In this document: positions 1 to 64,000 of the stretch, piece by piece | Layout of the letters: each line of letters begins with the position of its first letter | Numbering within the stretch: the stretch's first letter is position 1 | NCBI RefSeq assembly: GCF_000798815.1 | Contig: NZ_JTLD01000002.1 | Span: 1-64,000 of the forward strand | Direction of reading: 5' to 3' | From: Alistipes sp. ZOR0009 | Lineage (GTDB): Bacteria; Bacteroidota; Bacteroidia; Bacteroidales; ZOR0009 | Length of the DNA stretch: 64,000 bases | Position numbers and translations under genes: made by a program | Notes under the pieces: generated by a model | Seen by the model: only the letters and a program-made list of their open reading frames with translations | What the model was told of the DNA's origin: nothing | Database searches by the model: none

Positions 1-52
1 CAACCTTGCACGAATAGAAGGGGCTACTTAGCTATAGTATTTATTAAAATAG

Positions 53-81
53 AAAGGGTGATTGGTTACCAATCACCCTTT
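53..81. terminator. Bidirectional hairpin terminator
   Basis: A perfect 14-bp inverted repeat with a 1-base centre (AAAGGGTGATTGGT / ACCAATCACCCTTT) is flanked by A/T-rich sequence on both sides. It lies just past the stop of the minus-strand gene at 105-584 and could also end a gene entering from the left edge. Confidence 0.75.
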
Positions 82-104
82 TCCGTACTAGATAGATGTT
101 GATG

Positions 105-584
105 TTAGTTGTCATTCTTGTTAGACTTGTTCTTCTTAAAGTGCTCTTTTAGCTGGCGATGAGCCTCTGCTGCACCTTGTACGTTATTACGGCTTAGGTA
201 CTCTAAATGAGCGTACTGATCTATAGCAGCATTGTAGTTGTTGTAGTCATGCATCATCTTAGCGCTTTCTAGCTTGTAAGCAATAGAGTAAAGTCTCATT
301 AGCCAACCTTCAATTATGCTACTTGATAGGTAGTCTTTATCAAATTCTTCCCAGTTAATAAGTTCCGACTTTAGGTGAGGCTGGTTGGTTTTTTGAGTTT
401 TTACATCAGCAACCAGTAGCTTGTTACTATTACCATTGCCTTTACCGTAGGTTTGTCGCTCCTGTGGTGTTAGTACAGGGGTGTTTGGATTAACTAAACC
501 TTCCATCTTAGAGATATAATCTTCTATCTCCGCTTGATTCGTTTTTGTTAGATCCTCATTTAATAATGCTTTCATATTAAACAT
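105..584 (-). CDS. Hypothetical protein, 159 aa
   Basis: I do not recognise the family. The product is soluble, with no signal peptide or membrane segment. The N-terminal third (to about residue 75) is polar and low in predicted structure. Residues 75-150 look helical and rich in Tyr/Asn (a DYNNYNAAIDQYAHLEYL stretch), and the protein ends in a Lys/Asn tail. Translation could equally begin at the second Met (residue 4, MKALLN). It stands alone: a hairpin terminator lies downstream and a 318-base gap with a stem-loop lies upstream. The coding frame is long and clean, so a real gene is likely, but no function can be assigned. Confidence 0.6.
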   Translation of the reverse strand: MFNMKALLNEDLTKTNQAEIEDYISKMEGLVNPNTPVLTPQERQTYGKGNGNSNKLLVADVKTQKTNQPHLKSELINWEEFDKDYLSSSIIEGWLMRLYSIAYKLESAKMMHDYNNYNAAIDQYAHLEYLSRNNVQGAAEAHRQLKEHFKKNKSNKNDN

Positions 585-902
585 TTTTATGTTAAAACTA
601 ACCTTTTAAGCTGCTAATACTAAACAGCCCCTAACCAAATAGCTACTGTTTATTCCTTAAAAGGCAGGAGGTTGTTATCTTGTTGTTATTTTTTTAACAC
701 CCTCGTTAGGTAAAAAACAGGGCTACTAAAATATTTGTTTAAAATCAGCCTCTTTTTTTTTAGGTGTCTTACGCTATTTTTTTTTGGATGATGGATAGGC
801 CTGGAGTTGGTTGTATAAATACTTTCTTTGCTTTAGGTAAAATGGTGCCGAACATTGAGCTGGCTGCTGCGTTACTTACAACAAAAATGAAAATAGACGA
901 CT
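585..902. other. Non-coding gap with a bipartite stem-loop
   Basis: No gene fits in these 318 bases. A bipartite stem is visible at 602-664: a perfect 9-bp outer stem (CCTTTTAAG at 602-610 with CTTAAAAGG at 656-664) encloses a 6-bp inner stem (AAACAG at 622-627 with CTGTTT at 646-651). It sits 18 bases upstream of the minus-strand start at 584 and would form in that gene's leader. The rest is T-rich and shows no clear promoter. Confidence 0.4.
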
Positions 903-1217
903 ATGGGAATATTTAGCGCACTCTTCGGAGCAGGACCGAAGGTAGACTTGAAGGAGGTGGTTGCCCGAGGCGCCATCATTATTGACGTACGTACTCCACA
1001 GGAATTTGCAACAGGCAACATAAAGGGTTCAATTAATATCCCTATAACCGTTTTGCCGCACAAGGTAGCAGGGTTGGATAAGGACAAACCGATTATCGTT
1101 TACTGTGCATCGGGTGCCCGTAGCGCCTCCGCTAAGACATTTTTAAAGCATCAAGGCTTTACCGAGGTGCATAATGGTGGTGGTTTTCGTGGGTTTTATA
1201 GGCATTTAAACGAATAG
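903..1217 (+). CDS. Rhodanese-like domain protein
   Basis: This is a single-domain rhodanese of 104 residues. The hallmarks are the IDVRTPQEF segment at residues 27-35 and the active-site loop starting at Cys68 (YCASGARSASA), which would carry a persulfide. Single-domain rhodaneses move sulfane sulfur to acceptors such as cyanide, thioredoxin or sulfur-carrier proteins; the partner cannot be told here. A short hydrophobic N-terminus (MGIFSALFGAG) is not a convincing signal peptide, so the protein is probably cytoplasmic. It stands alone, followed by a terminator at 1252-1280. The catalytic loop is intact, so activity is likely. Confidence 0.88.
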   Translation: MGIFSALFGAGPKVDLKEVVARGAIIIDVRTPQEFATGNIKGSINIPITVLPHKVAGLDKDKPIIVYCASGARSASAKTFLKHQGFTEVHNGGGFRGFYRHLNE

Positions 1218-1251
1218 ATGCTTTAAAATCGGGTTAGGGTTGCCATAACGC

Positions 1252-1280
1252 AAAAGAGAGGCTGTTTAGCCCCTCTTTTT
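1252..1280. terminator. Rho-independent terminator
   Basis: AAAAGAGAGG pairs with CCCCTCTTTT with one mismatch around an 8-base loop, followed by a T-rich run. It ends the rhodanese transcript and lies between it and the convergent focA. Confidence 0.65.
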
Positions 1281-1362
1281 ATTTTTTGCTCTCCGCAGGT
1301 TCTGATGTTCCACGTTCGGTGGGTTATTCGCTTGGTGCGGCACAAGTGCGTTTGATGCTGGT

Positions 1363-2151
1363 TTAGCTTCTTTTTTCGCCGTAGGCGTACCAGTAAAGAC
1401 CTCCAACCAGAATGCTTCCGCCGGCAATGTTGCCAAGGGTTGCTGGTATTAGGTTGTTTACGATGAAGTCGCCCCAGGTGATGGGTGCGCCCAGCAACAT
1501 GGCCGATGGGATAAAGAACATGTTGGCAACGCAGTGCTCGAAGCCCATAGCCACAAAAGCCATAATCGGAAACCAGATACCGAGTATCTTACCCGAGATG
1601 TGGTTGGAGGCGTAGGCTAGCCACATGGCAATGGCCACAAACCAGTTACAGGCCATTCCTTTAAAGAAAACTTTATAGAATGGGGCAGTTGTTTTAACCT
1701 CCGCAATGTGTAGGGTAAACTGTTTCCAGGGTTCGGCGGTTAGGGTGCCTGTAAGGTAACCTACAAAGTAGGCCACAAAAATGGCTCCGAAAAAGTTGCC
1801 AATGTACACCAATCCCCAGTTCTTGAGCATGCTCGATACGGGTAGCTTACCCGATGCTACAGGAGGAATGAAGTAGGCGGTGTTGCCGGTAAAGAGCTCG
1901 CCACCAGCAATGGCAACCAGCATAAGTCCTACAGGGAACGCTGCGCCCATTAGAAATTTACTTATCCCAGGGTTAGCAGCAGCAATGCCAGGTACGCCAC
2001 CTCCAATAACGATGGCCAGCAGTCCGCCCAGTGCAATGTAGGCTCCTCCCAAAAAGGCAAGTACAAGAGTTGTAGAAATGGAGTTCTTGGTTCTTGCTTG
2101 GGCAGATAGTCCAACAACCTCTACTATCTGCTTTGGTGAATTGAAATTCAT
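1363..2151 (-). CDS. focA: Formate/nitrite transporter (FocA/NirC family)
   Basis: The product is a 262-residue polytopic membrane protein of the FNT channel family, with about six membrane segments and the family's Gly-rich half-helix features. Recognisable stretches are LGGAYIALGGLLA near the N-terminus, the AGGELFTGN loop near residue 85, and the FEHCVANMFFIP stretch near residue 205. FNT channels move formate, nitrite or hydrosulfide across the inner membrane. The position directly downstream of pflA and pflB on the same strand makes formate the likely substrate, so this gene would export formate made by pyruvate formate-lyase. The 103-base gap to pflA allows either co-transcription or a separate promoter. 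Confidence 0.92.
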   Translation of the reverse strand: MNFNSPKQIVEVVGLSAQARTKNSISTTLVLAFLGGAYIALGGLLAIVIGGGVPGIAAANPGISKFLMGAAFPVGLMLVAIAGGELFTGNTAYFIPPVASGKLPVSSMLKNWGLVYIGNFFGAIFVAYFVGYLTGTLTAEPWKQFTLHIAEVKTTAPFYKVFFKGMACNWFVAIAMWLAYASNHISGKILGIWFPIMAFVAMGFEHCVANMFFIPSAMLLGAPITWGDFIVNNLIPATLGNIAGGSILVGGLYWYAYGEKRS

Positions 2152-2254
2152 CAGTAATCTATGTTATAGGGTCTTCTAATTTTATTTGTGGGGTAGGTAG
2201 GGATCTCTGCTCAATCGAATTTAAGCGGCATGCCACCTAGCGCTACTTATTCTT

Positions 2255-2980
2255 TTAGTTTACTACCACGTGCTTAATGTACTTTTCGAATAGCGCTTTA
2301 GCCTGTTCGAGCTGTTTGGGTGTGTTATCCTTTACACCTTCGAGGTGGTAGGGCATATCGAGGTGCTCGTACTTATGCTTTCCGAGGGTGTGGTAGGGCA
2401 AAATCTCCATGCGTTCTAGGTGTTTAAACTCCTTAAAGTACTCACCAAGCGCATTCATGTGCTCCACTTGGTCGGTATATTCCGGAACTAGAACGTAGCG
2501 AAGCCAGAACTTGATACCGCGCTCTTCGAGCCTTTTGGCCATTAGCAGGGTCTTGTCGTTTGTCTGGTTGGTGATTTTCTTATGCCATTCGGGATTGAAA
2601 TGCTTAACGTCGAGTAGGACGATATCCACGTAGTTCAGCAGCTCGTCAACATCGTCGTTGTAAACGCTACCGTTGCTGTCTATGCAAGTGTGGATTCCCT
2701 CTTCCTTTAGCCTCTTAAATAGCTTGATAAGCCCCTTTGCTTGAAGCGTTGGCTCGCCGCCCGAAACGGTTACGCCGCCCCTCTTACCGAAGAAGGCTTT
2801 CTGGCTGATAGCCATTTTAACGATTTCTTCTACATCGGTCGGTGTGCCACCCTTAAGGGTTATTGTGTCGGGGTTGGCGCAGTAGAGGCACTTAAAGTTG
2901 CAGCCTTGCAGGAAGACTACCAACCTCAATCCTGGTCCATCGAACGTTCCCATCGACTCGTAGGAGTGTACGTTTAGCAT
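2255..2980 (-). CDS. pflA: Pyruvate formate-lyase activating enzyme (radical SAM)
   Basis: This 241-residue radical SAM enzyme installs the glycyl radical on pyruvate formate-lyase. The [4Fe-4S] ligands are Cys27, Cys31 and Cys34 in CNFKCLYC (CX3CX2C). The TVSGGEPTLQ segment is the SAM-binding GGE motif, and FDGPGLRLVVFLQGC is typical of PFL activases. There are no extra ferredoxin domains, as in the short PflA class that acts on pyruvate formate-lyase rather than on glycerol or choline lyases. It lies downstream of pflB with a hairpin terminator in the 163-base gap, so its expression may be stepped down relative to pflB. Confidence 0.96.
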   Translation of the reverse strand: MLNVHSYESMGTFDGPGLRLVVFLQGCNFKCLYCANPDTITLKGGTPTDVEEIVKMAISQKAFFGKRGGVTVSGGEPTLQAKGLIKLFKRLKEEGIHTCIDSNGSVYNDDVDELLNYVDIVLLDVKHFNPEWHKKITNQTNDKTLLMAKRLEERGIKFWLRYVLVPEYTDQVEHMNALGEYFKEFKHLERMEILPYHTLGKHKYEHLDMPYHLEGVKDNTPKQLEQAKALFEKYIKHVVVN

Positions 2981-3034
2981 TATATTGCTTTATTATAGTA
3001 GGATTATAACCTACAATTAAGGTTTTAATTCAAA

Positions 3035-3063
3035 AACCAGCCGGGAATATAACCCGGCTGGTT
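3035..3063 (-). terminator. Terminator between pflB and pflA
   Basis: An 11-bp GC-rich stem (AACCAGCCGGG / CCCGGCTGGTT) with a 7-base loop is followed on the minus strand by TTTTTG. It lies after the pflB stop and before pflA, so it should end or attenuate pflB transcripts. Confidence 0.7.
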
Positions 3064-3143
3064 AGTATTCTGTACCTCGCTTTCGCCTTGGCGTAGCCTT
3101 CCATCTGTGTGGGAGACGTAACGACTTGGGCGATACGAGTAAA

Positions 3144-5375
3144 TTACATCTTATCGAAGAAGCTGCGTGAAATAACCTCCAGCTGCTGGTCGCGGGTTAG
3201 GCGAACAAAGTTCACCGCATATCCCGAAACGCGGATGGTTAGCTGTGGGTAGTTTTCTGGATGTTCCATGGCGTCCTCTAGCATCTCGCGGTTAAGTACG
3301 TTCACGTTAAGGTGGTGCGCACCTTTCGAGAAGTAGCCGTCCATCATCGAGATGAGGTTGTCCAATCTGTCTTCCTGCGAGCTACCTAGCGACTTAGGAA
3401 TGATCGAGAAGGTATTGGAGATACCGTCCATCGAGCTTTCGTAGTCGAGTTTAGATACCGAGCTAAGCGAAGCGATAGCTCCCTTGGTGTCGCGTCCGTG
3501 CATTGGGTTGGCACCAGGAGCAAAGGCTACACCCTTGGCACGACCATCAGGAGTGGCACCGGTCTTCTTTCCGTACATCACGTTAGAGGTGATGGTAAGG
3601 ATAGATAGGGTAGGTTGCGCATTCTTGTAGGTTGGCAGCTCGGTAAGCAGCGAGTTGAAGTAGGTTTGAACGTCAACGGCTAGCGTATCTACGCGGTCGT
3701 CGTCGTTTCCGTAGAATGGGAATTCTCCTTCAGTTTCGAACTTAATGGCGATATTCTTATCGTCGCGGATAGGCTTAACCTTTGCAAACTTGATGGCAGA
3801 TAGGGAGTCTGCTACGATAGAAAGACCTGCTGCACCGTACGCCAAGTTGATCTTAGGGTCGGTATCAACGAATGCCATTTGTGCTTTTTCGTAGTAGTAC
3901 TTATCGTGCATGAAGTGGATGATGTTCATCGAGTCGTTATAAACGCGAGCCATCTCCTTCATTACAAGCTTAAAGTTGGCCATTACCTCATCGTAGTCTA
4001 GTACGTCGGTGTTCTTTAGAGCAGGAACATTCTTAACAACCTGCTTTCCGGTAATCTCGCATCGGCCTTCGTTGATGGCAAGTAGCAGCCCTTTGGCAAG
4101 GTTGGTACGTGCTCCGAAGAACTGAATTTGCTTTCCGATTTCTTGGTACGATACGCAGCAGGCGATACCGTAATCTTCAGAATCACGGGTAGCGCACATT
4201 AGGTCGTCGTTTTCGTACTGGATAGATGAGGTGTCGATTGATACCTGCGCACAGAAGTGCTTGAATCCATCGGGTAGGCTAGGAGTCCAAAGCACAGTCA
4301 TGTTTGGCTCTGGTGATGGTCCTAGGTTGTATAGCGTTTGAAGGAAACGGAACGAGGTTTTGGTAACCTTGGTACGTCCGTCAGATGTCTTACCGCCAAT
4401 TGCCTCGGTAACCCAGGTTGGGTCGCCAGCAAAAATTTCATTGTAGGCATCCATACGAAGGTGGCGTACCATGCGAAGCTTGATAACAAACTGGTCGATT
4501 AGCTCCTGAGCGAACTCCTCGGTAATGTTTCCCTTTTGTAAATCGTACTCGATGTAAATGTCTAGGAATGATGACACGTTACCCAACGACATGGCTGCAC
4601 CATCCTGCTCTTTTACTGCAGCAAGGTAGGCCATGTACACCCACTGTACCGCCTCTTGGGCATTGTGTGCTGGGCGCGCTAGGTCTAGTCCGTAGTACGA
4701 ACCTAGAATTTTAATCTTCTCAAGCGCCTTAATTTGCTCGGCAACCTCTTCGCGAAGGCGAATACGGTGTTCGGTCATAGGGCCTCCTAGGTTTTCTAGA
4801 TCGTGCTTCTTGGCTGCAACCAAGCGGTCGATTCCGTAAAGTGCTAGGCGTCGGTAGTCTCCGATGATACGTCCACGGGCGTAGTTGTCGGGTAGTCCAG
4901 TAAGGAATCCTAACGAGCGGTATAGTCTGATTTCGTCGTTGTAGGCGTCGAATACACCGTCATTATGCGACTTGGCATAGTGGGTGAAGATGTCAAGGAC
5001 ATGCTCGTCTACCTCTAGTCCATGCTCGCTGCATGCTTTTTCAACTACCTTAATACCGCCATAGGGCTTCATGGCGCGTTTTAGAAGCTCGTCGGTTTGA
5101 AGACCAACGATGAGCTCGTTCTCCTGATCGATATATCCGGCCTTGTGCGAGGTGATTCCCGAAACGACCTTATTATCAATCTTACGAACCCCGTTGTTGT
5201 CTCTTTCTTCCTTTAGTCCCTGCTTGCAGATGTTCCAGATCTTCTTGGTTCTTTCGCTTGGACCGCAAAGGAAAGATGCATCTCCCTCATAAGGGGTGAT
5301 GTTCTTGTTAACGAAATCTCTAACGTTGATTTCGGTTTCCCAAACTCCTCCCTTGAAATTGATGTTTTGTTCCAT
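3144..5375 (-). CDS. pflB: Formate C-acetyltransferase (pyruvate formate-lyase)
   Basis: This 743-residue glycyl-radical enzyme converts pyruvate and CoA to acetyl-CoA and formate under anaerobic conditions. The catalytic pair is Cys406-Cys407 in IACCVSYQ. The radical-bearing glycine is Gly718 in RVSGYAVNF close to the C-terminus. Length and the paired cysteines fit true PFL rather than diol dehydratase-like relatives. The NMTVLW and [10 protein letters not shown] regions around the substrate pocket also read as PFL. It is encoded upstream of its activase and of a formate channel. The radical form is oxygen-sensitive, which fits an anaerobic lifestyle together with the hydrogenase at 34.9-38.3 kb. 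Confidence 0.98.
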
Positions 5376-5695
5376 TCTCTATAATGAAGATTAAAATGTT
5401 ACGAACCAACAAGGCATAACTTTCCCCTTCCAACTGGTCGTTGGTCAATAGTTTTGATGCAAATAATGGTGGTTAAATAAAACCAACTTCGTAGCATGTA
5501 CTACTAATGCAAATCAATTATTGCAGAAGGACTTTGTTAGTAGCCTTAATCAGTATTTATTCCAGCTCAAAGATATGGTCCTATTTAGACATGATAAAAA
5601 GAACGGGAAGGTACACCAGCTATAAAACGTGTAGTTTCCGTTAAATAAGGCGAACAAATGAAAATATGCTGCCGAGCAGCATAGAGGGTTATGCA
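5376..5695. other. pflB upstream region
   Basis: This stretch holds no gene. The minus strand carries TATCTTTG at 5568-5575, a match to the Bacteroidota -7 box, but no matching -33 TTTG at the usual spacing. If used, it gives pflB a leader of about 190 bases. Closer to pflB is a short inverted repeat CCAAC-N5-GTTGG at 5434-5448, a possible operator. Confidence 0.35.
5568..5575 (-). promoter_or_regulatory. Candidate -7 box of the pflB promoter
   Basis: Minus-strand TATCTTTG fits TAnnTTTG. No good -33 element is seen, so this is a weak call. Confidence 0.35.
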
Positions 5696-5726
5696 AAAAG
5701 GGCCACCTCTTGGAGGTGACCCTTTT
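5696..5726 (-). terminator. Terminator of the acidic-protein gene
   Basis: The stem AAAAGGG-c-CACCTC / GAGGTG-a-CCCTTTT has one internal mismatch, a 3-base loop and A/T runs at both ends. It lies 15 bases past the stop of the minus-strand gene at 5741-6076. Confidence 0.75.
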
Positions 5727-5740
5727 CATATTGTTGTTTA

Positions 5741-6076
5741 TTAGTTTCTTTTTATCTCTACTTCATCTTCTTCGTATTCGTCTTCTTCATATTCGTCGTC
5801 ATCGTCGTCATAATCTTCGTCATCGTACTCTTCATCTTCATCGTACTCTTCCTCGTAGTCCTCATCTTCCTCTTCTCCCTCATCGTAGAAGTCGGAGATA
5901 GACTCTCTTTTATACTTTTGAAGATCGTACTCCTCCTCGAAATCATCGACATCGTACAACTCTTTCTTTTCGTTTTTGGGCTTCTTATCAGGTGTAAGCT
6001 TTTTCCCTTTCTTCAGATCATCAGATTCATAAGTTGTATCCTTTGAACCGGGTCGAAAATCTTTATTTGCTTTCAT
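5741..6076 (-). CDS. Small protein with basic head and extreme acidic tail
   Basis: The 111-residue product has two halves of opposite charge. Residues 1-40 are lysine-rich (MKANKDFRPG, KKGKKLTPDKKPKNEKK). From about residue 60 to 105 it is almost entirely Asp, Glu and Tyr, before a basic end (EIKRN). No domain, signal peptide or membrane segment is visible. Such tails are usually disordered and can act as nucleic-acid mimics, chaperone-like segments or metal-binding tails; none of these can be shown here. It has its own terminator and a long A/T-rich upstream region, so it appears to be a single-gene unit. Codon use (GAT/GAC, GAA/GAG mixed) argues it is coding and not a repeat artefact. Confidence 0.7.
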   Translation of the reverse strand: MKANKDFRPGSKDTTYESDDLKKGKKLTPDKKPKNEKKELYDVDDFEEEYDLQKYKRESISDFYDEGEEEDEDYEEEYDEDEEYDDEDYDDDDDEYEEDEYEEDEVEIKRN

Positions 6077-6261
6077 TTCGGAGCCGAATTTGTAAATTAC
6101 CTAACGGTATTAATTATTAGTTTTAATTGTTAAACACTGTGGACTTTGTCCTTAGAACTGATGCAATTTTATAACTTTTTTTGGACTTTAGTGAATTTGA
6201 AGGCCTTTTTTGGGTCTTATTTTTCAAAATTTTTCGGATTTAACATCTTCGGGCAATATTT

Positions 6262-6269
6262 TACCTTTG
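6262..6269 (+). promoter_or_regulatory. Candidate -7 box for the AspT-like transporter
   Basis: TACCTTTG matches TAnnTTTG and lies 24 bases upstream of the ATG. No clear -33 TTTG is present at the usual spacing. Confidence 0.45.
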
Positions 6270-6292
6270 TAATCTAACCAACTACTACATAA

Positions 6293-7879
6293 ATGGACCT
6301 TTTAAGTTCTTCGTACTTTGCGCTTTTCCTGATAATTGCACTGGGTTTTATATTGGGGTCGATTAAAATCAAGGGGATCTCGCTGGATGTTTCAGCGGTT
6401 ATTTTTATAGCCCTACTTTTTGGTCATTATGGTATTGTTATACCGCCAGATATCCAAAATTTTGGGATGATACTCTTTATTTTTACGATAGGGATTCAAG
6501 CCGGCCCCGGATTTATAGACTCCTTCAAGAGTAAAGGGCGTGATTTGGCTATCCTCACTACGATTCTAATTTTAAGTGCGGGGGCGATTAGCTACCTGTT
6601 TTCCCTACTATTCGGGCTGGATTCTAAAATCTCGACAGGGCTTTTAGCTGGTGCTCTTACTAGCACTCCGGGGTTGGCTGCTGCTATCGAGAGCACAAAA
6701 TCTTCGGTTTCGTCTATCGGCTACGGTATTGCTTATCCGTTTGGGGTGATTGGTGTTATCTTATTTGTTAAGCTGCTTCCTTCATTATTTAGAACCGACC
6801 TCAGGCTTTTGGAGGAAAAGTTGGAGAAGGAGCAGAGTACGCAGTTTCCCGCTTTGCATAGCAAAGTTTTTAGAGTCGAAAATGTAAATGTGATTGGAAA
6901 GACATTACAGGATCTCCGTGTGAGAACCATGACTGGTGCCAATATATCCCGAATTTTGAAAAACCAAGAAACCGTAGTGGTTACTCGGAATACCGTTCTT
7001 CAGGAGGGAGATGTGATAAAAGCGGTTGGTACCCTTGATGCTTTAGATAGGGTTAAGTATTTAATTGGTGAGGAAGTTGATATGGATCTTGTTCCAAATA
7101 AGAACTACGTTCTCGAATCGCTGCTTGTTACTAATAAAAAGCTGATTAACCATACCCTTGGTTCGCTAAACCTTTGGGGAAACTACGATGTTACGGTTAC
7201 TCGAATACGTCGTTCGAGCGTCGAAATTGCCCCAACGCCCGATGTTCAGCTTAAGTTTGGGGATAAACTTTTAGTTGCTGGACATAAAGATGATACGGCA
7301 GAGGTAGCTAAACTTTTAGGTAATGATGCTAAAGCCCTCTCCGCAACCGACTTTTTCCCTATTGCGGCAGGGATTGTTCTGGGGGTTATTTGCGGTAAAA
7401 TTAGTATTTCGTTGGGTCCAAATTTTACTTTTACTCCAGGCTTAACAGGGGGTGTTTTGTTGGTTGCGATTGTTTTGAGTAGTATTGGTCGTACAGGTTC
7501 TATTATGTGGACAATGACTGGATCTGCTAACCAGCTGCTTCGTCAGCTCGGATTGCTGCTTTTTCTGGCTGGTGTGGGTACGTCTGCAGGTCAACATATT
7601 GTGGCAACCTTCGAGCAGTATGGTATAATGCTCTTTTTGATTGGGGCTGCCATCACTCTTTTCCCTATGATCATTGCAGCTTTAGTTGGTCATTTTATTT
7701 TTAAGATGAATATCTTCTACCTATTAGGTGCTATTACTGGAGGTATGACTAGCACTCCAGGTTTGGCTGCAACGGATACGATGACTAAGACCAATATGCC
7801 TACGCTTGCTTACGCAACGGTATATCCAATAGCTTTGGTACTGCTGATAATCGTGATTCAAATATTAAGCATCTTATAA
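6293..7879 (+). CDS. AspT/YidE/YbjL-family transporter with two TrkA-C domains
   Basis: The 528-residue inner-membrane protein has the aspartate:alanine exchanger (AAE) architecture: an N-terminal membrane half (about 1-165), two soluble TrkA-C/RCK_C domains (about 190-265 and 275-345), and a C-terminal membrane half (about 350-528). The two membrane halves are a visible duplication: TSTPGLAAAIES in the first corresponds to TSTPGLAATDTM in the second. Family members exchange aspartate for alanine or succinate for other dicarboxylates, and most bacterial YidE/YbjL homologues have no known substrate, so none is named. It is monocistronic, with a candidate -7 box upstream and a strong terminator at 7887. 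Confidence 0.88.
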   Translation: MDLLSSSYFALFLIIALGFILGSIKIKGISLDVSAVIFIALLFGHYGIVIPPDIQNFGMILFIFTIGIQAGPGFIDSFKSKGRDLAILTTILILSAGAISYLFSLLFGLDSKISTGLLAGALTSTPGLAAAIESTKSSVSSIGYGIAYPFGVIGVILFVKLLPSLFRTDLRLLEEKLEKEQSTQFPALHSKVFRVENVNVIGKTLQDLRVRTMTGANISRILKNQETVVVTRNTVLQEGDVIKAVGTLDALDRVKYLIGEEVDMDLVPNKNYVLESLLVTNKKLINHTLGSLNLWGNYDVTVTRIRRSSVEIAPTPDVQLKFGDKLLVAGHKDDTAEVAKLLGNDAKALSATDFFPIAAGIVLGVICGKISISLGPNFTFTPGLTGGVLLVAIVLSSIGRTGSIMWTMTGSANQLLRQLGLLLFLAGVGTSAGQHIVATFEQYGIMLFLIGAAITLFPMIIAALVGHFIFKMNIFYLLGAITGGMTSTPGLAATDTMTKTNMPTLAYATVYPIALVLLIIVIQILSIL

Positions 7880-7886
7880 AAAAGTA

Positions 7887-7914
7887 GAGGAGAACCTGCT
7901 GGTTCTCCTCTTTT
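7887..7914. terminator. Bidirectional terminator
   Basis: A perfect 10-bp stem GAGGAGAACC / GGTTCTCCTC with a TGCT loop and TTTTGTTT after it separates the transporter from the convergent M1 peptidase gene. Confidence 0.88.
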
Positions 7915-7919
7915 GTTTA

Positions 7920-9794
7920 CTACTTTACAATGTACGTGTTATTTGAATAGTCTGCATCTGCAGTATTGTTGTCTCCAAGCACTATTTTGGTAATGGGTTT
8001 GGAGTATGATTTGTTTAGATCCCAGCTGTTAGCTGTTTTCCATATCATGGCACTTTCTTGGATAGTCTCGAATGTGTTATCGTTAAAATATATCTTAAGC
8101 TTAATAGGTACGGGTAAATTTCCTTTATTACAAATTGTTAACTTTACATTATTATTTTCTACGCTAACCGTATGGAGGTATAAATCGGCATAGCCATATT
8201 CGTAAAACCATTTGTTCCAGAACCAAGAATAGTCATTCTTGGTTACGTCGTTAATGGTGTTAATTAGGTCTGTTGGTGTTGGATGTTTACTTTCCCATCT
8301 GCTAATGAACTCCTGCAGGATCATTCTAAACTTATCAGGGCCCAGCATTTCATTGAGCGTATAGAACCCAGCAGCAGCTCTTCCGTAATTCTGCATCATG
8401 TAGGTAGTTGAGCTGAGGTTGGTGCTAGGCACAGATAGCGGTATGTCGTTGGACGTTCCCATTCTTTTGCTATACGATTTGATGTAGTAGTGGGCATTTT
8501 GGTTTCCATACTCTAGCTCAACTGCTTTTGGGATGACGGTGGTGATGCCTTCATCAATCCAGGCGTACAGGGTTTCGTTGGTACCAACCATAAACGGAAA
8601 GTAGCTGTGAAAAACCTCGTGTGACGTAACAAATACCCTTTGAAGAAGATTCTCGTTAGGTCCGTCGTTGCACATCATCGGGTATTCCATCCCTCCTTCG
8701 CCTTCGTAGATTGTCATTTGTGGGTAGGGGTAAGGCACTCCAAGAATGTCGGTAGAGTAGCGTTGTATGCATCTTCGGGCAATTGATGCTACATCTGAAC
8801 TGACTTTAGAGTCTTTCTTATAAACCGAGTTAACTATCACCCTTCGTTGAGATTTCTCATCAACGTTTACGCTTGTTGCATCCCAAACGTAGTGGTCGCT
8901 TACTCCGAAGGCAAAATCGCTGACGTTGGTAGCCTTAAATTTCCACGTGGAGCTTCCTTTTGCCTTAAGTATTTGCCCTTCATTGTAGTCTTTTGCGGTG
9001 ATAATGTGTGTTACGCTATCGGTTTTTTGGGCACGCTCTATTCTTTCGTAAATCTTGTCGGTAAATAGTTCCTTCCCATTTTGGAGTTCTCCGGTTGCCC
9101 ATACGATTTGATTTTTTGGAAGAGTTAGCTCGACCTCGAAGTTGGAATAGTCGTTATAGAACTCCTGAAGTCCTGTAAAGCAGTCCGTACTCCATCCATT
9201 TATGTCGTCGTATACGGCAATTTGAGGAAACCAGTACCCAACAAAGTAGGTAGAGGCATCATATCTTCCAAATCGGAGCTGAGTCTTATTTGGAAGTTTT
9301 ACTTTCCATGATATGTCAATAGTAGTTGTATTAGTAGGATTTATACCTTTTTGTAATGAAAGAAAGGCATTTGTGCCTACGTGTTTTAGTGAACTTGGGG
9401 CGTAACTTTGGTTGTCGATTTTTAAATCAAGAATGGTGACGCCCTCTCCAAGGTCGGTTGGATCGACATCTAGCTGCCTTGTTGCTTCGGACTTGAATAG
9501 ATTTTGATATAGCCGAACCACGATTTGCTTAAGCGTATCAGGGCTATTGTTGGTGTAACGAATAGTTTCCTTGCCTTCAAGCGAACCTGTTAACGGGTTA
9601 AAGGTAGCCTTGATGCTATAGTCTGATCTATTTTGGAAGTAGCGATCGCCTGGTTTTCCTGTAGAAGTTCTTGTCCCTTTCTGTACTGCCCGCTGGAAGT
9701 TGATGGGAACAAATAGCTTGCTTGACTCTTGAGCGTATATTCCGCTGCAGAGAAGAAGCGTTAGTCCTGTAAAAATGACTTTTGTTTTTTGCAT
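7920..9794 (-). CDS. Secreted M1-family zinc metallopeptidase
   Basis: The 624-residue product begins with a signal peptide ending near IYAQ. It carries the gluzincin site H392-E393-V-F-H396 and the third zinc ligand Glu415 in WIDEGITT, giving the HExxH-X18-E spacing of family M1. The exopeptidase-type GxMEN motif appears as GGMEYP just before it, with Tyr in place of Asn. The N-terminal region (about 50-300) is the beta-saddle domain and the C-terminal part (about 560-624) is a beta-sandwich. M1 enzymes remove N-terminal residues from peptides; this one would act in the periplasm or outside the cell. It is a single-gene unit between two terminators. The Asn-to-Tyr change may alter preference for a free amino terminus. 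Confidence 0.92.
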   Translation of the reverse strand: MQKTKVIFTGLTLLLCSGIYAQESSKLFVPINFQRAVQKGTRTSTGKPGDRYFQNRSDYSIKATFNPLTGSLEGKETIRYTNNSPDTLKQIVVRLYQNLFKSEATRQLDVDPTDLGEGVTILDLKIDNQSYAPSSLKHVGTNAFLSLQKGINPTNTTTIDISWKVKLPNKTQLRFGRYDASTYFVGYWFPQIAVYDDINGWSTDCFTGLQEFYNDYSNFEVELTLPKNQIVWATGELQNGKELFTDKIYERIERAQKTDSVTHIITAKDYNEGQILKAKGSSTWKFKATNVSDFAFGVSDHYVWDATSVNVDEKSQRRVIVNSVYKKDSKVSSDVASIARRCIQRYSTDILGVPYPYPQMTIYEGEGGMEYPMMCNDGPNENLLQRVFVTSHEVFHSYFPFMVGTNETLYAWIDEGITTVIPKAVELEYGNQNAHYYIKSYSKRMGTSNDIPLSVPSTNLSSTTYMMQNYGRAAAGFYTLNEMLGPDKFRMILQEFISRWESKHPTPTDLINTINDVTKNDYSWFWNKWFYEYGYADLYLHTVSVENNNVKLTICNKGNLPVPIKLKIYFNDNTFETIQESAMIWKTANSWDLNKSYSKPITKIVLGDNNTADADYSNNTYIVK

Positions 9795-9869
9795 ATTGAA
9801 GTAGCTTGTTTTGGCAATAGACGTTCCAAAAACATGAATGTAGCTACTTGGAGGGTGTTTTTTATAAAA

Positions 9870-9900
9870 AAAACGCCATGAGTCGTACTCATGGCGTTTT
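9870..9900 (-). terminator. polA terminator
   Basis: A perfect 14-bp stem AAAACGCCATGAGT / ACTCATGGCGTTTT with a 3-base loop lies 18 bases past the polA stop. The U-run on the minus strand comes from the A7 tract of the plus strand. Confidence 0.88.
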
Positions 9901-9918
9901 GTCCTTTTATTTAGAATG

Positions 9919-12702
9919 CTAGTGAGCGTTTAGCCAGTTCGTACCAGTTCCGGCCTCGGCAATTAGCGGAACGGCCAGCTTGGCAGCGTTCTCCATATTT
10001 TCTATAACGAGCTGTTTTACCTCGTCGAGCTCTGGCTTGAGCACATCGAAGACCAATTCGTCATGTACCTGAAGGGTCATTTTTGATTTGAGACCACGTT
10101 TTTTTATTTCTTCAGCAATCGAGATCATGGCAATCTTAATGATGTCGGCGGCGGAACCTTGCAGTGGCGCATTTATGGCGTTTCTCTCGTCTAGCCCTCG
10201 CATAATGGCGTTGTTGGAGGTAATATTTCTGAGAAAGCGCTTCCTGCCAAAAATGGTGGTTACGTATCCGTGTTCGCGGCCTTTAGCAACGACATTTTCC
10301 ATATACTCCTTTACCTTTGGGTAGGTTTCGAAATATCCATCTATAAGCTCTTTTGCTTCGCTTCTTGGTATGTTAAGGCGCTGCGAGAGTCCAAATGCTG
10401 ATATCCCGTATATGATTCCAAAGTTTGCCGTTTTGGCTCTGCCACGTTGCTCTCTGGTCACTTCGTTATCGGCAATGTGGTAAACCTTAGCGGCCGTTGC
10501 GGTGTGGATGTCTGCATTATTGACAAATGCCTCCACCATGGTTGGGTCTTGGCTGAAGTGGGCCATAAGCCGAAGCTCGATTTGAGAGTAGTCGGCAGAA
10601 AGCAGTACGTGGTTTTCGTCGCTTGCAATGAAGGCCTTACGTATCTCCTTACCGCGCTCATCTCTGATTGGGATATTCTGCAGGTTGGGGTTGTTGGAGC
10701 TAAGCCGTCCTGTAGCGGTAATGGTTTGGTTGTACGAGGTGTGAATCTTACCATCTACCTTGCTTATTAGCGCAGGTAATGCTTCCACATAGGTCGACAG
10801 CAGCTTCTTTACGCCTCTATACTCAAGTATCTTATCAACTATTGGGTGCTTGTCGCGTAGCTGCTGAAGCGTCTCCTCGCTGGTGGAGTACTGCTTGGTT
10901 TTTGTCTTTTTGATGTTATCGCTGATCTTAAGCTTGTCGAATAGCACCTCACCCAGCTGCTTTGGCGACATGATATTGAGGTGAGGAACTCCAGCCATCT
11001 GCTTAATTTCATCATCGAGATGAATTAAATCTTTGGTCAGTAATCCAGCATATTCCTTCAAGGCTATATCATCAATTTTAACTCCAGTAAACTCCATGTC
11101 GGCAAGCACTGGAATGAGCGGCATTTCTATATTTTCGAAAAGGTCTACTAATCCTTGTTCCTTAAGTATTGGTTCAAGTTTTTGTCGTAGCTGCAGCGTA
11201 ATATCAGCATCTTCGGCAGCGTATTCTGCAATTTTTTCGATCTCGACATGCTCCATATTGCCTTGCGCTTTACCTTTTGCGCCTATGAGTTCCTCTATTT
11301 CGACGGGCGAATAGTTGAGGTAGGTTTCCGAAAGGTAGGTCATGTTGTGGCGAAGCTCCGGCTCTATTAGGTAGTGGGCTACCATTGTATCGAATAGCTT
11401 ACCCTTTAGCTCAATTCCATTGGCCTTAAGTACCAGCAAATCAAACTTTATATTTTGCCCTATTTTGCTTATGTTCTTATCCTCGAATAGCGGTTTGAAG
11501 AGGTTCATTATCTCATTTAGCCTTTTTTTTGGTACGGGAACGTACCAAGCCTCATGCTCGCGTATGGCAAACGAAAGTCCAACAATTCTATCCTCAATTG
11601 GATTTAGCCCCGTAGTTTCGGTATCAAAGGTAAACTCTCCGTTTGCCTTAAGGGTTTCGATAAGGTTTTCTATCTCGTTGCTATCTTGTGCTATGCGATA
11701 GGAGTGATCCACATCCTTTATGGTGCGATGGCTTTTCGTGGTAGTCATCTCAACAATCTCAGCTTCGCCAAATAGCGACATCTGCCCTGTCGATGGTTGG
11801 CTAGCCTTACTCGGAACAGTAACTTCAGCGCTGCGTAGCCCCATCTCGTTGATGATGGAACCAAACTCCAGCTCGGTAAGCAGCTCCAGCAGCTTATCGC
11901 GGTTAGGTTCGTCCACAGTAAGTTTTTCCTCATCGAAATCGACGGGAACATCGAGCGCAATTGTTGCCAGCTTTTTGGCTAGCGCCAGCTGTTCGCGCGA
12001 TGCCTCTATGTTCTCCTTCTGTTTTCCCTTCAGCTTATCGGTGTTTGCTAGAATATTCTCCACGCTGCCCCATTCACCTACCAACTTTGAGGCCGTCTTC
12101 TCCCCAATACCGGGAACACCTGGAATGTTATCGCTAGCATCGCCCCACAGTGCCAGAATATCGATAAGCTGCGTTGGGGTGGTTATGCCGTAGTTTTCGC
12201 AAATCTCTTTTTGTCCAAGAATCTCGATGTCGTTGCCGCTTTTCTTGGGTTTGTACATGAATATCTTTTCGGTAACCAGCTGGCCGTAGTCCTTGTCGGG
12301 CGTAACCATGTAGGTAGTGTAGCCATGCGCTTCAGCTCGATGGGCTATTGTTCCGATTATATCGTCGGCTTCGTAGCCTTCTGCTTCCAGAATGGGGATG
12401 TTCATGGCGCGCAGAATATCCTTGATTATCGGCGAAGCTAGCCGAATATCTTCGGGCGTCTCGTCTCTGTTCGCCTTGTAGGCAGGATAGAGCTCCGTTC
12501 TAAAGGTAACGCGGCCCACGTCGAAGGCAACCGCCAGGTGGGTGGGCTTCTCCTTTTTGATAATCTCGAGCAGCGCTCGGGTAAAGCCAAAAATGGGAGA
12601 AGTGTTTAATCCTTTGGCGTTGGTCATTGGGTGGTTGATGAACGCGTAGTGCGCCCTAAAGATTAGCGCGTAGGCGTCCAGCAGAAACAGACGTTTATCC
12701 AT
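9919..12702 (-). CDS. polA: DNA polymerase I
   Basis: The 927-residue protein has all three Pol I domains. Residues 1-290 are the 5'-3' exonuclease (MDKRLFLLDAYALIFRAHYAF, EADDIIGTIA, GVPGIGEKTA). The 3'-5' exonuclease around residue 360 keeps its metal-binding Asp360 and Glu362 in FDTETTGL, so proofreading should be active. The polymerase domain carries DYSQIELRLMAH (motif A), RGRAKTANFGIIYGIS (motif B) and QVHDELVFDV (motif C). It fills gaps and removes RNA primers in replication and repair. It is transcribed alone with a strong terminator. A 780-base non-coding gap lies upstream, between it and the divergent asnB. Confidence 0.98.
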   Translation of the reverse strand: MDKRLFLLDAYALIFRAHYAFINHPMTNAKGLNTSPIFGFTRALLEIIKKEKPTHLAVAFDVGRVTFRTELYPAYKANRDETPEDIRLASPIIKDILRAMNIPILEAEGYEADDIIGTIAHRAEAHGYTTYMVTPDKDYGQLVTEKIFMYKPKKSGNDIEILGQKEICENYGITTPTQLIDILALWGDASDNIPGVPGIGEKTASKLVGEWGSVENILANTDKLKGKQKENIEASREQLALAKKLATIALDVPVDFDEEKLTVDEPNRDKLLELLTELEFGSIINEMGLRSAEVTVPSKASQPSTGQMSLFGEAEIVEMTTTKSHRTIKDVDHSYRIAQDSNEIENLIETLKANGEFTFDTETTGLNPIEDRIVGLSFAIREHEAWYVPVPKKRLNEIMNLFKPLFEDKNISKIGQNIKFDLLVLKANGIELKGKLFDTMVAHYLIEPELRHNMTYLSETYLNYSPVEIEELIGAKGKAQGNMEHVEIEKIAEYAAEDADITLQLRQKLEPILKEQGLVDLFENIEMPLIPVLADMEFTGVKIDDIALKEYAGLLTKDLIHLDDEIKQMAGVPHLNIMSPKQLGEVLFDKLKISDNIKKTKTKQYSTSEETLQQLRDKHPIVDKILEYRGVKKLLSTYVEALPALISKVDGKIHTSYNQTITATGRLSSNNPNLQNIPIRDERGKEIRKAFIASDENHVLLSADYSQIELRLMAHFSQDPTMVEAFVNNADIHTATAAKVYHIADNEVTREQRGRAKTANFGIIYGISAFGLSQRLNIPRSEAKELIDGYFETYPKVKEYMENVVAKGREHGYVTTIFGRKRFLRNITSNNAIMRGLDERNAINAPLQGSAADIIKIAMISIAEEIKKRGLKSKMTLQVHDELVFDVLKPELDEVKQLVIENMENAAKLAVPLIAEAGTGTNWLNAH

Positions 12703-12900
12703 GATGGGTAGTATTTGCTTTCTATCTATTTAATACGGCAAGATAGCAAAAGATCGGGGGAGTTTCTAATTGGGAAAGATTGGTTGAAAGTAATTATAAA
12801 CTTGCTTTTTGAATAAAACATTGTATGAGTAATTCACCAAGACCTTGGTAATATGTTCGAGCTAGATATAAAAAAGAACCTAGTAACGAGCATAAGGACT

Positions 12901-13006
12901 AAAAAACCACTCGGTTTTTTTCACTCTAGTTGAGCTGGGAACCAAACCCCACACCGGGTTTGTTACGCTAGCCGAGTTGGGAGCAAAAAACCATTTGGGT
13001 TTTGCT
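12901..13006. repeat. Three degenerate hairpin units with ~42-bp period
   Basis: Hairpin centres fall at about 12910, 12952 and 12994. Their stems are AAAAAACC/GGTTTTTT, CAAACCC/GGGTTTG and AAAACC/GGTTTT. Between them lie two copies of a 15-base spacer, CTAGTTGAGCTGGGA (12926-12940) and CTAGCCGAGTTGGGA (12968-12982), exactly 42 bases apart and differing only by three C/T transitions. A weaker third relative starts with CTAG at 12880. Confidence 0.6.
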
Positions 13007-13399
13007 TAATTTTTATCAGTATAGCCTTGGTGGAGAAAAAGATTGTATGGGTACTTTAGTTCCCTATTCAAAGGGCTAACTGATTCTCCTTTTTTTAGGA
13101 AGTTATGATTGGTTACTTTGTATATGTTTGTATTGGTGCGGTTTTTTATAACTGATACAGGTGCTTTTATTTACTGATTATATGTTTTGAATATCATTAT
13201 ATTAATAAAGCATATTGTTCTTGTAACGCTGGATGCTAGTACTATTTAGCTTTGATTTATCGCCAATAAAAAGTTACTTGTCAAAATCCGATTTCGGAGG
13301 ATGTAGTAGCTAGCCTCCTAGGCCGCCTGGCGTAGGTCTGGCGCTTTACGAAAATCAAGGGAAAGGTGTATGGTTGGTTAACTTTAGCCGGCATAGGCA

Positions 13400-13431
13400 T
13401 CGTGCTACCTGATGCGTGTGTCGTGATACCT
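13400..13431. promoter_or_regulatory. Direct repeat, possible regulator site upstream of asnB
   Basis: TCGTGCTACCT (13400-13410) recurs as TCGTGATACCT (13421-13431). The 21-base step is two helical turns, which suits binding of a dimer to one face. It ends 54 bases before the asnB start. No protein is known to bind it. Confidence 0.3.
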
Positions 13432-13484
13432 ACCGGGGATGAGCTGTTATTGGAAAAGCAAGAGACAACTAATTTACGTATACT

Positions 13485-15152
13485 ATGTGTGGAATAGTCG
13501 GAGTTTTCGATCTGAAAGCAAAGTCGGCAGATTTACGCGTACAGGTGCTCGATATGGCCAAGCGCATACGGCACCGCGGGCCCGATTGGTCGGGCATCTT
13601 CTGCGACGACAAGGCGATACTCGCCCACGAGCGCCTCTCTATTGTAGACCCCCAGTCGGGTCGCCAACCCCTTTACAGCAAGGACCGAAATCTGGTGCTC
13701 GCCGTAAATGGCGAGATCTACAATCACCTCCAAATTAGGAAGCGCTTCGAGAATCGGTACGAGTTTCAGACCAACTCCGACTGTGAAGTCATCCTAGCGC
13801 TCTACCAGGAGAAGGGACCCGACTTTCTGGAGGAGCTCAACGGCATCTTTGCCTTTGCGCTTTACGATCGGGTAAAAGATATTTACGTAGTTGGCCGCGA
13901 CCACATGGGCATTATTCCCCTTTATCAGGGATGGGATCAGTATGGCTGCTACTACGTGGCCTCGGAGCTTAAGGCGCTGGAGGGATACTGTAATAAAATT
14001 GAAGTGTTTCTTCCGGGGCATAGCCTGTGTAGCACCGATGGAGTTATGAAGCCTTGGTACAAGCGCGATTGGATGGAGTTTGACGCTGTTAAGGATAGCG
14101 AAACGGATATTGCTCTTCTGCGCAAGTCGTTGGAGGAGGCGGTTCACCGTCAGTTGATGTCTGACGTTCCTTATGGTGTGCTGCTTTCTGGAGGGCTAGA
14201 CTCTTCTATAATTTCTGCCGTAGCCAAAAAGTTTGCCGCTAAACGTATAGAAAGCGATGATAAGCAGGAGGCATGGTGGCCGCAGCTGCACTCCTTTGCT
14301 GTTGGCCTCGATGGCTCACCCGATTTGGTCGCAGCCAAAAAGGTGGCCGAGCATATTGGTACGGTTCACCACGAAATTCACTTTACTATTCAGGAGGGGC
14401 TAGATGCCGTTCGCGACGTTATCTACCACCTCGAAACCTACGATGTAACCACCGTTCGCGCATCAACACCCATGTTCCTGCTGGCGCGTGTCATCAAGTC
14501 GATGGGGGTAAAGATGGTGCTCTCGGGCGAAGGCTCCGACGAGCTTTTTGGTGGATACCTCTACTTCCACAAGGCGCCCGACGCCAAGGCGCTCCACGAC
14601 GAAACGGTGCGCAAGCTCGGCAAGCTGCATCTGTACGACTGCCTTCGTGCCAACAAGGCGCTGGCCGCTTGGGGCGTGGAGGGGCGTGTACCCTTCCTCG
14701 ATAAGGAATTTATGGACGTGGCCATGCGCATTAACCCTAAGGATAAGATGTCGGGCAATGGGCGCATGGAGAAGTGGGTGCTGCGAAAGGCCTTTGAGGA
14801 CTACCTACCCGAGAGCGTTGCCTGGCGCCAAAAGGAGCAGTTCTCCGATGGCGTAGGCTACAGCTGGATAGACACGCTAAAGAAGGTAACCTCTAATTCG
14901 GTAACCGACGAACAGCTGGCTAATGCTAAGTACCGCTTCCCGATCAACCCGCCTATGAGCAAGGAGGAGTACTACTACCGCTGCATCTTTACCGAGCATT
15001 TCCCTAGCGATTCGGCTGCGGCGTGTGTCCCATCGGTACCGTCGGTAGCCTGCAGCACACCCGAGGCGCTGGCTTGGGATCAGTCGTTTCAAAACCTAAA
15101 CGACCCATCGGGCCGAGCCGTAACGAGCATCCATAACGACGGGTATAAGTAG
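13485..15152 (+). CDS. asnB: Asparagine synthase B (glutamine-hydrolysing)
   Basis: The 555-residue enzyme makes asparagine from aspartate, ATP and glutamine. It starts MCGIVGVF, so Cys2 becomes the N-terminal nucleophile of the glutaminase domain (about 1-205), with RGPDWSG and NGEIYNH marking the glutamine pocket. The synthetase domain has the PP-loop S235-G-G-L-D-S-S and the GEGSDELFGGY stretch. Length and the C-terminal tail (VPSVACS, DPSGRAV, GYK end) match the E. coli AsnB type closely, so this is not a diverged cell-wall or exosortase-type paralogue. It has its own terminator. Local G/C content is higher than in most of the window, as also in the sequence just upstream. Confidence 0.96.
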   Translation: MCGIVGVFDLKAKSADLRVQVLDMAKRIRHRGPDWSGIFCDDKAILAHERLSIVDPQSGRQPLYSKDRNLVLAVNGEIYNHLQIRKRFENRYEFQTNSDCEVILALYQEKGPDFLEELNGIFAFALYDRVKDIYVVGRDHMGIIPLYQGWDQYGCYYVASELKALEGYCNKIEVFLPGHSLCSTDGVMKPWYKRDWMEFDAVKDSETDIALLRKSLEEAVHRQLMSDVPYGVLLSGGLDSSIISAVAKKFAAKRIESDDKQEAWWPQLHSFAVGLDGSPDLVAAKKVAEHIGTVHHEIHFTIQEGLDAVRDVIYHLETYDVTTVRASTPMFLLARVIKSMGVKMVLSGEGSDELFGGYLYFHKAPDAKALHDETVRKLGKLHLYDCLRANKALAAWGVEGRVPFLDKEFMDVAMRINPKDKMSGNGRMEKWVLRKAFEDYLPESVAWRQKEQFSDGVGYSWIDTLKKVTSNSVTDEQLANAKYRFPINPPMSKEEYYYRCIFTEHFPSDSAAACVPSVPSVACSTPEALAWDQSFQNLNDPSGRAVTSIHNDGYK

Positions 15153-15478
15153 CTTCGGTTGTTTACTACTAGGCTAGCCGTGGAGGTTAGCGCGGAATCT
15201 TATATATGAAACCCAGTACCCTTAGAGCATGCTCTGAGGGTGTTTTTTTAGGACATGCGCCTCGTGGAAAAGTGCGAGCGCTTATTCTTGAGTGTTCCCC
15301 TCTGGTGGACTATCAGCCACAATCTTTAGTGCTGCTTTTGGATGGATTATCTTACTGATCGAAGAGTTGATTCTGGTAATTAGAGTTATTGAGCGGTGCT
15401 GAATTAAGCTATTAAAAAAAATATTCGGAGAAAACCATGGGCTGCATCACGCATAATTTGCTTTCTTTGTGAGATTAA
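15153..15478. other. Intergenic region asnB to polyprenyl synthase
   Basis: Apart from the terminator at 15218-15248 this 326-base stretch holds no gene. It contains no promoter I can support. Confidence 0.5.
15218..15248 (+). terminator. asnB terminator
   Basis: A stem of ACCCT-t-AGAGC / GCTCT-g-AGGGT, essentially palindromic, is followed by seven T. Confidence 0.88.
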
Positions 15479-16468
15479 ATGGAAAGGATAATGTCCGCAT
15501 CTTCAAAAATCATAAAGGCACCGGTTGCCACCGAGATGGCATCGTTCGAGGAGTTCTTCAAAATAACTATGGACTCCAAGATACCTCTTCTACAAACAAT
15601 TGTAAACTACGTGCTACGCCGTAAGGGTAAGCAGCTACGTCCGACAATTGTTTTTTTAACGGCAAAATTAAATGGAGAGGTAACTGATAATACCTACGTT
15701 GCTGCTTCGATGATCGAATTGCTGCATACCGCTACGCTAATTCACGACGATGTGGTTGATGAGGCGTACGAAAGGAGAGGTGCTCTTTCCATTAATGCGA
15801 TGTGGCGCTCTAAGATTGCTGTTTTGCTGGGCGATTTTTTGCTAGCAAAAGGGCTGCAGCTTTCGGTTGATACCAACTCGTTTGATCTGCTTCGTATTAT
15901 GTCGGAGGCGGTAAAGGAGATGAGTGAAGGCGAGCTGCTTCAGATCGAAAAGGCGCGCAAGCTAGATATTACCGAGGATGTTTACTTCGACATAATCAGA
16001 AAAAAAACGGCTACGCTAATTGCCTCATGCGCGGCTAACGGTGCGCAGTCGGTTCGTGCTACTCCCGAAATTGTTCAGAAAATGAAGCTGTATGGGGAGT
16101 ACATTGGTATAGCTTTTCAGTTGAAAGATGATTTGTTCGACTATCAGGAAAAGCCGTTAATCGGCAAACCTACTGGGAACGATATCAAGGAAAAGAAGAT
16201 GACGCTTCCGCTGATATTTGCGCTTAACCAGACCTCGAAAGGGGAGAAGAGTCGCATACTCAAACTTGTGCGTAATGCTCAGTCTAAGCCACAAAATGTG
16301 GCGGAGGTGATTGATTTTGTTGCTTTAAGCGGAGGTATTGCCTACACTGAGCAAAAAATGCACGAGTATAAAGATAAGGCTATCGCTATTCTGGATGACT
16401 ATCCCGATAGCGACGTGAAAAACGCACTCGTGGAGTTGGCCCATTACACTACCCAGCGAAGCAAGTAA
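15479..16468 (+). CDS. Polyprenyl diphosphate synthase (long-chain type)
   Basis: This all-helical trans-prenyltransferase of 329 residues joins isopentenyl diphosphate to an allylic diphosphate. The first Asp-rich motif is D90-D91-VVD94 in LIHDDVVDEAYERRG and the second is LKDDLFDY near residue 220, followed by GKPTGNDIKEKK. The residues before the first motif (Ala/Thr, no bulky aromatic at -4/-5) favour a long chain, so it may make the menaquinone side chain (octaprenyl type). A Met at codon 5 (position 15491) is an alternative start. A second paralogue at 27602-28576 probably covers the shorter chain step. The gene appears monocistronic. Confidence 0.9.
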   Translation: MERIMSASSKIIKAPVATEMASFEEFFKITMDSKIPLLQTIVNYVLRRKGKQLRPTIVFLTAKLNGEVTDNTYVAASMIELLHTATLIHDDVVDEAYERRGALSINAMWRSKIAVLLGDFLLAKGLQLSVDTNSFDLLRIMSEAVKEMSEGELLQIEKARKLDITEDVYFDIIRKKTATLIASCAANGAQSVRATPEIVQKMKLYGEYIGIAFQLKDDLFDYQEKPLIGKPTGNDIKEKKMTLPLIFALNQTSKGEKSRILKLVRNAQSKPQNVAEVIDFVALSGGIAYTEQKMHEYKDKAIAILDDYPDSDVKNALVELAHYTTQRSK

Positions 16469-16539
16469 TTTCTAACTAGAACGGGAATGTTTGTGGATTC
16501 CTAGCTTTTTTCATCCAGAAGTATTATTTTCGTTTCTCT

Positions 16540-17706
16540 ATGAGCGATTTTAAGTTTATTGACCTTTTTTGTGGGATTGGCGGCTTTCATGCGGCAATGA
16601 GCCAGCTCGGTGGTGAGTGCGTATTTGCTGCCGACATCGATGATGAATGCCGCAAAGTATATCAGCAAAACTACGGCTTAGAGCCACATAGCGACGTTAG
16701 TGCAGTAAACGAAAAAAAAATACCCAAGCACGATGTTCTTTGTGCGGGATTTCCTTGTCAGGCATTTTCGAAAGCGGGTAAGCAGGCGGGAATGAACGAT
16801 CCACGTGGTACCCTTTTCTTCGACATTGTTCGTATAGCCAAGCATCATAGGCCAAAATATATGCTGCTCGAAAATGTTCGTAACCTCGTTGGCCACGATA
16901 ATGGGAATACATGGCGTGTAATAAAGGCCAACCTAGACGAGTTGGGTTACGATTTCTCGCATGAACCAATAATTTTTAGTCCGCATAACTTAGGGATCCC
17001 CCAATTTCGCGAGCGCGTATTTATTCTTTGCAAGCGAAAGGATGTCAAAGTCGGAGAGGTGGAGTTTTCTCAAAAGCGTCAGCGTCCAACCTGCGATATA
17101 AGCAGAGTTATCGATGAGTCGGTAGCAGATTCTCGTTATGCAGTAAGCGAAAGCGAGAAGGCAATTTTGGATATTTGGAATGATTTTGCGCTCAATGTAA
17201 ATAAGCCACTACCCACTTTCCCTGTTTGGACTGCCGAATTTGAGCCAGAAAACCTAAAGGCAGACATTTCTGCTTACCCCAAGTGGAAACGACGCATTAT
17301 CGAGCAAAATAGGGCCCTTTGGAGCGAAAATAGGGCGTTTTTGAAGGGTTGGTATGCCAAGGCTAAAAAAAATAAAAATTTCGCAGGTGCCAAGGCTAAA
17401 TTCGAATGGCAGGTTGGCGATGCACATCCAGAGGTGTGGAGCCATCTTATTCAGTTTCGACCTTCGGGAGTACGCATAAAAAAAGCCACCTACTTTCCAG
17501 CGTTGGTAGCTATCACTCAAACATCTATTGTCGGTAAGCTTGGTAGACGAATTACTCCAAAAGAGGCGGCAGCCTTGCAGTCTTTCCCTGAGGATTATCA
17601 GCTTCATTCGGTAGATAGGATTGCCTATAAACAGCTTGGAAACGCTGTTAATGTGGATGTGGTGAAGTTTTTTGCCAAGCGTCTTTTAGGAAAAGAGAAA
17701 GGATAG
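16540..17706 (+). CDS. DNA (cytosine-5) methyltransferase, orphan
   Basis: The 388-residue enzyme has the ordered motifs of C5 methyltransferases: motif I IDLFCGIGGFH (residues 7-17), motif IV GFPCQAFS with the nucleophile Cys73, motif VI with Glu111-Asn-Val, motif VIII QFRERVFIL, and motif X YKQLGNAVNVDVV at the C-terminus. The target-recognition region spans roughly 170-330. It transfers a methyl group from SAM to C5 of cytosine within a short site that cannot be predicted. No restriction endonuclease, Vsr or specificity gene is adjacent: neighbours are a prenyl synthase and an Lrp-type regulator. It may therefore be an orphan epigenetic or protective enzyme. Confidence 0.94.
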   Translation: MSDFKFIDLFCGIGGFHAAMSQLGGECVFAADIDDECRKVYQQNYGLEPHSDVSAVNEKKIPKHDVLCAGFPCQAFSKAGKQAGMNDPRGTLFFDIVRIAKHHRPKYMLLENVRNLVGHDNGNTWRVIKANLDELGYDFSHEPIIFSPHNLGIPQFRERVFILCKRKDVKVGEVEFSQKRQRPTCDISRVIDESVADSRYAVSESEKAILDIWNDFALNVNKPLPTFPVWTAEFEPENLKADISAYPKWKRRIIEQNRALWSENRAFLKGWYAKAKKNKNFAGAKAKFEWQVGDAHPEVWSHLIQFRPSGVRIKKATYFPALVAITQTSIVGKLGRRITPKEAAALQSFPEDYQLHSVDRIAYKQLGNAVNVDVVKFFAKRLLGKEKG

Positions 17707-17718
17707 GCAAGCCTATTC

Positions 17719-18225
17719 CTACTCTTCTTTGGTGCTTTTCTTTGGTTTCGCCGACTTTTTGTCTTTCACGTAGACTTGGCGTTCAAAAGCTTGGTCGAGA
17801 GAAATGAGGGTTTCTGTACGAGCAACTCCTGGGATTTTTTGAACTGTGTTAACCAGTACGTCAAGCAGGTGGTCGTTATCGCGGCAGTAAATTTTAAGCA
17901 ATACCGCATAGTTCCCAGTTACAAAATGGCACTCTACCACTTCTGGAATTCTCTTAATAACTTCTACCGCTTCGGTATAGTAGCTCGTTTGAACAAGCGA
18001 AACACCAACAAAGGCGCACACTTCGTAACCAAGAGCTTTGGGCTTAACAATGAGTCGAGAGCCATCGATAATCCCTGCGTCTTCCATCTTTTTTACACGT
18101 TGATGGATGGCAGCACCAGAGATTCCGCATTCTCTTGCGATTTCTAAGAATGGCATGCGAGCATTCTTAATCAGGTAAGATAGAATCTTTTGGTCGATGC
18201 TATCGAGATGAATTTTTCCAGCCAT
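17719..18225 (-). CDS. Lrp/AsnC family transcriptional regulator
   Basis: This 168-residue protein has an N-terminal winged helix-turn-helix (LDSIDQKILSYLIKNARM then FLEIARECGISGAAIHQRVKKM) and a C-terminal RAM/AsnC ligand domain (VCAFVGVSL to RTETLISLDQAF). Lrp-type regulators form octamers and respond to amino acids or related effectors. An unusual Lys/Ser-rich tail (KDKKSAKPKKSTKEE) follows the normal family end and may add nonspecific DNA contact. It converges on the methyltransferase with only 12 bases between stops, so the two are not an operon. Targets are unknown. Confidence 0.93.
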   Translation of the reverse strand: MAGKIHLDSIDQKILSYLIKNARMPFLEIARECGISGAAIHQRVKKMEDAGIIDGSRLIVKPKALGYEVCAFVGVSLVQTSYYTEAVEVIKRIPEVVECHFVTGNYAVLLKIYCRDNDHLLDVLVNTVQKIPGVARTETLISLDQAFERQVYVKDKKSAKPKKSTKEE

Positions 18226-18388
18226 ATATTACATATTATTCACAAATTGCGAATATAACTAATAATTTGAAACTTGCAAGAGTTAAGTTGCTTAAAAGAT
18301 AAATATAAAAGATTAGCAGCTAGAGGTTTCTAGTCTTAAAAGGTGCAGTTAGAGATCTGTAGGGCTATATTTTGATGGTTGAGGCTAC
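18226..18388. other. Lrp upstream region
   Basis: This A/T-rich stretch lies between the Lrp gene start and the tRNA-Arg terminator. No gene and no convincing TAnnTTTG box on the minus strand were found. Confidence 0.4.
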
Positions 18389-18422
18389 AAAAAAAGACGG
18401 ATAAAACTATCCGTCTTTTTTT
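18389..18422 (-). terminator. tRNA-Arg terminator
   Basis: AAAAAAAGACGGATA pairs with TATCCGTCTTTTTTT around AAAC, directly following the tRNA on the minus strand. Confidence 0.88.
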
Positions 18423-18423
18423 G

Positions 18424-18495
18424 TAGCTCCAACAGGACTCGAACCTGTATTTAAAGTTTAGGAAACTTCCGTTCTATCCCTTGAACTATGGAGCC
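18424..18495 (-). tRNA. tRNA-Arg (anticodon CCT)
   Basis: Read on the minus strand it folds into a standard cloverleaf: acceptor GGCTCCA/TGGAGCT, D stem GTTC/GAAC, anticodon stem GAAGT/ACTTT with loop TTCCTAA, and T arm ACAGG-TTCGAGT-CCTGT. The anticodon CCT reads AGG. The 3' CCA is not encoded. Confidence 0.95.
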
Positions 18496-18538
18496 ATTTG
18501 AGGATGCGAATTTATAAAAAATTCGGTATCCTGAAACA

Positions 18539-19549
18539 CTATTTGCCTACTTTATCGCCGTCGTAAGCCCATTTAAGGTACAAAGCACCCCAAGTAAAGC
18601 CTCCGCCAAACGCTGCAAATATGATATTATCGCCCTTCTTGAGCTGCTTCTCATAGTCCCAAAGGCATAATGGAAGAGTTCCAGAGGTAGTATTTCCGTA
18701 TTTTTCGATGTTGACCATCACCTTTTCGCGCTCTACATTTGCACGGTTTGCCGTTGCATCAATGATGCGTAGGTTAGCTTGATGTGGAACCAACCAGGCA
18801 ATATCTTCACCTTTTAGGTTGTTCTTTTCCATCAGCTCAAGGGTGGTGTCTGCCATGTTAGAAACAGCCCATTTGAATACCGCTTGACCTTCTTGGTAGA
18901 TGTAGTGCTCGCGGTTGGTTACAGTTTCGATGCTTGCTGGGTAGCACGATCCTCCTGCTTTCATGAAAAGGTGCTTGCGTCCAACTCCATCAGAGCGTAG
19001 AATTGAATCTTGTACGCCAAGTCCTTCGTAGTTGGGTTCCATAAGAATAGCTGCGGCTCCATCACCAAAAATGGCGCATGTAGCACGGTCTGTGAAGTCG
19101 GTGATTGCCGACATTTTATCCGAGCCAACCACAACAACCTTCTTGTGAGATCCTGATTCAATGAATTTCTGGGCAACAGTCATTCCGTAAAGGAAGCTGG
19201 AGCATGCTGCATTTATGTCGAAACCAAATGCATTTTTGATGCCTACCTTATCTGCTATGATGTTTGCTGTTGCAGGGAACATCATGTCGTGCGTAACCGT
19301 ACAGCAGATAATGAGGTCTACTTCGTCAGGACGGGTACCTGTTTTGGCAAAGAGTTCGTTTATGGCAGCTGCTCCCATGTCTGATGTGCCCTTACCTTCG
19401 CCTTTAAGTATGCGGCGGGTTTTGATACCGATTCTGGTCATAATCCACTCATCAGTGGTATCTACCATGGTACTTAACTCATCGTTTGTTAGGATGTATT
19501 CTGGAAGGTATCCCCCTACTCCTGTAATTGCAGCTGTAATCTTTTCCAT
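18539..19549 (-). CDS. fabH: 3-oxoacyl-ACP synthase III (KAS III)
   Basis: The 336-residue condensing enzyme starts fatty-acid synthesis by joining acetyl-CoA (or a branched acyl-CoA) to malonyl-ACP. The catalytic triad is visible: Cys116 in INAACSSF, His256 in VPHQANLRI and Asn286 in KYGNTTSG. Length and motifs fit FabH and not KAS I/II. It follows plsX and rpmF on the same strand, the classic order, but a hairpin in the 79-base gap after plsX suggests it is partly uncoupled from them. A branched starter would make the iso-fatty acids typical of Bacteroidota, but that cannot be read from the sequence. Confidence 0.96.
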
Positions 19550-19590
19550 CTGACAGATATTAAAAGCCTTCTATTTCAATCCTAAAAGGC

Positions 19591-19624
19591 AAAACCTCTC
19601 CTATGTTGGTATAGGAGAGGTTTT
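19591..19624 (-). terminator. Hairpin between plsX and fabH
   Basis: A perfect 14-bp stem AAAACCTCTCCTAT / ATAGGAGAGGTTTT with a 6-base loop lies 5 bases past the plsX stop. The stem ends in four U on the minus strand, so termination may be partial. Confidence 0.75.
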
Positions 19625-19628
19625 TATG

Positions 19629-20564
19629 TTATTCTAAATTTTCGCGAATATGCTCGACAATACCGCCTTTTGCGCAATCAATTGCTTGTTTAATCATGTT
19701 TTTGATTGCTTTGGCGTTAGATATTCCATGTCCGATGATAACGACGCCGTTAACACCTAGCACTGGAGTTCCTCCAACATTTTCAAAGTTAAAACCTTCA
19801 AAAAAGTCGTTTTTAATGCCTTGCTTGTGTAGCAGCTCGTAGAAACTTTCTGCCGCTTTTAGCAATACATTTCCAGTGAAACCATCGGTTACAATCACAT
19901 CCGCTTTTCCGGTAAATACGTCGTTACCTTCAATATTTCCAATAAAGTTGATGTTTTTGGTCTCCTTAAGTAGCTGATGGGTTGTTTGGGTCAGAATGCT
20001 GCCCTTTTCTTCCTCTTCGCCAATGTTTAGCAGACCAACATGTGGATTGTCTATTCCTAGTACATATTTTGCGTAAACAGAGCCTAGCATAGCGTACTGT
20101 ACTAGAACTTCTGGCTTGCAATCTGGGTTTAGACCAACATCCAAAAGAATTGCTTTTTTGTCCAAACTTACAGGAATTGGGCTGGCAATTGTTGGCCGTA
20201 TTACTCCATCAATTTGCTTGATGGTATACATAGCGCCAACCATCATGCCGCCGGTGCTTCCTGCACTTGCAAAGCCTTGGATTTTGCCGTCCATAAGCAG
20301 CTTAAATCCGATGGCTATGCTCGACTGTGGTTTTGAGCTGAAAGCTTTTACAGGATGTTCACCCATTTCAATCACCTGGTCGGTATGCACGATGTCGAAG
20401 CTAGCAACGTCGGCACCCTCGCGGTTGAGGATCTCTTCGATTCTAACTTTGTCGCCTATCAGCACCAAGCGAACATCTGAAAACTGCTTTTGGGCTTCGA
20501 TTGCTCCTAAAACTACCGCTTCAGGAGCAAAATCGCCACCCATAGCATCAACTCCAATTCTCAT
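19629..20564 (-). CDS. plsX: Phosphate acyltransferase PlsX
   Basis: This 311-residue soluble enzyme makes acyl-phosphate from acyl-ACP, feeding PlsY in phospholipid synthesis. It begins MRIGVDAMGGDFAPEAVV, the PlsX signature, and has GSTGGMMVGA near residue 103, VGLNPDCKPEVL and VTDGFTGNVLLKAAE further on. It lies 36 bases downstream of rpmF and upstream of fabH, an arrangement that ties membrane lipid output to growth. The translation start is fixed by homology of the MRIGVDAMGG N-terminus. Length is a little short of many homologues but all family blocks are present. Confidence 0.96.
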   Translation of the reverse strand: MRIGVDAMGGDFAPEAVVLGAIEAQKQFSDVRLVLIGDKVRIEEILNREGADVASFDIVHTDQVIEMGEHPVKAFSSKPQSSIAIGFKLLMDGKIQGFASAGSTGGMMVGAMYTIKQIDGVIRPTIASPIPVSLDKKAILLDVGLNPDCKPEVLVQYAMLGSVYAKYVLGIDNPHVGLLNIGEEEEKGSILTQTTHQLLKETKNINFIGNIEGNDVFTGKADVIVTDGFTGNVLLKAAESFYELLHKQGIKNDFFEGFNFENVGGTPVLGVNGVVIIGHGISNAKAIKNMIKQAIDCAKGGIVEHIRENLE

Positions 20565-20600
20565 AAAAAAATTTTAATTGAAAAGCTTAATTGAAGCTCG

Positions 20601-20786
20601 TTATGCATTTACTTGTTTCTCAACTACAAGGCGTCCTCTGTAGAAACCGCACTCTGGACATACTCTATGGTATTGTACAGTAGCACCGCAGTTAGAGCAA
20701 GTAGAAATGGTAGGAGCTACAGCTTTGTAGTGAGTTCTACGCTTATCTCTTCTCGTCTTCGAGATTTTGTGTTTGGGATGTGCCAT
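20601..20786 (-). CDS. rpmF: 50S ribosomal protein L32
   Basis: The 61-residue basic protein starts MAHPKHKISKTRRDKRRTHYKA, the standard L32 N-terminus, and keeps both halves of the zinc ribbon (CSNCG and CPECG). It is therefore a zinc-binding (C+) form rather than a zinc-independent paralogue. It lies between DUF177 and plsX on the same strand, the conserved neighbourhood in many bacteria; the 24-base gap to the DUF177 stop and 36 bases to plsX indicate one transcript. Confidence 0.97.
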   Translation of the reverse strand: MAHPKHKISKTRRDKRRTHYKAVAPTISTCSNCGATVQYHRVCPECGFYRGRLVVEKQVNA

Positions 20787-20810
20787 TTTACAACTTGTTT
20801 ATCGTGTTAA

Positions 20811-21374
20811 CTATTTATTGTCAAGTAACTTCTTGATTTCTTCCCAAGGCATTTCCTCCTGATCATCTTCTTCCTCGTTGTCGGCCAGCGTTGGCTCGTC
20901 AGCAAAGTTGGTTTCGATGGCCTCGAGGCGCTCTAGCATTTCAGGGTTGCAGGTACTTTCTCCTTCCTCATCCAGCGGATGGATTTTTTGGTAGGGTAGG
21001 CTTAAGCAAATACTCTCGTAGATATACTGTGAAAGATTCAACTCCCCTTCGTTAGGATCAACGTAGATAACATCACCTTGTTCCTCCTGAATGAGCGATG
21101 AAAATTTGATGAATAGGCTTCCTTGATAGCTAATATCTTGTGGAAATTCCTCTAAACATCGGTCGCAAGTTACCATTACATCGCCCTCAATATCAAAATC
21201 AAGTTCGATGAATGAACTTAGCCTTTTGGCGTGCACCATAACTTTGACGTCTCCTTTTTTGATTTCCGATTCTTCGAAACATGCAAAAAACTTGTCATCA
21301 ACGTCGTAGTCAACTTCGTGCTCTCCAAGGGCAAGCCCTTTTACTGGTATTGTATATCTATCTAGATAGCTCAC
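20811..21374 (-). CDS. DUF177/YceD family protein, 23S rRNA-linked
   Basis: This 187-residue protein belongs to the DUF177 (YceD) family, which is almost always encoded next to rpmF and is linked to 23S rRNA accumulation in other organisms. The family Cys motif is seen as CDRCLEEF near residue 70, and a further Cys lies in STCNPEM. The C-terminal third is acidic (NEEEDDQEEMPWEEIKKLL). It is first in the DUF177-rpmF-plsX unit, with a good -7 box (21394-21401) giving a very short leader. The molecular function is unproven for the family as a whole. Confidence 0.9.
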   Translation of the reverse strand: MSYLDRYTIPVKGLALGEHEVDYDVDDKFFACFEESEIKKGDVKVMVHAKRLSSFIELDFDIEGDVMVTCDRCLEEFPQDISYQGSLFIKFSSLIQEEQGDVIYVDPNEGELNLSQYIYESICLSLPYQKIHPLDEEGESTCNPEMLERLEAIETNFADEPTLADNEEEDDQEEMPWEEIKKLLDNK

Positions 21375-21393
21375 CTGTCAAAAAAATATCGCG

Positions 21394-21401
21394 CAAAGGT
21401 A
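21394..21401 (-). promoter_or_regulatory. -7 box of the DUF177-rpmF-plsX operon
   Basis: Minus-strand TACCTTTG matches TAnnTTTG and is placed about 20 bases before the start codon. No standard -33 element is evident. Confidence 0.5.
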
Positions 21402-21482
21402 AAAATTAATCTGGTATATAAAAATACTACTCAATTTTTAGCCTGCTGGAATAGACCAATTTAGCTTAAATACAACTCTTTA

Positions 21483-23279
21483 CTACTTCGCGTTACGTTT
21501 TCTCTGACCTTCGTCGAGAAGTATTTTGCGAAGGCGCATCGAGTTTGGTGTAATTTCCACGTATTCATCTTCTTGGATATACTCCAATGCTTCTTCTAAG
21601 CTGAAAACGATTGGAGGTGCAATCGCGGTTTTGTCGTCCGATCCGCTAGCACGCATGTTTGTAAGCTTTTTCGATTTCGTAACATTGATAACTAAATCGC
21701 CAGCGCGGCTATGCTCTCCAATTACCTGTCCGTTATACACATCTTCGCCTGGAGCGATGAAAAATTTACCCCTATCCTGTAGCTTATTTATAGAGTAGGC
21801 GTAGGCGTTTCCTGTTTCCATGGCGATTAGTGAACCGTTGGTACGCATTTCGATGTCACCCTTATATGGCTCAAAGCCTTTTACTCGGTGGGCTACAATG
21901 GCTTCTCCTTGCGTTGCGGTTAGTAGATTGCTACGTAATCCGATTAGGCCTCGTGAAGGAATTTCAAATTCAAGGTGCGAGCGATCTCCTCGTTGCTCCA
22001 TTTTGAACATCACTCCCTTACGCTTAGTTACAAGCTCAATTGCTCTACCTGCAAATTCTTCAGGAAGATCGATGGTGAGGAACTCCATTGGTTCGCACTT
22101 TTGTCCATTGATTTCTTTAAAGATTACTTTTGGTTGACCAACTTGTAGCTCATAGCCTTCACGGCGCATGGTTTCGATTAGCACGCTAATGTGTAGTACC
22201 CCTCTACCAAATACGATGAAGGAGTCTGCTGTTTCACCATCTTGAACGCGTAGTGCAAGGTTTTTCTCAAGCTCCTTATCTAGGCGGTCCTTCAGGTGGC
22301 GTGAGGTTACAAATTTTCCGTCTTTCCCGAAGAATGGAGAGTCGTTGATTGTAAAGAGCATGCTCATGGTCGGCTCGTCAATAGCAATTGGCTTTAGAGG
22401 CTCTGGATTTTCAAAATCGCAGATGCTGTCGCCGATATCGAATCCATCTATACCCACTAAAGCACAAATTTCTCCGGCGGGAACTTCTTCGACCTTTCTT
22501 TTTTCGAGACCTTCGAATACCATTAAATCTTTGATGCGCGTTTTAACTTGGCTTCCATCTCTTTTTGATAGAATAACGGGCATGTTTGATTTTAGCACAC
22601 CACGGTGTAAACGGCCAATTGCGATACGACCAACATAAGAAGAGTATTCCAAAGAGGTGATTAGCATCTGTGGAGTTCCTTCGTGTGCTTCTGGTGCTGG
22701 TATATTTTCAATTATAGAGTCTAGTAGCGCGGTAATATCTGTGGTTGGATTTTGCCAGTCGGTAGACATCCATCCTTGCTTTGCACTTCCGTATATGGTT
22801 GGGAAGTCTAGCTGATCTTCGGTTGCTTCTAGGTGAAACATAAGATCAAAAACTTCCTCGTGCACTTCGTCTGGACGGCAGTTTGGCTTATCAACCTTAT
22901 TGATTACAACAATAGGTTTTTTTCCTAATGCGAGTGCTTTTTGAAGCACAAAACGAGTTTGTGGCATGGTGCCTTCGAAAGCATCTACCAGAAGAAGAAC
23001 TCCGTCAGCCATATTAAGTACGCGTTCAACCTCTCCACCAAAGTCGGCGTGGCCTGGGGTGTCGATAATGTTAATCTTGTACTCCTTGTACTGAACAGAT
23101 ACGTTCTTTGCAAGAATGGTAATACCTCTTTCGCGCTCTAGATCGTTGTTGTCTAGAATTAAATCGCCAGCTTTCTCGGCATCTCTGAAAAGCTTACCTT
23201 GTAGGATCATCTTATCCACAAGAGTTGTTTTCCCGTGGTCTACGTGAGCGATGATCGCAATGTTCCTAATATGTTGCAT
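21483..23279 (-). CDS. typA: Ribosome-associated GTPase TypA/BipA
   Basis: The translational GTPase has about 598 residues and acts on the ribosome, mainly in 50S assembly and stress or cold adaptation. G1 is [15 protein letters not shown]3 [12 protein letters not shown] and G4 [11 protein letters not shown]-like domains II, III and V follow, with the BipA-specific C-terminal region. A longer frame reaches a TTG at 23300, but that codon lies inside a -7 box (23298-23305). The start is therefore placed at MQHIRNIAI (23279; 23282 also possible), which matches the usual family N-terminus. Transcribed alone. Confidence 0.96.
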
Positions 23280-23297
23280 CATACTAAATTTGGGTTG

Positions 23298-23305
23298 CAA
23301 ATGTA
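23298..23305 (-). promoter_or_regulatory. Candidate -7 box of typA
   Basis: Minus-strand TACATTTG fits TAnnTTTG and is about 20 bases upstream of the chosen start. It excludes the upstream TTG as a start codon. Confidence 0.45.
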
Positions 23306-23404
23306 CGATTAATTACTAGATAAGGTAAGTTGTTAAAAATCATATTACTAAAAATTAGCTTTGAAAAGTGGTTATAATACTCATGCAGATAATGGCATAA
23401 GTTT

Positions 23405-23412
23405 TATATTTG
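23405..23412 (+). promoter_or_regulatory. Candidate -7 box for the riboswitch RNA
   Basis: TATATTTG matches TAnnTTTG and would start transcription around 23418, at the first base pairs of the riboswitch. No -33 TTTG is found at the normal distance. Confidence 0.4.
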
Positions 23413-23414
23413 AA

Positions 23415-23590
23415 CCATCGATGGTTTCTTACGGAATATGCTTTCTAGAAGAATTAAAAGGGAATCAGGTGCAATTCCTGAACAGTTCCCGCTGCTGTAA
23501 TCTCATTAAAAATGTCTAGGCATTCTAGGCCACTGTGAAAACGGGAAGGCGCCTACGACCGAGAGAGTCAGAAGACCTGCCATTCGTTTT
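23415..23590 (+). promoter_or_regulatory. Cobalamin (B12) riboswitch without a sense gene
   Basis: All conserved blocks of the cobalamin aptamer occur in order: a closing stem (CGATGG at 23419 with CCATTCG at 23580), TTAAAAGGGAA, AGGTGCAATTCC, the CCCGC-N2-CTGTAA block, the B12-box core GCCACTG at 23529, GGGAAGGC, and GAGAGTCAGAAGACCTGCC. A small hairpin GCTTT/AAAGC follows at 23598-23614. The usual B12-regulated gene (TonB receptor, cobalamin enzyme or transporter) is absent. The next plus-strand gene starts at 26337, beyond a terminator and a 2.6-kb gene on the opposite strand. It is either a relic of a lost operon or drives a small or antisense RNA. Confidence 0.93.
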
Positions 23591-23660
23591 GTGTAATGCT
23601 TTCGGGATAAAAGCGAGGATCCTTCCACACTCCTCAAATGTATTTCCCCGAAGAAATAAG

Positions 23661-23705
23661 TGCGAGGTAGTGAATTTTGCCATAACGTTCCTACCTCGCA
23701 ATTTT
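23661..23705. terminator. Terminator after the riboswitch, facing the AsmA gene
   Basis: A perfect 10-bp stem TGCGAGGTAG / CTACCTCGCA with a 20-base loop is followed by ATTTTATT on the plus strand. It is well placed to end the riboswitch RNA, and less strongly the AsmA-like gene on the minus strand. Confidence 0.65.
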
Positions 23706-26289
23706 ATTCATCCCAAGTTAGCTTGAACTTGGTGCTATCCTTTTTCTTTTCTAACTTTTTTTCCGCTTTTCGTTCTTCCATAAACGAGGACTGTTGAGGC
23801 TGCTCTACTTTGGCTTTGGGCTTGGCTCCCGCTGCTGTTTTTTCTGCTTCTTTTTTCTCCTCCCAGGTTACCTTAAACGGTTTTGATGTGTTTTTTTGTT
23901 CTACACTAGACGGTTGGTTGGCTTGTGCGGGGGTAATATCCCATCCGCTGCCGCTCCAGTCGTAGCTTACTTTCGATTTTTTGCTATCTCCTTCTACTTT
24001 GAAGTATAGTAAGGTGTTGTTTTCGAAATCGGATTGGCTGATTTGTTTTTTTAGCCCTGTTCGTGCTTTTTTGAAAAGAACGTCTTTCAACGAAAGCTTA
24101 ATTTTGTAGTTGTAGCTTCCATTGAAATTATGATTACCAAGAACTCCTAAGTTGATAGCAGAGGAGGCAACATACATTGCTGGTATATTTATAATGTTGT
24201 TTTTTATGGTAATTTGATTTTTTAAGTTAGCAAACTTTATATGTTCAAGCTCTTTTAAATCAATGAACTTAGAAAGCTTATATGCTGGTTCAAATTTTAT
24301 TAGTTCCCCATTAGTTATGCTTAAATTTGAAACACAATCAACTGAGTTTGGGTCTAAAGCTCCTTTTTCTGAAAAAACACCTCTAAATGCGATATCTCCA
24401 GATCCGATACCTTTAATGTTGCTGCTTGTTAGCGTTTTTTGATTAAAGTTGTTGAACGAAGAGAATAATGTTTCAATATTAATGCTGTCTAGAGTTGCAT
24501 ATAGATTGCTTGTGATTGTTTTATTTTGATTTTGTTCAAGCTTCCCTATTAAATTGATAGATCCTCCTATTGCTTCTGCATTTAGTTGAGATACGGTTAT
24601 AAGCGGTCCTGATTTTTCTATTTTGGCAGATAGATTTTTCATCGGGATACCTCTTAGAATTGCTTGTTTTGATGTTACGTCAATTGATAGGTTTGCAACA
24701 TTTACATCTATTTTATCTGACTTATTACTTGAGTTAAAGTTAATGGCAAGAAGGTTGTCAAAGTTAAGCGTCGATGTGTTGGATGTTACGGATGCAGAAA
24801 ATGGCATAGACTCCATTAGCCCATCATAAAAATTATCTATAGCTACATTGATTTTACCATTAATGGCGTTTGAGGAAAAGTAGAGGTTGGCAGAAGCATC
24901 CGTTGGATTAAACTTTATTTCACCTTTTGTGATGGAGTATAAAGCTCCTTTGAATGGGTATTTTATTTCGCTAAGTTTAAAGTTTCCGTTATTTATCAAG
25001 CGAACTAGACGTAGTGGAGATAGGCTATCAAAATCAATGTTGCCGTCAGCCGTTATGTTTCCGATTATTGTGCCATCAATTTTGTTGGTTGTATCTATTT
25101 TATAAGCATCATTTAAATTGCTTAAAAACAAGTTGAAATTAGTTGATAAGCTAATTAATGGTTTATTAAAATTGCTAAGAGAAAATTTCCCTTCAAAGTC
25201 GCCAAAATTCGAGTTTATTTTAAATGAATCAATTCTTAAAAAAGAGTTTACTATTTGTCCTCTACCGTTTGAGAATGAGCCAACTAAATTTACAGATGCT
25301 ATGCTGTTGTTTTTTAAGATCTCACTTTTCCCTCCTTTAACATCAAAATCTCCATAGAGAAAAGGCCATTGGTTGCTTGCCCAGTATCCTTTGGCTCTTG
25401 CTTTGAAATTGACTTTGCCTTCAACGTCTATTTTTTCTAGAGTTTTGTTGATTTTGGGCACTAGCTCGTTCATTTCCTTTAATGCTAAATCGGTGCCAGA
25501 GGCGGCTATATCTAGATGGATGCTTTTGTTTAGAGAGAAGCCTCCTTCAATATTAATCTTATTATTTTTATAGGTTACTATAAAATCTTTAAAATCATAA
25601 CTTTTAAATGATTTTGATTTTACTTTGCCAGACAGGATAAATTGCTTGTTGCTTATGTAGTTAATGCTGCCAAAGGTAAGTTGATTAACAACTACATCTA
25701 AGCTAGATTTAACTCGAAAATTAGAAGAAGTGAACGTTCCCTCGCTTTTAAATTTTTGAATGCTGTTAACTAATGACATTCTTTTGTTTAGATCGTGTAT
25801 TTTAAGCACTGATTTATCTATTTTTATGCCATCTATTTTCATGCTGACCTTTGAATCGTTATTTTTAGTTCTAAAAATTTTGAAGTTGTTGTTACCCTTT
25901 TTATCTATAAGAATATTGATTTCGCCTTCTTTTAGTATTACCTGTTTAATCGTTATCTTATCCTTGAAAAGATCTAGCACATTTATTTTTAGGCTTAGCG
26001 TTCCTGCTTTTAGAAGTGTCTTAGTATTTCTTAAATGGTTAAAATCAGAAATGTTAATATCTTTTGTCGACTCTATATTTACGTCATTTAGTTTTATAGA
26101 GGCGTAGGGGAAATATCTTACTAAGGAGAATGAGGCATCTCCAATGGTGATTCGGCTTCTCAAATCTTTTCGAATTCCTTGCATTGCTGCTGAGATAATT
26201 GAATCCTGAAAGATAAAGCTGATAAGAGTAAGTGAAAAAAATACGCTTATCACCGAAAAAAAAACGATTCTAAAGACTTTCCTTTTCAT
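23704..26289 (-). CDS. AsmA-family protein
   Basis: This 861-residue envelope protein has one N-terminal membrane helix (about 7-28) and then a long beta-rich periplasmic region typical of AsmA/TamB-like proteins. The C-terminal AsmA_2-like part lies around 570-760 (SNIKGIGSGDIAFRG, then a segment on membrane-associated sums). Such proteins are thought to help lipid movement or outer-membrane biogenesis. The last 100 residues are low-complexity, Lys/Glu-rich, and carry the short motif FKVTWEE and its near copy FKLTWDE at the very end. It is divergent from the rhomboid gene with only 47 bases between them and converges on the riboswitch. Specific cargo is unknown. Confidence 0.85.
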   Translation of the reverse strand: MKRKVFRIVFFSVISVFFSLTLISFIFQDSIISAAMQGIRKDLRSRITIGDASFSLVRYFPYASIKLNDVNIESTKDINISDFNHLRNTKTLLKAGTLSLKINVLDLFKDKITIKQVILKEGEINILIDKKGNNNFKIFRTKNNDSKVSMKIDGIKIDKSVLKIHDLNKRMSLVNSIQKFKSEGTFTSSNFRVKSSLDVVVNQLTFGSINYISNKQFILSGKVKSKSFKSYDFKDFIVTYKNNKINIEGGFSLNKSIHLDIAASGTDLALKEMNELVPKINKTLEKIDVEGKVNFKARAKGYWASNQWPFLYGDFDVKGGKSEILKNNSIASVNLVGSFSNGRGQIVNSFLRIDSFKINSNFGDFEGKFSLSNFNKPLISLSTNFNLFLSNLNDAYKIDTTNKIDGTIIGNITADGNIDFDSLSPLRLVRLINNGNFKLSEIKYPFKGALYSITKGEIKFNPTDASANLYFSSNAINGKINVAIDNFYDGLMESMPFSASVTSNTSTLNFDNLLAINFNSSNKSDKIDVNVANLSIDVTSKQAILRGIPMKNLSAKIEKSGPLITVSQLNAEAIGGSINLIGKLEQNQNKTITSNLYATLDSINIETLFSSFNNFNQKTLTSSNIKGIGSGDIAFRGVFSEKGALDPNSVDCVSNLSITNGELIKFEPAYKLSKFIDLKELEHIKFANLKNQITIKNNIINIPAMYVASSAINLGVLGNHNFNGSYNYKIKLSLKDVLFKKARTGLKKQISQSDFENNTLLYFKVEGDSKKSKVSYDWSGSGWDITPAQANQPSSVEQKNTSKPFKVTWEEKKEAEKTAAGAKPKAKVEQPQQSSFMEERKAEKKLEKKKDSTKFKLTWDE

Positions 26290-26336
26290 TTTATGATCTA
26301 AATTCCCAATTTGTTAACCCTAATTACAGATAACCA

Positions 26337-26981
26337 TTGCCAATGGAATGGAGAAAGCTAAAGATAGCCCTTTTTACAACCATATATATGCTAGCGATAG
26401 TTTGGCTTACATTTTTTATGCAAATCATGCTATCTGTTGATATAGATAAGGTTGCTATTTTCCCCAGAGAATGGGTTTGTGCGGCTAATTTTTTAATCTC
26501 TCCTCTATTTCATGTTGATGTGGATCATATTGTAAATAATAGTATTGCATTTTTAATTCTTTCTTTAGCATGCTTTTATTTTTATGGAGGAATTGCACTT
26601 TCTGTGATTTTGGGAGGGATTGGTTCTGGTGTTTTTGTTTGGTTATTTGGAAGAGAAGCGTATCATGTAGGATTAAGTGGGGTGTGCTATTCGTTGGCTT
26701 CCTTTTTATTTGTGAGTGGTATCATTCGGAAAAATATTTCTTTACGGTCAATATCACTGTTGATTGTCTTTTGGCAAGGGGGCTTAGTTTGGGGGATGAT
26801 TCCATCGTTGAGTGAACCTCTTAATATCTCATGGGAAGGGCACTTATTCGGGGCAATGGTGGGGTTTGTTATGGCTTTTATTTGGAGAAAAAGGGGGCCT
26901 AAGGATGATCCAGAAATTGAGGATGAGCGTCAGGAGGACTATCTAGATTTTGATGAACAGTTAGAAGACGACCGATCATAA
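26337..26981 (+). CDS. Rhomboid-family intramembrane serine protease
   Basis: The 214-residue protein has about six membrane helices. The catalytic dyad is visible as Ser114 in GLSGVCYSL and His169 in WEGHLFGAMVG, with the conserved Asn of HIVNNS (67-68) in the oxyanion region. Rhomboids cut transmembrane substrates within the lipid bilayer; the substrate is unknown. The cytoplasmic tail after residue 185 is charged and acidic (DDPEIEDERQEDYLDFDEQ), an addition to the core fold. The start is close to the divergent AsmA gene, so the two may share a promoter region. An alternative start is Met3. Confidence 0.9.
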   Translation: MPMEWRKLKIALFTTIYMLAIVWLTFFMQIMLSVDIDKVAIFPREWVCAANFLISPLFHVDVDHIVNNSIAFLILSLACFYFYGGIALSVILGGIGSGVFVWLFGREAYHVGLSGVCYSLASFLFVSGIIRKNISLRSISLLIVFWQGGLVWGMIPSLSEPLNISWEGHLFGAMVGFVMAFIWRKRGPKDDPEIEDERQEDYLDFDEQLEDDRS

Positions 26982-27042
26982 TTAAAAACAGCTAAAGTAT
27001 ACCAGTTTCTTTTTTGTGATCAATACGAACTGTTAGAAATTA

Positions 27043-27050
27043 TATATTTG
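27043..27050 (+). promoter_or_regulatory. Candidate -7 box of the bactofilin gene
   Basis: TATATTTG matches TAnnTTTG. It overlaps an upstream TTG start codon, which argues for the downstream start used here. The nearest TTTG on the -33 side is about 26 bases away, longer than usual. Confidence 0.4.
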
Positions 27051-27083
27051 TCCAAACGGCATTTCATGAAAATAATTGGCAAC

Positions 27084-27446
27084 ATGGCAAAGAACACAGA
27101 AGTAGAACCTCTATCAAATACGCTAAATATTATAGGGTTTGGTTCGGAGATCAAGGGAGAAGTAGCAACGTCTGGTGATATACGTATTGATGGAACCCTT
27201 CAAGGAAATATTACAGTTAGAGGTAAAATAGTAGTTGGAGAAACTGGACGTATTATCGGAAATATTAGCTGCAAGCAATGCGATATAATCGGATATGTAG
27301 AAGGCAATATCTCTGTTCAAGATCTTCTCTCATTGAAGGTTACTAGTAATGTTCTTGGCGACATGATTTGTAGCAAGCTATCTATTGAACCTGGTGCTAA
27401 ATTTACAGGGAAGTGTGATATGAATCAGAATATTACCGAAAACTAG
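27084..27446 (+). CDS. Bactofilin (polymer-forming cytoskeletal protein)
   Basis: This is a 120-residue bactofilin: a right-handed beta-helix core (about 25-110) of short repeats with the motif G-x-I-x-x-x-G, as in GSEIKGEVATSGDIRIDGTL and VRGKIVVGETGRIIGN. Bactofilins polymerise without nucleotide and scaffold cell shape, stalks or envelope enzymes. The upstream frame extends to a TTG at 27048 that lies inside the -7 box, so the start is placed at MAKNTEVEP. No partner peptidase (such as a LytM enzyme) sits beside it; the rhomboid gene is upstream, 102 bases away. It ends with a terminator. Confidence 0.92.
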   Translation: MAKNTEVEPLSNTLNIIGFGSEIKGEVATSGDIRIDGTLQGNITVRGKIVVGETGRIIGNISCKQCDIIGYVEGNISVQDLLSLKVTSNVLGDMICSKLSIEPGAKFTGKCDMNQNITEN

Positions 27447-27467
27447 AATTCCATATTTAAAATATTG

Positions 27468-27498
27468 AAGGATGTAGATTTAAGCTGCATCCTTTTTT
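27468..27498 (+). terminator. Bactofilin terminator
   Basis: AAGGATGTAG pairs with CTGCATCCTT (one G-T pair) around a 7-base loop, then TTTT. Confidence 0.75.
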
Positions 27499-27601
27499 GT
27501 TTCCCTAAATTTATAATAAGCTATTATTAAATTCGTTTTACTTTTCATTGGCAGAATATCCTTCTTTTTTTGTACCTTAGTATACAAATTAAGGTTTTGA
27601 T

Positions 27602-28576
27602 ATGTATTCACTTAATGACCTGCAAGCCATTGTCGAAAAGTCTTTTGGAGAATTGCAGCTACCAATCGAGCCACGAAATCTTTATGAGCCAATATCATAT
27701 ACGCTATCGCTTGGAGGGAAAAGGGTAAGGCCAATCCTGTGTCTTATGTCTGCAAACCTCTTTTCTGATATTGTCGACAAAGCTGTAAAACCAGCAATTG
27801 CGCTCGAAATATTTCACAACTTTACGCTTATTCATGACGATATCATGGATAATGCCGACGTGCGTCGGGGCAAGCCAACTGTTCACAAAAAATGGAACCC
27901 TAATGTGGCCATTTTATCTGGAGATGCTGCCATTATTGTTGCTTATAAATATGTAGCACAAACTGATCCTGCATTACTCCCTGAAATTCTAAAAGTGTTT
28001 AATGCTACCGCTTTAGAAGTTTGTGATGGGCAGCAGTTTGATATGGAGTATGAAAAGTTGCCAGTGGTGACAGAAGACGACTACCTAAGAATGATTGAGC
28101 TAAAAACGTCGGTGCTTTTAGCCGCAGCAGCCAAAATTGGGGCAATTTTGGGCGGAGCATCACTTCAAGATGGAGAACGTCTCTATAATTTTGGGAGAAA
28201 CTTGGGGCTAGCATTTCAACTTCAAGACGACTTGTTAGATACGTATGGCGATCCTAAAGTCTTTGGTAAAGCAATTGGTGGCGATATTATTTCTAATAAG
28301 AAAACTTTCTTGATGATTAATGCCTTGAAGTTGGCAACGCAGCCATCTCAAGTTGCTTTGCAAAAAATACTTAAGAATGAAGCGATTGCTCCTGAAGAAA
28401 AAATAGCATCAGTAAAAGCAATTTATGATGAGGTAGGCGTTAAAGAAATTACTGAGAAAAAAATAGACTTTTACTATAAGTTGGCGTTGGCTGAAATTGC
28501 CAAGATATCAGTTAGGGAGGAGAGAAAGGAAGCGATATTAAGCTATGCAGAAAAAATAATGGGGCGTAAGTCCTGA
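27602..28576 (+). CDS. Polyprenyl diphosphate synthase (short-chain type)
   Basis: The 324-residue enzyme is the second trans-prenyltransferase in the window. Motif 1 is LIHDDIMDNADVRRGKPT near residue 80 and motif 2 is LQDDLLDTYGD near residue 212. The substrate loop GKRVRPILC is at residues 39-47. A bulky Phe lies five residues before the first Asp motif (HNFTLIHDD), a position that often limits chain length to farnesyl or geranylgeranyl diphosphate. Compared with the paralogue at 15479-16468, it is thus the likelier supplier of the C15/C20 precursor. It is transcribed alone and followed by a strong terminator. Confidence 0.9.
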   Translation: MYSLNDLQAIVEKSFGELQLPIEPRNLYEPISYTLSLGGKRVRPILCLMSANLFSDIVDKAVKPAIALEIFHNFTLIHDDIMDNADVRRGKPTVHKKWNPNVAILSGDAAIIVAYKYVAQTDPALLPEILKVFNATALEVCDGQQFDMEYEKLPVVTEDDYLRMIELKTSVLLAAAAKIGAILGGASLQDGERLYNFGRNLGLAFQLQDDLLDTYGDPKVFGKAIGGDIISNKKTFLMINALKLATQPSQVALQKILKNEAIAPEEKIASVKAIYDEVGVKEITEKKIDFYYKLALAEIAKISVREERKEAILSYAEKIMGRKS

Positions 28577-28586
28577 TGATATTTTG

Positions 28587-28614
28587 AAAGTCCTGTAACA
28601 ACAGGACTTTTTTT
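28587..28614 (+). terminator. Terminator after the prenyl synthase
   Basis: A perfect 10-bp stem AAAGTCCTGT / ACAGGACTTT with AACA loop is followed by TTTT. Confidence 0.88.
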
Positions 28615-28800
28615 ATGACATCCATTTTGAATTGCGTTTTTTGTTGTAATTATTATTTTTATTTAAAATTAGTTTGAATTAAAATACTCGTAATTCTACG
28701 TTTCATTGGTTTTAATCGTTGTATATAAGTGTTTTGTCTCTGTACTGTATTTAGATGTAATTTTATATTCGTAAGGGTAAAAGAGCGGATTTTTCGAATG

Positions 28801-28808
28801 TAACTTTG
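28801..28808 (+). promoter_or_regulatory. -7 box of the YceI cluster
   Basis: TAACTTTG fits TAnnTTTG and lies 21 bases before the ATG; a matching -33 TTTG is not seen. Confidence 0.45.
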
Positions 28809-28829
28809 TAATACATTTTTAATCACGCT

Positions 28830-29402
28830 ATGAGACCAAGAATTTACACCACAATTGCGCTTATCTTATTTTGCGCTTTATCACTTTCCGCTCAGGTAAA
28901 GTATAGCATTAAATCTCATAAAGTTGAGGTTGTTGGGACTTCCAATCTGCACGACTGGACTGCAACCATTGCTAAGCTTACAGGATCTTCTGAATTTAAG
29001 GTTGATGGATCCTCCCTTATTCTTACTTCTGCGGTTGTAGATATAGATGCCAATTCCTTTTCAGGATCTAAGGGTAGTATTATGGATGGTAAGATTAAGG
29101 ATACCTTCGATTCTGAAAAATATCCTAAAATTAGGTTTAGTATGACTAAGGTTAACTCATCTCAAACGGTGGGGAATGTAACGACACTAAACATTTCAGG
29201 TATTTTGGGTGTTAAGAATTCAAATCGACCAGTTGATTTTACAGTAAAAGCTGTTGCATTAGGTAGTGGCGATATCGAAGTGCGTTCATCTAAACGAATG
29301 AAGATGTCAGAAATTGGATTGAAGGCTCCAACGGCCATGCTAGGAACACTTAAAACGGCAGATGATGTTACGGTTAACATCTACTTTCTGCTGAAGAAAT
29401 AG
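28830..29402 (+). CDS. YceI-family periplasmic protein
   Basis: The 190-residue protein has a signal peptide (hydrophobic IALILFCALS, cleavage near SAQ) and a YceI lipocalin-like beta-barrel. Diagnostic stretches are the NLHDWTATI start, the FDSEKYPKIRF segment with the SG-rich turn, and the LKAPTAMLGTLKTADDVTV end. YceI folds bind a long hydrophobic ligand such as a polyprenoid. It is first in a cluster with an outer-membrane barrel (29456) and a diverged second YceI protein (30857), which argues for a shared role at the envelope. A good -7 box lies upstream. Confidence 0.9.
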   Translation: MRPRIYTTIALILFCALSLSAQVKYSIKSHKVEVVGTSNLHDWTATIAKLTGSSEFKVDGSSLILTSAVVDIDANSFSGSKGSIMDGKIKDTFDSEKYPKIRFSMTKVNSSQTVGNVTTLNISGILGVKNSNRPVDFTVKAVALGSGDIEVRSSKRMKMSEIGLKAPTAMLGTLKTADDVTVNIYFLLKK

Positions 29403-29455
29403 GATATTTCCCGATAAATAGGGGAGACAGGTTCAATTTAATTCACACCACAATT

Positions 29456-30784
29456 ATGAAGCCAATTATTAACAAGTTTGCGGTTCTTGCTCTGTTAGTT
29501 GCAGGAACGTTCGCTGCAAAGGCACAGTTCTCAGAAATCCAGTACTTAAGAAAGAATGACCAAACAGGAAGAAATACTTTCGAAACATTGAAGGTAGATT
29601 CCGTAGGGTTCTCTGGGCAGAAATTGCGTGTAGGTGCTGGCTTTACTCAAAGTTTCCAAACGCTTGATCATAGCAATACCCCTTTGATGGTTGGTAATAT
29701 TAATAAGAATAAGCTTATTGATATTCAGCCGGGATTTGGGCTTGCATCTGCTAATCTATCTTTTGATGCTCAGCTTGCTGATGGAATTCGCCTTAATCTT
29801 ACGATGTACCTTGCTGCTCGTCACCATAATGAAACTTGGGTTAAGGGTGGCTACATTCAAATGGATAAAATTCCGTTTTGGCGTTCTGATTTGTTAGATG
29901 AAATTATGAAGTATACCACCATTAAGGTTGGTCACTTCGAGATTAACTATGGCGATGCTCACTTCCGTAGAAGCGATAATGGAAATACCATTTTCAACCC
30001 TTTTGCTGAAAACTTGATAATGGATGCCTTTGCTACTGAAATAGCAGGTGAAGTTGAGGTTAAGCATAATGGTTTTTTGGGAGTTGTTGGTCTAAGCAAC
30101 GGGCTACTAAAGGGTGATGTTATCAAGAAGTATAATGCAGACTCTTCTGAATCAAGAACTAAAAAACCTTCGTTTTATGGTAAGATAGGTTATGATGGAG
30201 AGATTATGGATGGATGGAGATTTCGCATAACTCAATCCGCTTACCATAATGGAGGTTCTACAAGTAACACCCTTTATGCTGGAGACCGAGGCGGTTCAAA
30301 CTACTGGGGCGTAATGACTAACTCAACCGATCTAACAGCCAATTTTACAACAGGCCGTTTTACTCCCGGATTTAACTATCAGGTTACTTCTTTAATGACA
30401 AACCTATTTACAAAGTATTATGGTTTGGAGTTTTTTGGAACTTATGAATGGTCGAAAGGAAGGTCTTACGCGAATACAGGAGTACAACCAGACAAGCGTA
30501 AAGTACATCAGGTTGCCGGTGATTTGTTGTATTATTTCGACGTATTCGGAAAAGAAAATTTGTTTGTAGGTGCTCGTTATAACCAGGTTGCTGGCGAACT
30601 TTTGCCTACTGCAATGGATGGTAAAATAACACGTACTGCTTTTGCTGCAGGCTACTATTTTACTAAAAACATACTTCTTAAGGCAGAGTATGTTAAGCAA
30701 AAGTATAGCGGATTTCCAGCCAACAATATTCTGAATGGAGGTAAGTTTGATGGTTTAGTGGTTGAGGCTGTAGTTGGTTTCTAA
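29456..30784 (+). CDS. Outer membrane beta-barrel protein (porin-like)
   Basis: The 442-residue protein has a signal peptide (FAVLALLVAGTFAAKAQ) and then repeating amphipathic beta-strands rich in Tyr, Gly and Asn, ending in VVEAVVGF with the terminal Phe that outer-membrane barrels use for BAM recognition. No TonB plug or box is seen, so it is a porin-like or structural barrel of perhaps 16 strands, family not identified. It follows the first YceI gene after 53 bases and precedes a terminator and the second YceI gene. Surface-loop residues suggest no clear ligand. Confidence 0.75.
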   Translation: MKPIINKFAVLALLVAGTFAAKAQFSEIQYLRKNDQTGRNTFETLKVDSVGFSGQKLRVGAGFTQSFQTLDHSNTPLMVGNINKNKLIDIQPGFGLASANLSFDAQLADGIRLNLTMYLAARHHNETWVKGGYIQMDKIPFWRSDLLDEIMKYTTIKVGHFEINYGDAHFRRSDNGNTIFNPFAENLIMDAFATEIAGEVEVKHNGFLGVVGLSNGLLKGDVIKKYNADSSESRTKKPSFYGKIGYDGEIMDGWRFRITQSAYHNGGSTSNTLYAGDRGGSNYWGVMTNSTDLTANFTTGRFTPGFNYQVTSLMTNLFTKYYGLEFFGTYEWSKGRSYANTGVQPDKRKVHQVAGDLLYYFDVFGKENLFVGARYNQVAGELLPTAMDGKITRTAFAAGYYFTKNILLKAEYVKQKYSGFPANNILNGGKFDGLVVEAVVGF

Positions 30785-30810
30785 AATTTATGTGACATAG
30801 TATTTATATA

Positions 30811-30845
30811 CAGGGTGTTGGTGTGATTACTAGCACCCTGTTTTT
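30811..30845 (+). terminator. Terminator after the barrel gene
   Basis: CAGGGTG pairs with CACCCTG around a long loop and is followed by TTTTTG. It leaves only 11 bases before the next ATG, so the downstream gene may depend on read-through. Confidence 0.6.
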
Positions 30846-30856
30846 GTAAAGGAATT

Positions 30857-31462
30857 ATGCTACAACTTTTGCTATTTCAATTTTTTCTTGTTGCTAGTAT
30901 CCATAGCGATACCCATACTTTTTCTTACGAGGTGCTCCCTGATTCTAAAATATCAATTTCAGGGACTAGCAACGTGAGTTCTTTTAAGTGCCTTACTGCC
31001 GATTGTGCACAAAAAGGGAGTTTTGTTGTTTTTGAGAAAAATGATAGCGATATAATTTCTTTTTATAATGCACTATTTTCCGTAAAAGTAAGATCTTTAG
31101 ATTGTAATAACAGTTTAATTAATAGAGATTTGTACAAAACACTCAATTCTGATAAATATCCATTTATTGTTCTTCAAATAAAGGAAGCTGAGCTTATTTC
31201 TTTTTTCCCTAATAGTGTTTTTAAGTATAAAGTTAAAGTCGATATGATTTTGGCTAATAATCAGAGAGAAACAAAAGGTGAGGTTTTAGTTCAAAAAATT
31301 GACTCGGACGTATTTCGAGTTTCAGGAGTCCAAAAAATTAAGCTTACAGACTTTAATATTAAACCTCCAACGGCAATGCTGGGGCTTATTGTGGTGGATG
31401 ATGAAATGACTATAACTTTTAACCTAGTACTAAAGGCACGGAAGGATCTTATTGGTAATTAG
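30857..31462 (+). CDS. Diverged YceI-like protein
   Basis: The 201-residue product has a signal peptide (LLLFQFFLVASIHS) and a weak but recognisable YceI pattern: GTSNVSSFKC for the N-terminal block, LNSDKYPFIVLQIKEAE in the middle and IKPPTAMLGLIVVDDEMTI at the end, which matches the LKAPTAMLG end of the first YceI gene 1.5 kb upstream. Two Cys near residue 44-49 (KCLTADC) may form a disulfide and are absent in the paralogue. It probably binds a hydrophobic molecule in the periplasm. Sequence is more A/T-rich than its neighbours. Confidence 0.78.
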   Translation: MLQLLLFQFFLVASIHSDTHTFSYEVLPDSKISISGTSNVSSFKCLTADCAQKGSFVVFEKNDSDIISFYNALFSVKVRSLDCNNSLINRDLYKTLNSDKYPFIVLQIKEAELISFFPNSVFKYKVKVDMILANNQRETKGEVLVQKIDSDVFRVSGVQKIKLTDFNIKPPTAMLGLIVVDDEMTITFNLVLKARKDLIGN

Positions 31463-31518
31463 TATTTTGTTGTATCTGAATTCAGGGTTAAACTCTTATA
31501 ACACATTTCAATAGAAGG

Positions 31519-31546
31519 TTGCTTTTATTTGAAATAGCTATCTTTG
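31519..31546 (+). promoter_or_regulatory. Promoter of the U32-ferredoxin operon
   Basis: TTG (31519) and TATCTTTG (31539-31546) are separated by 17 bases, near the Bacteroidota -33/-7 pattern. The ATG is 17 bases further on. Confidence 0.5.
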
Positions 31547-31562
31547 CACAAATTTTTTAGAA

Positions 31563-32810
31563 ATGACAAGACAAGATGTAGAGATTATGGCTCCAGTAGG
31601 AAGTTATGAATCTCTCATGGCTGCTATCAATGCAGGTGCTAACTCCGTTTATTTTGGAATTGAGCAGCTTAATATGCGATCAAAATCCTCCAATAACTTT
31701 ACCATTGAGGATCTGCATAATATATCTTCCATTTGTGCTGAAAATGGAGTCAAATCATACTTAACCTTGAATACGGTTATGTACGATCATGATATTCAAG
31801 TAATGCGTAAAGTTGTCGATGCAGCAAAAGAGTCGGCAGTAAGCGCTGTAATAGCTTCTGATATGGCTGCGATTTCCTATGCCCGAGAAAAGGGGGTAGA
31901 AGTTCATATTTCGACACAACTTAATGTTAGCAACTATGAAGCATTGAAGTTCTACGCACAATTTGCAGATGTTGTTGTACTTGCCCGCGAGTTAAATATG
32001 ACTCAGGTGAAGAATATATATAAGCAAATAGAGGAGAATGATCTTAGAGGACCATACGGTGAGCGAGTGAAAATAGAGATGTTTGTGCACGGTGCTTTAT
32101 GCATGGCAATATCAGGCAAATGCTATATGAGCCTTCACGAAAATAATGCTTCTGCGAATAGAGGAGCCTGTCAACAAACATGCCGAAAAGCTTATATTGT
32201 TACGGAGAAAGAAACAGGTCATCAGCTGGAGATTGATCATGAGTACATAATGTCTCCTAAAGATCTTTGCACTATAGGTTTTTTAGATAAAGTGATGGCA
32301 GCGGGTGTTCGTGTTCTTAAAATAGAAGGGCGTGCAAGATCTGGCGAATACGTAAAAAGAGTTGTTGAGACCTATAATGAGGCGGTGAATTCTATTTTAG
32401 ATAATTCTTATACAAAAGATAAAATTGATAGATGGGAAAGGTCTCTTTCAGAAGTTTTTAATAGAGGTTTTTGGGATGGATATTATTTAGGAAGAAAGAT
32501 AGGAGAATGGAGCAAGGTTTATGGTTCCAAAGCGACAAAAAGAAAGGTTTATGTAGGCAGGGTTACTAACTATTTTGGCAATATTGGAGTTGCTGAAATA
32601 TTGGTGGAAGCCTCTACGATTAGCCTTGGCGAAAATGTTGTGATTATGGGACCCACAACCGGTGTGGTCGAAACAACAATTGAAGAGATTCGTGTTGATC
32701 TTAAGCCTGTTGAAATCGCAGAGAAAGGGAATCTGTGCTCTATTCGAGTTGATAGGATTCGGCGAAATGATAAGCTTTATAAAATGGTAGATGTTGAGGA
32801 GGAGTCTTAG
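31563..32810 (+). CDS. U32-family protein (TrhP-like)
   Basis: This 415-residue protein belongs to family U32, which includes tRNA and rRNA hydroxylation factors as well as collagenase-like peptidases. A TIM-barrel N-half leads to the Fe-S cysteine cluster Cys180, Cys187, Cys203, Cys207 (GALCMAISGKCYMS, then ANRGACQQTCRKA), and a C-terminal domain follows. Members of this type with prephenate-dependent function (TrhP) help make 5-hydroxyuridine at position 34 of tRNA; I infer the same class from the cysteine pattern and length, but peptidase activity cannot be excluded. Its TAG stop directly abuts the ATG of a ferredoxin gene, so the two are translationally coupled. Confidence 0.85.
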   Translation: MTRQDVEIMAPVGSYESLMAAINAGANSVYFGIEQLNMRSKSSNNFTIEDLHNISSICAENGVKSYLTLNTVMYDHDIQVMRKVVDAAKESAVSAVIASDMAAISYAREKGVEVHISTQLNVSNYEALKFYAQFADVVVLARELNMTQVKNIYKQIEENDLRGPYGERVKIEMFVHGALCMAISGKCYMSLHENNASANRGACQQTCRKAYIVTEKETGHQLEIDHEYIMSPKDLCTIGFLDKVMAAGVRVLKIEGRARSGEYVKRVVETYNEAVNSILDNSYTKDKIDRWERSLSEVFNRGFWDGYYLGRKIGEWSKVYGSKATKRKVYVGRVTNYFGNIGVAEILVEASTISLGENVVIMGPTTGVVETTIEEIRVDLKPVEIAEKGNLCSIRVDRIRRNDKLYKMVDVEEES

Positions 32811-33026
32811 ATGAAAATACTCCTTTCGAAACCTGCATGTATTGGCTGCGCTTCATGTGTTGATATAGCTCCAGCCTATTTCTTTATGGATTTAGAAGGT
32901 AAGGCGTCTTTATATGGAGAAAATGTTGCTAAAAAGTTAGTTGCTATAGACCTATTTCCGCAAGATAAAGAACTTATTCAGGATGTTATTGATTGCTGTC
33001 CTTCTAAGTGTATTGAATTAAGGTAG
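32811..33026 (+). CDS. Single-cluster [4Fe-4S] ferredoxin
   Basis: The 71-residue protein has CIGCASC near the N-terminus (CX2CX2C) and a distal CCPSKC block, enough for one [4Fe-4S] cluster with a proline after the last ligand. A short helical linker lies between. Its ATG starts at the base after the upstream U32 stop (TAGATG), and the U32 protein carries its own Fe-S cysteines, so the likely role is electron donation to that enzyme. Free low-potential ferredoxin for the hydrogenase or PFL system is an alternative. A terminator ends the two-gene operon. Confidence 0.9.
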   Translation: MKILLSKPACIGCASCVDIAPAYFFMDLEGKASLYGENVAKKLVAIDLFPQDKELIQDVIDCCPSKCIELR

Positions 33027-33033
33027 ATAACAA

Positions 33034-33062
33034 GGATCACAATACATTGTGATCCTCTTTTT
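33034..33062. terminator. Terminator after ferredoxin
   Basis: GGATCACAAT / ATTGTGATCC with a 2-base centre is followed by CTCTTTTTTA. It also faces the convergent lipoprotein gene. Confidence 0.8.
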
Positions 33063-33571
33063 TATTCTTTTTTGAAGGCCATGTTGATGGTTCCCTGTTT
33101 TAAAAATAGTCGGCTATTGCTTACTTCATAGCGATATTTTTCGGTCGAATCTTTAATTAGGATATTAAGCGAGTTGGAAGTTCTTGTTAGGAGAGAATCG
33201 ATATTTTTGGCAAATAAAGAATCCTTCCTCGATATGATTTTTAATGTTTTAGAGGTATCTTTAGGTAAATAACCAAATTCCTTAATATCAAGAGTTAAAA
33301 ATTCAGCATATTTGGTTATCGATCCCTTTTGAACTGCAAATGTGTTGTAGTTTTTAGCAGTGTCGGATTTTTGGTTGTACTGAATGCTAAAGTTGTTGCT
33401 GGAGATGTGTAGTATCGTTTGATTTACAGATTTATTGGCGAGTGTATCAACGAGTATCCAGTTTCCTTCAAAGGCCAGAGTCTCCTGAGTGCAGGATGTT
33501 GAAGTACTGGATAGAGCAGCCACAAATAGTGCAGCAGCAATAAATGGGGCAACTTTTTTACTCATTCTCAT
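33062..33571 (-). CDS. Putative lipoprotein, lipocalin-like
   Basis: The 169-residue product has a signal peptide with the candidate lipid-modified Cys27 (STSTSC), though the lipobox is not the classical LxGC form. The mature part starts with FEGNWILVD, reminiscent of the W-containing first strand of lipocalin-like or META-type domains, and continues with predicted beta-strands. No further family was recognised. A second lipoprotein of similar size and GTW start lies at 34213-34707, so the two may be distant relatives. Alternative start at Met3. Function unknown. Confidence 0.6.
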   Translation of the reverse strand: MRMSKKVAPFIAAALFVAALSSTSTSCTQETLAFEGNWILVDTLANKSVNQTILHISSNNFSIQYNQKSDTAKNYNTFAVQKGSITKYAEFLTLDIKEFGYLPKDTSKTLKIISRKDSLFAKNIDSLLTRTSNSLNILIKDSTEKYRYEVSNSRLFLKQGTINMAFKKE

Positions 33572-33657
33572 GTTTTCGAGTGTTTTGTTGGAAAATATGT
33601 CAGCAAAAAAAGCAAATTTCCGAAAGAAAAGGAACCTTAGTGCGAATGTTTCTTTGA

Positions 33658-34197
33658 TTAGTAGAAACGTTCGTAAACATCGGTTTTTATTCTTTTTGTG
33701 TAATTATCTAGATCTATATCAGTTAGTGTAGAATTGTTGGACATTAAAAGCATTGGTACGGCAGGTTTTATTCTATCGTAAGATGGTTGTTTGTATGAAA
33801 AGTTGGTGTAAAGATGAAAGCCAAAACGTTCATAAAATGCTATTCTTCTTTGGCTAGTAATGTCATTAGGCAGCTCGACTTCAAAAATGAGGATGCTATT
33901 GATAGACTTTATAATGGAAGTTAGTAGTTTCCCTCCAATGCCGTTACCTCTTATATTTGTATTAGTCGCAATGTGCTCTAAAAAATAGAAATTTTCAAAT
34001 TCCCATATCGTTGCAAATCCAACAACTGTCTGATCTTGGATGGCTGCGTAAAGGCACATTTCTTTATGGGTAAGAAGCTGAATTAACTTCGAAAAGTCTC
34101 TTCTTTCAGCCTCTGGAAAAGAGTCTTCGTATATTGGCTGAATTTCTTTTAGGAGACGGCTGCTCAGGCTAGTAATTCGTTCAAGTTGTGGTTCCAT
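33658..34197 (-). CDS. GNAT-family N-acetyltransferase
   Basis: This 179-residue protein has the acetyl-CoA pyrophosphate loop RGNGIGGKLL (motif A) near residue 85, preceded by the strand EHIATNTNIRG, and the YERFGFHLYTNF end of the GNAT fold. It would acetylate a small molecule or protein amine; the substrate is not predictable. It lies 15 bases downstream of a lipoprotein gene on the same strand, so both are probably co-transcribed. The 34197 ATG gives the usual GNAT length. Confidence 0.85.
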   Translation of the reverse strand: MEPQLERITSLSSRLLKEIQPIYEDSFPEAERRDFSKLIQLLTHKEMCLYAAIQDQTVVGFATIWEFENFYFLEHIATNTNIRGNGIGGKLLTSIIKSINSILIFEVELPNDITSQRRIAFYERFGFHLYTNFSYKQPSYDRIKPAVPMLLMSNNSTLTDIDLDNYTKRIKTDVYERFY

Positions 34198-34212
34198 GGT
34201 TTTTGCTGCTGG

Positions 34213-34707
34213 CTACTTTCTTTGAAAAACGAGGGTTACTGCTTCAGGTTTGTACCAGAACGTGAGTTTGTCATCTTTTCTTACATAGAAAAGAGTTACG
34301 CTAGGGTATTCGAATACGTCTTGAATTTCTTCAATGAATTTTTCATCATCTTTTTTTAAATCGACAACCTTTCCTGTTTCATTATCTTTGTACGACAAAG
34401 CCTCCGGTACTAATTTCATTTGATTGTCGAACCAAGCAAGCGACCCTTTTATGGTATGGTCAAAAATGTATTCTTTATCGTTTTCTCTTTTGGCAAGCAG
34501 GGTAATTTCGAACGTGTTGTTCGTAAACGTGAAATCAAGTATTTTTTCTAATCTCTCTTCAGATTCGTCGTCAAAATCCTTAAAACTAGTAGTCCACGTT
34601 CCCAAAAAATCAGGTTTCACCGTGTCGTCTTTGCTGCAAGATGTGAAAAATGCGAGTAATGTAAGTGCTGCTAGAAGTCGCATTCCTAATCCGAATTTTA
34701 AAATCAT
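34213..34707 (-). CDS. Lipoprotein, lipocalin-like
   Basis: The 164-residue protein has a hydrophobic leader (LLAALTLLAFFTS) and Cys24 followed by SKDD, a charged stretch resembling the signals that send lipoproteins to the cell surface in Bacteroidota. The mature domain begins LGTWTTSFKDF, as in lipocalin-like domains, and is mostly predicted beta-strand with a D/E/K-rich loop. It is upstream of the GNAT gene. No ligand or function can be named. Confidence 0.68.
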   Translation of the reverse strand: MILKFGLGMRLLAALTLLAFFTSCSKDDTVKPDFLGTWTTSFKDFDDESEERLEKILDFTFTNNTFEITLLAKRENDKEYIFDHTIKGSLAWFDNQMKLVPEALSYKDNETGKVVDLKKDDEKFIEEIQDVFEYPSVTLFYVRKDDKLTFWYKPEAVTLVFQRK

Positions 34708-34879
34708 CAGTTTTAAGTTTTGAAATTATCAATTCTTATAGTTAAGAAAAAGTCTATTCCTGAGACTTTATTGAGATAAAGATAAGAGATTTTGTGGATG
34801 CAAAAAAATATTCAAAAAGGGTTGGTGTTCTAACAAAAACTGTCGTAATATAGTCTTCTAATATTTAAATTGTTCTGCT

Positions 34880-35341
34880 ATGTCACATACCCAAAAGTTC
34901 GTACAAGAGCTGGTGGCAAAGCACGGTAGCCAACGAAATAGTCTTATCCCTGTTTTGCAGGAGATCGTTGCAGTTGATCGATTTCTTAGTGAGGACGCCA
35001 TGTTAGCTGTTGCTCAAGAATTTGGTCTCTCGGCTGCTGAGGTTTTTGGAGCCGCTTCATTTTATACCTTTTTGGATACTGTACCTCGAGGTAAAAATAT
35101 CATTCGTGTTTGTAAAACTATTTCTTGCCATATGAAAGGAAAGGAGTATGTTATTGAAGCATTGGAGGAGGCCTTAGGTGTTAAAATCGGAGGTACTACT
35201 GTTGATGGGAAGTTTACGTTGCTAACTGCTAATTGTTTAGGATGGTGCCACAAAGGGCCTGTTATGCTGGTGAATAACGATGTCTATCCAGAGGTGACAC
35301 CACAGTCTGCAGTTGCTCTACTTGATAAGTATTGTCTTTAA
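34880..35341 (+). CDS. hydC: NADH-linked [FeFe]-hydrogenase, NuoE-like subunit
   Basis: The 153-residue thioredoxin-fold protein carries one [2Fe-2S] cluster on Cys78, Cys83, Cys119 and Cys123 (RVCKTISC, then ANCLGWC), as in NuoE and HydC. It begins with a helical N-domain (residues 1-65). It is the first gene of a three-gene run (35341 to 35357 is 15 bases, 36526 to 36545 is 18 bases) with the FMN subunit and the hydrogenase subunit. The cluster passes electrons between the NAD(H) site and HydA. No maturation genes (hydE, hydF, hydG) are in the window. Confidence 0.93.
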   Translation: MSHTQKFVQELVAKHGSQRNSLIPVLQEIVAVDRFLSEDAMLAVAQEFGLSAAEVFGAASFYTFLDTVPRGKNIIRVCKTISCHMKGKEYVIEALEEALGVKIGGTTVDGKFTLLTANCLGWCHKGPVMLVNNDVYPEVTPQSAVALLDKYCL

Positions 35342-35356
35342 CTCAAAATTTGAGCA

Positions 35357-36526
35357 ATGGAAAGAAAAATTTTGAAAAAAGTAGACTTGATATTTCAAGA
35401 AGTTGCTTATACGGATATTTTGGAGGCTGTAAAAAAGGTAGCACTGAAGAGCCAAGACGATATAATACTTACCATTACAGACTCTGGATTGAGAGGACGC
35501 GGAGGTGCTGGTTTTCCTACAGGGCTAAAGTGGCGTTTTGCAAAAACAGAGGATAGTGTTGTAAAATATGTGATTTGCAACGCAGATGAGGGGGAGCCCG
35601 GAACCTTTAAGGATCGGGAAATCCTTCAGAATGTTCCATATAAAGTTTTTGCAGGAATGGCTATTTGCGGATATGCGATTGGGGCACACGAGGGGTACAT
35701 TTACTTGCGTGGTGAGTACAACTTTTTGCTTCCAGAATTACTGGTGGCATTGGATAAGTTTAATTCCTCCTTGTTAGATATTGGTCTTGACTTTAAAATT
35801 AGCTTGAAAAGTGGGAGCGGAGCTTACATCTGTGGAGAAGAAAGCGCGCTGTTTGAAAGCATGGAAGGAAAGCGAGGGGAACCACGAAATAAACCTCCTT
35901 ACCCAACTCAGAGTGGCTATAATGGTAAGCCAACAGTTATCAATAACGTAGAAACGTTGGTTTATGTGGCTATTATTTCCAAGATTGGTGCCGACCAGTT
36001 TAAAAAAATGGGAACAAAAGATTCTTGTGGTTCTAAAGTTTTTTCTGTTTCGGGAGATACTCCTAAAGCCGGAATTTATGAGTTGGAGTTAGGCATGCTT
36101 CTCGGTGAGTTTGTTGGTGAATTTGGGGATGGAGATACCAAGGCGGTTCAAGTTGGTGGTGCTTCTGGATATTGTGTCCCTCGCAAGCAGTTTAATGATA
36201 CGATTATAGGTTTTGAGGGAATTCCAACAGGTGGTTCTATGATGGTGTTCAACTCTTCAAGATCGATGTATAATGTGCTACACGACTATCTTGAGTTTTT
36301 TTGTGAGGAGTCTTGTGGTCAATGTACACCATGTAGGGTTGGTAGCCAGCAACTTCTGAAAGGAATAGAGGCTGTAAAAAAAGGCGAGCGGCGTCCAGAG
36401 TACTTAGACGATATCAAAAAGTTGGCAGCTACCATGAAAATAGCCTCGAAATGTGGTTTGGGACAGTCTATCGCAAATCCTTTTTATTCAATTGTAGATA
36501 ATTTTCGGGAGGAGATTATTTACTAA
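35357..36526 (+). CDS. hydB: NADH-linked [FeFe]-hydrogenase, NuoF-like FMN subunit (short form)
   Basis: The 389-residue protein has the NuoF core: the FMN/NADH-binding GRGGAGFPTGLKWRF near residue 49, the GEESALFESMEGKRG loop, the SLBB region and the terminal [4Fe-4S] site ESCGQCTPCRVG plus a distant Cys in KCGLGQS. It is unlike typical bifurcating HydB (about 600 residues) because it lacks both the N-terminal [2Fe-2S] thioredoxin-like domain and the C-terminal two-cluster ferredoxin domain. It should oxidise or reduce NAD(H) with FMN, but the missing clusters question whether the complex uses ferredoxin. Confidence 0.92.
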   Translation: MERKILKKVDLIFQEVAYTDILEAVKKVALKSQDDIILTITDSGLRGRGGAGFPTGLKWRFAKTEDSVVKYVICNADEGEPGTFKDREILQNVPYKVFAGMAICGYAIGAHEGYIYLRGEYNFLLPELLVALDKFNSSLLDIGLDFKISLKSGSGAYICGEESALFESMEGKRGEPRNKPPYPTQSGYNGKPTVINNVETLVYVAIISKIGADQFKKMGTKDSCGSKVFSVSGDTPKAGIYELELGMLLGEFVGEFGDGDTKAVQVGGASGYCVPRKQFNDTIIGFEGIPTGGSMMVFNSSRSMYNVLHDYLEFFCEESCGQCTPCRVGSQQLLKGIEAVKKGERRPEYLDDIKKLAATMKIASKCGLGQSIANPFYSIVDNFREEIIY

Positions 36527-36544
36527 CCTTTAAAATAGCATGTC

Positions 36545-38335
36545 ATGAATGAGTTAAAGGTGAATTTAAAAGTTAACAATATTTCCGTTTCGGTAAATGA
36601 GGGAACAACGATACTTGAAGCCGCTCAGAGGCTTAACTTTAATATACCGACGCTCTGCTATCATCCCGATTTGTCTATTGCTGGTAATTGTAGGGTTTGT
36701 GTGGTTGAGGTTAAAGGTGCTAAGCAGCTTGTTGCATCGTGTGCTACGCCTGTTGCTGAGGGGATGGAAGTTTTTACAAATAGCGAAAAAGTTAGGACTG
36801 CTCGCAAGCATGTTATTGAGTTGCTCCTTTCGGAGCATAATGCTGATTGCACACGCTGCTTCAAAAACGGAAGTTGCGAGTTGCAAAAATTAGCCGCAGA
36901 GTATCGTATTGGTGAGTACACTTTTATGAATATCTTAAAGTTTAAAGCTCATAAGGTCGATAAATCGTCTCCTTCTATAATCAAAGATGATAACAAGTGT
37001 ATCCGTTGTCAGCGCTGTGTTAGAACTTGTTCGGAACTTCAGGGAATTGGAGCCTTAGAGGTTGCTTTTAAGGGAGATCATCAGATTATTTCTACATTTA
37101 TGGGAAAACCATTGTCTGAAGTTGTTTGTACCAACTGCGGCCAATGTGTTAATCGTTGTCCTACAGCTGCTTTAGTCGAACAGTCATATATTGAAGATGT
37201 TTGGAAGGCCATAAATGATACAGAGAAGTATGTCGTTGTTCAAACTGCGCCTGCAGTTCGTGCTGCTTTAGGAGAAGATTTGGGGTTAAACCCAGGTGTT
37301 CGAGTAACAGGGAAGCTCGTTTCCGCATTAAAACACATTGGTTTTGATAGCGTTTTGGATACAGATTTTACTGCAGATCTTACCATTATGGAGGAAAGTG
37401 CGGAGTTGCTTCATCGGTTGAGGCGTGCTTTGGTTGATGGAGAAAAAGTTGCGCTTCCAATGCTAACTTCCTGTTCTCCTGGCTGGATAAAATTCCAGGA
37501 GCATTTGTATCATGATATGCTAGATAATCTATCAACTTGTAAGTCTCCTCAGCAAATGTTTGGAGCTCTTGTAAAAACCTACTTCGCAAGAAAGAAGGGA
37601 ATCAATCCTGATAAGATAGTTTCTGTTTCTATAATGCCATGCACGGCTAAAAAATTTGAATGCAAACGGCCTGAAATGCGTGATAGTGGATATCAGGATG
37701 TAGATTATGTGCTAACAACAAGAGAGTTGGCTATGATGATTCGTCAATCTGGGGTTGATTTTCTGAAGTTGACGGAAGAGCATTACGACAGCTTGATGGG
37801 GGCTTCTACCGGTGCTGCCGTAATTTTTGGAGCAACAGGAGGTGTCATGGAGGCTGCTCTTAGGACAGCTTGGGAGATTATCACAGGAAGAGAAGTCCCT
37901 TTCGAAAAGTTGAATATAATGCCAGTGAGAGGCTTCGGAGGGATAAAGGCTACTTCTTTAATTATTACAGATGCTAAGCCAGAGTTTGGTTTTCTTGAAG
38001 GGGTGGAGTTGAAAGTTGCTGTAGCCCACGGGCTTGCTAATGCAAAAAAATTGATGGATGCGATCAGAAGTGGGACGGTTCATTATCATTTTGTCGAAGT
38101 TATGGCTTGTCCCGGTGGTTGTATAGGCGGAGGAGGGCAGCCTATTCCTACAAGTAGCGAGATTCGATCTAAGCGCATAGAAGCTATTTATGCTGAAGAT
38201 ATGGGGTTGGCCGTCCGCAAATCCCATGAAAACAACGAGGTTAAGTTGCTGTATAAGCTGTTTCTTGGAGAACCTAACAGCCATAAATCTCACGATTTAC
38301 TTCATACTCATTATAAGCCGCGTAAGGGATATTAA
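36545..38335 (+). CDS. hydA: [FeFe]-hydrogenase catalytic subunit (group A)
   Basis: The 596-residue enzyme produces or consumes H2. From the N-terminus: [2Fe-2S] on Cys38, 49, 52, 66; a His98/Cys102/Cys105/Cys111 [4Fe-4S]; two [4Fe-4S] sets at Cys152-162 and Cys195-205; then the H-cluster with L1 TSCSPGW (Cys310), L2 MPCTAKKFE (Cys366) and L3 MACPGGCIGGGGQP (Cys522, Cys526). L1 has Ser where the textbook motif has a second Cys, a variant I recall from other group A enzymes. With HydB and HydC it forms an NADH-linked hydrogenase that re-oxidises NADH from fermentation. Confidence 0.97.
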   Translation: MNELKVNLKVNNISVSVNEGTTILEAAQRLNFNIPTLCYHPDLSIAGNCRVCVVEVKGAKQLVASCATPVAEGMEVFTNSEKVRTARKHVIELLLSEHNADCTRCFKNGSCELQKLAAEYRIGEYTFMNILKFKAHKVDKSSPSIIKDDNKCIRCQRCVRTCSELQGIGALEVAFKGDHQIISTFMGKPLSEVVCTNCGQCVNRCPTAALVEQSYIEDVWKAINDTEKYVVVQTAPAVRAALGEDLGLNPGVRVTGKLVSALKHIGFDSVLDTDFTADLTIMEESAELLHRLRRALVDGEKVALPMLTSCSPGWIKFQEHLYHDMLDNLSTCKSPQQMFGALVKTYFARKKGINPDKIVSVSIMPCTAKKFECKRPEMRDSGYQDVDYVLTTRELAMMIRQSGVDFLKLTEEHYDSLMGASTGAAVIFGATGGVMEAALRTAWEIITGREVPFEKLNIMPVRGFGGIKATSLIITDAKPEFGFLEGVELKVAVAHGLANAKKLMDAIRSGTVHYHFVEVMACPGGCIGGGGQPIPTSSEIRSKRIEAIYAEDMGLAVRKSHENNEVKLLYKLFLGEPNSHKSHDLLHTHYKPRKGY

Positions 38336-38430
38336 AAGAAAGCGATTACTTCTGATACCATTCATTACATATATTTTAATACCATGATGTTGTGAGGATT
38401 CCTTTGTTTAGTTGTTTCCTTGTTTTATTT

Positions 38431-38438
38431 TAACTTTG
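38431..38438 (+). promoter_or_regulatory. Candidate -7 box of rsgA
   Basis: TAACTTTG matches TAnnTTTG. It excludes the upstream TTG start at 38412 and supports the ATG at 38454. Confidence 0.45.
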
Positions 38439-38453
38439 GACAAAATTGTTTTT

Positions 38454-39407
38454 ATGGCATTATCGAGAGAGTTTATTGGCTTAGTGATAAAAGCAACAGG
38501 AAGTTGGTATACAGTTGTAAATCGTGAAACAGCAGAAACGATTGAATGTAAAATTCGTGGAAAAATTCGGTTGAAGGATGTTAAAACAACCAATCCTGTA
38601 GTTGTTGGCGATCTTGTAAATGTCGAGGTTGTTGAAGGCGATGATGTTGGTGTGATTTCTAAAATAGTTGATAGAAAAAATTATATAATTCGAAGGTCTT
38701 CAAACCTTTCTAAAGAAGCGCATATTATTGCCGCAAATATTGATCAAGTTTTTTTGGTTGTCACAATAGATCTACCAAAAACAAGCCGCGAATTTGTAGA
38801 TAGATTTTTAGTTGCTGCAGAGGCGTATAAAATACCTACCACTATTGTTGTTAATAAGATAGATCTTTATGATATTGATGCCAGAGTTGAATTAGAGCTC
38901 TTCAAAATGGACTATGCTTTGGCTGGCTATGAGGTGCTTGAGGTTTCAGCTTTGCGAGAGGATAATCTAGATTTGCTTGGTTCTCGTTTGAGCGGTAAGA
39001 TTAGCGTGTTTTCAGGGAATTCAGGTGTTGGGAAATCAACCCTTCTTAATGCGTTATTGCCAGATTTAGACTTAAAAACGGGGAAAATATCAGATTACCA
39101 TCATAAAGGTACCCATACCACAACTTTTTCAGAAATGTTTGGCTTTAATAATGATGGATACATAATCGATACGCCTGGAATTAAAGGTTTTGGTATTGTT
39201 GATGTAAAAAAGGATGAGCTTTTTCATTTCTTTAAAGATTTATTTAAATATGCAGAAGGATGCAAATTTTATAACTGCACCCATACGCACGAGCCTGGAT
39301 GTGCAGTAAAGGAGGCGGTGACAAATGAGAAAATTGCTTTTTCTCGTTACGAGAGCTACCTCAAGATCCTTGATGATGAAGGTGAAAAATATCGAGCTAA
39401 AATGTAA
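38454..39407 (+). CDS. rsgA: Ribosome small-subunit biogenesis GTPase RsgA
   Basis: This circularly permuted GTPase of about 317 residues helps mature the 30S subunit. The permuted order is seen: the N-terminal OB domain, then G4 VVNKIDLYD, then G1 GNSGVGKSTLLNAL, then G3 DTPGIKGFG, and finally the zinc site CKFYNCTHTHEPGC. A longer frame starts at a TTG inside the -7 box; the MALSREFIG start is preferred. It is monocistronic as far as can be seen, though the AIM24 gene lies 95 bases downstream on the same strand. Confidence 0.96.
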   Translation: MALSREFIGLVIKATGSWYTVVNRETAETIECKIRGKIRLKDVKTTNPVVVGDLVNVEVVEGDDVGVISKIVDRKNYIIRRSSNLSKEAHIIAANIDQVFLVVTIDLPKTSREFVDRFLVAAEAYKIPTTIVVNKIDLYDIDARVELELFKMDYALAGYEVLEVSALREDNLDLLGSRLSGKISVFSGNSGVGKSTLLNALLPDLDLKTGKISDYHHKGTHTTTFSEMFGFNNDGYIIDTPGIKGFGIVDVKKDELFHFFKDLFKYAEGCKFYNCTHTHEPGCAVKEAVTNEKIAFSRYESYLKILDDEGEKYRAKM

Positions 39408-39502
39408 TTGCATATTTTTTTTATTTGTCTTAAATAAATCTGTTAATAAACTTGAAACTTAGGTGCAGTTTGTCTTAAATTAGAGTTTTAAAATTAGCAG
39501 AT

Positions 39503-40270
39503 ATGATTTCACAGCCAATTAACTACAGAATTACGGGAGAAAATCTTCGAGTATTGGAGATGATTTTAAAACCCGGAGAGACGATCCTTGCAGAAGCAGG
39601 TGCTCTTATTTATATGGACGAGGGGATTGTTCATGAAACATGTCTTGGAGATGGTTCTGAGCCTAATCCTGTAATAATGGAAAAAATATTTCCTTCAGCA
39701 ATAATGCCTTTGTCTGGAGATTCTATTTTTTATACCTATTTTACTAATTATGGAAGAAAGGATGGCGTTGTAGTTTTTTCAACGCCTTACATCGGAACTC
39801 CTGTCAAGTTGAATCTTTCTGATTTTAATAATGAGTTGATAATTTTGAAGGGGGCATTCCTTTGTGCACCTAAAGGTGTTAAAATTTCTGCATTTAATCC
39901 CAGAAAGAATGGTGTTATTACTAAGAATGAGTTGGTTACTTTACACAAAATTTCAGGAGAGGGTGATGTTTTTATAAATGTTGGAGGAAGTTTGATAGAG
40001 CGGAATATAAGCAGCAGTGATAGCGTTAGAATTGATGCTACTAGTATTCTTGCTTTTGATGCTAGAGTTGAGCTGACGGTAGAAAATATTGGAGATGTAA
40101 AGACAATGCTTTTGGGAAATGATGCTTTTGTTTTGGCATCATTAAAAGGAGATGGAAAAGTGCTGATGCAATCATTGCCTTTGCAAAAAATGATTCTTTA
40201 TTTTCATAATTGTGTGCAGCATATGCATTTAACGAATGATGTTGTCTTAAGAAAGTTATATGAAGATTGA
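39503..40270 (+). CDS. AIM24/TIGR00266-family protein
   Basis: The 255-residue protein matches the AIM24 (TIGR00266) family, with the strands RVLEMILKPGETILAEAGALIYMD near the N-terminus, GDSIFYTYFTN around residue 78 and KGVKISAF near 130. The fold is beta-sandwich; the role is unproven, although yeast Aim24 affects mitochondrial membranes. There is no signal peptide or membrane segment. It lies between rsgA and mnmH with a terminator after it, so it may be transcribed alone. Identification rests on motif shape only. Confidence 0.72.
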   Translation: MISQPINYRITGENLRVLEMILKPGETILAEAGALIYMDEGIVHETCLGDGSEPNPVIMEKIFPSAIMPLSGDSIFYTYFTNYGRKDGVVVFSTPYIGTPVKLNLSDFNNELIILKGAFLCAPKGVKISAFNPRKNGVITKNELVTLHKISGEGDVFINVGGSLIERNISSSDSVRIDATSILAFDARVELTVENIGDVKTMLLGNDAFVLASLKGDGKVLMQSLPLQKMILYFHNCVQHMHLTNDVVLRKLYED

Positions 40271-40271
40271 G

Positions 40272-40294
40272 AAGAGGCCAGAGCCTCTTTTTTT
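40272..40294 (+). terminator. Terminator before mnmH
   Basis: AAGAGGC pairs with GCCTCTT around CAGA and is followed by TTTTTG. Confidence 0.75.
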
Positions 40295-40323
40295 GTACCT
40301 TTCAGCTTCGTAAAATCATTGCA

Positions 40324-41343
40324 ATGCCAGCTACGCTTAGTCCAGATCAGTTTCTATTGCTTCGGGAACATGTTTCTATTCTTGATGTTCGTTCCCCAAA
40401 AGAGTTTTTAAAGGGCCATATTCCAAATGCTTTAAGCATGCCGCTGTTTACCGATGAAGAGCGAGCAATTGTTGGAACTAAATATACAAAACAAGGTAAA
40501 GATTTGGCGGTCTTAGCAGGTCTTGAGTTTGTTGGTTCAAAGTTAGCCGATATGGTTCGTTTTGCCAGAAAGAACGTAAATAAGCAAGGGGAAATTGCTC
40601 TTTACTGTTGGCGAGGAGGGATGCGGAGTGGAAGCGTTGCTTGGTTGCTAGAGACGGCTGGTTTCAAGGTCTATTTACTACGAGGAGGATATAAAGCTTA
40701 CAGAACCCATCTGCGTCATGTTGTAGGCTCTACGGATGCTGATATTCGGTTAGTTGGAGGTATGACAGGAAGCGGAAAAACAGACATTCTGTTAAATATG
40801 AAAAAGGGAGGTTGCCAGATTCTTGATTTGGAGGGGTATGCTAACCATAAAGGATCAGCCTTTGGCGCTATTGGTCAGAGCCCTCAGCCTTCGGCAGAGA
40901 TGTTTGAGAACCTTATTTTTGACGATTGGAGGACGTTTGACTTTGGTAAGCCAATTTGGTTGGAAGACGAAAGTAAAAATATAGGAAGCTTATTTATTTT
41001 TGATGAACTCTTTTCAAAGATGTCAAAAGCACCTCTTTATCGTATTTCTGTGCCAAAATCAGATAGAATTACGAGGCTTGTTAAGGAGTATTCTTCTTTC
41101 GGTAACGAACTCATTCGTGAGGCTTTAGGCAAAATAGAACGCCGTTTAGGGTTTGACGTGTATCAATTTTGCCTTAGGGCTTTGGACGAAAGAGATTATG
41201 CTAAGATAGCAGATCTTACTTTATACTACTATGATAAAGCATATTTGAATCAAAATAGTAAAAGGACGTCAAAAATAATTGATATAGAATTGGATAGGGA
41301 TGATCCTTTGACAAATGCAAGGCTGCTAGCAAAGATACGATGA
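40324..41343 (+). CDS. mnmH: tRNA 2-selenouridine synthase
   Basis: This 339-residue enzyme (also SelU) replaces the sulfur of 2-thiouridine by selenium at tRNA position 34, via a geranyl intermediate. The N-terminal rhodanese domain has its Cys in ALYCWRGGMRSG, and the C-terminal P-loop domain has GGMTGSGKTDIL (Walker A). The start is placed at MPATLSPDQF, because the longer frame begins within the terminator of the AIM24 gene. No selenophosphate synthase (selD) is seen in the window, so selenium supply must come from elsewhere in the genome. All key residues are intact. Confidence 0.94.
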   Translation: MPATLSPDQFLLLREHVSILDVRSPKEFLKGHIPNALSMPLFTDEERAIVGTKYTKQGKDLAVLAGLEFVGSKLADMVRFARKNVNKQGEIALYCWRGGMRSGSVAWLLETAGFKVYLLRGGYKAYRTHLRHVVGSTDADIRLVGGMTGSGKTDILLNMKKGGCQILDLEGYANHKGSAFGAIGQSPQPSAEMFENLIFDDWRTFDFGKPIWLEDESKNIGSLFIFDELFSKMSKAPLYRISVPKSDRITRLVKEYSSFGNELIREALGKIERRLGFDVYQFCLRALDERDYAKIADLTLYYYDKAYLNQNSKRTSKIIDIELDRDDPLTNARLLAKIR

Positions 41344-41419
41344 TCGTTAATTTATTTGTGTCCTGTTGATTTGTAGTTCCCGTTTTCGTAATTTGTTCTA
41401 ATCTATAATTCTATATGTT

Positions 41420-42142
41420 ATGGAACGGAGAATGTTTGTCGAAACATTGGGTTTGCTTACAAAACTTGAAAAACTTGTTAGCGTAAACCAGCATATCCAG
41501 CCTAATACTTTATTGCTGGAAAACACTCAGCCATATCCTGGTTATTACAGTCAGCATGAGGTTGATTTGGAAAAGCCAAGGACGGTTTTTATTGTTACAA
41601 AAGAACGGTATTCTATTGATGAGGTTCTTCGATTGATGTATGAAGCTCGGAAAATATTTAACCATCAGTTGGATGCAACTCCCTGTAAAATATCTATTTT
41701 TTCTGATAGTTACTACGCTATTAGAGTTCGGCATCTTAAAAATTTTGGAATGGTCAAAGACTTTCAGGATTTTTTGAGAGGTGAGGGTGTTGTCTTTTTG
41801 AAGCATAGAGCGATTAATGATACCGCTACGCTTGAAATACAAAAGCTGTTTAATTTGGAGGAGATTATTGCTGGTGTATATCAGGATTTGGATGAATCGG
41901 GCGAGCGCTATATTTCTTTATCTGTAAAGCTTGATTTTGGTCAGTTTGTAAAGGTTACTCAAGCCGTGAAAAATAATATTGATGAGAATAATTTTGATGC
42001 GGCTTTAGCAGTGTTTTATCGGAAGAATGGAGTTGTGGATGCTGTTCGTGTTTTTGAGCCATTTATAAGTATTCATAATCTCGAAAAAATTAGGATGGCT
42101 TATGAGGATCAAATTCGCCGATTAAAATTAAATGAGATATAA
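41420..42142 (+). CDS. Conserved-looking protein of unknown function, 240 aa
   Basis: I do not recognise this protein. It has no signal peptide or membrane segment, and a mixed alpha/beta composition. The N-terminal part includes a Pro/Tyr-rich segment (NTQPYPGYYSQHEV) followed by an E-rich helix; the middle has FLRGEGVVFLKHRAIND; the C-terminal third is helical and charged. The ATG at 41420 is preceded by A/T-rich sequence. It is followed by a bidirectional terminator. A cytoplasmic protein restricted to Bacteroidota is my guess. Confidence 0.65.
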   Translation: MERRMFVETLGLLTKLEKLVSVNQHIQPNTLLLENTQPYPGYYSQHEVDLEKPRTVFIVTKERYSIDEVLRLMYEARKIFNHQLDATPCKISIFSDSYYAIRVRHLKNFGMVKDFQDFLRGEGVVFLKHRAINDTATLEIQKLFNLEEIIAGVYQDLDESGERYISLSVKLDFGQFVKVTQAVKNNIDENNFDAALAVFYRKNGVVDAVRVFEPFISIHNLEKIRMAYEDQIRRLKLNEI

Positions 42143-42170
42143 AAAAGAGAGCCCATTGGGCTCTCTTTTT
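42142..42170. terminator. Bidirectional terminator
   Basis: AAAAAGAGAGCCC / GGGCTCTCTTTTT with a 3-base loop separates two convergent genes; A and T runs flank both arms. Confidence 0.9.
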
Positions 42171-42173
42171 GTT

Positions 42174-45100
42174 TTATTCTTCTTCGTAGGATGAATCGTT
42201 TTGTTGGGGCATTTGGCTTTGCATTGTCGCCGAATACATTGGGTAGAAGTTGTTCAGGGCTGCTTCATACTTTTTGAATAAAGTAGGATTGTAATTTTTT
42301 ACAACCTCAGACATAAGAAGTAGGCCTTGCATTCCCCATTGTTTTTCGATGCCAAGCTGGTTACCATATTGGGGGGCGAGCTTGAAAAAGAATGTCAAAT
42401 TGTTGACACTGCGACTTAGTATATCCTCCGCAACCTTATCTGCTTTATCTTTTTTGCCTAACTTGTAGTAGTTTTCAACAATTGGAGGCATGCTGTAAGG
42501 CATTAATTCTGGCGCGTAAAGGCTGATAGGGACTAGCTCCATTCCTTTATCCTGTGCTTTTAGAGCTTTTTCAAACTTACCTTCCTTTATCAATTCTGCG
42601 GATAATCTGGAGAACATATCTCTAATTCGAAGTACTTGAACAACTGTTCTGTTCATGTTCTGGTCAATGTAGATTTTTGGATCATTCATTGTACTCCATC
42701 TGTACTTGTTCATTAAGTTGGTGTATAGAACATCCGTGTTAACTCTACCCGCGTCTAAGCTGTAAGGATTTCTTGCTGTTTTGATGGGGACAATTCTATA
42801 TGCAAACCCGTCAAATTCTAGATAATCGCTGAAGCCTAAATCGCCTTCGCCTCCAGGAGATACAACGTATATAGGTCTATCCCATTGGTAGTGAGATAGA
42901 ATGTCTAGTATGGCAAGGTCACTTTTGGTAAGGTTGCTTTTCTTTATAGTGATGTAAAGAGAATCAACCATTAAAGATGCATCTTTGGCAGAGACAATGC
43001 CGTACTTAAGCGCGTTTTGCTTATTAACCGGAATTTTGATATTTCTAGTTGGCGTGTAGCTGATGTACTCTCCGTTATAGGGGATCTTTGTACTTGGATC
43101 TGGATCGAGAATAAAATCCATTACTTCTGCACCATCATGAAAATCTTTGACTCTGTCTGTTACGACAATCTGATCATTTATTCCTTGGATGTACTTCTCT
43201 CTCGGCATGGTGATTGGTAGGGGCTCGGAGTTGTAAGCCTTTTTCTTCATCTGATCAATATACCAGTCTGTGCCGAGGAGGCTGGTATTCATCACTCTTA
43301 CATCTGTCCTAGTCCCCTTTACCTCCTGTTGGAACCATAGTGAGAAGGTGTCATTATCACCGTTGGTAATTATAATACTATTAGGAAGAAGTCCATTCAA
43401 GTAGTTATAGGCAAAATCTTCAGCCATATATCGGTTAGATCTGTCATGGTCATCCCAGTTTTGGCTAGCCATTAATATTGGAGCCGCAAGTAAGCAGCCT
43501 ACAGTTGCAATTGCAGGAGCGGCAATACCTTTTACCTTTTTACTTAGGAATTCTTGGATTGATAAAACTGCCAATCCAATCCATATTGTAAATGCGTAGA
43601 ACGATCCAGCATATGCGTAGTCTCGCTCTCTAGGTTGAAGCGGACTCTGGTTTAGGTAGACGACTATTGCAAGTCCCGTAAGTAGGAATAGGAGTCCTAC
43701 AACAAAAGCATTCTTCGGATCTTTTTGTATTTGGAACATCAGACCAATCAATCCTAATATCAAAGGAAGAAAGTAGTACTTGTTGCTGCCTTTGTTGCCT
43801 TTGAGATATTCTGGGGTTTGATCACTTCCAGAAATTGCCTTGTCTATGAAAGGAATGCCTGATTGCCATTGACCCGTGAGGCTATTGCTTGCCTGAATAT
43901 CGTTTTGTCTTCCAACAAAATTCCACATGAAGTAACGAATGTACATGTGGCCAACTTGATAGTTGAAGAAAAAGCTTAGGTTTTCTCCAAATGTCGGAAT
44001 AGTTGCGTTTTCTGGTTCTCCTGAAGCATTTGTTGTGAGCACTTGCCTTCCTTTAATATTTCCCCATTGCATGTATTGTTCTATGTGCTCCTTTTGGGGG
44101 CTGTACATACGAGGAAATATGGTTTCGAAATTTTTGTCGTACTCGTAGTTGTATGAGATTACATATTTCTCATATTTCCCTGTCTTGGTATTCTTTGCGT
44201 AAGAATAACGAGGGGTCATATTGGTTACAGGAGCCGAAAAGTATTGTCCTTTTACAAGAGGTCTATCTCCGTATTGTTCCCTATTTAAATAGTTTATAAG
44301 TGAGAATACATTCTCTGGATCATTTTCGTTGATTGGCGTATCTGCAAATGCTCGTACAACAATCATAGCATAGCTAGAGTAGCCTAGAATAATTACAGAT
44401 GCGCAAAGTATGATTGTATTTGCAATCCATTTACCATGCTTATACGTAAAGTGAATGCTCCAGATCAGAGCGCTAATTAGTAAAATCAGATAAACGATTG
44501 TTCCGGAATTAAAAGGTAGTCCGAAGCTGTTTACAAAAAATAGCTCGAACCATGAACCTATGGCCGCAATTCCTGGAATAATTCCGTATAGAATACCAAC
44601 TAAGATGGCTCCAGATAGTAGTAACGTTTTTATAACGCCAACTTTGCTTACGTTGTAACTTTTAAAATAGTAAACAAAAACAATTGCAGGGATTGCAAGC
44701 AGGTTCAATAAGTGAACTCCAATCGAAAGTCCCATTAGGTAGGCTATTAAAACAAGCCATCTGTTAGCATATGGTTTGCCAAAGTCATTTTCCCATTTCA
44801 AAATAGCCCAAAATACAACAGCGGTAAAGAGCGATGACATTGCATAAACTTCGCCTTCGACAGCAGAGAACCAGAAGGTATCAGAAAAAGTATATGCTAA
44901 AGCGCCAACTGCGCCAGCCCCAATAATTCCGAATACTTGGCTAGCAGAAAGATTTTCAGTATCTGCAAAAAGACGCTTTGCGAGGTGTGTGATGGTCCAA
45001 AAGAGGAACAGAATTGTAAAAGCACTCGCTAATGCCGACATAACATTTACCATGGCCGCCACCAAATCTAGGTTTCCTCCAGCCATCAGCGTAAACGCTC

Positions 45101-45284
45101 TGGCAATAATCATGAATAGCGGCGCTCCTGGTGGATGCCCTACTTGAAGCTTAAATGCGGTAGCAATAAATTCTCCGCAATCCCAATAGCTCGCCGAAGG
45201 CTCAATTGTCAGCAAGTAAACAATTGCTGAAATGGCAAAAATAAGCCAACCTACGAGCGTGTTGTAAAATTTGTAGCTCTTCAT
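42174..45284 (-). CDS. DUF2723 multi-pass membrane protein, O-mannosyltransferase-like
   Basis: The 1036-residue inner-membrane protein belongs to DUF2723, a Bacteroidota group distantly related to GT-C protein O-mannosyltransferases. The signature is YWDCGEFIATAFKLQVGHPPGAPLF (residues about 33-57), with the acidic DCGE expected at the GT-C catalytic site. About 12 membrane segments fill the first 560 residues, followed by a periplasmic region and a helical C-terminus with TPR-like features. It may transfer sugar from a lipid donor to proteins in the periplasm, matching the general O-glycosylation known in this phylum. Substrate is not shown. Confidence 0.88.
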   Translation of the reverse strand: MKSYKFYNTLVGWLIFAISAIVYLLTIEPSASYWDCGEFIATAFKLQVGHPPGAPLFMIIARAFTLMAGGNLDLVAAMVNVMSALASAFTILFLFWTITHLAKRLFADTENLSASQVFGIIGAGAVGALAYTFSDTFWFSAVEGEVYAMSSLFTAVVFWAILKWENDFGKPYANRWLVLIAYLMGLSIGVHLLNLLAIPAIVFVYYFKSYNVSKVGVIKTLLLSGAILVGILYGIIPGIAAIGSWFELFFVNSFGLPFNSGTIVYLILLISALIWSIHFTYKHGKWIANTIILCASVIILGYSSYAMIVVRAFADTPINENDPENVFSLINYLNREQYGDRPLVKGQYFSAPVTNMTPRYSYAKNTKTGKYEKYVISYNYEYDKNFETIFPRMYSPQKEHIEQYMQWGNIKGRQVLTTNASGEPENATIPTFGENLSFFFNYQVGHMYIRYFMWNFVGRQNDIQASNSLTGQWQSGIPFIDKAISGSDQTPEYLKGNKGSNKYYFLPLILGLIGLMFQIQKDPKNAFVVGLLFLLTGLAIVVYLNQSPLQPRERDYAYAGSFYAFTIWIGLAVLSIQEFLSKKVKGIAAPAIATVGCLLAAPILMASQNWDDHDRSNRYMAEDFAYNYLNGLLPNSIIITNGDNDTFSLWFQQEVKGTRTDVRVMNTSLLGTDWYIDQMKKKAYNSEPLPITMPREKYIQGINDQIVVTDRVKDFHDGAEVMDFILDPDPSTKIPYNGEYISYTPTRNIKIPVNKQNALKYGIVSAKDASLMVDSLYITIKKSNLTKSDLAILDILSHYQWDRPIYVVSPGGEGDLGFSDYLEFDGFAYRIVPIKTARNPYSLDAGRVNTDVLYTNLMNKYRWSTMNDPKIYIDQNMNRTVVQVLRIRDMFSRLSAELIKEGKFEKALKAQDKGMELVPISLYAPELMPYSMPPIVENYYKLGKKDKADKVAEDILSRSVNNLTFFFKLAPQYGNQLGIEKQWGMQGLLLMSEVVKNYNPTLFKKYEAALNNFYPMYSATMQSQMPQQNDSSYEEE

Positions 45285-45414
45285 CTTGTTGTATATCAGA
45301 TTTTACATTTACATATGAAAACCAAGCTAAAATAGTGTTTTTATCATTAGATAAGCAATTACATGGACTTTTAACAAGCTATTAGCTATATTTATCCGCT
45401 CAAATCAGGATAAC

Positions 45415-45777
45415 ATGGCAAAGAAGGAGAATGAAAACGGCTGGAAGGATAGGCTAAATGTAGTGTATTCTACTAATCCAGACTTTCAATATCAGCATCA
45501 GGAGGCTGATGAAACCCAGGAAACGCTTTCTCCCAAGCTGCAAAACCTAAGGGTGATGCTTGATAAGAAGCAACGTGGAGGTAAGCAGGTGACGTTGGTT
45601 ACTGGCTTTATTGGCACTGAAGATGATCTAAAAGATCTTGGTAAAATGTTGAAATCAAAATGTGGTGTTGGAGGTTCCGTAAAAAATGGGGATGTTTTGA
45701 TTCAGGGAGATTTTAGGGACAAAGTTTTAGATTTGCTTTTGAAGGCGGGCTATAAAGCTAAAAAAGCAGGCGGTTAA
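45415..45777 (+). CDS. SUI1/YciH-family translation factor
   Basis: The 120-residue protein has the SUI1 (eIF1-like) domain in its C-terminal two-thirds: LRVMLDKKQRGGKQVTLVTGF, DLKDLGKMLKSKCGVGGSVK and VLIQGDFRDKVLDLLLKAGY. Bacterial YciH proteins act on initiation fidelity and may discriminate non-canonical initiation events. The N-terminal 40 residues (charged, Gln-rich) are not part of the domain. It is divergent from the DUF2723 gene over a 130-base gap and leads into the large barrel protein on the same strand, but is not clearly in its operon. Confidence 0.9.
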   Translation: MAKKENENGWKDRLNVVYSTNPDFQYQHQEADETQETLSPKLQNLRVMLDKKQRGGKQVTLVTGFIGTEDDLKDLGKMLKSKCGVGGSVKNGDVLIQGDFRDKVLDLLLKAGYKAKKAGG

Positions 45778-45796
45778 ATTTTTATATAAAAGTGCG

Positions 45797-48622
45797 ATGA
45801 AGAGATTTTTAGTTACTCTTCTTTCTTTTCTTTTTGCTAACATTTGCTTTTCCCAGTACTTTTCTTCTGGCGAAGATCCTGCTCGAGTGCAGTATAGTTA
45901 CATAAATACACCTCATTTTAACGTAGTCTTTCCCATAGGTGCAGATGCTTATGCCTTTCGATTAGCGTCAATGTTGGAGCAGTCGTTTAGAAATGTTCAG
46001 TTTAGTCCGCTTTTCAAAACAAAGAATATTAACGTTCTTCTTCATACCCGAAACTCGAATTCTAATGGTTTTGTCTCTTGGGCTCCTAGGCGTATGGAGT
46101 TGATGACTCTCCCTCCATTTGAATTTGGCCCATTATCGTGGGACCGAGATTTGGCAATACACGAGTTTCGCCATGTTTCTCAAATATCTTCCTTATATAG
46201 TGGTTTAACAGGATTGAGTTATTATGTTTTAGGAGAGCAGGGTATAGGATCTATGACATCTCTTATTCCTTTGTGGTTTTATGAGGGAGATGCTGTTTAT
46301 GCTGAGACCGCTTTTTCGAATTCAGGACGAGGGCGAAATTCTAATTTTACTTTAGCATATAGGGCAAGGTTGTCGCAGGGTTGTAAGCTCAGTTTTGATC
46401 AATACTTAAACGGTTCCTACAAAACTTTCATCCCGAACCATTATGAACTTGGATACTTGCTTACATCTTATGCAAGAATTAAATACGGACAAAATGTTTG
46501 GGACAGCGTAGTTCGTTATACAACTAGGAATCCATTTTTAATGGCTCCTTTTTCTTTTGGTATAAGAAAGTATACCGGACAGACAAGAAAAAAATTGTTT
46601 AATAATGCTGTTTCTTTTTTTGATTCGACTTGGTCTGCTAGTATAAGTAATAAATCTGTAAAAGAATTAAATAAAAGGTGTATAAAAGAATATTTAAATT
46701 ATTGTTATCCAATTGTTGTAGATTCTAATTTGTATTCATTCAAATTGTCTCTCGATCGTAATCCAATGCTTGTTAGGCACGATAAAGATGGAGTTGAATA
46801 TAAAATAAGAGCGGTTGGATCGGTAAATTCGGCTCCAACTTCAAATGGATGTGATATTTTCTGGACAGAGTATGCAAATGTAGGGAGGTGGGCTCAGGAG
46901 AAGTTTTCAGTCCTGAAGCGATTTTCTGTTAAAACTAATAGGGTTTCTCTGGTTTCTGATTTTGGTTACTATTCGTACCCTGCTGTTAAAGGCGATACTG
47001 TGGCTGTTATTAAGAATACCCCAACCAATAAAATAGTTTTAGGTATTTATTCACTAGATTTTGAGCCTATCAAAGCGGTTAATCTGGAATTTAATCAGGT
47101 TAAGGATTTGCAGTGGGTTGGTTCCGAATTAGCATATACAGCATTAGATAAGTTCGATAATATGATTGTAGTTAAGCAATCCGTTGACCAAAGACGTGTA
47201 GATACTCTATTTAATTTTGGAAGAAGAAATATGGGAGGAGTAAAGGTTGTTGGTGATTCAATCTTTTTTACTTCAGATTTTTCTGGCAAATCCGATCTTT
47301 ATTCATATTGTTTGTCGACCAATACTTTAGAAAAGCAGTATGAGTCAACTTGTGAAGTAGGTAATTATAGCATATCTGGTAATACGATTGTAGTAACAGA
47401 TTATTCGATAGATGGTTTTAAGTTAAAGAAGGTTGGCAGAAATAGGGGTGTGGCCTGTAGCCTTGAAAACCCCAAATTTCCGATTGCTACAATGCTGTCA
47501 ACAATGGAGGGTAATTTGAACCTGCAGGATAGTGTTCTATATAAATCTGATTTTAAAATTAAAAGATACTATAAGTTTTCTCATTTGTTTAACTTTCATA
47601 GTTGGGCTCCTTTTTATTTTGATCCTTCAGCTGTTCAAGATTTCGATTTGACTATTTACCCAGGCTTTACTCTTATTTCTCAAAATTTATTGAATACTTC
47701 TTTCACATCTATTGCTTATGGTTATAAGGAAAATAGCCATATCGTAGATTTGAGCTACACTTATAAAGGCTGGTTGCCAGTTTTTAATTTCCGGATGAAT
47801 AGGTATAGTGGTATGCCTCGACTATTTTCCGTAAAAGGATTTAAATATGAGCGTGATTCAAGTGAGAGGCGAATGAAATTTGTGCTATCTGCCTATTTGC
47901 CAATTCAATTTTCTTATGGAGCGTGGAGTGGGCTTATACAGCCATATGCAGATCTGAGTCATTATAATGATATTCTATTGAGTGAAAGCACTCAAAAATA
48001 TGAAAAAGGTTTTGATGAATTAACGACATCTTTTTATGCTTCATGGCAGATGAAACTTGCTCATCAAAACATATTTCCACGCTGGGGTATGAATTTTTAC
48101 TTTAAGATGACTTCTGCGCCTTTCGAGAAAGGTAATTTGGGTGAACTTTACGCTTATCGTTTAGGTTTTATGATGCCAGGTGTATTGCCAAATCATGGAT
48201 TAATGACTCGCTGGTGCTACCAAAAACAAGTTATTGATAGATATCTGTTTTCTAATGCTTTTATTTTGCCACGAGGGTATAATAGTAGTAGCTTTAGTTC
48301 GTATAAGTATCAAGCTTTATTTGCCGATTATTCCTTTCCAGTAGCCTATCCTGACTTTAATCTTTCGTGGTTGGTCTATTTAAAAAGAGTTCGTGCTAAC
48401 CTATTCGCAGATGTTGCTAGACGGAATTATTGGAAGTATAAAAAGGCCGGAAGTTCTGAAAAGGTTTATTTTGAGGAAGATTACGCTTCTTTTGGTAGCG
48501 ACATTCTCTTTGATTTTAACGCATTACGATCAACTTTTCCTATGACTAGTGGTATTAGATTGGCGTATAATAATAACAAAACGATGACTTGGAACTACTT
48601 TTTTTCAATTCGTTTTAACTAA
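45797..48622 (+). CDS. Gluzincin-like peptidase fused to beta-propeller and outer-membrane barrel
   Basis: The 941-residue protein starts with a signal peptide (residues 1-19). Residues 30-240 look like a zinc peptidase: IHEFRHVSQ gives H122-E123-x-x-H126, and WFYEGDAVYAE supplies a third ligand Glu163, the pattern of M1-like or peptidase-MA gluzincins. Residues 250-560 read as a TolB/WD40-like propeller of repeated short strands, and 600-941 as a transmembrane beta-barrel ending FFSIRFN. The active site would face the surface or periplasm. I do not know this combined architecture as a named family. It lies close to the folate gene on the same strand. Confidence 0.75.
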   Translation: MKRFLVTLLSFLFANICFSQYFSSGEDPARVQYSYINTPHFNVVFPIGADAYAFRLASMLEQSFRNVQFSPLFKTKNINVLLHTRNSNSNGFVSWAPRRMELMTLPPFEFGPLSWDRDLAIHEFRHVSQISSLYSGLTGLSYYVLGEQGIGSMTSLIPLWFYEGDAVYAETAFSNSGRGRNSNFTLAYRARLSQGCKLSFDQYLNGSYKTFIPNHYELGYLLTSYARIKYGQNVWDSVVRYTTRNPFLMAPFSFGIRKYTGQTRKKLFNNAVSFFDSTWSASISNKSVKELNKRCIKEYLNYCYPIVVDSNLYSFKLSLDRNPMLVRHDKDGVEYKIRAVGSVNSAPTSNGCDIFWTEYANVGRWAQEKFSVLKRFSVKTNRVSLVSDFGYYSYPAVKGDTVAVIKNTPTNKIVLGIYSLDFEPIKAVNLEFNQVKDLQWVGSELAYTALDKFDNMIVVKQSVDQRRVDTLFNFGRRNMGGVKVVGDSIFFTSDFSGKSDLYSYCLSTNTLEKQYESTCEVGNYSISGNTIVVTDYSIDGFKLKKVGRNRGVACSLENPKFPIATMLSTMEGNLNLQDSVLYKSDFKIKRYYKFSHLFNFHSWAPFYFDPSAVQDFDLTIYPGFTLISQNLLNTSFTSIAYGYKENSHIVDLSYTYKGWLPVFNFRMNRYSGMPRLFSVKGFKYERDSSERRMKFVLSAYLPIQFSYGAWSGLIQPYADLSHYNDILLSESTQKYEKGFDELTTSFYASWQMKLAHQNIFPRWGMNFYFKMTSAPFEKGNLGELYAYRLGFMMPGVLPNHGLMTRWCYQKQVIDRYLFSNAFILPRGYNSSSFSSYKYQALFADYSFPVAYPDFNLSWLVYLKRVRANLFADVARRNYWKYKKAGSSEKVYFEEDYASFGSDILFDFNALRSTFPMTSGIRLAYNNNKTMTWNYFFSIRFN

Positions 48623-48627
48623 ATAAT

Positions 48628-49176
48628 ATGACAAAAAATGAATTGCGGGGTATAATTAAGAGGCAGAAAGAGTTAGAAGATAAGTCGCTTTGGAGCGATA
48701 AGTCTAACGACATTTTTGAATTTATTGAAGTTTTAGATTGCTTTAATAATGCTTCAAGTATACTTTTATATTGGTCTTTAAAAGATGAAGTTATAACTAA
48801 TTTAATCACTGAGAAATGGGCTGACACTAAAAAGATATATTTGCCAGTTGTAACAGGATCCGTTTTGAATATTGTTAGGTTTCAGGGGATAGATAAAATG
48901 AAGCCAGAGCCGATTTTTGGCATACTGGAACCTGTATCTGATGAGGTTGTTGGTATGGATGAGATTGATTTGGTTATAGTACCAGGCGTTGCCTTTGATC
49001 GTTTTTGTCAAAGATTGGGGAGGGGTAAAGGGTACTACGACCGACTCCTTGCGGAATCGGGCGCAGTAAAAATTGGTGTTGCTTACGATTTTCAGATAGT
49101 GGACAGAGTTCCTACCGAAACTTTTGATGTTCCTTTGGATATGGTGGTGACAGAGTCTGAGTTTATTCTGCGTTAA
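48628..49176 (+). CDS. 5-formyltetrahydrofolate cyclo-ligase
   Basis: This 182-residue enzyme converts 5-formyl-THF to 5,10-methenyl-THF using ATP. The family signature is VPGVAFDRFCQRLGRGKGYYDRLL (residues about 114-137), with the Gly-rich phosphate loop. The N-terminal MTKNELRGIIKRQKELEDKSL aligns with the standard helix. It begins 5 bases after the barrel gene's stop and so may be co-transcribed with it, which looks accidental functionally. Its TAA stop shares the palindrome TTAA with the convergent acid phosphatase stop (4-base overlap). Confidence 0.92.
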   Translation: MTKNELRGIIKRQKELEDKSLWSDKSNDIFEFIEVLDCFNNASSILLYWSLKDEVITNLITEKWADTKKIYLPVVTGSVLNIVRFQGIDKMKPEPIFGILEPVSDEVVGMDEIDLVIVPGVAFDRFCQRLGRGKGYYDRLLAESGAVKIGVAYDFQIVDRVPTETFDVPLDMVVTESEFILR

Positions 49177-49955
49177 AATCCAACAACTTTGCTCTTTCTT
49201 GCGTTGTAGCGTTCTTCGTCTGTTTTGGTTCCCTTGGTAATTGGCTTTTCCCAATCGCCATAAGTGGGGTTGGGAAGGATGATGTATCTGTAGCCGAATT
49301 GACTTTTAAATTTATCAACAAGGTCGAATTCCGAGCCATCTCTTTTGTCGAAGAGCGTATTGAAATCAGAGAGGTTGTCTCCAATAAGCATTACGATATC
49401 GTATTTTTCAGCAACAAGCTTACGGCGAGCATCTTTTGATGACTCTTTCGTTTTGAAGTATAAGTTTTCTTTTTGGGCAAATTCAAATCCTTCGTTATTG
49501 AGGTTTTGTAGCGTTTTTTCTATTTCAGTAGTATCGCGGTTGCTAATATATATAATGCTTACTCCTTGAGATTTTGCATATTTTGTAAACTCTACAGCGC
49601 CAGGGAGGGCTTTTGCCTTTGCAAGATCTGTCCATTCTTTCCAGATTTCTGGTCTAAATGATTTGCCTGTGTGGATTAGCCTACCTTCAAATGGGCTATT
49701 GTCAAGCATGGTTTCGTCGATATCTACTACTACAGCCTGAGGTTTTTCTTTCCTATCTTTTACGAAATTGGACAGGTTACTTTTTGCCATATTGAAACCT
49801 TGGATATACAAGGCTTTCATCTCAGGAGACGACTGATACCACAAGGTTGCCTGAATCAGGTAGTCTGAAGTCGTTCCCGCATTTTGAGATACCGGTTTGT
49901 TAGATGCTAGAATAAGCGAGCTAACCAATAGAATTGTTCCAAAAAATCTTTTCAT
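49173..49955 (-). CDS. P4-type acid phosphatase / 5'-nucleotidase (HAD)
   Basis: The 260-residue secreted HAD phosphatase resembles lipoprotein e(P4). The catalytic Asp78 and Asp80 are in VVVDIDET (residues 75-82), with MLDNSPFEG after, IYISNRDTTEIE as motif II and LIGDNLSDFN as the C-terminal Asp pair. P4 enzymes dephosphorylate nucleotides such as NMN or AMP in the periplasm. The leader (LLVSSLILASN) lacks the Cys of a lipobox, unlike the Haemophilus P4 protein, so it is probably a soluble periplasmic protein. It converges with the cyclo-ligase gene. Confidence 0.92.
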   Translation of the reverse strand: MKRFFGTILLVSSLILASNKPVSQNAGTTSDYLIQATLWYQSSPEMKALYIQGFNMAKSNLSNFVKDRKEKPQAVVVDIDETMLDNSPFEGRLIHTGKSFRPEIWKEWTDLAKAKALPGAVEFTKYAKSQGVSIIYISNRDTTEIEKTLQNLNNEGFEFAQKENLYFKTKESSKDARRKLVAEKYDIVMLIGDNLSDFNTLFDKRDGSEFDLVDKFKSQFGYRYIILPNPTYGDWEKPITKGTKTDEERYNARKSKVVGF

Positions 49956-50019
49956 TCTAATCGGGTTATATCAATAAAAAAAGGGCTATAAAATTATTCA
50001 AAATATTTTTATTAAGCTG

Positions 50020-50028
50020 TAACTTTTG
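50020..50028 (+). promoter_or_regulatory. Candidate promoter core of the ECF operon
   Basis: TAACTTTTG resembles TAnnTTTG with one extra base and precedes the ATG at 50068 by about 40 bases. The upstream start at 50026 (TTG) would lie inside it. Confidence 0.35.
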
Positions 50029-50067
50029 TACAGCACATTCGTCCTACACAAAAATTCAGATAACCGA

Positions 50068-50553
50068 ATGACTCCATATGAGTATAATAAGTGCGTAGAC
50101 TTATTTTCTGATAGCATATATAGGTTTGCTTTAAAGATGCTTAAAGATAGCGATACGTGCCATGATATAGTGCAGGATACTTTTGAAAAACTTTGGCTTA
50201 GGGTCGGCGAAATAGCCTTTGATAAGGCAAAGTCGTACCTCTTTACCACCGTTTATCACGCGACGATTGATCAAATCCGAAAAAAGAATAGGTTGGGAAA
50301 TCCTGTTGATCTCGAAAAGGTCAATGAGTCGGTTAGTAGTATAAGTCCTGATTTAAAGGAAATTTTGAATAGAGGGTTGGCGTTGCTACCAGAAGACCAG
50401 AAGTCGGTTGTGCTTCTACGCGATTACGAAGGGTACAGCTATGAAGAAATTGGCGAAATTACGGGCTTAAATGAATCGCAAGTGAAGGTGTATATCTACC
50501 GAGCGAGGCTTTTCTTGAAGAATTATATAGGTAAAATTGAAAACGTATTATAG
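50068..50553 (+). CDS. ECF-type RNA polymerase sigma factor
   Basis: This 161-residue sigma factor has regions 2 and 4 only. Region 2 includes FRFALKMLKDSDTCHDIVQDTFEKLW, region 2.4 SYLFTTVYHATIDQIRK, and region 4 the LPEDQKSVVLLRDYEGYSYEEIGEITGLNESQVKVYIYRAR helix-turn-helix. The start is placed at MTPYEYNKC because the longer frame begins in the promoter core. Its gene is followed at 2 bases by a membrane protein likely to be its anti-sigma factor and by an outer membrane protein, a common envelope-stress or surface-sensing arrangement. Confidence 0.93.
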   Translation: MTPYEYNKCVDLFSDSIYRFALKMLKDSDTCHDIVQDTFEKLWLRVGEIAFDKAKSYLFTTVYHATIDQIRKKNRLGNPVDLEKVNESVSSISPDLKEILNRGLALLPEDQKSVVLLRDYEGYSYEEIGEITGLNESQVKVYIYRARLFLKNYIGKIENVL

Positions 50554-50555
50554 CT

Positions 50556-51686
50556 ATGATTACTCGTGAAAATTACGAAGAGCATTTCCTAGATTATTTT
50601 GATGGAATTCTCTCCGAAAAGGAGGTGGAGGAGCTTTTACGATTTCTTTCCCTAAACACAGATTTGGAAGATGAGTTTTACCTGCTCATGCAGCAAACCT
50701 CAGAGGTGAATCTTTCTTCCGATGATTTTTCATCGTTGATAGTTAAGAGAGAATCTAAAATTGGCTACGAACTTAGCTCTTTTGATTATTTGTGTGTTGC
50801 TGATTTAGAGCACGATATTACAGAAGAGGAAGTTCGTATTTTGGAGGATAGTATTCAGAGTAATTCTAAGTTAAAAGGGGATTATTTGATTTATCAAAAA
50901 ACTCGATTAGAAGAGGAGCCTATTGTTTGTCTTTTCAAAAATGAGCTAAAGAAAAATGTATTTGTAGAAAAGGGAGGTAAAACACGAAGAATTGCCTCCT
51001 ATTCGAGTGTTGCAGCCGCAGTTCTACTTGTTTTCTATTTAGCATACAATGAAACTGACAACCTAAAGGTTGCGGATGATGTTGCAAAAAAAATTGAAGT
51101 AGTGGCGCCTCGTAGTACTAATGAGGTGGTTAAAGAGATGGTAAAGAGGCCTGTTATGGCTGAAGTCTCTACATCTTTGAGCAATAAACCTACAGTTCTT
51201 AGCAAAGTGAAAGCAACGGCTTTTGATGCTTCGAGTTCCTCTCCCTTGCTTTCTGAAACGAAAGAAAAGGTGTTAAGTGCTCAAACGCAGGCTAAGGAAC
51301 AGATTGCTTACTTGCAGGTTGATCTTAACAACGTGTCTGTTGAGCCATCGAAGGCTGTTGCTTTGGCAAGTTTTTCTGCAGCCGTTGAAAGTTCTGCTAG
51401 CAAAGAGAAGTCTGGTTCTTTTTTTAGCGATAATGAGCTGGCAAAATCGGTTGCAGACTTTCTTGATAAAGCAAAAGGTGAAACCAGTCAGCTTACAGGT
51501 ACCATTGAAGAGGTAAAGGGGCGAAAGAGAGGTGTGTTTATTGGAAAGTTAATTAGCGGTGTTAATACCATTCTGGGAACAGATATGCAGTATTCTAGCC
51601 GATATACATCAGACGGAAAGCTCGTTGCTGTTAGCTTTGAAGTTGGTAAATTGAACTATTCAAAAAAATATGACGACGAGAAGTAA
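50556..51686 (+). CDS. Membrane anti-sigma-like protein with long periplasmic tail
   Basis: The 376-residue protein has a cytoplasmic N-terminal region (1-145) that could hold the ECF sigma factor, one membrane segment at about 148-164 (SYSSVAAAVLLVFYLAY) and a 200-residue Ser/Lys/Val-rich periplasmic tail with little sign of a fold. No zinc-finger HxxxCxxC motif is seen, so it is not a ZAS-type anti-sigma factor. The start 2 bases after the sigma stop points to translational coupling. Role is inferred from position and topology only. Confidence 0.72.
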   Translation: MITRENYEEHFLDYFDGILSEKEVEELLRFLSLNTDLEDEFYLLMQQTSEVNLSSDDFSSLIVKRESKIGYELSSFDYLCVADLEHDITEEEVRILEDSIQSNSKLKGDYLIYQKTRLEEEPIVCLFKNELKKNVFVEKGGKTRRIASYSSVAAAVLLVFYLAYNETDNLKVADDVAKKIEVVAPRSTNEVVKEMVKRPVMAEVSTSLSNKPTVLSKVKATAFDASSSSPLLSETKEKVLSAQTQAKEQIAYLQVDLNNVSVEPSKAVALASFSAAVESSASKEKSGSFFSDNELAKSVADFLDKAKGETSQLTGTIEEVKGRKRGVFIGKLISGVNTILGTDMQYSSRYTSDGKLVAVSFEVGKLNYSKKYDDEK

Positions 51687-51740
51687 CTTTTGATAGTGGC
51701 TGGTCGTCATACAACCAAACAAGCAAAAACAATTAATGTC

Positions 51741-52628
51741 ATGAATAATAAATTATTAGTACTGCTGCCAGCATCGTTGATATCAGTTGCAGCATTTGGT
51801 GGAGTTTCTAAGGATACTGTTGTAGTAAAAAGTACTTCATCTGTTGATACCGTAGTTAGTAAATCTTCTTCTATTGTAAAGCACAACATTGCGTCCGTTA
51901 AAGAAAATGTTGATACAGTTGTTGTAACAGTAGGAAAAAGAGGTCTTTATGTGTCTGAAGATTTGAATGGAGACGTGTCTGTTTGGACTTCTAAGCATAA
52001 AAAGAAAGAAAAGAATTTTTATTCACACCTTTCAGGTTTTGGGTTAGGTGTTAATGTTTACCTAAATAAGGATGGCGCGATGAAACTTCCAGATCAATAC
52101 AAGGATATGGATTTGAATGTTTCGAAATCGATAAATGTGGTTCTTAACTTGTTTGATGTATCGCAGCCTTTGATTAGCAATAAGCTTGCTATTACTGCAG
52201 GGGTTGGTACGGAGTGGCATAACTATCGCTTTAGCGAAGACATTACCTTGGTGAAAGAAAATGGTGTTTTAAAAACCAAAGCATTGACAGGTAATGTTGT
52301 AAAAACAAAGTTGACAGACTGGTGGTTAAATGTTCCAGTTGCGCTAGAGTTGAATGGGGGGAAATATAATTCGTTTTATGCTTCTTTTGGTGCGGTTGGT
52401 TCGCTTCTTTTAAACTCGCACACCAAAGTCGTAACTAGAGATGGCGGAAAGCAGAAGGATAAAAATTGGAATGCTTTTTATCTAAATCCATTTAGAGTTA
52501 GCTTGATGGCAAAGGTAGGATACGGGAATTTTGGAGTTTATGCTACCTATTCTTTAGTTCAAATGTTTCAAGAAGATAAAGGTCCAGAGTTGTACCCATT
52601 TGCAGCAGGTGTGACGTTGAATTTTTAA
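51741..52628 (+). CDS. Outer membrane protein of the ECF operon
   Basis: This 295-residue protein has a signal peptide (LLVLLPASLISVAAFGG) and a C-terminal beta-barrel ending YPFAAGVTLNF, with a terminal Phe. Residues 20-90 are Val/Ser/Lys-rich and include repeats of the type DTVVVKS/DTVVSKS. The start is put at MNNKLLVLL; the longer frame would add 17 residues. It sits after the sigma and anti-sigma genes and ends with a terminator, so it is probably regulated by that sigma factor. The barrel has no recognised family. Confidence 0.72.
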   Translation: MNNKLLVLLPASLISVAAFGGVSKDTVVVKSTSSVDTVVSKSSSIVKHNIASVKENVDTVVVTVGKRGLYVSEDLNGDVSVWTSKHKKKEKNFYSHLSGFGLGVNVYLNKDGAMKLPDQYKDMDLNVSKSINVVLNLFDVSQPLISNKLAITAGVGTEWHNYRFSEDITLVKENGVLKTKALTGNVVKTKLTDWWLNVPVALELNGGKYNSFYASFGAVGSLLLNSHTKVVTRDGGKQKDKNWNAFYLNPFRVSLMAKVGYGNFGVYATYSLVQMFQEDKGPELYPFAAGVTLNF

Positions 52629-52643
52629 ACCTCGATATAATTT

Positions 52644-52685
52644 AAAGAGAAGGCCATCCTACGGGATGGCCTTCTCTTTTTTTGT
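52644..52685 (+). terminator. ECF operon terminator
   Basis: A perfect 16-bp stem AAAGAGAAGGCCATCC / GGATGGCCTTCTCTTT with TACG tetraloop is followed by a long T run. Confidence 0.92.
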
Positions 52686-52769
52686 TGGTATGATATCTAT
52701 TCGCTAGCTTTTTCACTAAAATAGCTACCTTACGGCGGATTTTAGTTCGGAATTAATAGTTTTGATACC

Positions 52770-53474
52770 ATGGTAGAACTTCTGGAGTCGGAAAAGCGTA
52801 GATATGCAAAGTTGATGGAGCTTGAGGGGTTTGGTTACGAAGAACTGGTTAAGCTTAAAAACTCAAAGGTTGGCATTGTTGGTTTAACGGGTGTGGGCGT
52901 TAGTACGCTTTTGTCTGTTGTAACCTCTGGCGTTAGCTTTGTTAAGGCTGTTGATTTTAATTCGATAACAGAAAATTCGCTTCCTCAGGGTACGTTTTTT
53001 GGGAAGGGTGATATTGGTAAGCTAAAGACAATAGCGCTGAAGGAGAAGTTGGTTGATTTACGATTGGTTGAAAATATTAGTATAAGTAACGTAGAACTTC
53101 GAGAGTCTAACGTAGATGCTATTTTGCAGGGGCTCGATCTGGTTATATATGCTAGCTACAATAGGGAAACCATAAAAATACTAGGAGAGTATTGCAAAGG
53201 AAAAGGAATTCCTTTTGTCTGGACTATTGGATGTAAAAATAGCTCCTACCTGCTATATGCTCCATCTGAAAATGTTATGGACTATATCGAAGCGGCAATT
53301 CAGGCAGTTGATCCATGCTTTAAATGCGATTGTTACTATGCCAGTTTTGTTAGCTCAATTGCGGGTGGTGCAGCAGCAGCCGTAACGGTAAATGCGCTAT
53401 TGGGCCGAGCAACACCAATGCTTCGTAAATGCGATGCAAATACAATGAAAGTTGAATTTCTTAGGTTAAACTAA
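52770..53474 (+). CDS. ThiF/MoeB-fold protein with altered catalytic residues
   Basis: The 234-residue protein has the E1-like Rossmann fold: R-rich N-terminal helix (EKRRYAKLMELEGFGYEEL), the nucleotide loop GLTGVGV (residues 38-44) and the DIGKLK segment at 81-86. In canonical E1 enzymes the following block reads Asp-x-Asp..SNLxRQ, but here it is VDFNSITENSLPQG, so the ATP-binding Asn and Arg appear replaced by Ser and Gln. A single CxxC (CFKC) near residue 190 is a remnant of the usual zinc site. It may bind nucleotide without adenylation. TcdA-like tRNA modification is the nearest known group. It lies just upstream of pepE. Confidence 0.75.
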   Translation: MVELLESEKRRYAKLMELEGFGYEELVKLKNSKVGIVGLTGVGVSTLLSVVTSGVSFVKAVDFNSITENSLPQGTFFGKGDIGKLKTIALKEKLVDLRLVENISISNVELRESNVDAILQGLDLVIYASYNRETIKILGEYCKGKGIPFVWTIGCKNSSYLLYAPSENVMDYIEAAIQAVDPCFKCDCYYASFVSSIAGGAAAAVTVNALLGRATPMLRKCDANTMKVEFLRLN

Positions 53475-53487
53475 ATATAAACTCGAC

Positions 53488-54183
53488 ATGAGACTATTAC
53501 TTATAAGCAACTCCACAAATGCTGGTGAACCATACTTGGATTATCCTAAATATGAGATAAAAAAGTTTTTGGGTGATATCAAAACGGTACTTTTCATCCC
53601 TTATGCAGGAGTTACTTTTTCTTACGATGAATATGAGGCTAAAGTTGCCAACAGATTATCAGAGGTTGGTATTGAGGTTAAGTCAATTCATCATTTTACA
53701 AATCCTGTTGAGGCTGCTGAGAATGCAGAAGCAATTGTAGTGGGAGGTGGAAATACTTTCCGTTTGTTAGAAAGAGTACAGGCTAATGGCTTGCTTGATG
53801 TAATTCGTAAAAAGGTGATGCTCGGAACTCCTTATATCGGGTGGAGTGCGGGTTCTAACCTTGCTTGTCCTACTATCAAGACAACTAATGACATGCCTGT
53901 TATTCAACCGCAATCCTTCAACGCTTTCAACTTGGTTCCTTTCCAAATCAACCCACACTATTTGGATGCGCATCCTGATGGGCATGCTGGAGAGACTCGC
54001 GAGCAGCGTATTGAAGAATTTATTGAGCTAAACCAAGATGTTACGGTTGTTGGTTTGCGCGAGAGCTGTATGATTTTGGTAGAGGGAGGTCAGTATAAGC
54101 TAATTGGTCCACACCCTGTGCGTGTGTTTAAGTTTGGAGAAAAGCCTCAAGAGATAACGGATCTCAACGCATTGAAATTTTAG
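53488..54183 (+). CDS. pepE: Dipeptidase E (S51 peptidase)
   Basis: This 231-residue cytoplasmic peptidase cleaves dipeptides with an N-terminal Asp. The nucleophile Ser120 sits in GWSAGSN, with His157 in INPHYLD and Asp135 in TTNDMP, matching the numbering of the Salmonella enzyme exactly. The GGGNTFRLL loop near residue 86 is also diagnostic. It starts 13 bases after the E1-like gene on the same strand, so they form a two-gene operon whose members have no obvious shared pathway. A terminator follows. Confidence 0.95.
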   Translation: MRLLLISNSTNAGEPYLDYPKYEIKKFLGDIKTVLFIPYAGVTFSYDEYEAKVANRLSEVGIEVKSIHHFTNPVEAAENAEAIVVGGGNTFRLLERVQANGLLDVIRKKVMLGTPYIGWSAGSNLACPTIKTTNDMPVIQPQSFNAFNLVPFQINPHYLDAHPDGHAGETREQRIEEFIELNQDVTVVGLRESCMILVEGGQYKLIGPHPVRVFKFGEKPQEITDLNALKF

Positions 54184-54200
54184 TTTTTTTACTTTATACC

Positions 54201-54235
54201 ATAAAGGCTGCTCAATTGGGCAGCCTTTATATTTT
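54201..54235. terminator. Terminator after pepE
   Basis: ATAAAGGCTGC / GCAGCCTTTAT with an 8-base loop is followed by ATTTTTATT and overlaps the end of the convergent DUF2797 gene. Confidence 0.85.
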
Positions 54236-55024
54236 TATTTCAACTTCATAACCTGTAAAAGTTCTTAGGTTAACTACCCTTCCCTCATTAAAAATCAGGT
54301 ATTGTCCTCTAATTCCTTTTAGGATACCACTTATTTGGGGCGTTTTGTTGAAATTTAAGGATGTGACTTTAGCTGGATATTTTTCGACGGGGTAGGCTAT
54401 TTTTTGGATGCTGAAATCTTCGGAAAGATATTGGCCTAACTCTCCCTGTAAAAAATTCCGAAGCTTATTTCTCTCGTCGTAAAGGTTTATGTTAGGCTCG
54501 ATGTTGGTGAGCATTGAGCGCCAGTTTGTTTTGTCAGAGAAGTTTTTCATAAGCTCGACTTCTATGATGCCGGCTAGGTATCGGTTGGGAGTTTGGGCAA
54601 TAATTAGCCCTTGAGAGGCTCCTTGATCTATCCAACGTGTTGGTATTTGAGTATGGCGTGTTACCCCTACTTTTAGACCTCCCGAAATGGCAAGATAAAC
54701 GTAGTGATCTATAAGGCAGTGTTGCTCTGCATAGGTGATGTCCCGAGCAATACCAACGTGAGCTTGGCATAGGTGAGGTTTTAATACGCACTCCTCTGTT
54801 TCTGGTGATGAAATGAAGCAGGGGTAGCAATAGCCTTGTCCAAAGGATTTCTTGGTAACCTTTCCGCATGAAACGCACCTTATCTTGCCCGTAAAATTCA
54901 TTGAAATTTCTTGTCCTAGGTACGAGTTGATGTTGATGGGATCTTCGTTGGTGCTTAATAGGTAGCTGACGTAGCCATTTTTATCGGCTGATACCCTCAT
55001 TTTTCTGAGTTCTGCGGTTATCAT
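54227..55024 (-). CDS. DUF2797 zinc-ribbon protein
   Basis: The protein of about 265 residues belongs to DUF2797. Near the N-terminus it has a zinc-ribbon with Cys50, Cys53, Cys66 and Cys69 (CVSCGKVTKKSFGQGYCYPC), followed by the family segment CLIDHYVYLAISGGLKVGVTRHTQIPTRWIDQGASQ, which resembles a GIY-YIG-like stretch. The function is unknown; nucleic-acid contact is plausible. The longer frame to 55072 adds an A/T-rich hydrophobic leader; the MITAELRKMR start is preferred because a TATTTTTG -7 box lies at 55040-55047. Confidence 0.85.
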   Translation of the reverse strand: MITAELRKMRVSADKNGYVSYLLSTNEDPININSYLGQEISMNFTGKIRCVSCGKVTKKSFGQGYCYPCFISSPETEECVLKPHLCQAHVGIARDITYAEQHCLIDHYVYLAISGGLKVGVTRHTQIPTRWIDQGASQGLIIAQTPNRYLAGIIEVELMKNFSDKTNWRSMLTNIEPNINLYDERNKLRNFLQGELGQYLSEDFSIQKIAYPVEKYPAKVTSLNFNKTPQISGILKGIRGQYLIFNEGRVVNLRTFTGYEVEIKI

Positions 55025-55039
55025 ATCTAATGTTTTATA

Positions 55040-55047
55040 CAAAAATA
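55040..55047 (-). promoter_or_regulatory. Candidate -7 box of the DUF2797 gene
   Basis: Minus-strand TATTTTTG fits TAnnTTTG with a very short leader to the start at 55024. Confidence 0.35.
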
Positions 55048-55289
55048 TAGAAAAAAAGAAGATTTTTTGCATTTGTAATTATCACAAAAACAGCTATTAA
55101 TGATTTTTTTGGCAAAAAAATGAAAAAAAACACACTACTATGTGTAACCAAGTACAGTGTTTAATCGTTATACTTGTAAAACAAACTAAGATGTTTAAAA
55201 CAGTAATTGGTATCACCCCTGCTTTGTTGATGAGATCGTAGAATTCCAAACAGCAAGAAGGAGCCAGTAAAAATAAAAAAACAGTAAGC

Positions 55290-55871
55290 ATGAAAACAAC
55301 ATTGTCAGTTAATATCGGAGGAATGAACTTCATCATTGATGAGGATGCCTACACAAGACTTAGCGCTTACATTGCTGCTCTTAAGCGCAAGTATGCGTCT
55401 CAAGTCGGGGGAGAGGAGATTGTTTCCGATTTGGAGGCTAGAATAGCAGAGCTATTTAGCCAAGAAATTAAAACGGCTCAGCAAGTGGTTGGCTTGAGGC
55501 TTGTAAAGCAGGTTATCGCTACGCTGGGAGATGAGGAAGAGCTAGGAGCAGGAACATCAGCGCAAACAACATTTACTAACGAACAAAAAAGAAACGCAAT
55601 GGCTTACAAAAGATTTTATAGAGATCCCAACGGAATGGTTCTTGGAGGTGTATGTACAGGCCTTAGCCACTACTTTAATGTAGACCCTGTTTTATTCCGT
55701 ATCATTTTTGTGGTGCTGCTACTCGGTGGTGTTACCGTTATTCTTTACCCGCTTATCTGGATTATAACACCAATGGCGGTAACTCCTTCGCAACGATTGG
55801 AGATGAAGGGAGAGCCTATTACTCCTGAAAATGTGGAACGTGAATATCAAAACATGAATAACAAGAGATAG
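55290..55871 (+). CDS. PspC-domain membrane protein (short)
   Basis: The 193-residue protein has an N-terminal domain of about 90 residues (NIGGMNFIIDEDAYTRLSAYIAALKRKY, then SDLEARIAELF) that recurs in the large paralogue 900 bases downstream. It is followed by a PspC domain (FYRDPNGMVLGGVCTGLSHYFNVDPVLFRIIFVV) and a membrane segment (ILYPLIWIITPMA). PspC proteins sense or stabilise stressed membranes. It overlaps nothing but sits 2 bases before the PadR gene, so the two are coupled in one operon. Confidence 0.9.
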   Translation: MKTTLSVNIGGMNFIIDEDAYTRLSAYIAALKRKYASQVGGEEIVSDLEARIAELFSQEIKTAQQVVGLRLVKQVIATLGDEEELGAGTSAQTTFTNEQKRNAMAYKRFYRDPNGMVLGGVCTGLSHYFNVDPVLFRIIFVVLLLGGVTVILYPLIWIITPMAVTPSQRLEMKGEPITPENVEREYQNMNNKR

Positions 55872-55873
55872 CC

Positions 55874-56200
55874 ATGAATATTGATAACAACAAAGCGCAA
55901 ATGCGTAAAGGTATCCTAGAGTATTGCATCCTGATGATACTCGAAAAGGAGGACGCCTACGCATCAACCATCATCAGCGATCTAAAAGATGCTGAGATGA
56001 TAGTGGTAGAGGGAACTTTATATCCGCTGCTTACACGTCAAAAAAATCAAGGCTTGCTAAACTACCGCTGGGAGGAATCTCCTCAAGGTCCACCCAGAAA
56101 GTACTACACACTTACCGAAAAGGGTAGGGATTATTTAAAAGAGCTGCATCAGTCGTGGGATGAGCTTGTTGAGCAAATAAAGGCTATTAGAACAAAGTAA
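55874..56200 (+). CDS. PadR-family transcriptional regulator
   Basis: The 108-residue winged-helix regulator is of the PadR-like short type: MRKGILEYCILMILEKEDAYASTIISDL, VVEGTLYPLLTRQKNQGLL and YRWEESPQGPPRKYYTLTEKGRDYL. It sits between two PspC genes, 2 and 11 bases away on either side, and so probably autoregulates this operon in response to a membrane signal. Vancomycin, bacitracin or phenolic stress are inducers for relatives; which applies here is not known. Confidence 0.94.
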   Translation: MNIDNNKAQMRKGILEYCILMILEKEDAYASTIISDLKDAEMIVVEGTLYPLLTRQKNQGLLNYRWEESPQGPPRKYYTLTEKGRDYLKELHQSWDELVEQIKAIRTK

Positions 56201-56211
56201 AAACTATAACT

Positions 56212-57867
56212 ATGAATACTACACATAAAGTTAGCATTGGAGGAATGGCTTTTGTGGTTGAAGAATCAGCCTATAAGGAGCTAAAGCTGTATATTGATAA
56301 GCTAGAAAATCAGTTTCGACATAGAGCCGATGGCTCGGAGATTATTGCCGATATTGAATCTAGGATTGCTGAGTTGATTAACGGAAAGCTGCTAAATCCC
56401 GATCAGCTGGTTACATTGGCTGATGTTAAGGATGTGATTTTTAGGTTAGGTGACCCATCAGAAATGGATGAAGGTGCCGAGAAGCCAGTAGACGACACTT
56501 CCTATAGCGCTGCTTCTACGTCATCGCGCAGGCTGTATCGTTCTGCAGAAAGTAAGGTTATCGCCGGTGTTTGTGGTGGATTGGGCGCGTATTTTAATAT
56601 CGATCCAGTTTGGCTAAGAATCGCATTTGTAGCGTTAACTATTGTAGGTTCTCCTATTGCTGTTGGATGGGTTTTCTTGCTGACCTATATCATCCTCTGG
56701 ATATCTACGCCTTACGCAATTTCGGTGTCGCAAAAGTTGGAGATGGAGGGTAAAAAAGTCACCGTTTCGACAATTGAGCAGCGCATAAGGGATGAGGCAA
56801 ACGCTTATGCGCCACATGTGAGATCGGCAGGAGATCGGTTATTTTCCGTTTTTGTTGCTGTTATAAAGGTTTTTGTGGTGTTCTTTATATCCATTTTTGT
56901 AATAGCTGGATTAGCATTAAGCGCTGCATTGCTAGCATTGCTTGTTGGATTTGAGCCTTCTTTCCTGTTTAATTTTGGCGACTATCATGACGGTTCATTA
57001 GCTGCTCTTTTCAATGTTATGTACAGCTTTTTCCCCAACGTGTTGTGGTTTAACATATCGCTTTTAGCGCTAGTTTTCATTCCAACCATACTTCTGATTG
57101 TTCTTGCCATAAAGCTGATGTTTCGTTCTCATTTCCGAACTAGGTTTGTCGCCATTCCGTTGGTTGCAGTGTGGGTTATTGCCCTGTTTGTAACATTCAT
57201 TACCGGAGTATCAACCTTAAAGAATTCGTTTGGAAGTAGTAGAACTGTATCTGAAACCGTTGTTGCACCAGCTGCAATCGATACTTTGAAAATTGGGTAT
57301 AGCTCATCGTTGCAGCTAAAGGCTAATGATGTATCGTTGGTTTTGCATAACGAGAGCGACGACGAGGAGTGGAGTAACGATGATTTTTGTGATAACGGCG
57401 ACTGGATTCATCACGATGGCTTTTCGATTACATCGGCAGATAGTAACCCCGCAGATGTGAAGCTAACGGCTAACAGCACCGTTTACGTTCGTCCGTTGGT
57501 AGAAGTAAAGTATGATGAGAATATCGAGAAGCCACAGGTTGTTGTAAAAAAGTGGGCAACAGGACGAAATTATACTGTTGCAGGATCAACGGCTGAGAGC
57601 ATTAATTTTAAGGCCGAATTTAAGGGCGACTCTCTGCTTATTTCTCCAGCAATACCTTTACTTGTTAAAGATAGAATATTGAAAGGGGTAAAGCTAACTG
57701 TTCGCATCCCGAAGAATAAATTCTACCGAATTGGAGACGAAATGAGGGGCACCATAGTGAAAACGCGATGCAGCCAAGTAAATGGTGTTTACCATTACGA
57801 TGCCAATAATTATACTGATAATGAATGGGATAATGCAGAGTCTGTAGACACCGTAATGGTTCGATAG
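56212..57867 (+). CDS. Large PspC-domain membrane protein
   Basis: This 551-residue membrane protein repeats the N-terminal domain of the small PspC gene (SIGGMAFVVEESAYKELKLYI, then IIADIESRIAELI). A PspC domain (RLYRSAESKVIAGVCGGLGAYFNIDPVWLRI) follows near residue 108, then several membrane segments (about 130-335) and a C-terminal beta-rich region (residues 370-551) with features of DUF2807-like or adhesin-type domains. It is third in the PspC-PadR-PspC operon. The paired N-domain suggests the two PspC proteins interact with each other or with the same partner. Confidence 0.9.
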   Translation: MNTTHKVSIGGMAFVVEESAYKELKLYIDKLENQFRHRADGSEIIADIESRIAELINGKLLNPDQLVTLADVKDVIFRLGDPSEMDEGAEKPVDDTSYSAASTSSRRLYRSAESKVIAGVCGGLGAYFNIDPVWLRIAFVALTIVGSPIAVGWVFLLTYIILWISTPYAISVSQKLEMEGKKVTVSTIEQRIRDEANAYAPHVRSAGDRLFSVFVAVIKVFVVFFISIFVIAGLALSAALLALLVGFEPSFLFNFGDYHDGSLAALFNVMYSFFPNVLWFNISLLALVFIPTILLIVLAIKLMFRSHFRTRFVAIPLVAVWVIALFVTFITGVSTLKNSFGSSRTVSETVVAPAAIDTLKIGYSSSLQLKANDVSLVLHNESDDEEWSNDDFCDNGDWIHHDGFSITSADSNPADVKLTANSTVYVRPLVEVKYDENIEKPQVVVKKWATGRNYTVAGSTAESINFKAEFKGDSLLISPAIPLLVKDRILKGVKLTVRIPKNKFYRIGDEMRGTIVKTRCSQVNGVYHYDANNYTDNEWDNAESVDTVMVR

Positions 57868-57910
57868 TTTGACAATAATTAAAAAGAACTTTAAAATCAT
57901 GTGTGGGGGT

Positions 57911-57941
57911 ATTGCAGAATTGGATTTTGTCCATATCTTTG
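57911..57941 (+). promoter_or_regulatory. Promoter of tRNA-Gln
   Basis: ATTG at 57911 and TATCTTTG at 57934-57941 are separated by 19 bases, a good match to the Bacteroidota promoter; transcription would start near 57948, 45 bases before the tRNA. Confidence 0.65.
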
Positions 57942-57992
57942 CACCGCAATTGCGACAAAAACGGTTGAAAAACCAAGTCGAATTGTAGAAAT

Positions 57993-58063
57993 TGACCTAT
58001 GGTGTAATGGTAACACTACTGATTTTGGTTCAGTCATTCTAGGTTCGAATCCTGGTAGGTCAA
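57993..58063 (+). tRNA. tRNA-Gln (anticodon TTG)
   Basis: The cloverleaf is complete: acceptor TGACCTA/TAGGTCA, anticodon stem ACTGA/TCAGT with loop TTTTGGT, and T arm with GGTTCGAATCC. The anticodon TTG reads CAA (and CAG by wobble). CCA is not encoded. Confidence 0.95.
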
Positions 58064-58066
58064 CGC

Positions 58067-58097
58067 AAAGGCTCAAGCAATCGCTTGAGCCTTTTTG
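58067..58097 (+). terminator. tRNA-Gln terminator
   Basis: A perfect 12-bp stem AAAGGCTCAAGC / GCTTGAGCCTTT with loop AATC is followed by TT and G, close behind the tRNA. Confidence 0.85.
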
Positions 58098-58154
58098 CTT
58101 TTATGGCTTTGATTAAATAGCTATTTTTATCTTTCAATCATAAACCCAAAAGCT

Positions 58155-58499
58155 ATGGTCTACAACTTTATTACATCGGAGCCAGAGATTCGAGAGAAGA
58201 TTAACGTCAACTACCGTTACTACACCATTAAATCCTTTACGTTTGCTCTTTTAACCGAAAAGGGAGACGTTATTAGTCGTGAGGTTGGCAATACATTTAT
58301 CACCAATCCTTTGTTTAAAAAGGGAAATTTTCCGTTGAAAATGGCATTAGGAGAGCTGGTTGATGCCAATACAAGTGCGCAGGAACGGATTCTAGGTCGC
58401 AGCCTGGGGGTTAAAATCGTAAAGTTGGAGGTTGAGCCTTTTGGTCGTAGGGCTGCTGTTGACGACGACAGAATTTATAACTTCGATCCGTTGGACTAA
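58155..58499 (+). CDS. Hypothetical protein, 114 aa
   Basis: I do not recognise this small soluble protein. It has no signal peptide. The sequence contains a Tyr-rich N-terminal segment (INVNYRYYTIKS), a beta-strand-rich centre and the conserved-looking block NPLFKKGNFPLKMALGELVDAN. It lies between a tRNA terminator and the BASS transporter, 31 bases upstream of the transporter start on the same strand, so the two could be co-transcribed. An open frame with good codon use is the only evidence for it. Confidence 0.55.
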   Translation: MVYNFITSEPEIREKINVNYRYYTIKSFTFALLTEKGDVISREVGNTFITNPLFKKGNFPLKMALGELVDANTSAQERILGRSLGVKIVKLEVEPFGRRAAVDDDRIYNFDPLD

Positions 58500-58530
58500 G
58501 GGTTTAAATCCTACTTTTAATATTGAGATA

Positions 58531-59532
58531 ATGGCTGTACATAAAAGCCTATGGGCTTCAATTAAAAAAACGAAGTTCGATAACTTTGTTTTGGCAATTT
58601 TGGGGATGATTCTTCTTGGTAGGTTTTTGCCTCAGGTTGGAGTTTACCGCGGAGTTGTAGATTTAGATAAAATTTCGGACGTAGGTGTTTCGCTTATATT
58701 TTTCTTTTATGGGCTTAAGCTAAGTCCCGATAAGCTGCGAAGTGATTTAGGAAACCTACGCCTTCATGCCGTGGTACAGGCTGCTACCTTTGTAGTCTTT
58801 CCTCTGGTAGTTTTGGTTGCTATGCATCTTTTCTCAACTCCATCTACCTCCTTATTGTGGGTTGGTGCCTTTTTTATGGCGGCTTTACCTTCTACCGTTT
58901 CCTCTTCTGTTGTGATGGTTTCGATTGCCAAAGGGAATATCCCAGCAGCAATTTTCAATGCCAGCATCTCCAGCTTGGTTGGAGTGTTCGTGACACCACT
59001 TTGGATGGGGCTTATTTTGACATCTGGAACAATGCAGATGGCAGACATGTCTGGTGTTGTGGTAAAGCTCATTTGTCAGGTGCTAGTTCCTGTGGCTGTT
59101 GGCATGATGCTTAACCGTCGTTGGGGGAAATGGGCTGCTTCGCATTCTAAAGGGTTGAAGCTTTTTGATCAATCCGTAATTCTATCCATCGTTTACATGT
59201 CGTTCAGCGAGTCTTTTTCTAAGAACTTGTTCTCAGAATTGTCGTGGGTAAACTTGGTTGTTTTGTTTGTCGGAGTTGTGGCTTTGTTTTACCTCGTTTA
59301 TGGGCTAATAAGCATTGCTTCGAAGTCGTTAGTTTTTAGTCGAGAAGATCGGATAACGGCGCTGTTTTGTGGTTCTAAGAAATCGTTGGTTCATGGAACG
59401 GTAATGTCCAGCATCCTGTTTTCGGGAATGGGAAGTTTGGGAATTATTTTGCTACCAATAATGGTTTACCACGCATTGCAGCTCGTTATCGTGAGTTTTA
59501 TCGCTCAGCGAATGAGCGATGAAGTTGATTAG
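58531..59532 (+). CDS. Bile acid:sodium symporter (BASS) family transporter
   Basis: This inner-membrane protein of about 333 residues has nine or ten membrane helices and the BASS/SBF-like fold of the YfeH type. Recognisable stretches are ISDVGVSLIFFFYGLKLS at the second helix and the loop FMAALPSTVSSSVVMVSIAKGN, where the Pro-rich crossing helices bind sodium. Substrates of this subgroup range over organic anions and sterols, so none is named. The start is placed at MAVHKSLWAS (58531), since the longer frame overlaps the previous gene. A terminator follows at 59563. Confidence 0.85.
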   Translation: MAVHKSLWASIKKTKFDNFVLAILGMILLGRFLPQVGVYRGVVDLDKISDVGVSLIFFFYGLKLSPDKLRSDLGNLRLHAVVQAATFVVFPLVVLVAMHLFSTPSTSLLWVGAFFMAALPSTVSSSVVMVSIAKGNIPAAIFNASISSLVGVFVTPLWMGLILTSGTMQMADMSGVVVKLICQVLVPVAVGMMLNRRWGKWAASHSKGLKLFDQSVILSIVYMSFSESFSKNLFSELSWVNLVVLFVGVVALFYLVYGLISIASKSLVFSREDRITALFCGSKKSLVHGTVMSSILFSGMGSLGIILLPIMVYHALQLVIVSFIAQRMSDEVD

Positions 59533-59562
59533 CTGCATAAGATGTTAGATTTGCCTTAAGAT

Positions 59563-59594
59563 ATCCCTATTGAATAGATTCGATAGGGATTTTT
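59563..59594 (+). terminator. Terminator after the BASS transporter
   Basis: ATCCCTAT-t-GAAT pairs with ATTC-g-ATAGGGAT around a 2-base centre and is followed by TTTT. Confidence 0.75.
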
Positions 59595-59655
59595 GGTATA
59601 TTGTCCGTAATAATTTGTACCGTAACTACACCACCAAAACCATAACAGAAACGCT

Positions 59656-60384
59656 ATGTTTAAACGATTTGGCATCGCAGTGTTGCTGCTGCTAGCATAC
59701 GAAGGGCATGCTCAGCTACTACCAGCATCGGGGCGCGATTTGATTCGTCAGATGTACGAAAAGAACCATCAGAAGTTTTATACTACGCTCACCTTTTCTC
59801 AAAAAGTTTTTAATTATCAGAATGATTCGGTTACATCCACCGATGTGTGGCATGAGGCCTATTCCTCGCCGAGTAACCTTATTTTGAAATTCAGCAGCTG
59901 GGAAAGTGGGAATGGAGTGGTGTTTGCTAAAGATAGCCTTTACACCTACGAGAAGGGGATTTTGAAGAGTAAAAGGCAGCGTGTGCACGATTTGCTGGTT
60001 TTGGGCTTCGATGTGAATAATGTTGCTCCGGATGTGATGATTCCTCGAATTGCAGGCATTGGATATAACCTAAACAAAATTGAGAGATCGATGTGCCTAG
60101 GTCGGAATGCCTGGCTGGTTGGAAATTCTGAGACCAAATGTTTTTGGGTTGATATGGAAACTTTGCTGTTTTTGAAGATGTCTGATAAAACGGGCGACAA
60201 TCCGCGCAGCGTAGAGTTTGCGAAGTATGAAAATGTGGAAGGCTGCCCTGTAGCAACGGAAATAAGGTTCTACAAAAACAGCGGACGGCTCTATATGGTC
60301 GAAAGCTACTTCAATGTTCGGCCTAATGTGGCTGTAAATGCCGAAATTTTTAACCCGTTTAGGTTTGCTGAGGCTAGGTGGTAG
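59656..60384 (+). CDS. Secreted LolA-like protein
   Basis: The 242-residue protein has a signal peptide (AVLLLLAYEGHAQ) and a beta-rich mature part with the pattern of outer-membrane-lipoprotein-sorting-like (LolA/RseB fold) domains: LILKFSSWESGNGVVFAKDSLYTYEKG in the first half and SVEFAKYENVEGCPVATEIRF in the second. It is not the canonical LolA gene by length and context. It could bind lipid or lipoprotein acyl chains in the periplasm. It stands alone with a terminator downstream. Confidence 0.6.
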   Translation: MFKRFGIAVLLLLAYEGHAQLLPASGRDLIRQMYEKNHQKFYTTLTFSQKVFNYQNDSVTSTDVWHEAYSSPSNLILKFSSWESGNGVVFAKDSLYTYEKGILKSKRQRVHDLLVLGFDVNNVAPDVMIPRIAGIGYNLNKIERSMCLGRNAWLVGNSETKCFWVDMETLLFLKMSDKTGDNPRSVEFAKYENVEGCPVATEIRFYKNSGRLYMVESYFNVRPNVAVNAEIFNPFRFAEARW

Positions 60385-60441
60385 GTTGTGAGCCTTGCGA
60401 GATAAAATGGGTGCCTTTAGAGTTAGATTGATATAAACAGC

Positions 60442-60472
60442 AAAGAGCAGGAGATAATCCTGCTCTTTTACT
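60442..60472. terminator. Bidirectional terminator
   Basis: AAAGAGCAGGA / TCCTGCTCTTT with a 5-base loop separates the LolA-like gene from the convergent DUF4249 lipoprotein. Confidence 0.8.
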
Positions 60473-60505
60473 TTTAAACCGGTTCCGATTTGATTAAACC
60501 GCCTT

Positions 60506-61378
60506 TTACTTTATGCTGATACTTTTGGTGACGCTTGTATACCCTCCAAATATGCCTACTCCGTTTGTTACATTGGTAAATACCTGCACTGGTTGCACTA
60601 CAGGAATGTCGACTGTTTGCATGTACAGGTAGTAGGTGCGCTTGTACTCCCAGAATTCTTCTGTACATCGTTTAAGCACCACCTCTAGCGTCGCGTTGTT
60701 GGCTCCGCTGCTATACCCGTTATCAAGAAATGAAAATATAATGCTTTTTGTATTTCCGTTGAAGTTTCTATCCTGAAATAGAAGCTGTGCTTCATACACT
60801 CCATCTAGGCTGTTCTCGCAATCAAAATCTTTTGTTGTTATGCCAATGTTGGAGTAGCTCGAGTAGCTTCCTTTTTCACGAACCTCCAGGATGTAGTAGT
60901 CTTCCGTATCTGCAGTGTCTATAATTTCTGCTGTTACCTGAATTACGGCGTCTCCTTCATAGGTAGCTTTGCGCGCGCTTATATTTCCTAGGGTAGGGTA
61001 GTTGGGTACGTATGTCGAGGCGCTAACCGTAGGAAAGCCTTCCTCAAAAAGTTCAACGTCGTAGAAGCTGCCCATTTGGGCTTTTTCTGTTGACACGTAG
61101 TACCCTTTTCCAATGTTGTTCAGCGTCACAATTTCTCCATCTACATAGAGGAATGGCGTGGCGTTATCTATATATTTAGTGCTCGTATTGTTGAATAGGG
61201 GAGTTGTCTTTCCTATAAAAATCTTTAGTAGGCTGTCGGCCGTAATCCCCGCGTTAACTACCATTTTAGTTTCGCCTTTGGGAAGGTAGATTTGGGCATC
61301 CTTTTCGCAGGAGCCGAGGGTAAGGCTTAATGAAAAGAAAATAGCGGCAGCGATTGGTATGCGGATACTTCTACTCAT
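60506..61378 (-). CDS. DUF4249 lipoprotein
   Basis: The 290-residue lipoprotein has its acylated Cys24 in LTLGSCEKD, with an acidic/lysine stretch after it, as in surface lipoproteins of this phylum. DUF4249 proteins are almost always encoded next to a TonB-dependent receptor. The domain covers about residues 40-290 (KMVVNAGITADSLLKIFIG, then YYVSTEKAQMGSFYDVELFEEGFPTV). It is 3 bases downstream of the receptor gene on the same strand and probably sits on it as an accessory substrate-binding lipoprotein. The ligand is unknown. Confidence 0.9.
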   Translation of the reverse strand: MSRSIRIPIAAAIFFSLSLTLGSCEKDAQIYLPKGETKMVVNAGITADSLLKIFIGKTTPLFNNTSTKYIDNATPFLYVDGEIVTLNNIGKGYYVSTEKAQMGSFYDVELFEEGFPTVSASTYVPNYPTLGNISARKATYEGDAVIQVTAEIIDTADTEDYYILEVREKGSYSSYSNIGITTKDFDCENSLDGVYEAQLLFQDRNFNGNTKSIIFSFLDNGYSSGANNATLEVVLKRCTEEFWEYKRTYYLYMQTVDIPVVQPVQVFTNVTNGVGIFGGYTSVTKSISIK

Positions 61379-61381
61379 AGT

Positions 61382-63988
61382 CTAAAATTTGAGGCTGTAG
61401 GATACAGACGGTATTAGGGTAAATAAGCCCACAGTGGTAAATGTACCTTTGTCGTAGTTGGGGTACACGTAAAAGGTGTTTAGGCGGTTGTAAACGTTGT
61501 AAACACCCAGCGTCCAAGTGCGTTCGTACCATCTTTTTTTCTTTCGGAAGTTTACTCCAAAATCTAGGCGATGATACGAGGGAAGTCTCACATTGTTTCG
61601 GTTGCTAATGTAGCTTACTTGATTTTTGGAGCCTGTGCCGCTAACGTCTCCTTCGTAGGCCGGATAGTTGTCGGTTCCTAAGGTGTATGCGCGTCCTGTG
61701 CTGTAAACCCAAGTGGCTCCAACATCAATTTTAGGCGAAAACTGGTAGTTGCAGGTAATGCTTACATCGTGACGGCGGTCGTAGCTGTAGGGAAATTTTT
61801 TGCCAAAATTGAGCTCGTTAAAAGTTCTATCGCTCCAGCTTAGGGTGTAGCCAATCCATCCTGTTAGCTTACCAACCTTTTTCTCGATAAGAAACTCGGC
61901 TCCATAGCAATCTCCCTTTCCGGAAGTAACCTTGTCTTCCCAGTTAACGTCGCTTGTGTTGAAGATGCTTCCATCTTTATACTCAATGATTCGATTCATG
62001 CGCTTGTAGTAGGTTTCAAGGCTAAAAAGAACATCGCCCAAGTTATACGTGTAGCCAAGGGCTACTTGGCGCGAGTGTTGAGGCTTGACCTTTTTGGTGG
62101 TTGGCACCCACAAGTCAGACGGTAACGATAGCGATCCCGAAGTAAGAAAGTGTAGGTACTGCGACATCTCGGCGTATGAAAACTTTATGGAGGAGCGGTT
62201 GGAGGTTAGCCAGCTTAGCGATAGTCTTGGCTCTATGGAGCAGTAGGTGTGGCTATCTACATTAAAAAGCGATGTTCGGAGTCCAAAATTACCGGTAAGG
62301 CGAGAGGTTAGCCTTATTTGGTCTTCGTAGTAGGCCGCCAGCTCTTTGGCGTAGATGTGCTTGTTCTCAACCTCCTTATCTTCGGTACCCTGTTCTGTGA
62401 TTATCTGCTCGCTAACCGAAGGGCTAAAGATGTGGTATATTGCAGACACCCCAAATTTCATGGTATGCTTGGTAGATGGCAGGTAGTCGAAGTCTATTTT
62501 GGCGCCAATGTCATCAATACCCGAAAGGAAGCGGCTGGTTATATCCTGGTTGTTATCTGGCTCGTCCGATTTTTGGGTGTAGCTGTTCTTTATCCTAAAG
62601 TTGTAGCGGGTAAATGTTGTCGTTGTGTTGGCAAAAAGCTTCGGCGAGAAGATGTGGTTCCAGCGGAGGGCTGCAATTCCATTTCCCCAGTTAATGCCGA
62701 AGTTGAGCTTTTCTATTGACGATACCTCGTTTATCGAAAAGTTATCCTCGTACTTATAGCTCATCACGTCTCGCCCTTTGTACAGGCTCAGGTAGAGGCG
62801 GTCGTTATCCGAAAATTTATGGTTGATTTTGGCGTTTATGTCGTAGAAGTAGACAGACGGGATCTCGTTATATCCCGATTTGTCGCTCGATAGGGCTTTA
62901 AATAGCAGATCGGCGTAGGTGCGCCTAGCCGACACAATGAAGGAGGTTCTGTTTTTTACTATCGGGCCGTTTATGCTAAGCTTCGACGAGATAAATCCGA
63001 GGGCAACTTCGCCTTCGTACTTTTCCATGTTTCCGTCCTTCATGCGGATATCAACAACCGAAGAAAGCCGCTCGCCAAATCGGGCAGGGAATCCGCCTTT
63101 GAGCAGCTGGGTGCTGTTGATGGCATCGGCGTTGAAGATCGAAAAGAAGCCCAGCAGGTGCGCTGCATTGTAGATGGGAACCCCATCGAGCAGTATGAGG
63201 TTTTGGTCGGGGCTACCTCCTCTGATGTACATCCCCGCGCTGCCTTCGTTGCCCGTTTTTACGCCGGGCAGCAGCTGCAGCGTTTTTAGCACGTCGGCTT
63301 CGCCAAAAAGGATGGGGGTACTTTTTACGTAGTCCATCGATATGGTGTTGGCGCTCATCTGCGGCTTGAAGTGAAAGTCCAGCTCCTTATTTCCTTTAAC
63401 CACCACCTCCTCCAGCAGCTGGCCGGGCGATAGGCTCACGTTGAGCGATAGGTTTTCTTTTAGGTCTATCTGCTTTACTTGTGGTCGATACCCTACAAAA
63501 GTAAAGGCCAGCTCGTAGCTGCCCTCCTCCAGCGTGATGCTGTAAAAGCCAAATTCGTTGGTGCTTGTTCCTATGGGCTGCCCCTTAACGGCAACCGTTG
63601 CGGCTATGAGCTTTTCGCTGCTTCCATCCTGCGATAGGTAGCCGCTAATGGTGTACTTTTTTTTTTTCGTGGGTGTGGGTGGCCTTACCGGGGCTTTCAC
63701 CTCTTCGAGTATGAACGAGTGCGCCTCTACGCGGATAATCTTAAAGCCAGTTTTTTGGGTGAGCTGCTGCAGCGCCTCCTCTACGTTTTTGTTTTCGATG
63801 TTTACGTTAACCTTTACTTTATCGGTGAGGCTGGGGTTGTAGGCTATTTGTACGTTATATTTTTTCGAGATGGATTTAAGGGCTTGGGTGAGGGTAACCT
63901 GGGCGAAGTGCTGGGTTACCCGCTGCTGGGCTCGGGTTTTTATCCCCCCAAACAAAAAAAGTAGCAGTATAAAGGGAACAAGGAGCAC
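61382..63988 (-). CDS. TonB-dependent outer membrane receptor with STN domain (start near the edge)
   Basis: The 868-residue receptor starts with a hydrophobic signal segment (LLVPFILLLFLFGGIKTRAQQ). It continues with an STN domain (about 25-100, LTQALKSISKKYNVQIAYNP), a carboxypeptidase-D regulatory-like beta-sandwich (about 113-190, GYLSQDGSSEKLIAATVAV), a plug domain with YIRGGSPDQNLILLDGVPIY, and a 22-strand barrel ending in LKF. An STN domain usually means signalling to a FecR-type anti-sigma factor, which would be off-window. The first codon here is a GTG near the edge; the true start may lie beyond position 64000. It is upstream of the DUF4249 gene. Confidence 0.92.
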   Translation of the reverse strand: MLLVPFILLLFLFGGIKTRAQQRVTQHFAQVTLTQALKSISKKYNVQIAYNPSLTDKVKVNVNIENKNVEEALQQLTQKTGFKIIRVEAHSFILEEVKAPVRPPTPTKKKKYTISGYLSQDGSSEKLIAATVAVKGQPIGTSTNEFGFYSITLEEGSYELAFTFVGYRPQVKQIDLKENLSLNVSLSPGQLLEEVVVKGNKELDFHFKPQMSANTISMDYVKSTPILFGEADVLKTLQLLPGVKTGNEGSAGMYIRGGSPDQNLILLDGVPIYNAAHLLGFFSIFNADAINSTQLLKGGFPARFGERLSSVVDIRMKDGNMEKYEGEVALGFISSKLSINGPIVKNRTSFIVSARRTYADLLFKALSSDKSGYNEIPSVYFYDINAKINHKFSDNDRLYLSLYKGRDVMSYKYEDNFSINEVSSIEKLNFGINWGNGIAALRWNHIFSPKLFANTTTTFTRYNFRIKNSYTQKSDEPDNNQDITSRFLSGIDDIGAKIDFDYLPSTKHTMKFGVSAIYHIFSPSVSEQIITEQGTEDKEVENKHIYAKELAAYYEDQIRLTSRLTGNFGLRTSLFNVDSHTYCSIEPRLSLSWLTSNRSSIKFSYAEMSQYLHFLTSGSLSLPSDLWVPTTKKVKPQHSRQVALGYTYNLGDVLFSLETYYKRMNRIIEYKDGSIFNTSDVNWEDKVTSGKGDCYGAEFLIEKKVGKLTGWIGYTLSWSDRTFNELNFGKKFPYSYDRRHDVSITCNYQFSPKIDVGATWVYSTGRAYTLGTDNYPAYEGDVSGTGSKNQVSYISNRNNVRLPSYHRLDFGVNFRKKKRWYERTWTLGVYNVYNRLNTFYVYPNYDKGTFTTVGLFTLIPSVSYSLKF

Positions 63989-64000
63989 CTGCGCTCCTTT

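Follow-up and report, generated by a model that had tools for sequence, protein, structure and literature searches.

A conserved cobalamin riboswitch without a sense gene beside typA in Bacteroidales, a putative B12-sensing noncoding RNA

The window analysed here, a stretch of 64,000 nucleotides (64 kb), comes from a 4.45-Mb genome in 125 contigs (genome code G000). Between typA and an AsmA-like gene it carries a cobalamin riboswitch with no sense gene behind it, hereafter the orphan, and the features of the locus are as follows.

21483-23300, minus strand: typA/bipA (TIGR01394, 899 bits), the divergent neighbour of the riboswitch in 3/3 species
23326-23361, no strand assigned: 36-nt block that separates typA from the riboswitch, with the same sequence in 3/3 species (alignment)
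23405-23412, plus strand: -7 promoter box TATATTTG (TAnnTTTG), beginning at the same position as the Rfam match
23405-23598, plus strand: cobalamin riboswitch aptamer (RF00174), core blocks all intact
23598-23614, plus strand: P13/L13 hairpin GCTTT-CGGGATA-AAAGC, read from the sequence; similar elements lie behind gene-linked riboswitches of the genus
23615-23635, plus strand: hairpin GAGGA/TCCTC with a pyrimidine-rich loop; TCCTTCCACACTCCTC invariant in three species
23630-23652, plus strand: 3' switch strand CTCCTCA-AATG-TATTTCCCCGAA, of which CCCGAA pairs with TTCGGG in cis
23661-23708, plus strand: terminator hairpin of 10 bp with T-run; two-sided changes at two pair positions
23704-26289, minus strand: AsmA-like gene, convergent with the riboswitch; replaced by frr in both congeners

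A preliminary description of this DNA had recognised every conserved cobalamin block and had called for a covariance search; that search returned a full RF00174 match on the plus strand at 23405-23598 (95.4 bits, E 1.7e-22, gathering cut-off 31.5), with model positions 1-189 all covered. The candidate -7 box that had been placed directly before the aptamer is TATATTTG, and it occupies the same position in the orphans of all three species compared below. TAnnTTTG is the -7 consensus as quoted in PMC7366714, and an exact TAnnTTTG at most 10 nt from the Rfam 5' edge is present in 3/3 orphans and in 10/19 gene-linked riboswitches of the three genus genomes, the candidate promoter of the orphans being called on the -7 box. 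The TypA protein of the window has 72-81% identity to its 80 best matches in a named collection; their titles are Bacteroidales or other Bacteroidota, and genomes nearer to that of the window may be absent from the collection. The 36-nt block at 23326-23361 is A/T-rich and is probably part of the promoter region of typA and/or the riboswitch. On the minus strand, a TACATTTGC box (23298-23306) lies between this block and the likely ATG of typA, and the listed TTG start of typA overlaps it.

The opposing gene has DUF748 as its sole Pfam match, below threshold (27.4 bits, cut-off 50), and ends at 23704 on the minus strand, its stop codon being overlapped by the tail of the terminator. That no plus-strand gene follows the aptamer holds: the next plausible sense start comes only at 26337, past the AsmA-like gene (a 115-aa plus-strand ORF inside the latter was disregarded in naming the next sense gene). 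The genome has 10 cobalamin riboswitches, and that of the window is the only one without a sense gene. The nine others all lie ahead of sense genes, which encode NrdD, three TonB-dependent receptors, a periplasmic binding protein, a CobQ-like synthase, a carboxyl transferase (whose start is 325 nt beyond its riboswitch), CbiK and a BNR-domain protein. In one of these (G000:C16:53147-53324), the riboswitch stands ahead of nrdD, the anaerobic class III ribonucleotide reductase; the same arrangement apparently occurs in the congener G002 (L044), and NrdD-like starts were read behind riboswitches in several other families, so that B12 seems to control a B12-independent reductase. The riboswitch leader of cbiK (G000:C52:28899-29106) is identical to its counterpart in G002 (G002:C18:11367-11574) over 170 nt despite about 39% identity at four-fold sites, which probably reflects a recent horizontal transfer. 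Low-complexity repetitive frames (AAELQRPNPHG-like and TNPNDAVHQPK-like) were seen in all three genus genomes (L055:900-2240, L053:1098-1457, L064:2752-3997), and are probably tandem DNA repeats.

Behind the aptamer, the two competing pairings proposed in the preliminary description are both present in the sequence. P13 has the arms GCTTT (23598-23602) and AAAGC (23610-23614), and its loop L13 (CGGGA) could pair with L5 (UUCCCG) in a predicted kissing loop, for which 5 bp are possible in the window and 4 bp in the congeners as read from the sequence. The rival pairing joins TTCGGG (23601-23606) to CCCGAA (23647-23652). In the predicted folds the two are mutually exclusive in 3/3 species, and TTCGGG/CCCGAA is favoured over P13 by 3.6-4.4 kcal/mol with the kissing loop left out of the calculation. 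Both predicted states keep the terminator and leave the pyrimidine-rich loop open; the mean unpaired probability of this loop, TCCTTCCACAC, is 0.77-0.93, and TCCTTCCACACTCCTC has one exact occurrence in each of the three genus genomes. The 10-bp terminator-like hairpin that had been described just before an opposite-strand stop codon likewise exists, with arms at 23661-23670 and 23691-23700 followed by TTTTATT and with the AsmA-like gene ending at 23704. Its T-run is weak, yet the hairpin fold is nonetheless clear in the predictions; a simple terminator scan, in which only loops of 3-8 were permitted, did not list it. This layout is that of a platform present in several copies in the genus, namely P13/L13 (with a loop CGGGA/U complementing L5), then a hairpin, then an anti-L13 strand. 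The orphan has the aptamer family and P13/L13 in common with the gene-linked copies in these genomes (nrdD, TonB receptors, cobQ, cbiK), and often the position of the -7 box; several of those copies also have the hairpin followed by the anti-L13 strand. In contrast to these, which lead into a start codon, the orphan ends in a terminator.

Two genomes of the same genus, G001 and G002, were found among the relatives. Both have an orthologous riboswitch (92.7 and 95.1 bits with RF00174) divergent from typA and without a sense gene, facing frr rather than an AsmA-like gene. In the window's genome frr lies on the same contig near position 81,900, which indicates that a rearrangement exchanged the convergent gene without parting the riboswitch from typA. 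The refuting case named in the preliminary description, a B12 gene recently deleted here, was not seen in either congener when the loci were compared. The promoter box, aptamer, P13/L13, pyrimidine-loop hairpin, CCCGAA strand and terminator are conserved in the three species. From GCTTT to CCCGAA, the ungapped identity of the core is 48/53 between the window and G001, 47/53 between the window and G002 and 52/53 between the congeners. In the same order, the identity of the aptamers is 0.77, 0.76 and 0.88, and that of four-fold-degenerate sites pooled from eight genes 0.391, 0.386 and 0.542. The switch core is the most conserved stretch between the window and G001 (0.91 ungapped identity), and the three-species alignment shows that it tolerates a 2-nt indel; the terminator part reaches 0.63 in an alignment that misplaces one of its arms. 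For this reason terminator pairs were counted by pairing the arms directly, with alignments A1, A2 and A4 excluded, since the window's 3' terminator arm is misplaced in them. The first pair is T-A in the window, G-U in G001 and A-U in G002, and the second G-C, A-U and G-U, so that both outer pairs are kept. The aptamer core had been called undecayed, which was taken to speak against a dead relic, and this reading gains from the 48/53 core identity set against 39% at four-fold sites and from the compensated terminator. The nrdD and cobQ platforms are conserved to about the same degree as that of the orphan. Conservation of this kind shows, as far as sequence comparison goes, a working switch and not which output it has; with no gene behind a conserved switch, the RNA itself is the likely output.

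No reading frame common to the three species runs across the orphan RNA, which is probably noncoding. ATG frames of 27 and 28 codons follow the aptamer in G001 and G002, and they would be what a leader of an unannotated small protein requires; the two frames differ, however, and in the window both are stopped ahead of the conserved part, one having no later start and the other only a 10-codon ATG frame. Together with the 2-nt indel tolerated in the core, this makes a small protein scarcely credible, and the candidate was dropped because the frames differ between species.

At the sequence level, a stand-alone unit (riboswitch, no sense gene, own terminator) is thus found in three species, where the -7 box, intact aptamer, L13 switch, 3' module and terminator are all kept gene-less. 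To this extent there is good support for the earlier suggestion that a small RNA of about 290 nt, terminated and under B12 control, arises here, the whole unit being conserved gene-less in two congeners.

Under strict filters, a covariance model of the 3' module matched 3/393 genomes of the order, all of this genus, and 1/395 genomes of the phylum, namely the window's own. The exact 3' motif had no occurrence in a genome-contig collection from which near genomes may be absent, and an Rfam search with the 3' module gave chance-level matches only and no known RNA family. No riboswitch was found in the upstream flanks of the best 80 typA loci outside the genus (flanks of up to 4 kb, three loci with less than 500 bases), using a pattern that found 12/12 test loci and 21/22 genus riboswitches (L044 was missed); at one typA locus (L152) a riboswitch lies downstream on the other strand. 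In a survey of other families, 36 of 38 genomes had a match; it took in 65 of 67 extra-genus matches, a contig-end match (G013) and a partial match below cut-off (G017) being omitted, and about 3/65 riboswitch loci (L214, L220 and L268) lacked a sense gene; locus L274, with its aptamer end mislocated, was not counted. L214 (G031:C22:17487-17680) is a cobalamin riboswitch with no plausible sense gene close by, as is L268 (G017:C4:387998-388175), where a terminator-like hairpin precedes a convergent gene.

The remaining locus, L220 (G027:C78:78041-78241; 106.8 bits), has a counterpart. A DNA search with its aptamer end and 3' part matched 25/119 genomes of the family, the query included. In the 24 others the match was to the aptamer end, and one of them, G425, which belongs to the genus of G027, had a separate match to the hairpin stretch as well. 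In G425 the hairpin match lies behind a full riboswitch (L278, contig C1, 1689-1886 within the locus, minus strand; 97.6 bits) that again has no sense gene; a 136-codon frame starts within the hairpin, antiparallel to a gene of 453 codons. All 9/9 pairs of the terminator-like hairpin form at both loci despite one C-G/T-A and one T-A/C-G exchange, and the 12-base loop, CTAAGTGATTAG, does not differ; between the convergent genes there is no BLAST similarity. There thus appears to be a second putative gene-less riboswitch RNA, conserved between two congeneric species that belong to another family of the order. It resembles the orphan of the window in having a cobalamin riboswitch, no sense gene, differing convergent neighbours and a terminator-like hairpin with two-sided changes, and differs from it in its 3' sequence and loop, with which independent origin and great divergence are both compatible.

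In the search for targets, an 11-nt stretch of the loop, with G-U allowed at three positions, had 24 complementary sites in the three genus genomes; three belong to the gene of the RNA itself. The 21 non-self sites comprise 18 that fall within reading frames of 80-100 codons or more, or on the strand opposite to them, and three (L164, L178 and L179) with neither placement, and none in these genomes is placed shortly before a plausible start; one site (L175) has a start at +51, but inside a longer frame. Two sets of sites recur in all three: the first lies some 1 kb into a permease-like frame and the second opposite a HAD-like frame, labels given by reading of the frames. The complement of the terminator loop, GTTATGGCA, occurs at 117 sites against 160 for the reversed control in the three genomes and, on these counts alone, is not enriched. 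In 27 tests of leaders against shuffles there was no consistent match; the lowest values (1/100 shuffles each), for typA of the window's genome and for btuF of G002, were not repeated in the other genomes (79 and 13 per 100 shuffles for typA, 27 and 5 for btuF). Overall, no target conserved across the three species emerged from these searches.

One leader of the same genome stands out. The 3' switch strand at 23630-23652 is complementary to L005, the leader of a TonB/DUF5074 operon (G000:C46, TTCGGGGAAATAAAGCTGAGGAG) that probably serves B12 uptake, in runs of 12 and 7 nt that are collinear round a 4x4 internal loop (20/23 positions). Among 100 strand pairs from the ten riboswitches of the genome this pairing is the best (-31.8 kcal/mol), ahead of a runner-up at -25.0 kcal/mol; in cis, the orphan's own pair reaches -16.1 kcal/mol. 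The gain on dimer formation is -13.1, where eight other leaders gave -3.0 to -9.4. The energy was reached in 0/2000 shuffles of L005 beyond TTCGGG, and in 10/2000 when only its spacers were shuffled and the shared motifs held, which amounts to about 4.5% after nine targets; with a shorter orphan stretch the figure is just 4/100. L005 is also the orphan's second-closest aptamer paralogue in the genome (0.63, after L006 with 0.67), and part of the match is owed to the shared descent of the two riboswitches. The orphans of G001 and G002 pair with L005 more weakly (-24.2 and -23.2) than that of the window, and neither has an outlying partner among its own riboswitches, the best trans pair being -15.6 in G001 (four other riboswitches) and -13.9 in G002 (five riboswitches, plus L044 at -13.1); a clear L005 orthologue was not seen among the riboswitch copies of these genomes. 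We accordingly treat L005 as a lead, a post hoc and unconserved candidate target.

From these elements we propose a model. The RNA would start near 23418 and end near 23707, giving about 290 nt. Without B12, TTCGGG would pair with CCCGAA; with B12, L5 would take L13 in the kissing loop, P13 would form and the strand CUCCUCA..UAUUUCCCCGAA would be at least partly freed, the pyrimidine-rich loop AUCCUUCCACAC being predicted open in either case. In trans, the RNA would most likely act on mRNAs of the B12 regulon, with which either its loop or the freed strand would base-pair. In a more specific version, which we regard as a long shot, the freed strand CUCCUCA..UAUUUCCCCGAA of the B12-bound orphan would pair over some 19-20 bp with the L13 hairpin of L005 and override its kissing-loop switch, and stand-alone B12-riboswitch RNAs may recur in Bacteroidales.

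Several other outputs can be weighed against this model. The preliminary description had considered an antisense RNA against the AsmA-like mRNA. The convergent geometry is suggestive of read-through into the opposing gene, and PMC8079631 describes a B12-riboswitch antisense RNA, AspocR, in Listeria; however, the opposing gene varies by species, being frr in both congeners, and the terminator ahead of it is kept and compensated. A candidate antiterminator, CACTCCTC with GAGG-AGTG, fits in the window and G002 and is mismatched in G001, where the terminator is compensated. Read-through antisense is therefore very unlikely, and both the antisense RNA to the AsmA-like gene (neighbour not conserved) and riboswitch-controlled antitermination (antiterminator mismatched in G001) were set aside. 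A device acting in cis only, whether a B12-dependent transcript that shields the promoter region of typA or one that supplies the convergent gene with a bidirectional terminator, would agree with the adjacency to typA that survives rearrangement and with the overlap of the terminator tail and the stop codon of the AsmA-like gene. We consider it improbable, given that conservation is strongest in the switch core (0.91) and not in the terminator part (0.63, with one arm misplaced in the alignment) and that an intact aptamer and L13 switch are needless for such a role.

Alternatively, the riboswitch could be the leader of an ancestral B12 gene lost before the genus split, persisting by inertia. 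Its platform has the layout of gene-linked riboswitches, and other gene-less riboswitches, which may or may not be conserved, do exist (L214, L268). Nevertheless, inertia sits poorly with a core 48/53 identical against 39% at four-fold sites and with a promoter box and terminator that are kept, the latter through compensating changes, as it likewise is in the comparable pair L220 and L278; a relic is thus rather improbable. The 3' module might instead sequester a protein, in the manner of EutX and Rli55, or the RNA might buffer corrinoids, with no base-paired mRNA target in either case. The order of aptamer, 3' element and terminator matches those RNAs and the searches run yielded no conserved mRNA target, but the predicted folds lack ANTAR-type dual hexaloop hairpins, and we hold this option to be unlikely while keeping it in sight. 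The reading we prefer, with a probability of roughly 0.53, is a noncoding RNA gene that stands alone and has a B12 riboswitch for its 5' domain, a trans regulator whose shape (or amount) would report B12. The comparisons point to a conserved, putatively B12-sensing noncoding RNA of about 290 nt, and speak against both a recent relic and antisense action on the AsmA-like gene.

EutX of Enterococcus faecalis and Rli55 of Listeria are the closest known kind. ANTAR sites are dual hexaloop hairpins, and the EutX-type dual hairpin sequesters EutV; a pair of six-base loops was not found in the predicted folds of the orphan. ANTAR-domain proteins were found in 0/3 genus genomes, yet also in 0/14 control genomes. 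Like EutX and Rli55 as presented in PMC5821096 and PMC8079631, the orphan would be a free-standing RNA with a 5' cobalamin aptamer, a 3' module and a terminator, and according to the same texts the 3' module of those RNAs is regulatory and acts away from any sense gene. Unlike them, it shows no ANTAR-type dual hairpin in the predicted folds, carries an L13/anti-L13 switch and not a terminator-type hairpin directly after the aptamer, neighbours typA and an AsmA-like gene, and belongs to Bacteroidales and not Firmicutes. With AspocR, which is antisense to pocR (PMC8079631), it would share a cobalamin-riboswitch transcript that runs against a neighbouring gene, whereas overlap with or control of that gene is not apparent, since the neighbour varies and a conserved terminator lies ahead of it. 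Trans base-pairing, proposed here for the orphan, is known from SreA of Listeria, a SAM riboswitch that pairs with prfA mRNA (PMC8079631); SreA, however, has a second role as the cis control of the operon behind it, while the orphan has no cis gene and another ligand and aptamer. Cobalamin riboswitches were transcriptionally active in 10/15 Gram-negative taxa according to PMC12121620. In the literature found, B12-riboswitch small RNAs are described for Firmicutes only (PMC8079631 and PMC5821096), and the literature searched, mostly without subscription papers, contained no recognisable description of a free-standing cobalamin-riboswitch RNA from Bacteroidota.

By its predicted architecture, the orphan is a conserved, self-contained B12-sensing noncoding RNA gene of the riboswitch-sRNA kind. 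Comparing the expression platform and terminator across congeners makes a working orphan riboswitch separable from a relic, and the orphan RNA would offer a small, testable system. A conserved case in Bacteroidales, together with a second in another family, would show that this design exists with a different switch, the L13/anti-L13 pair.
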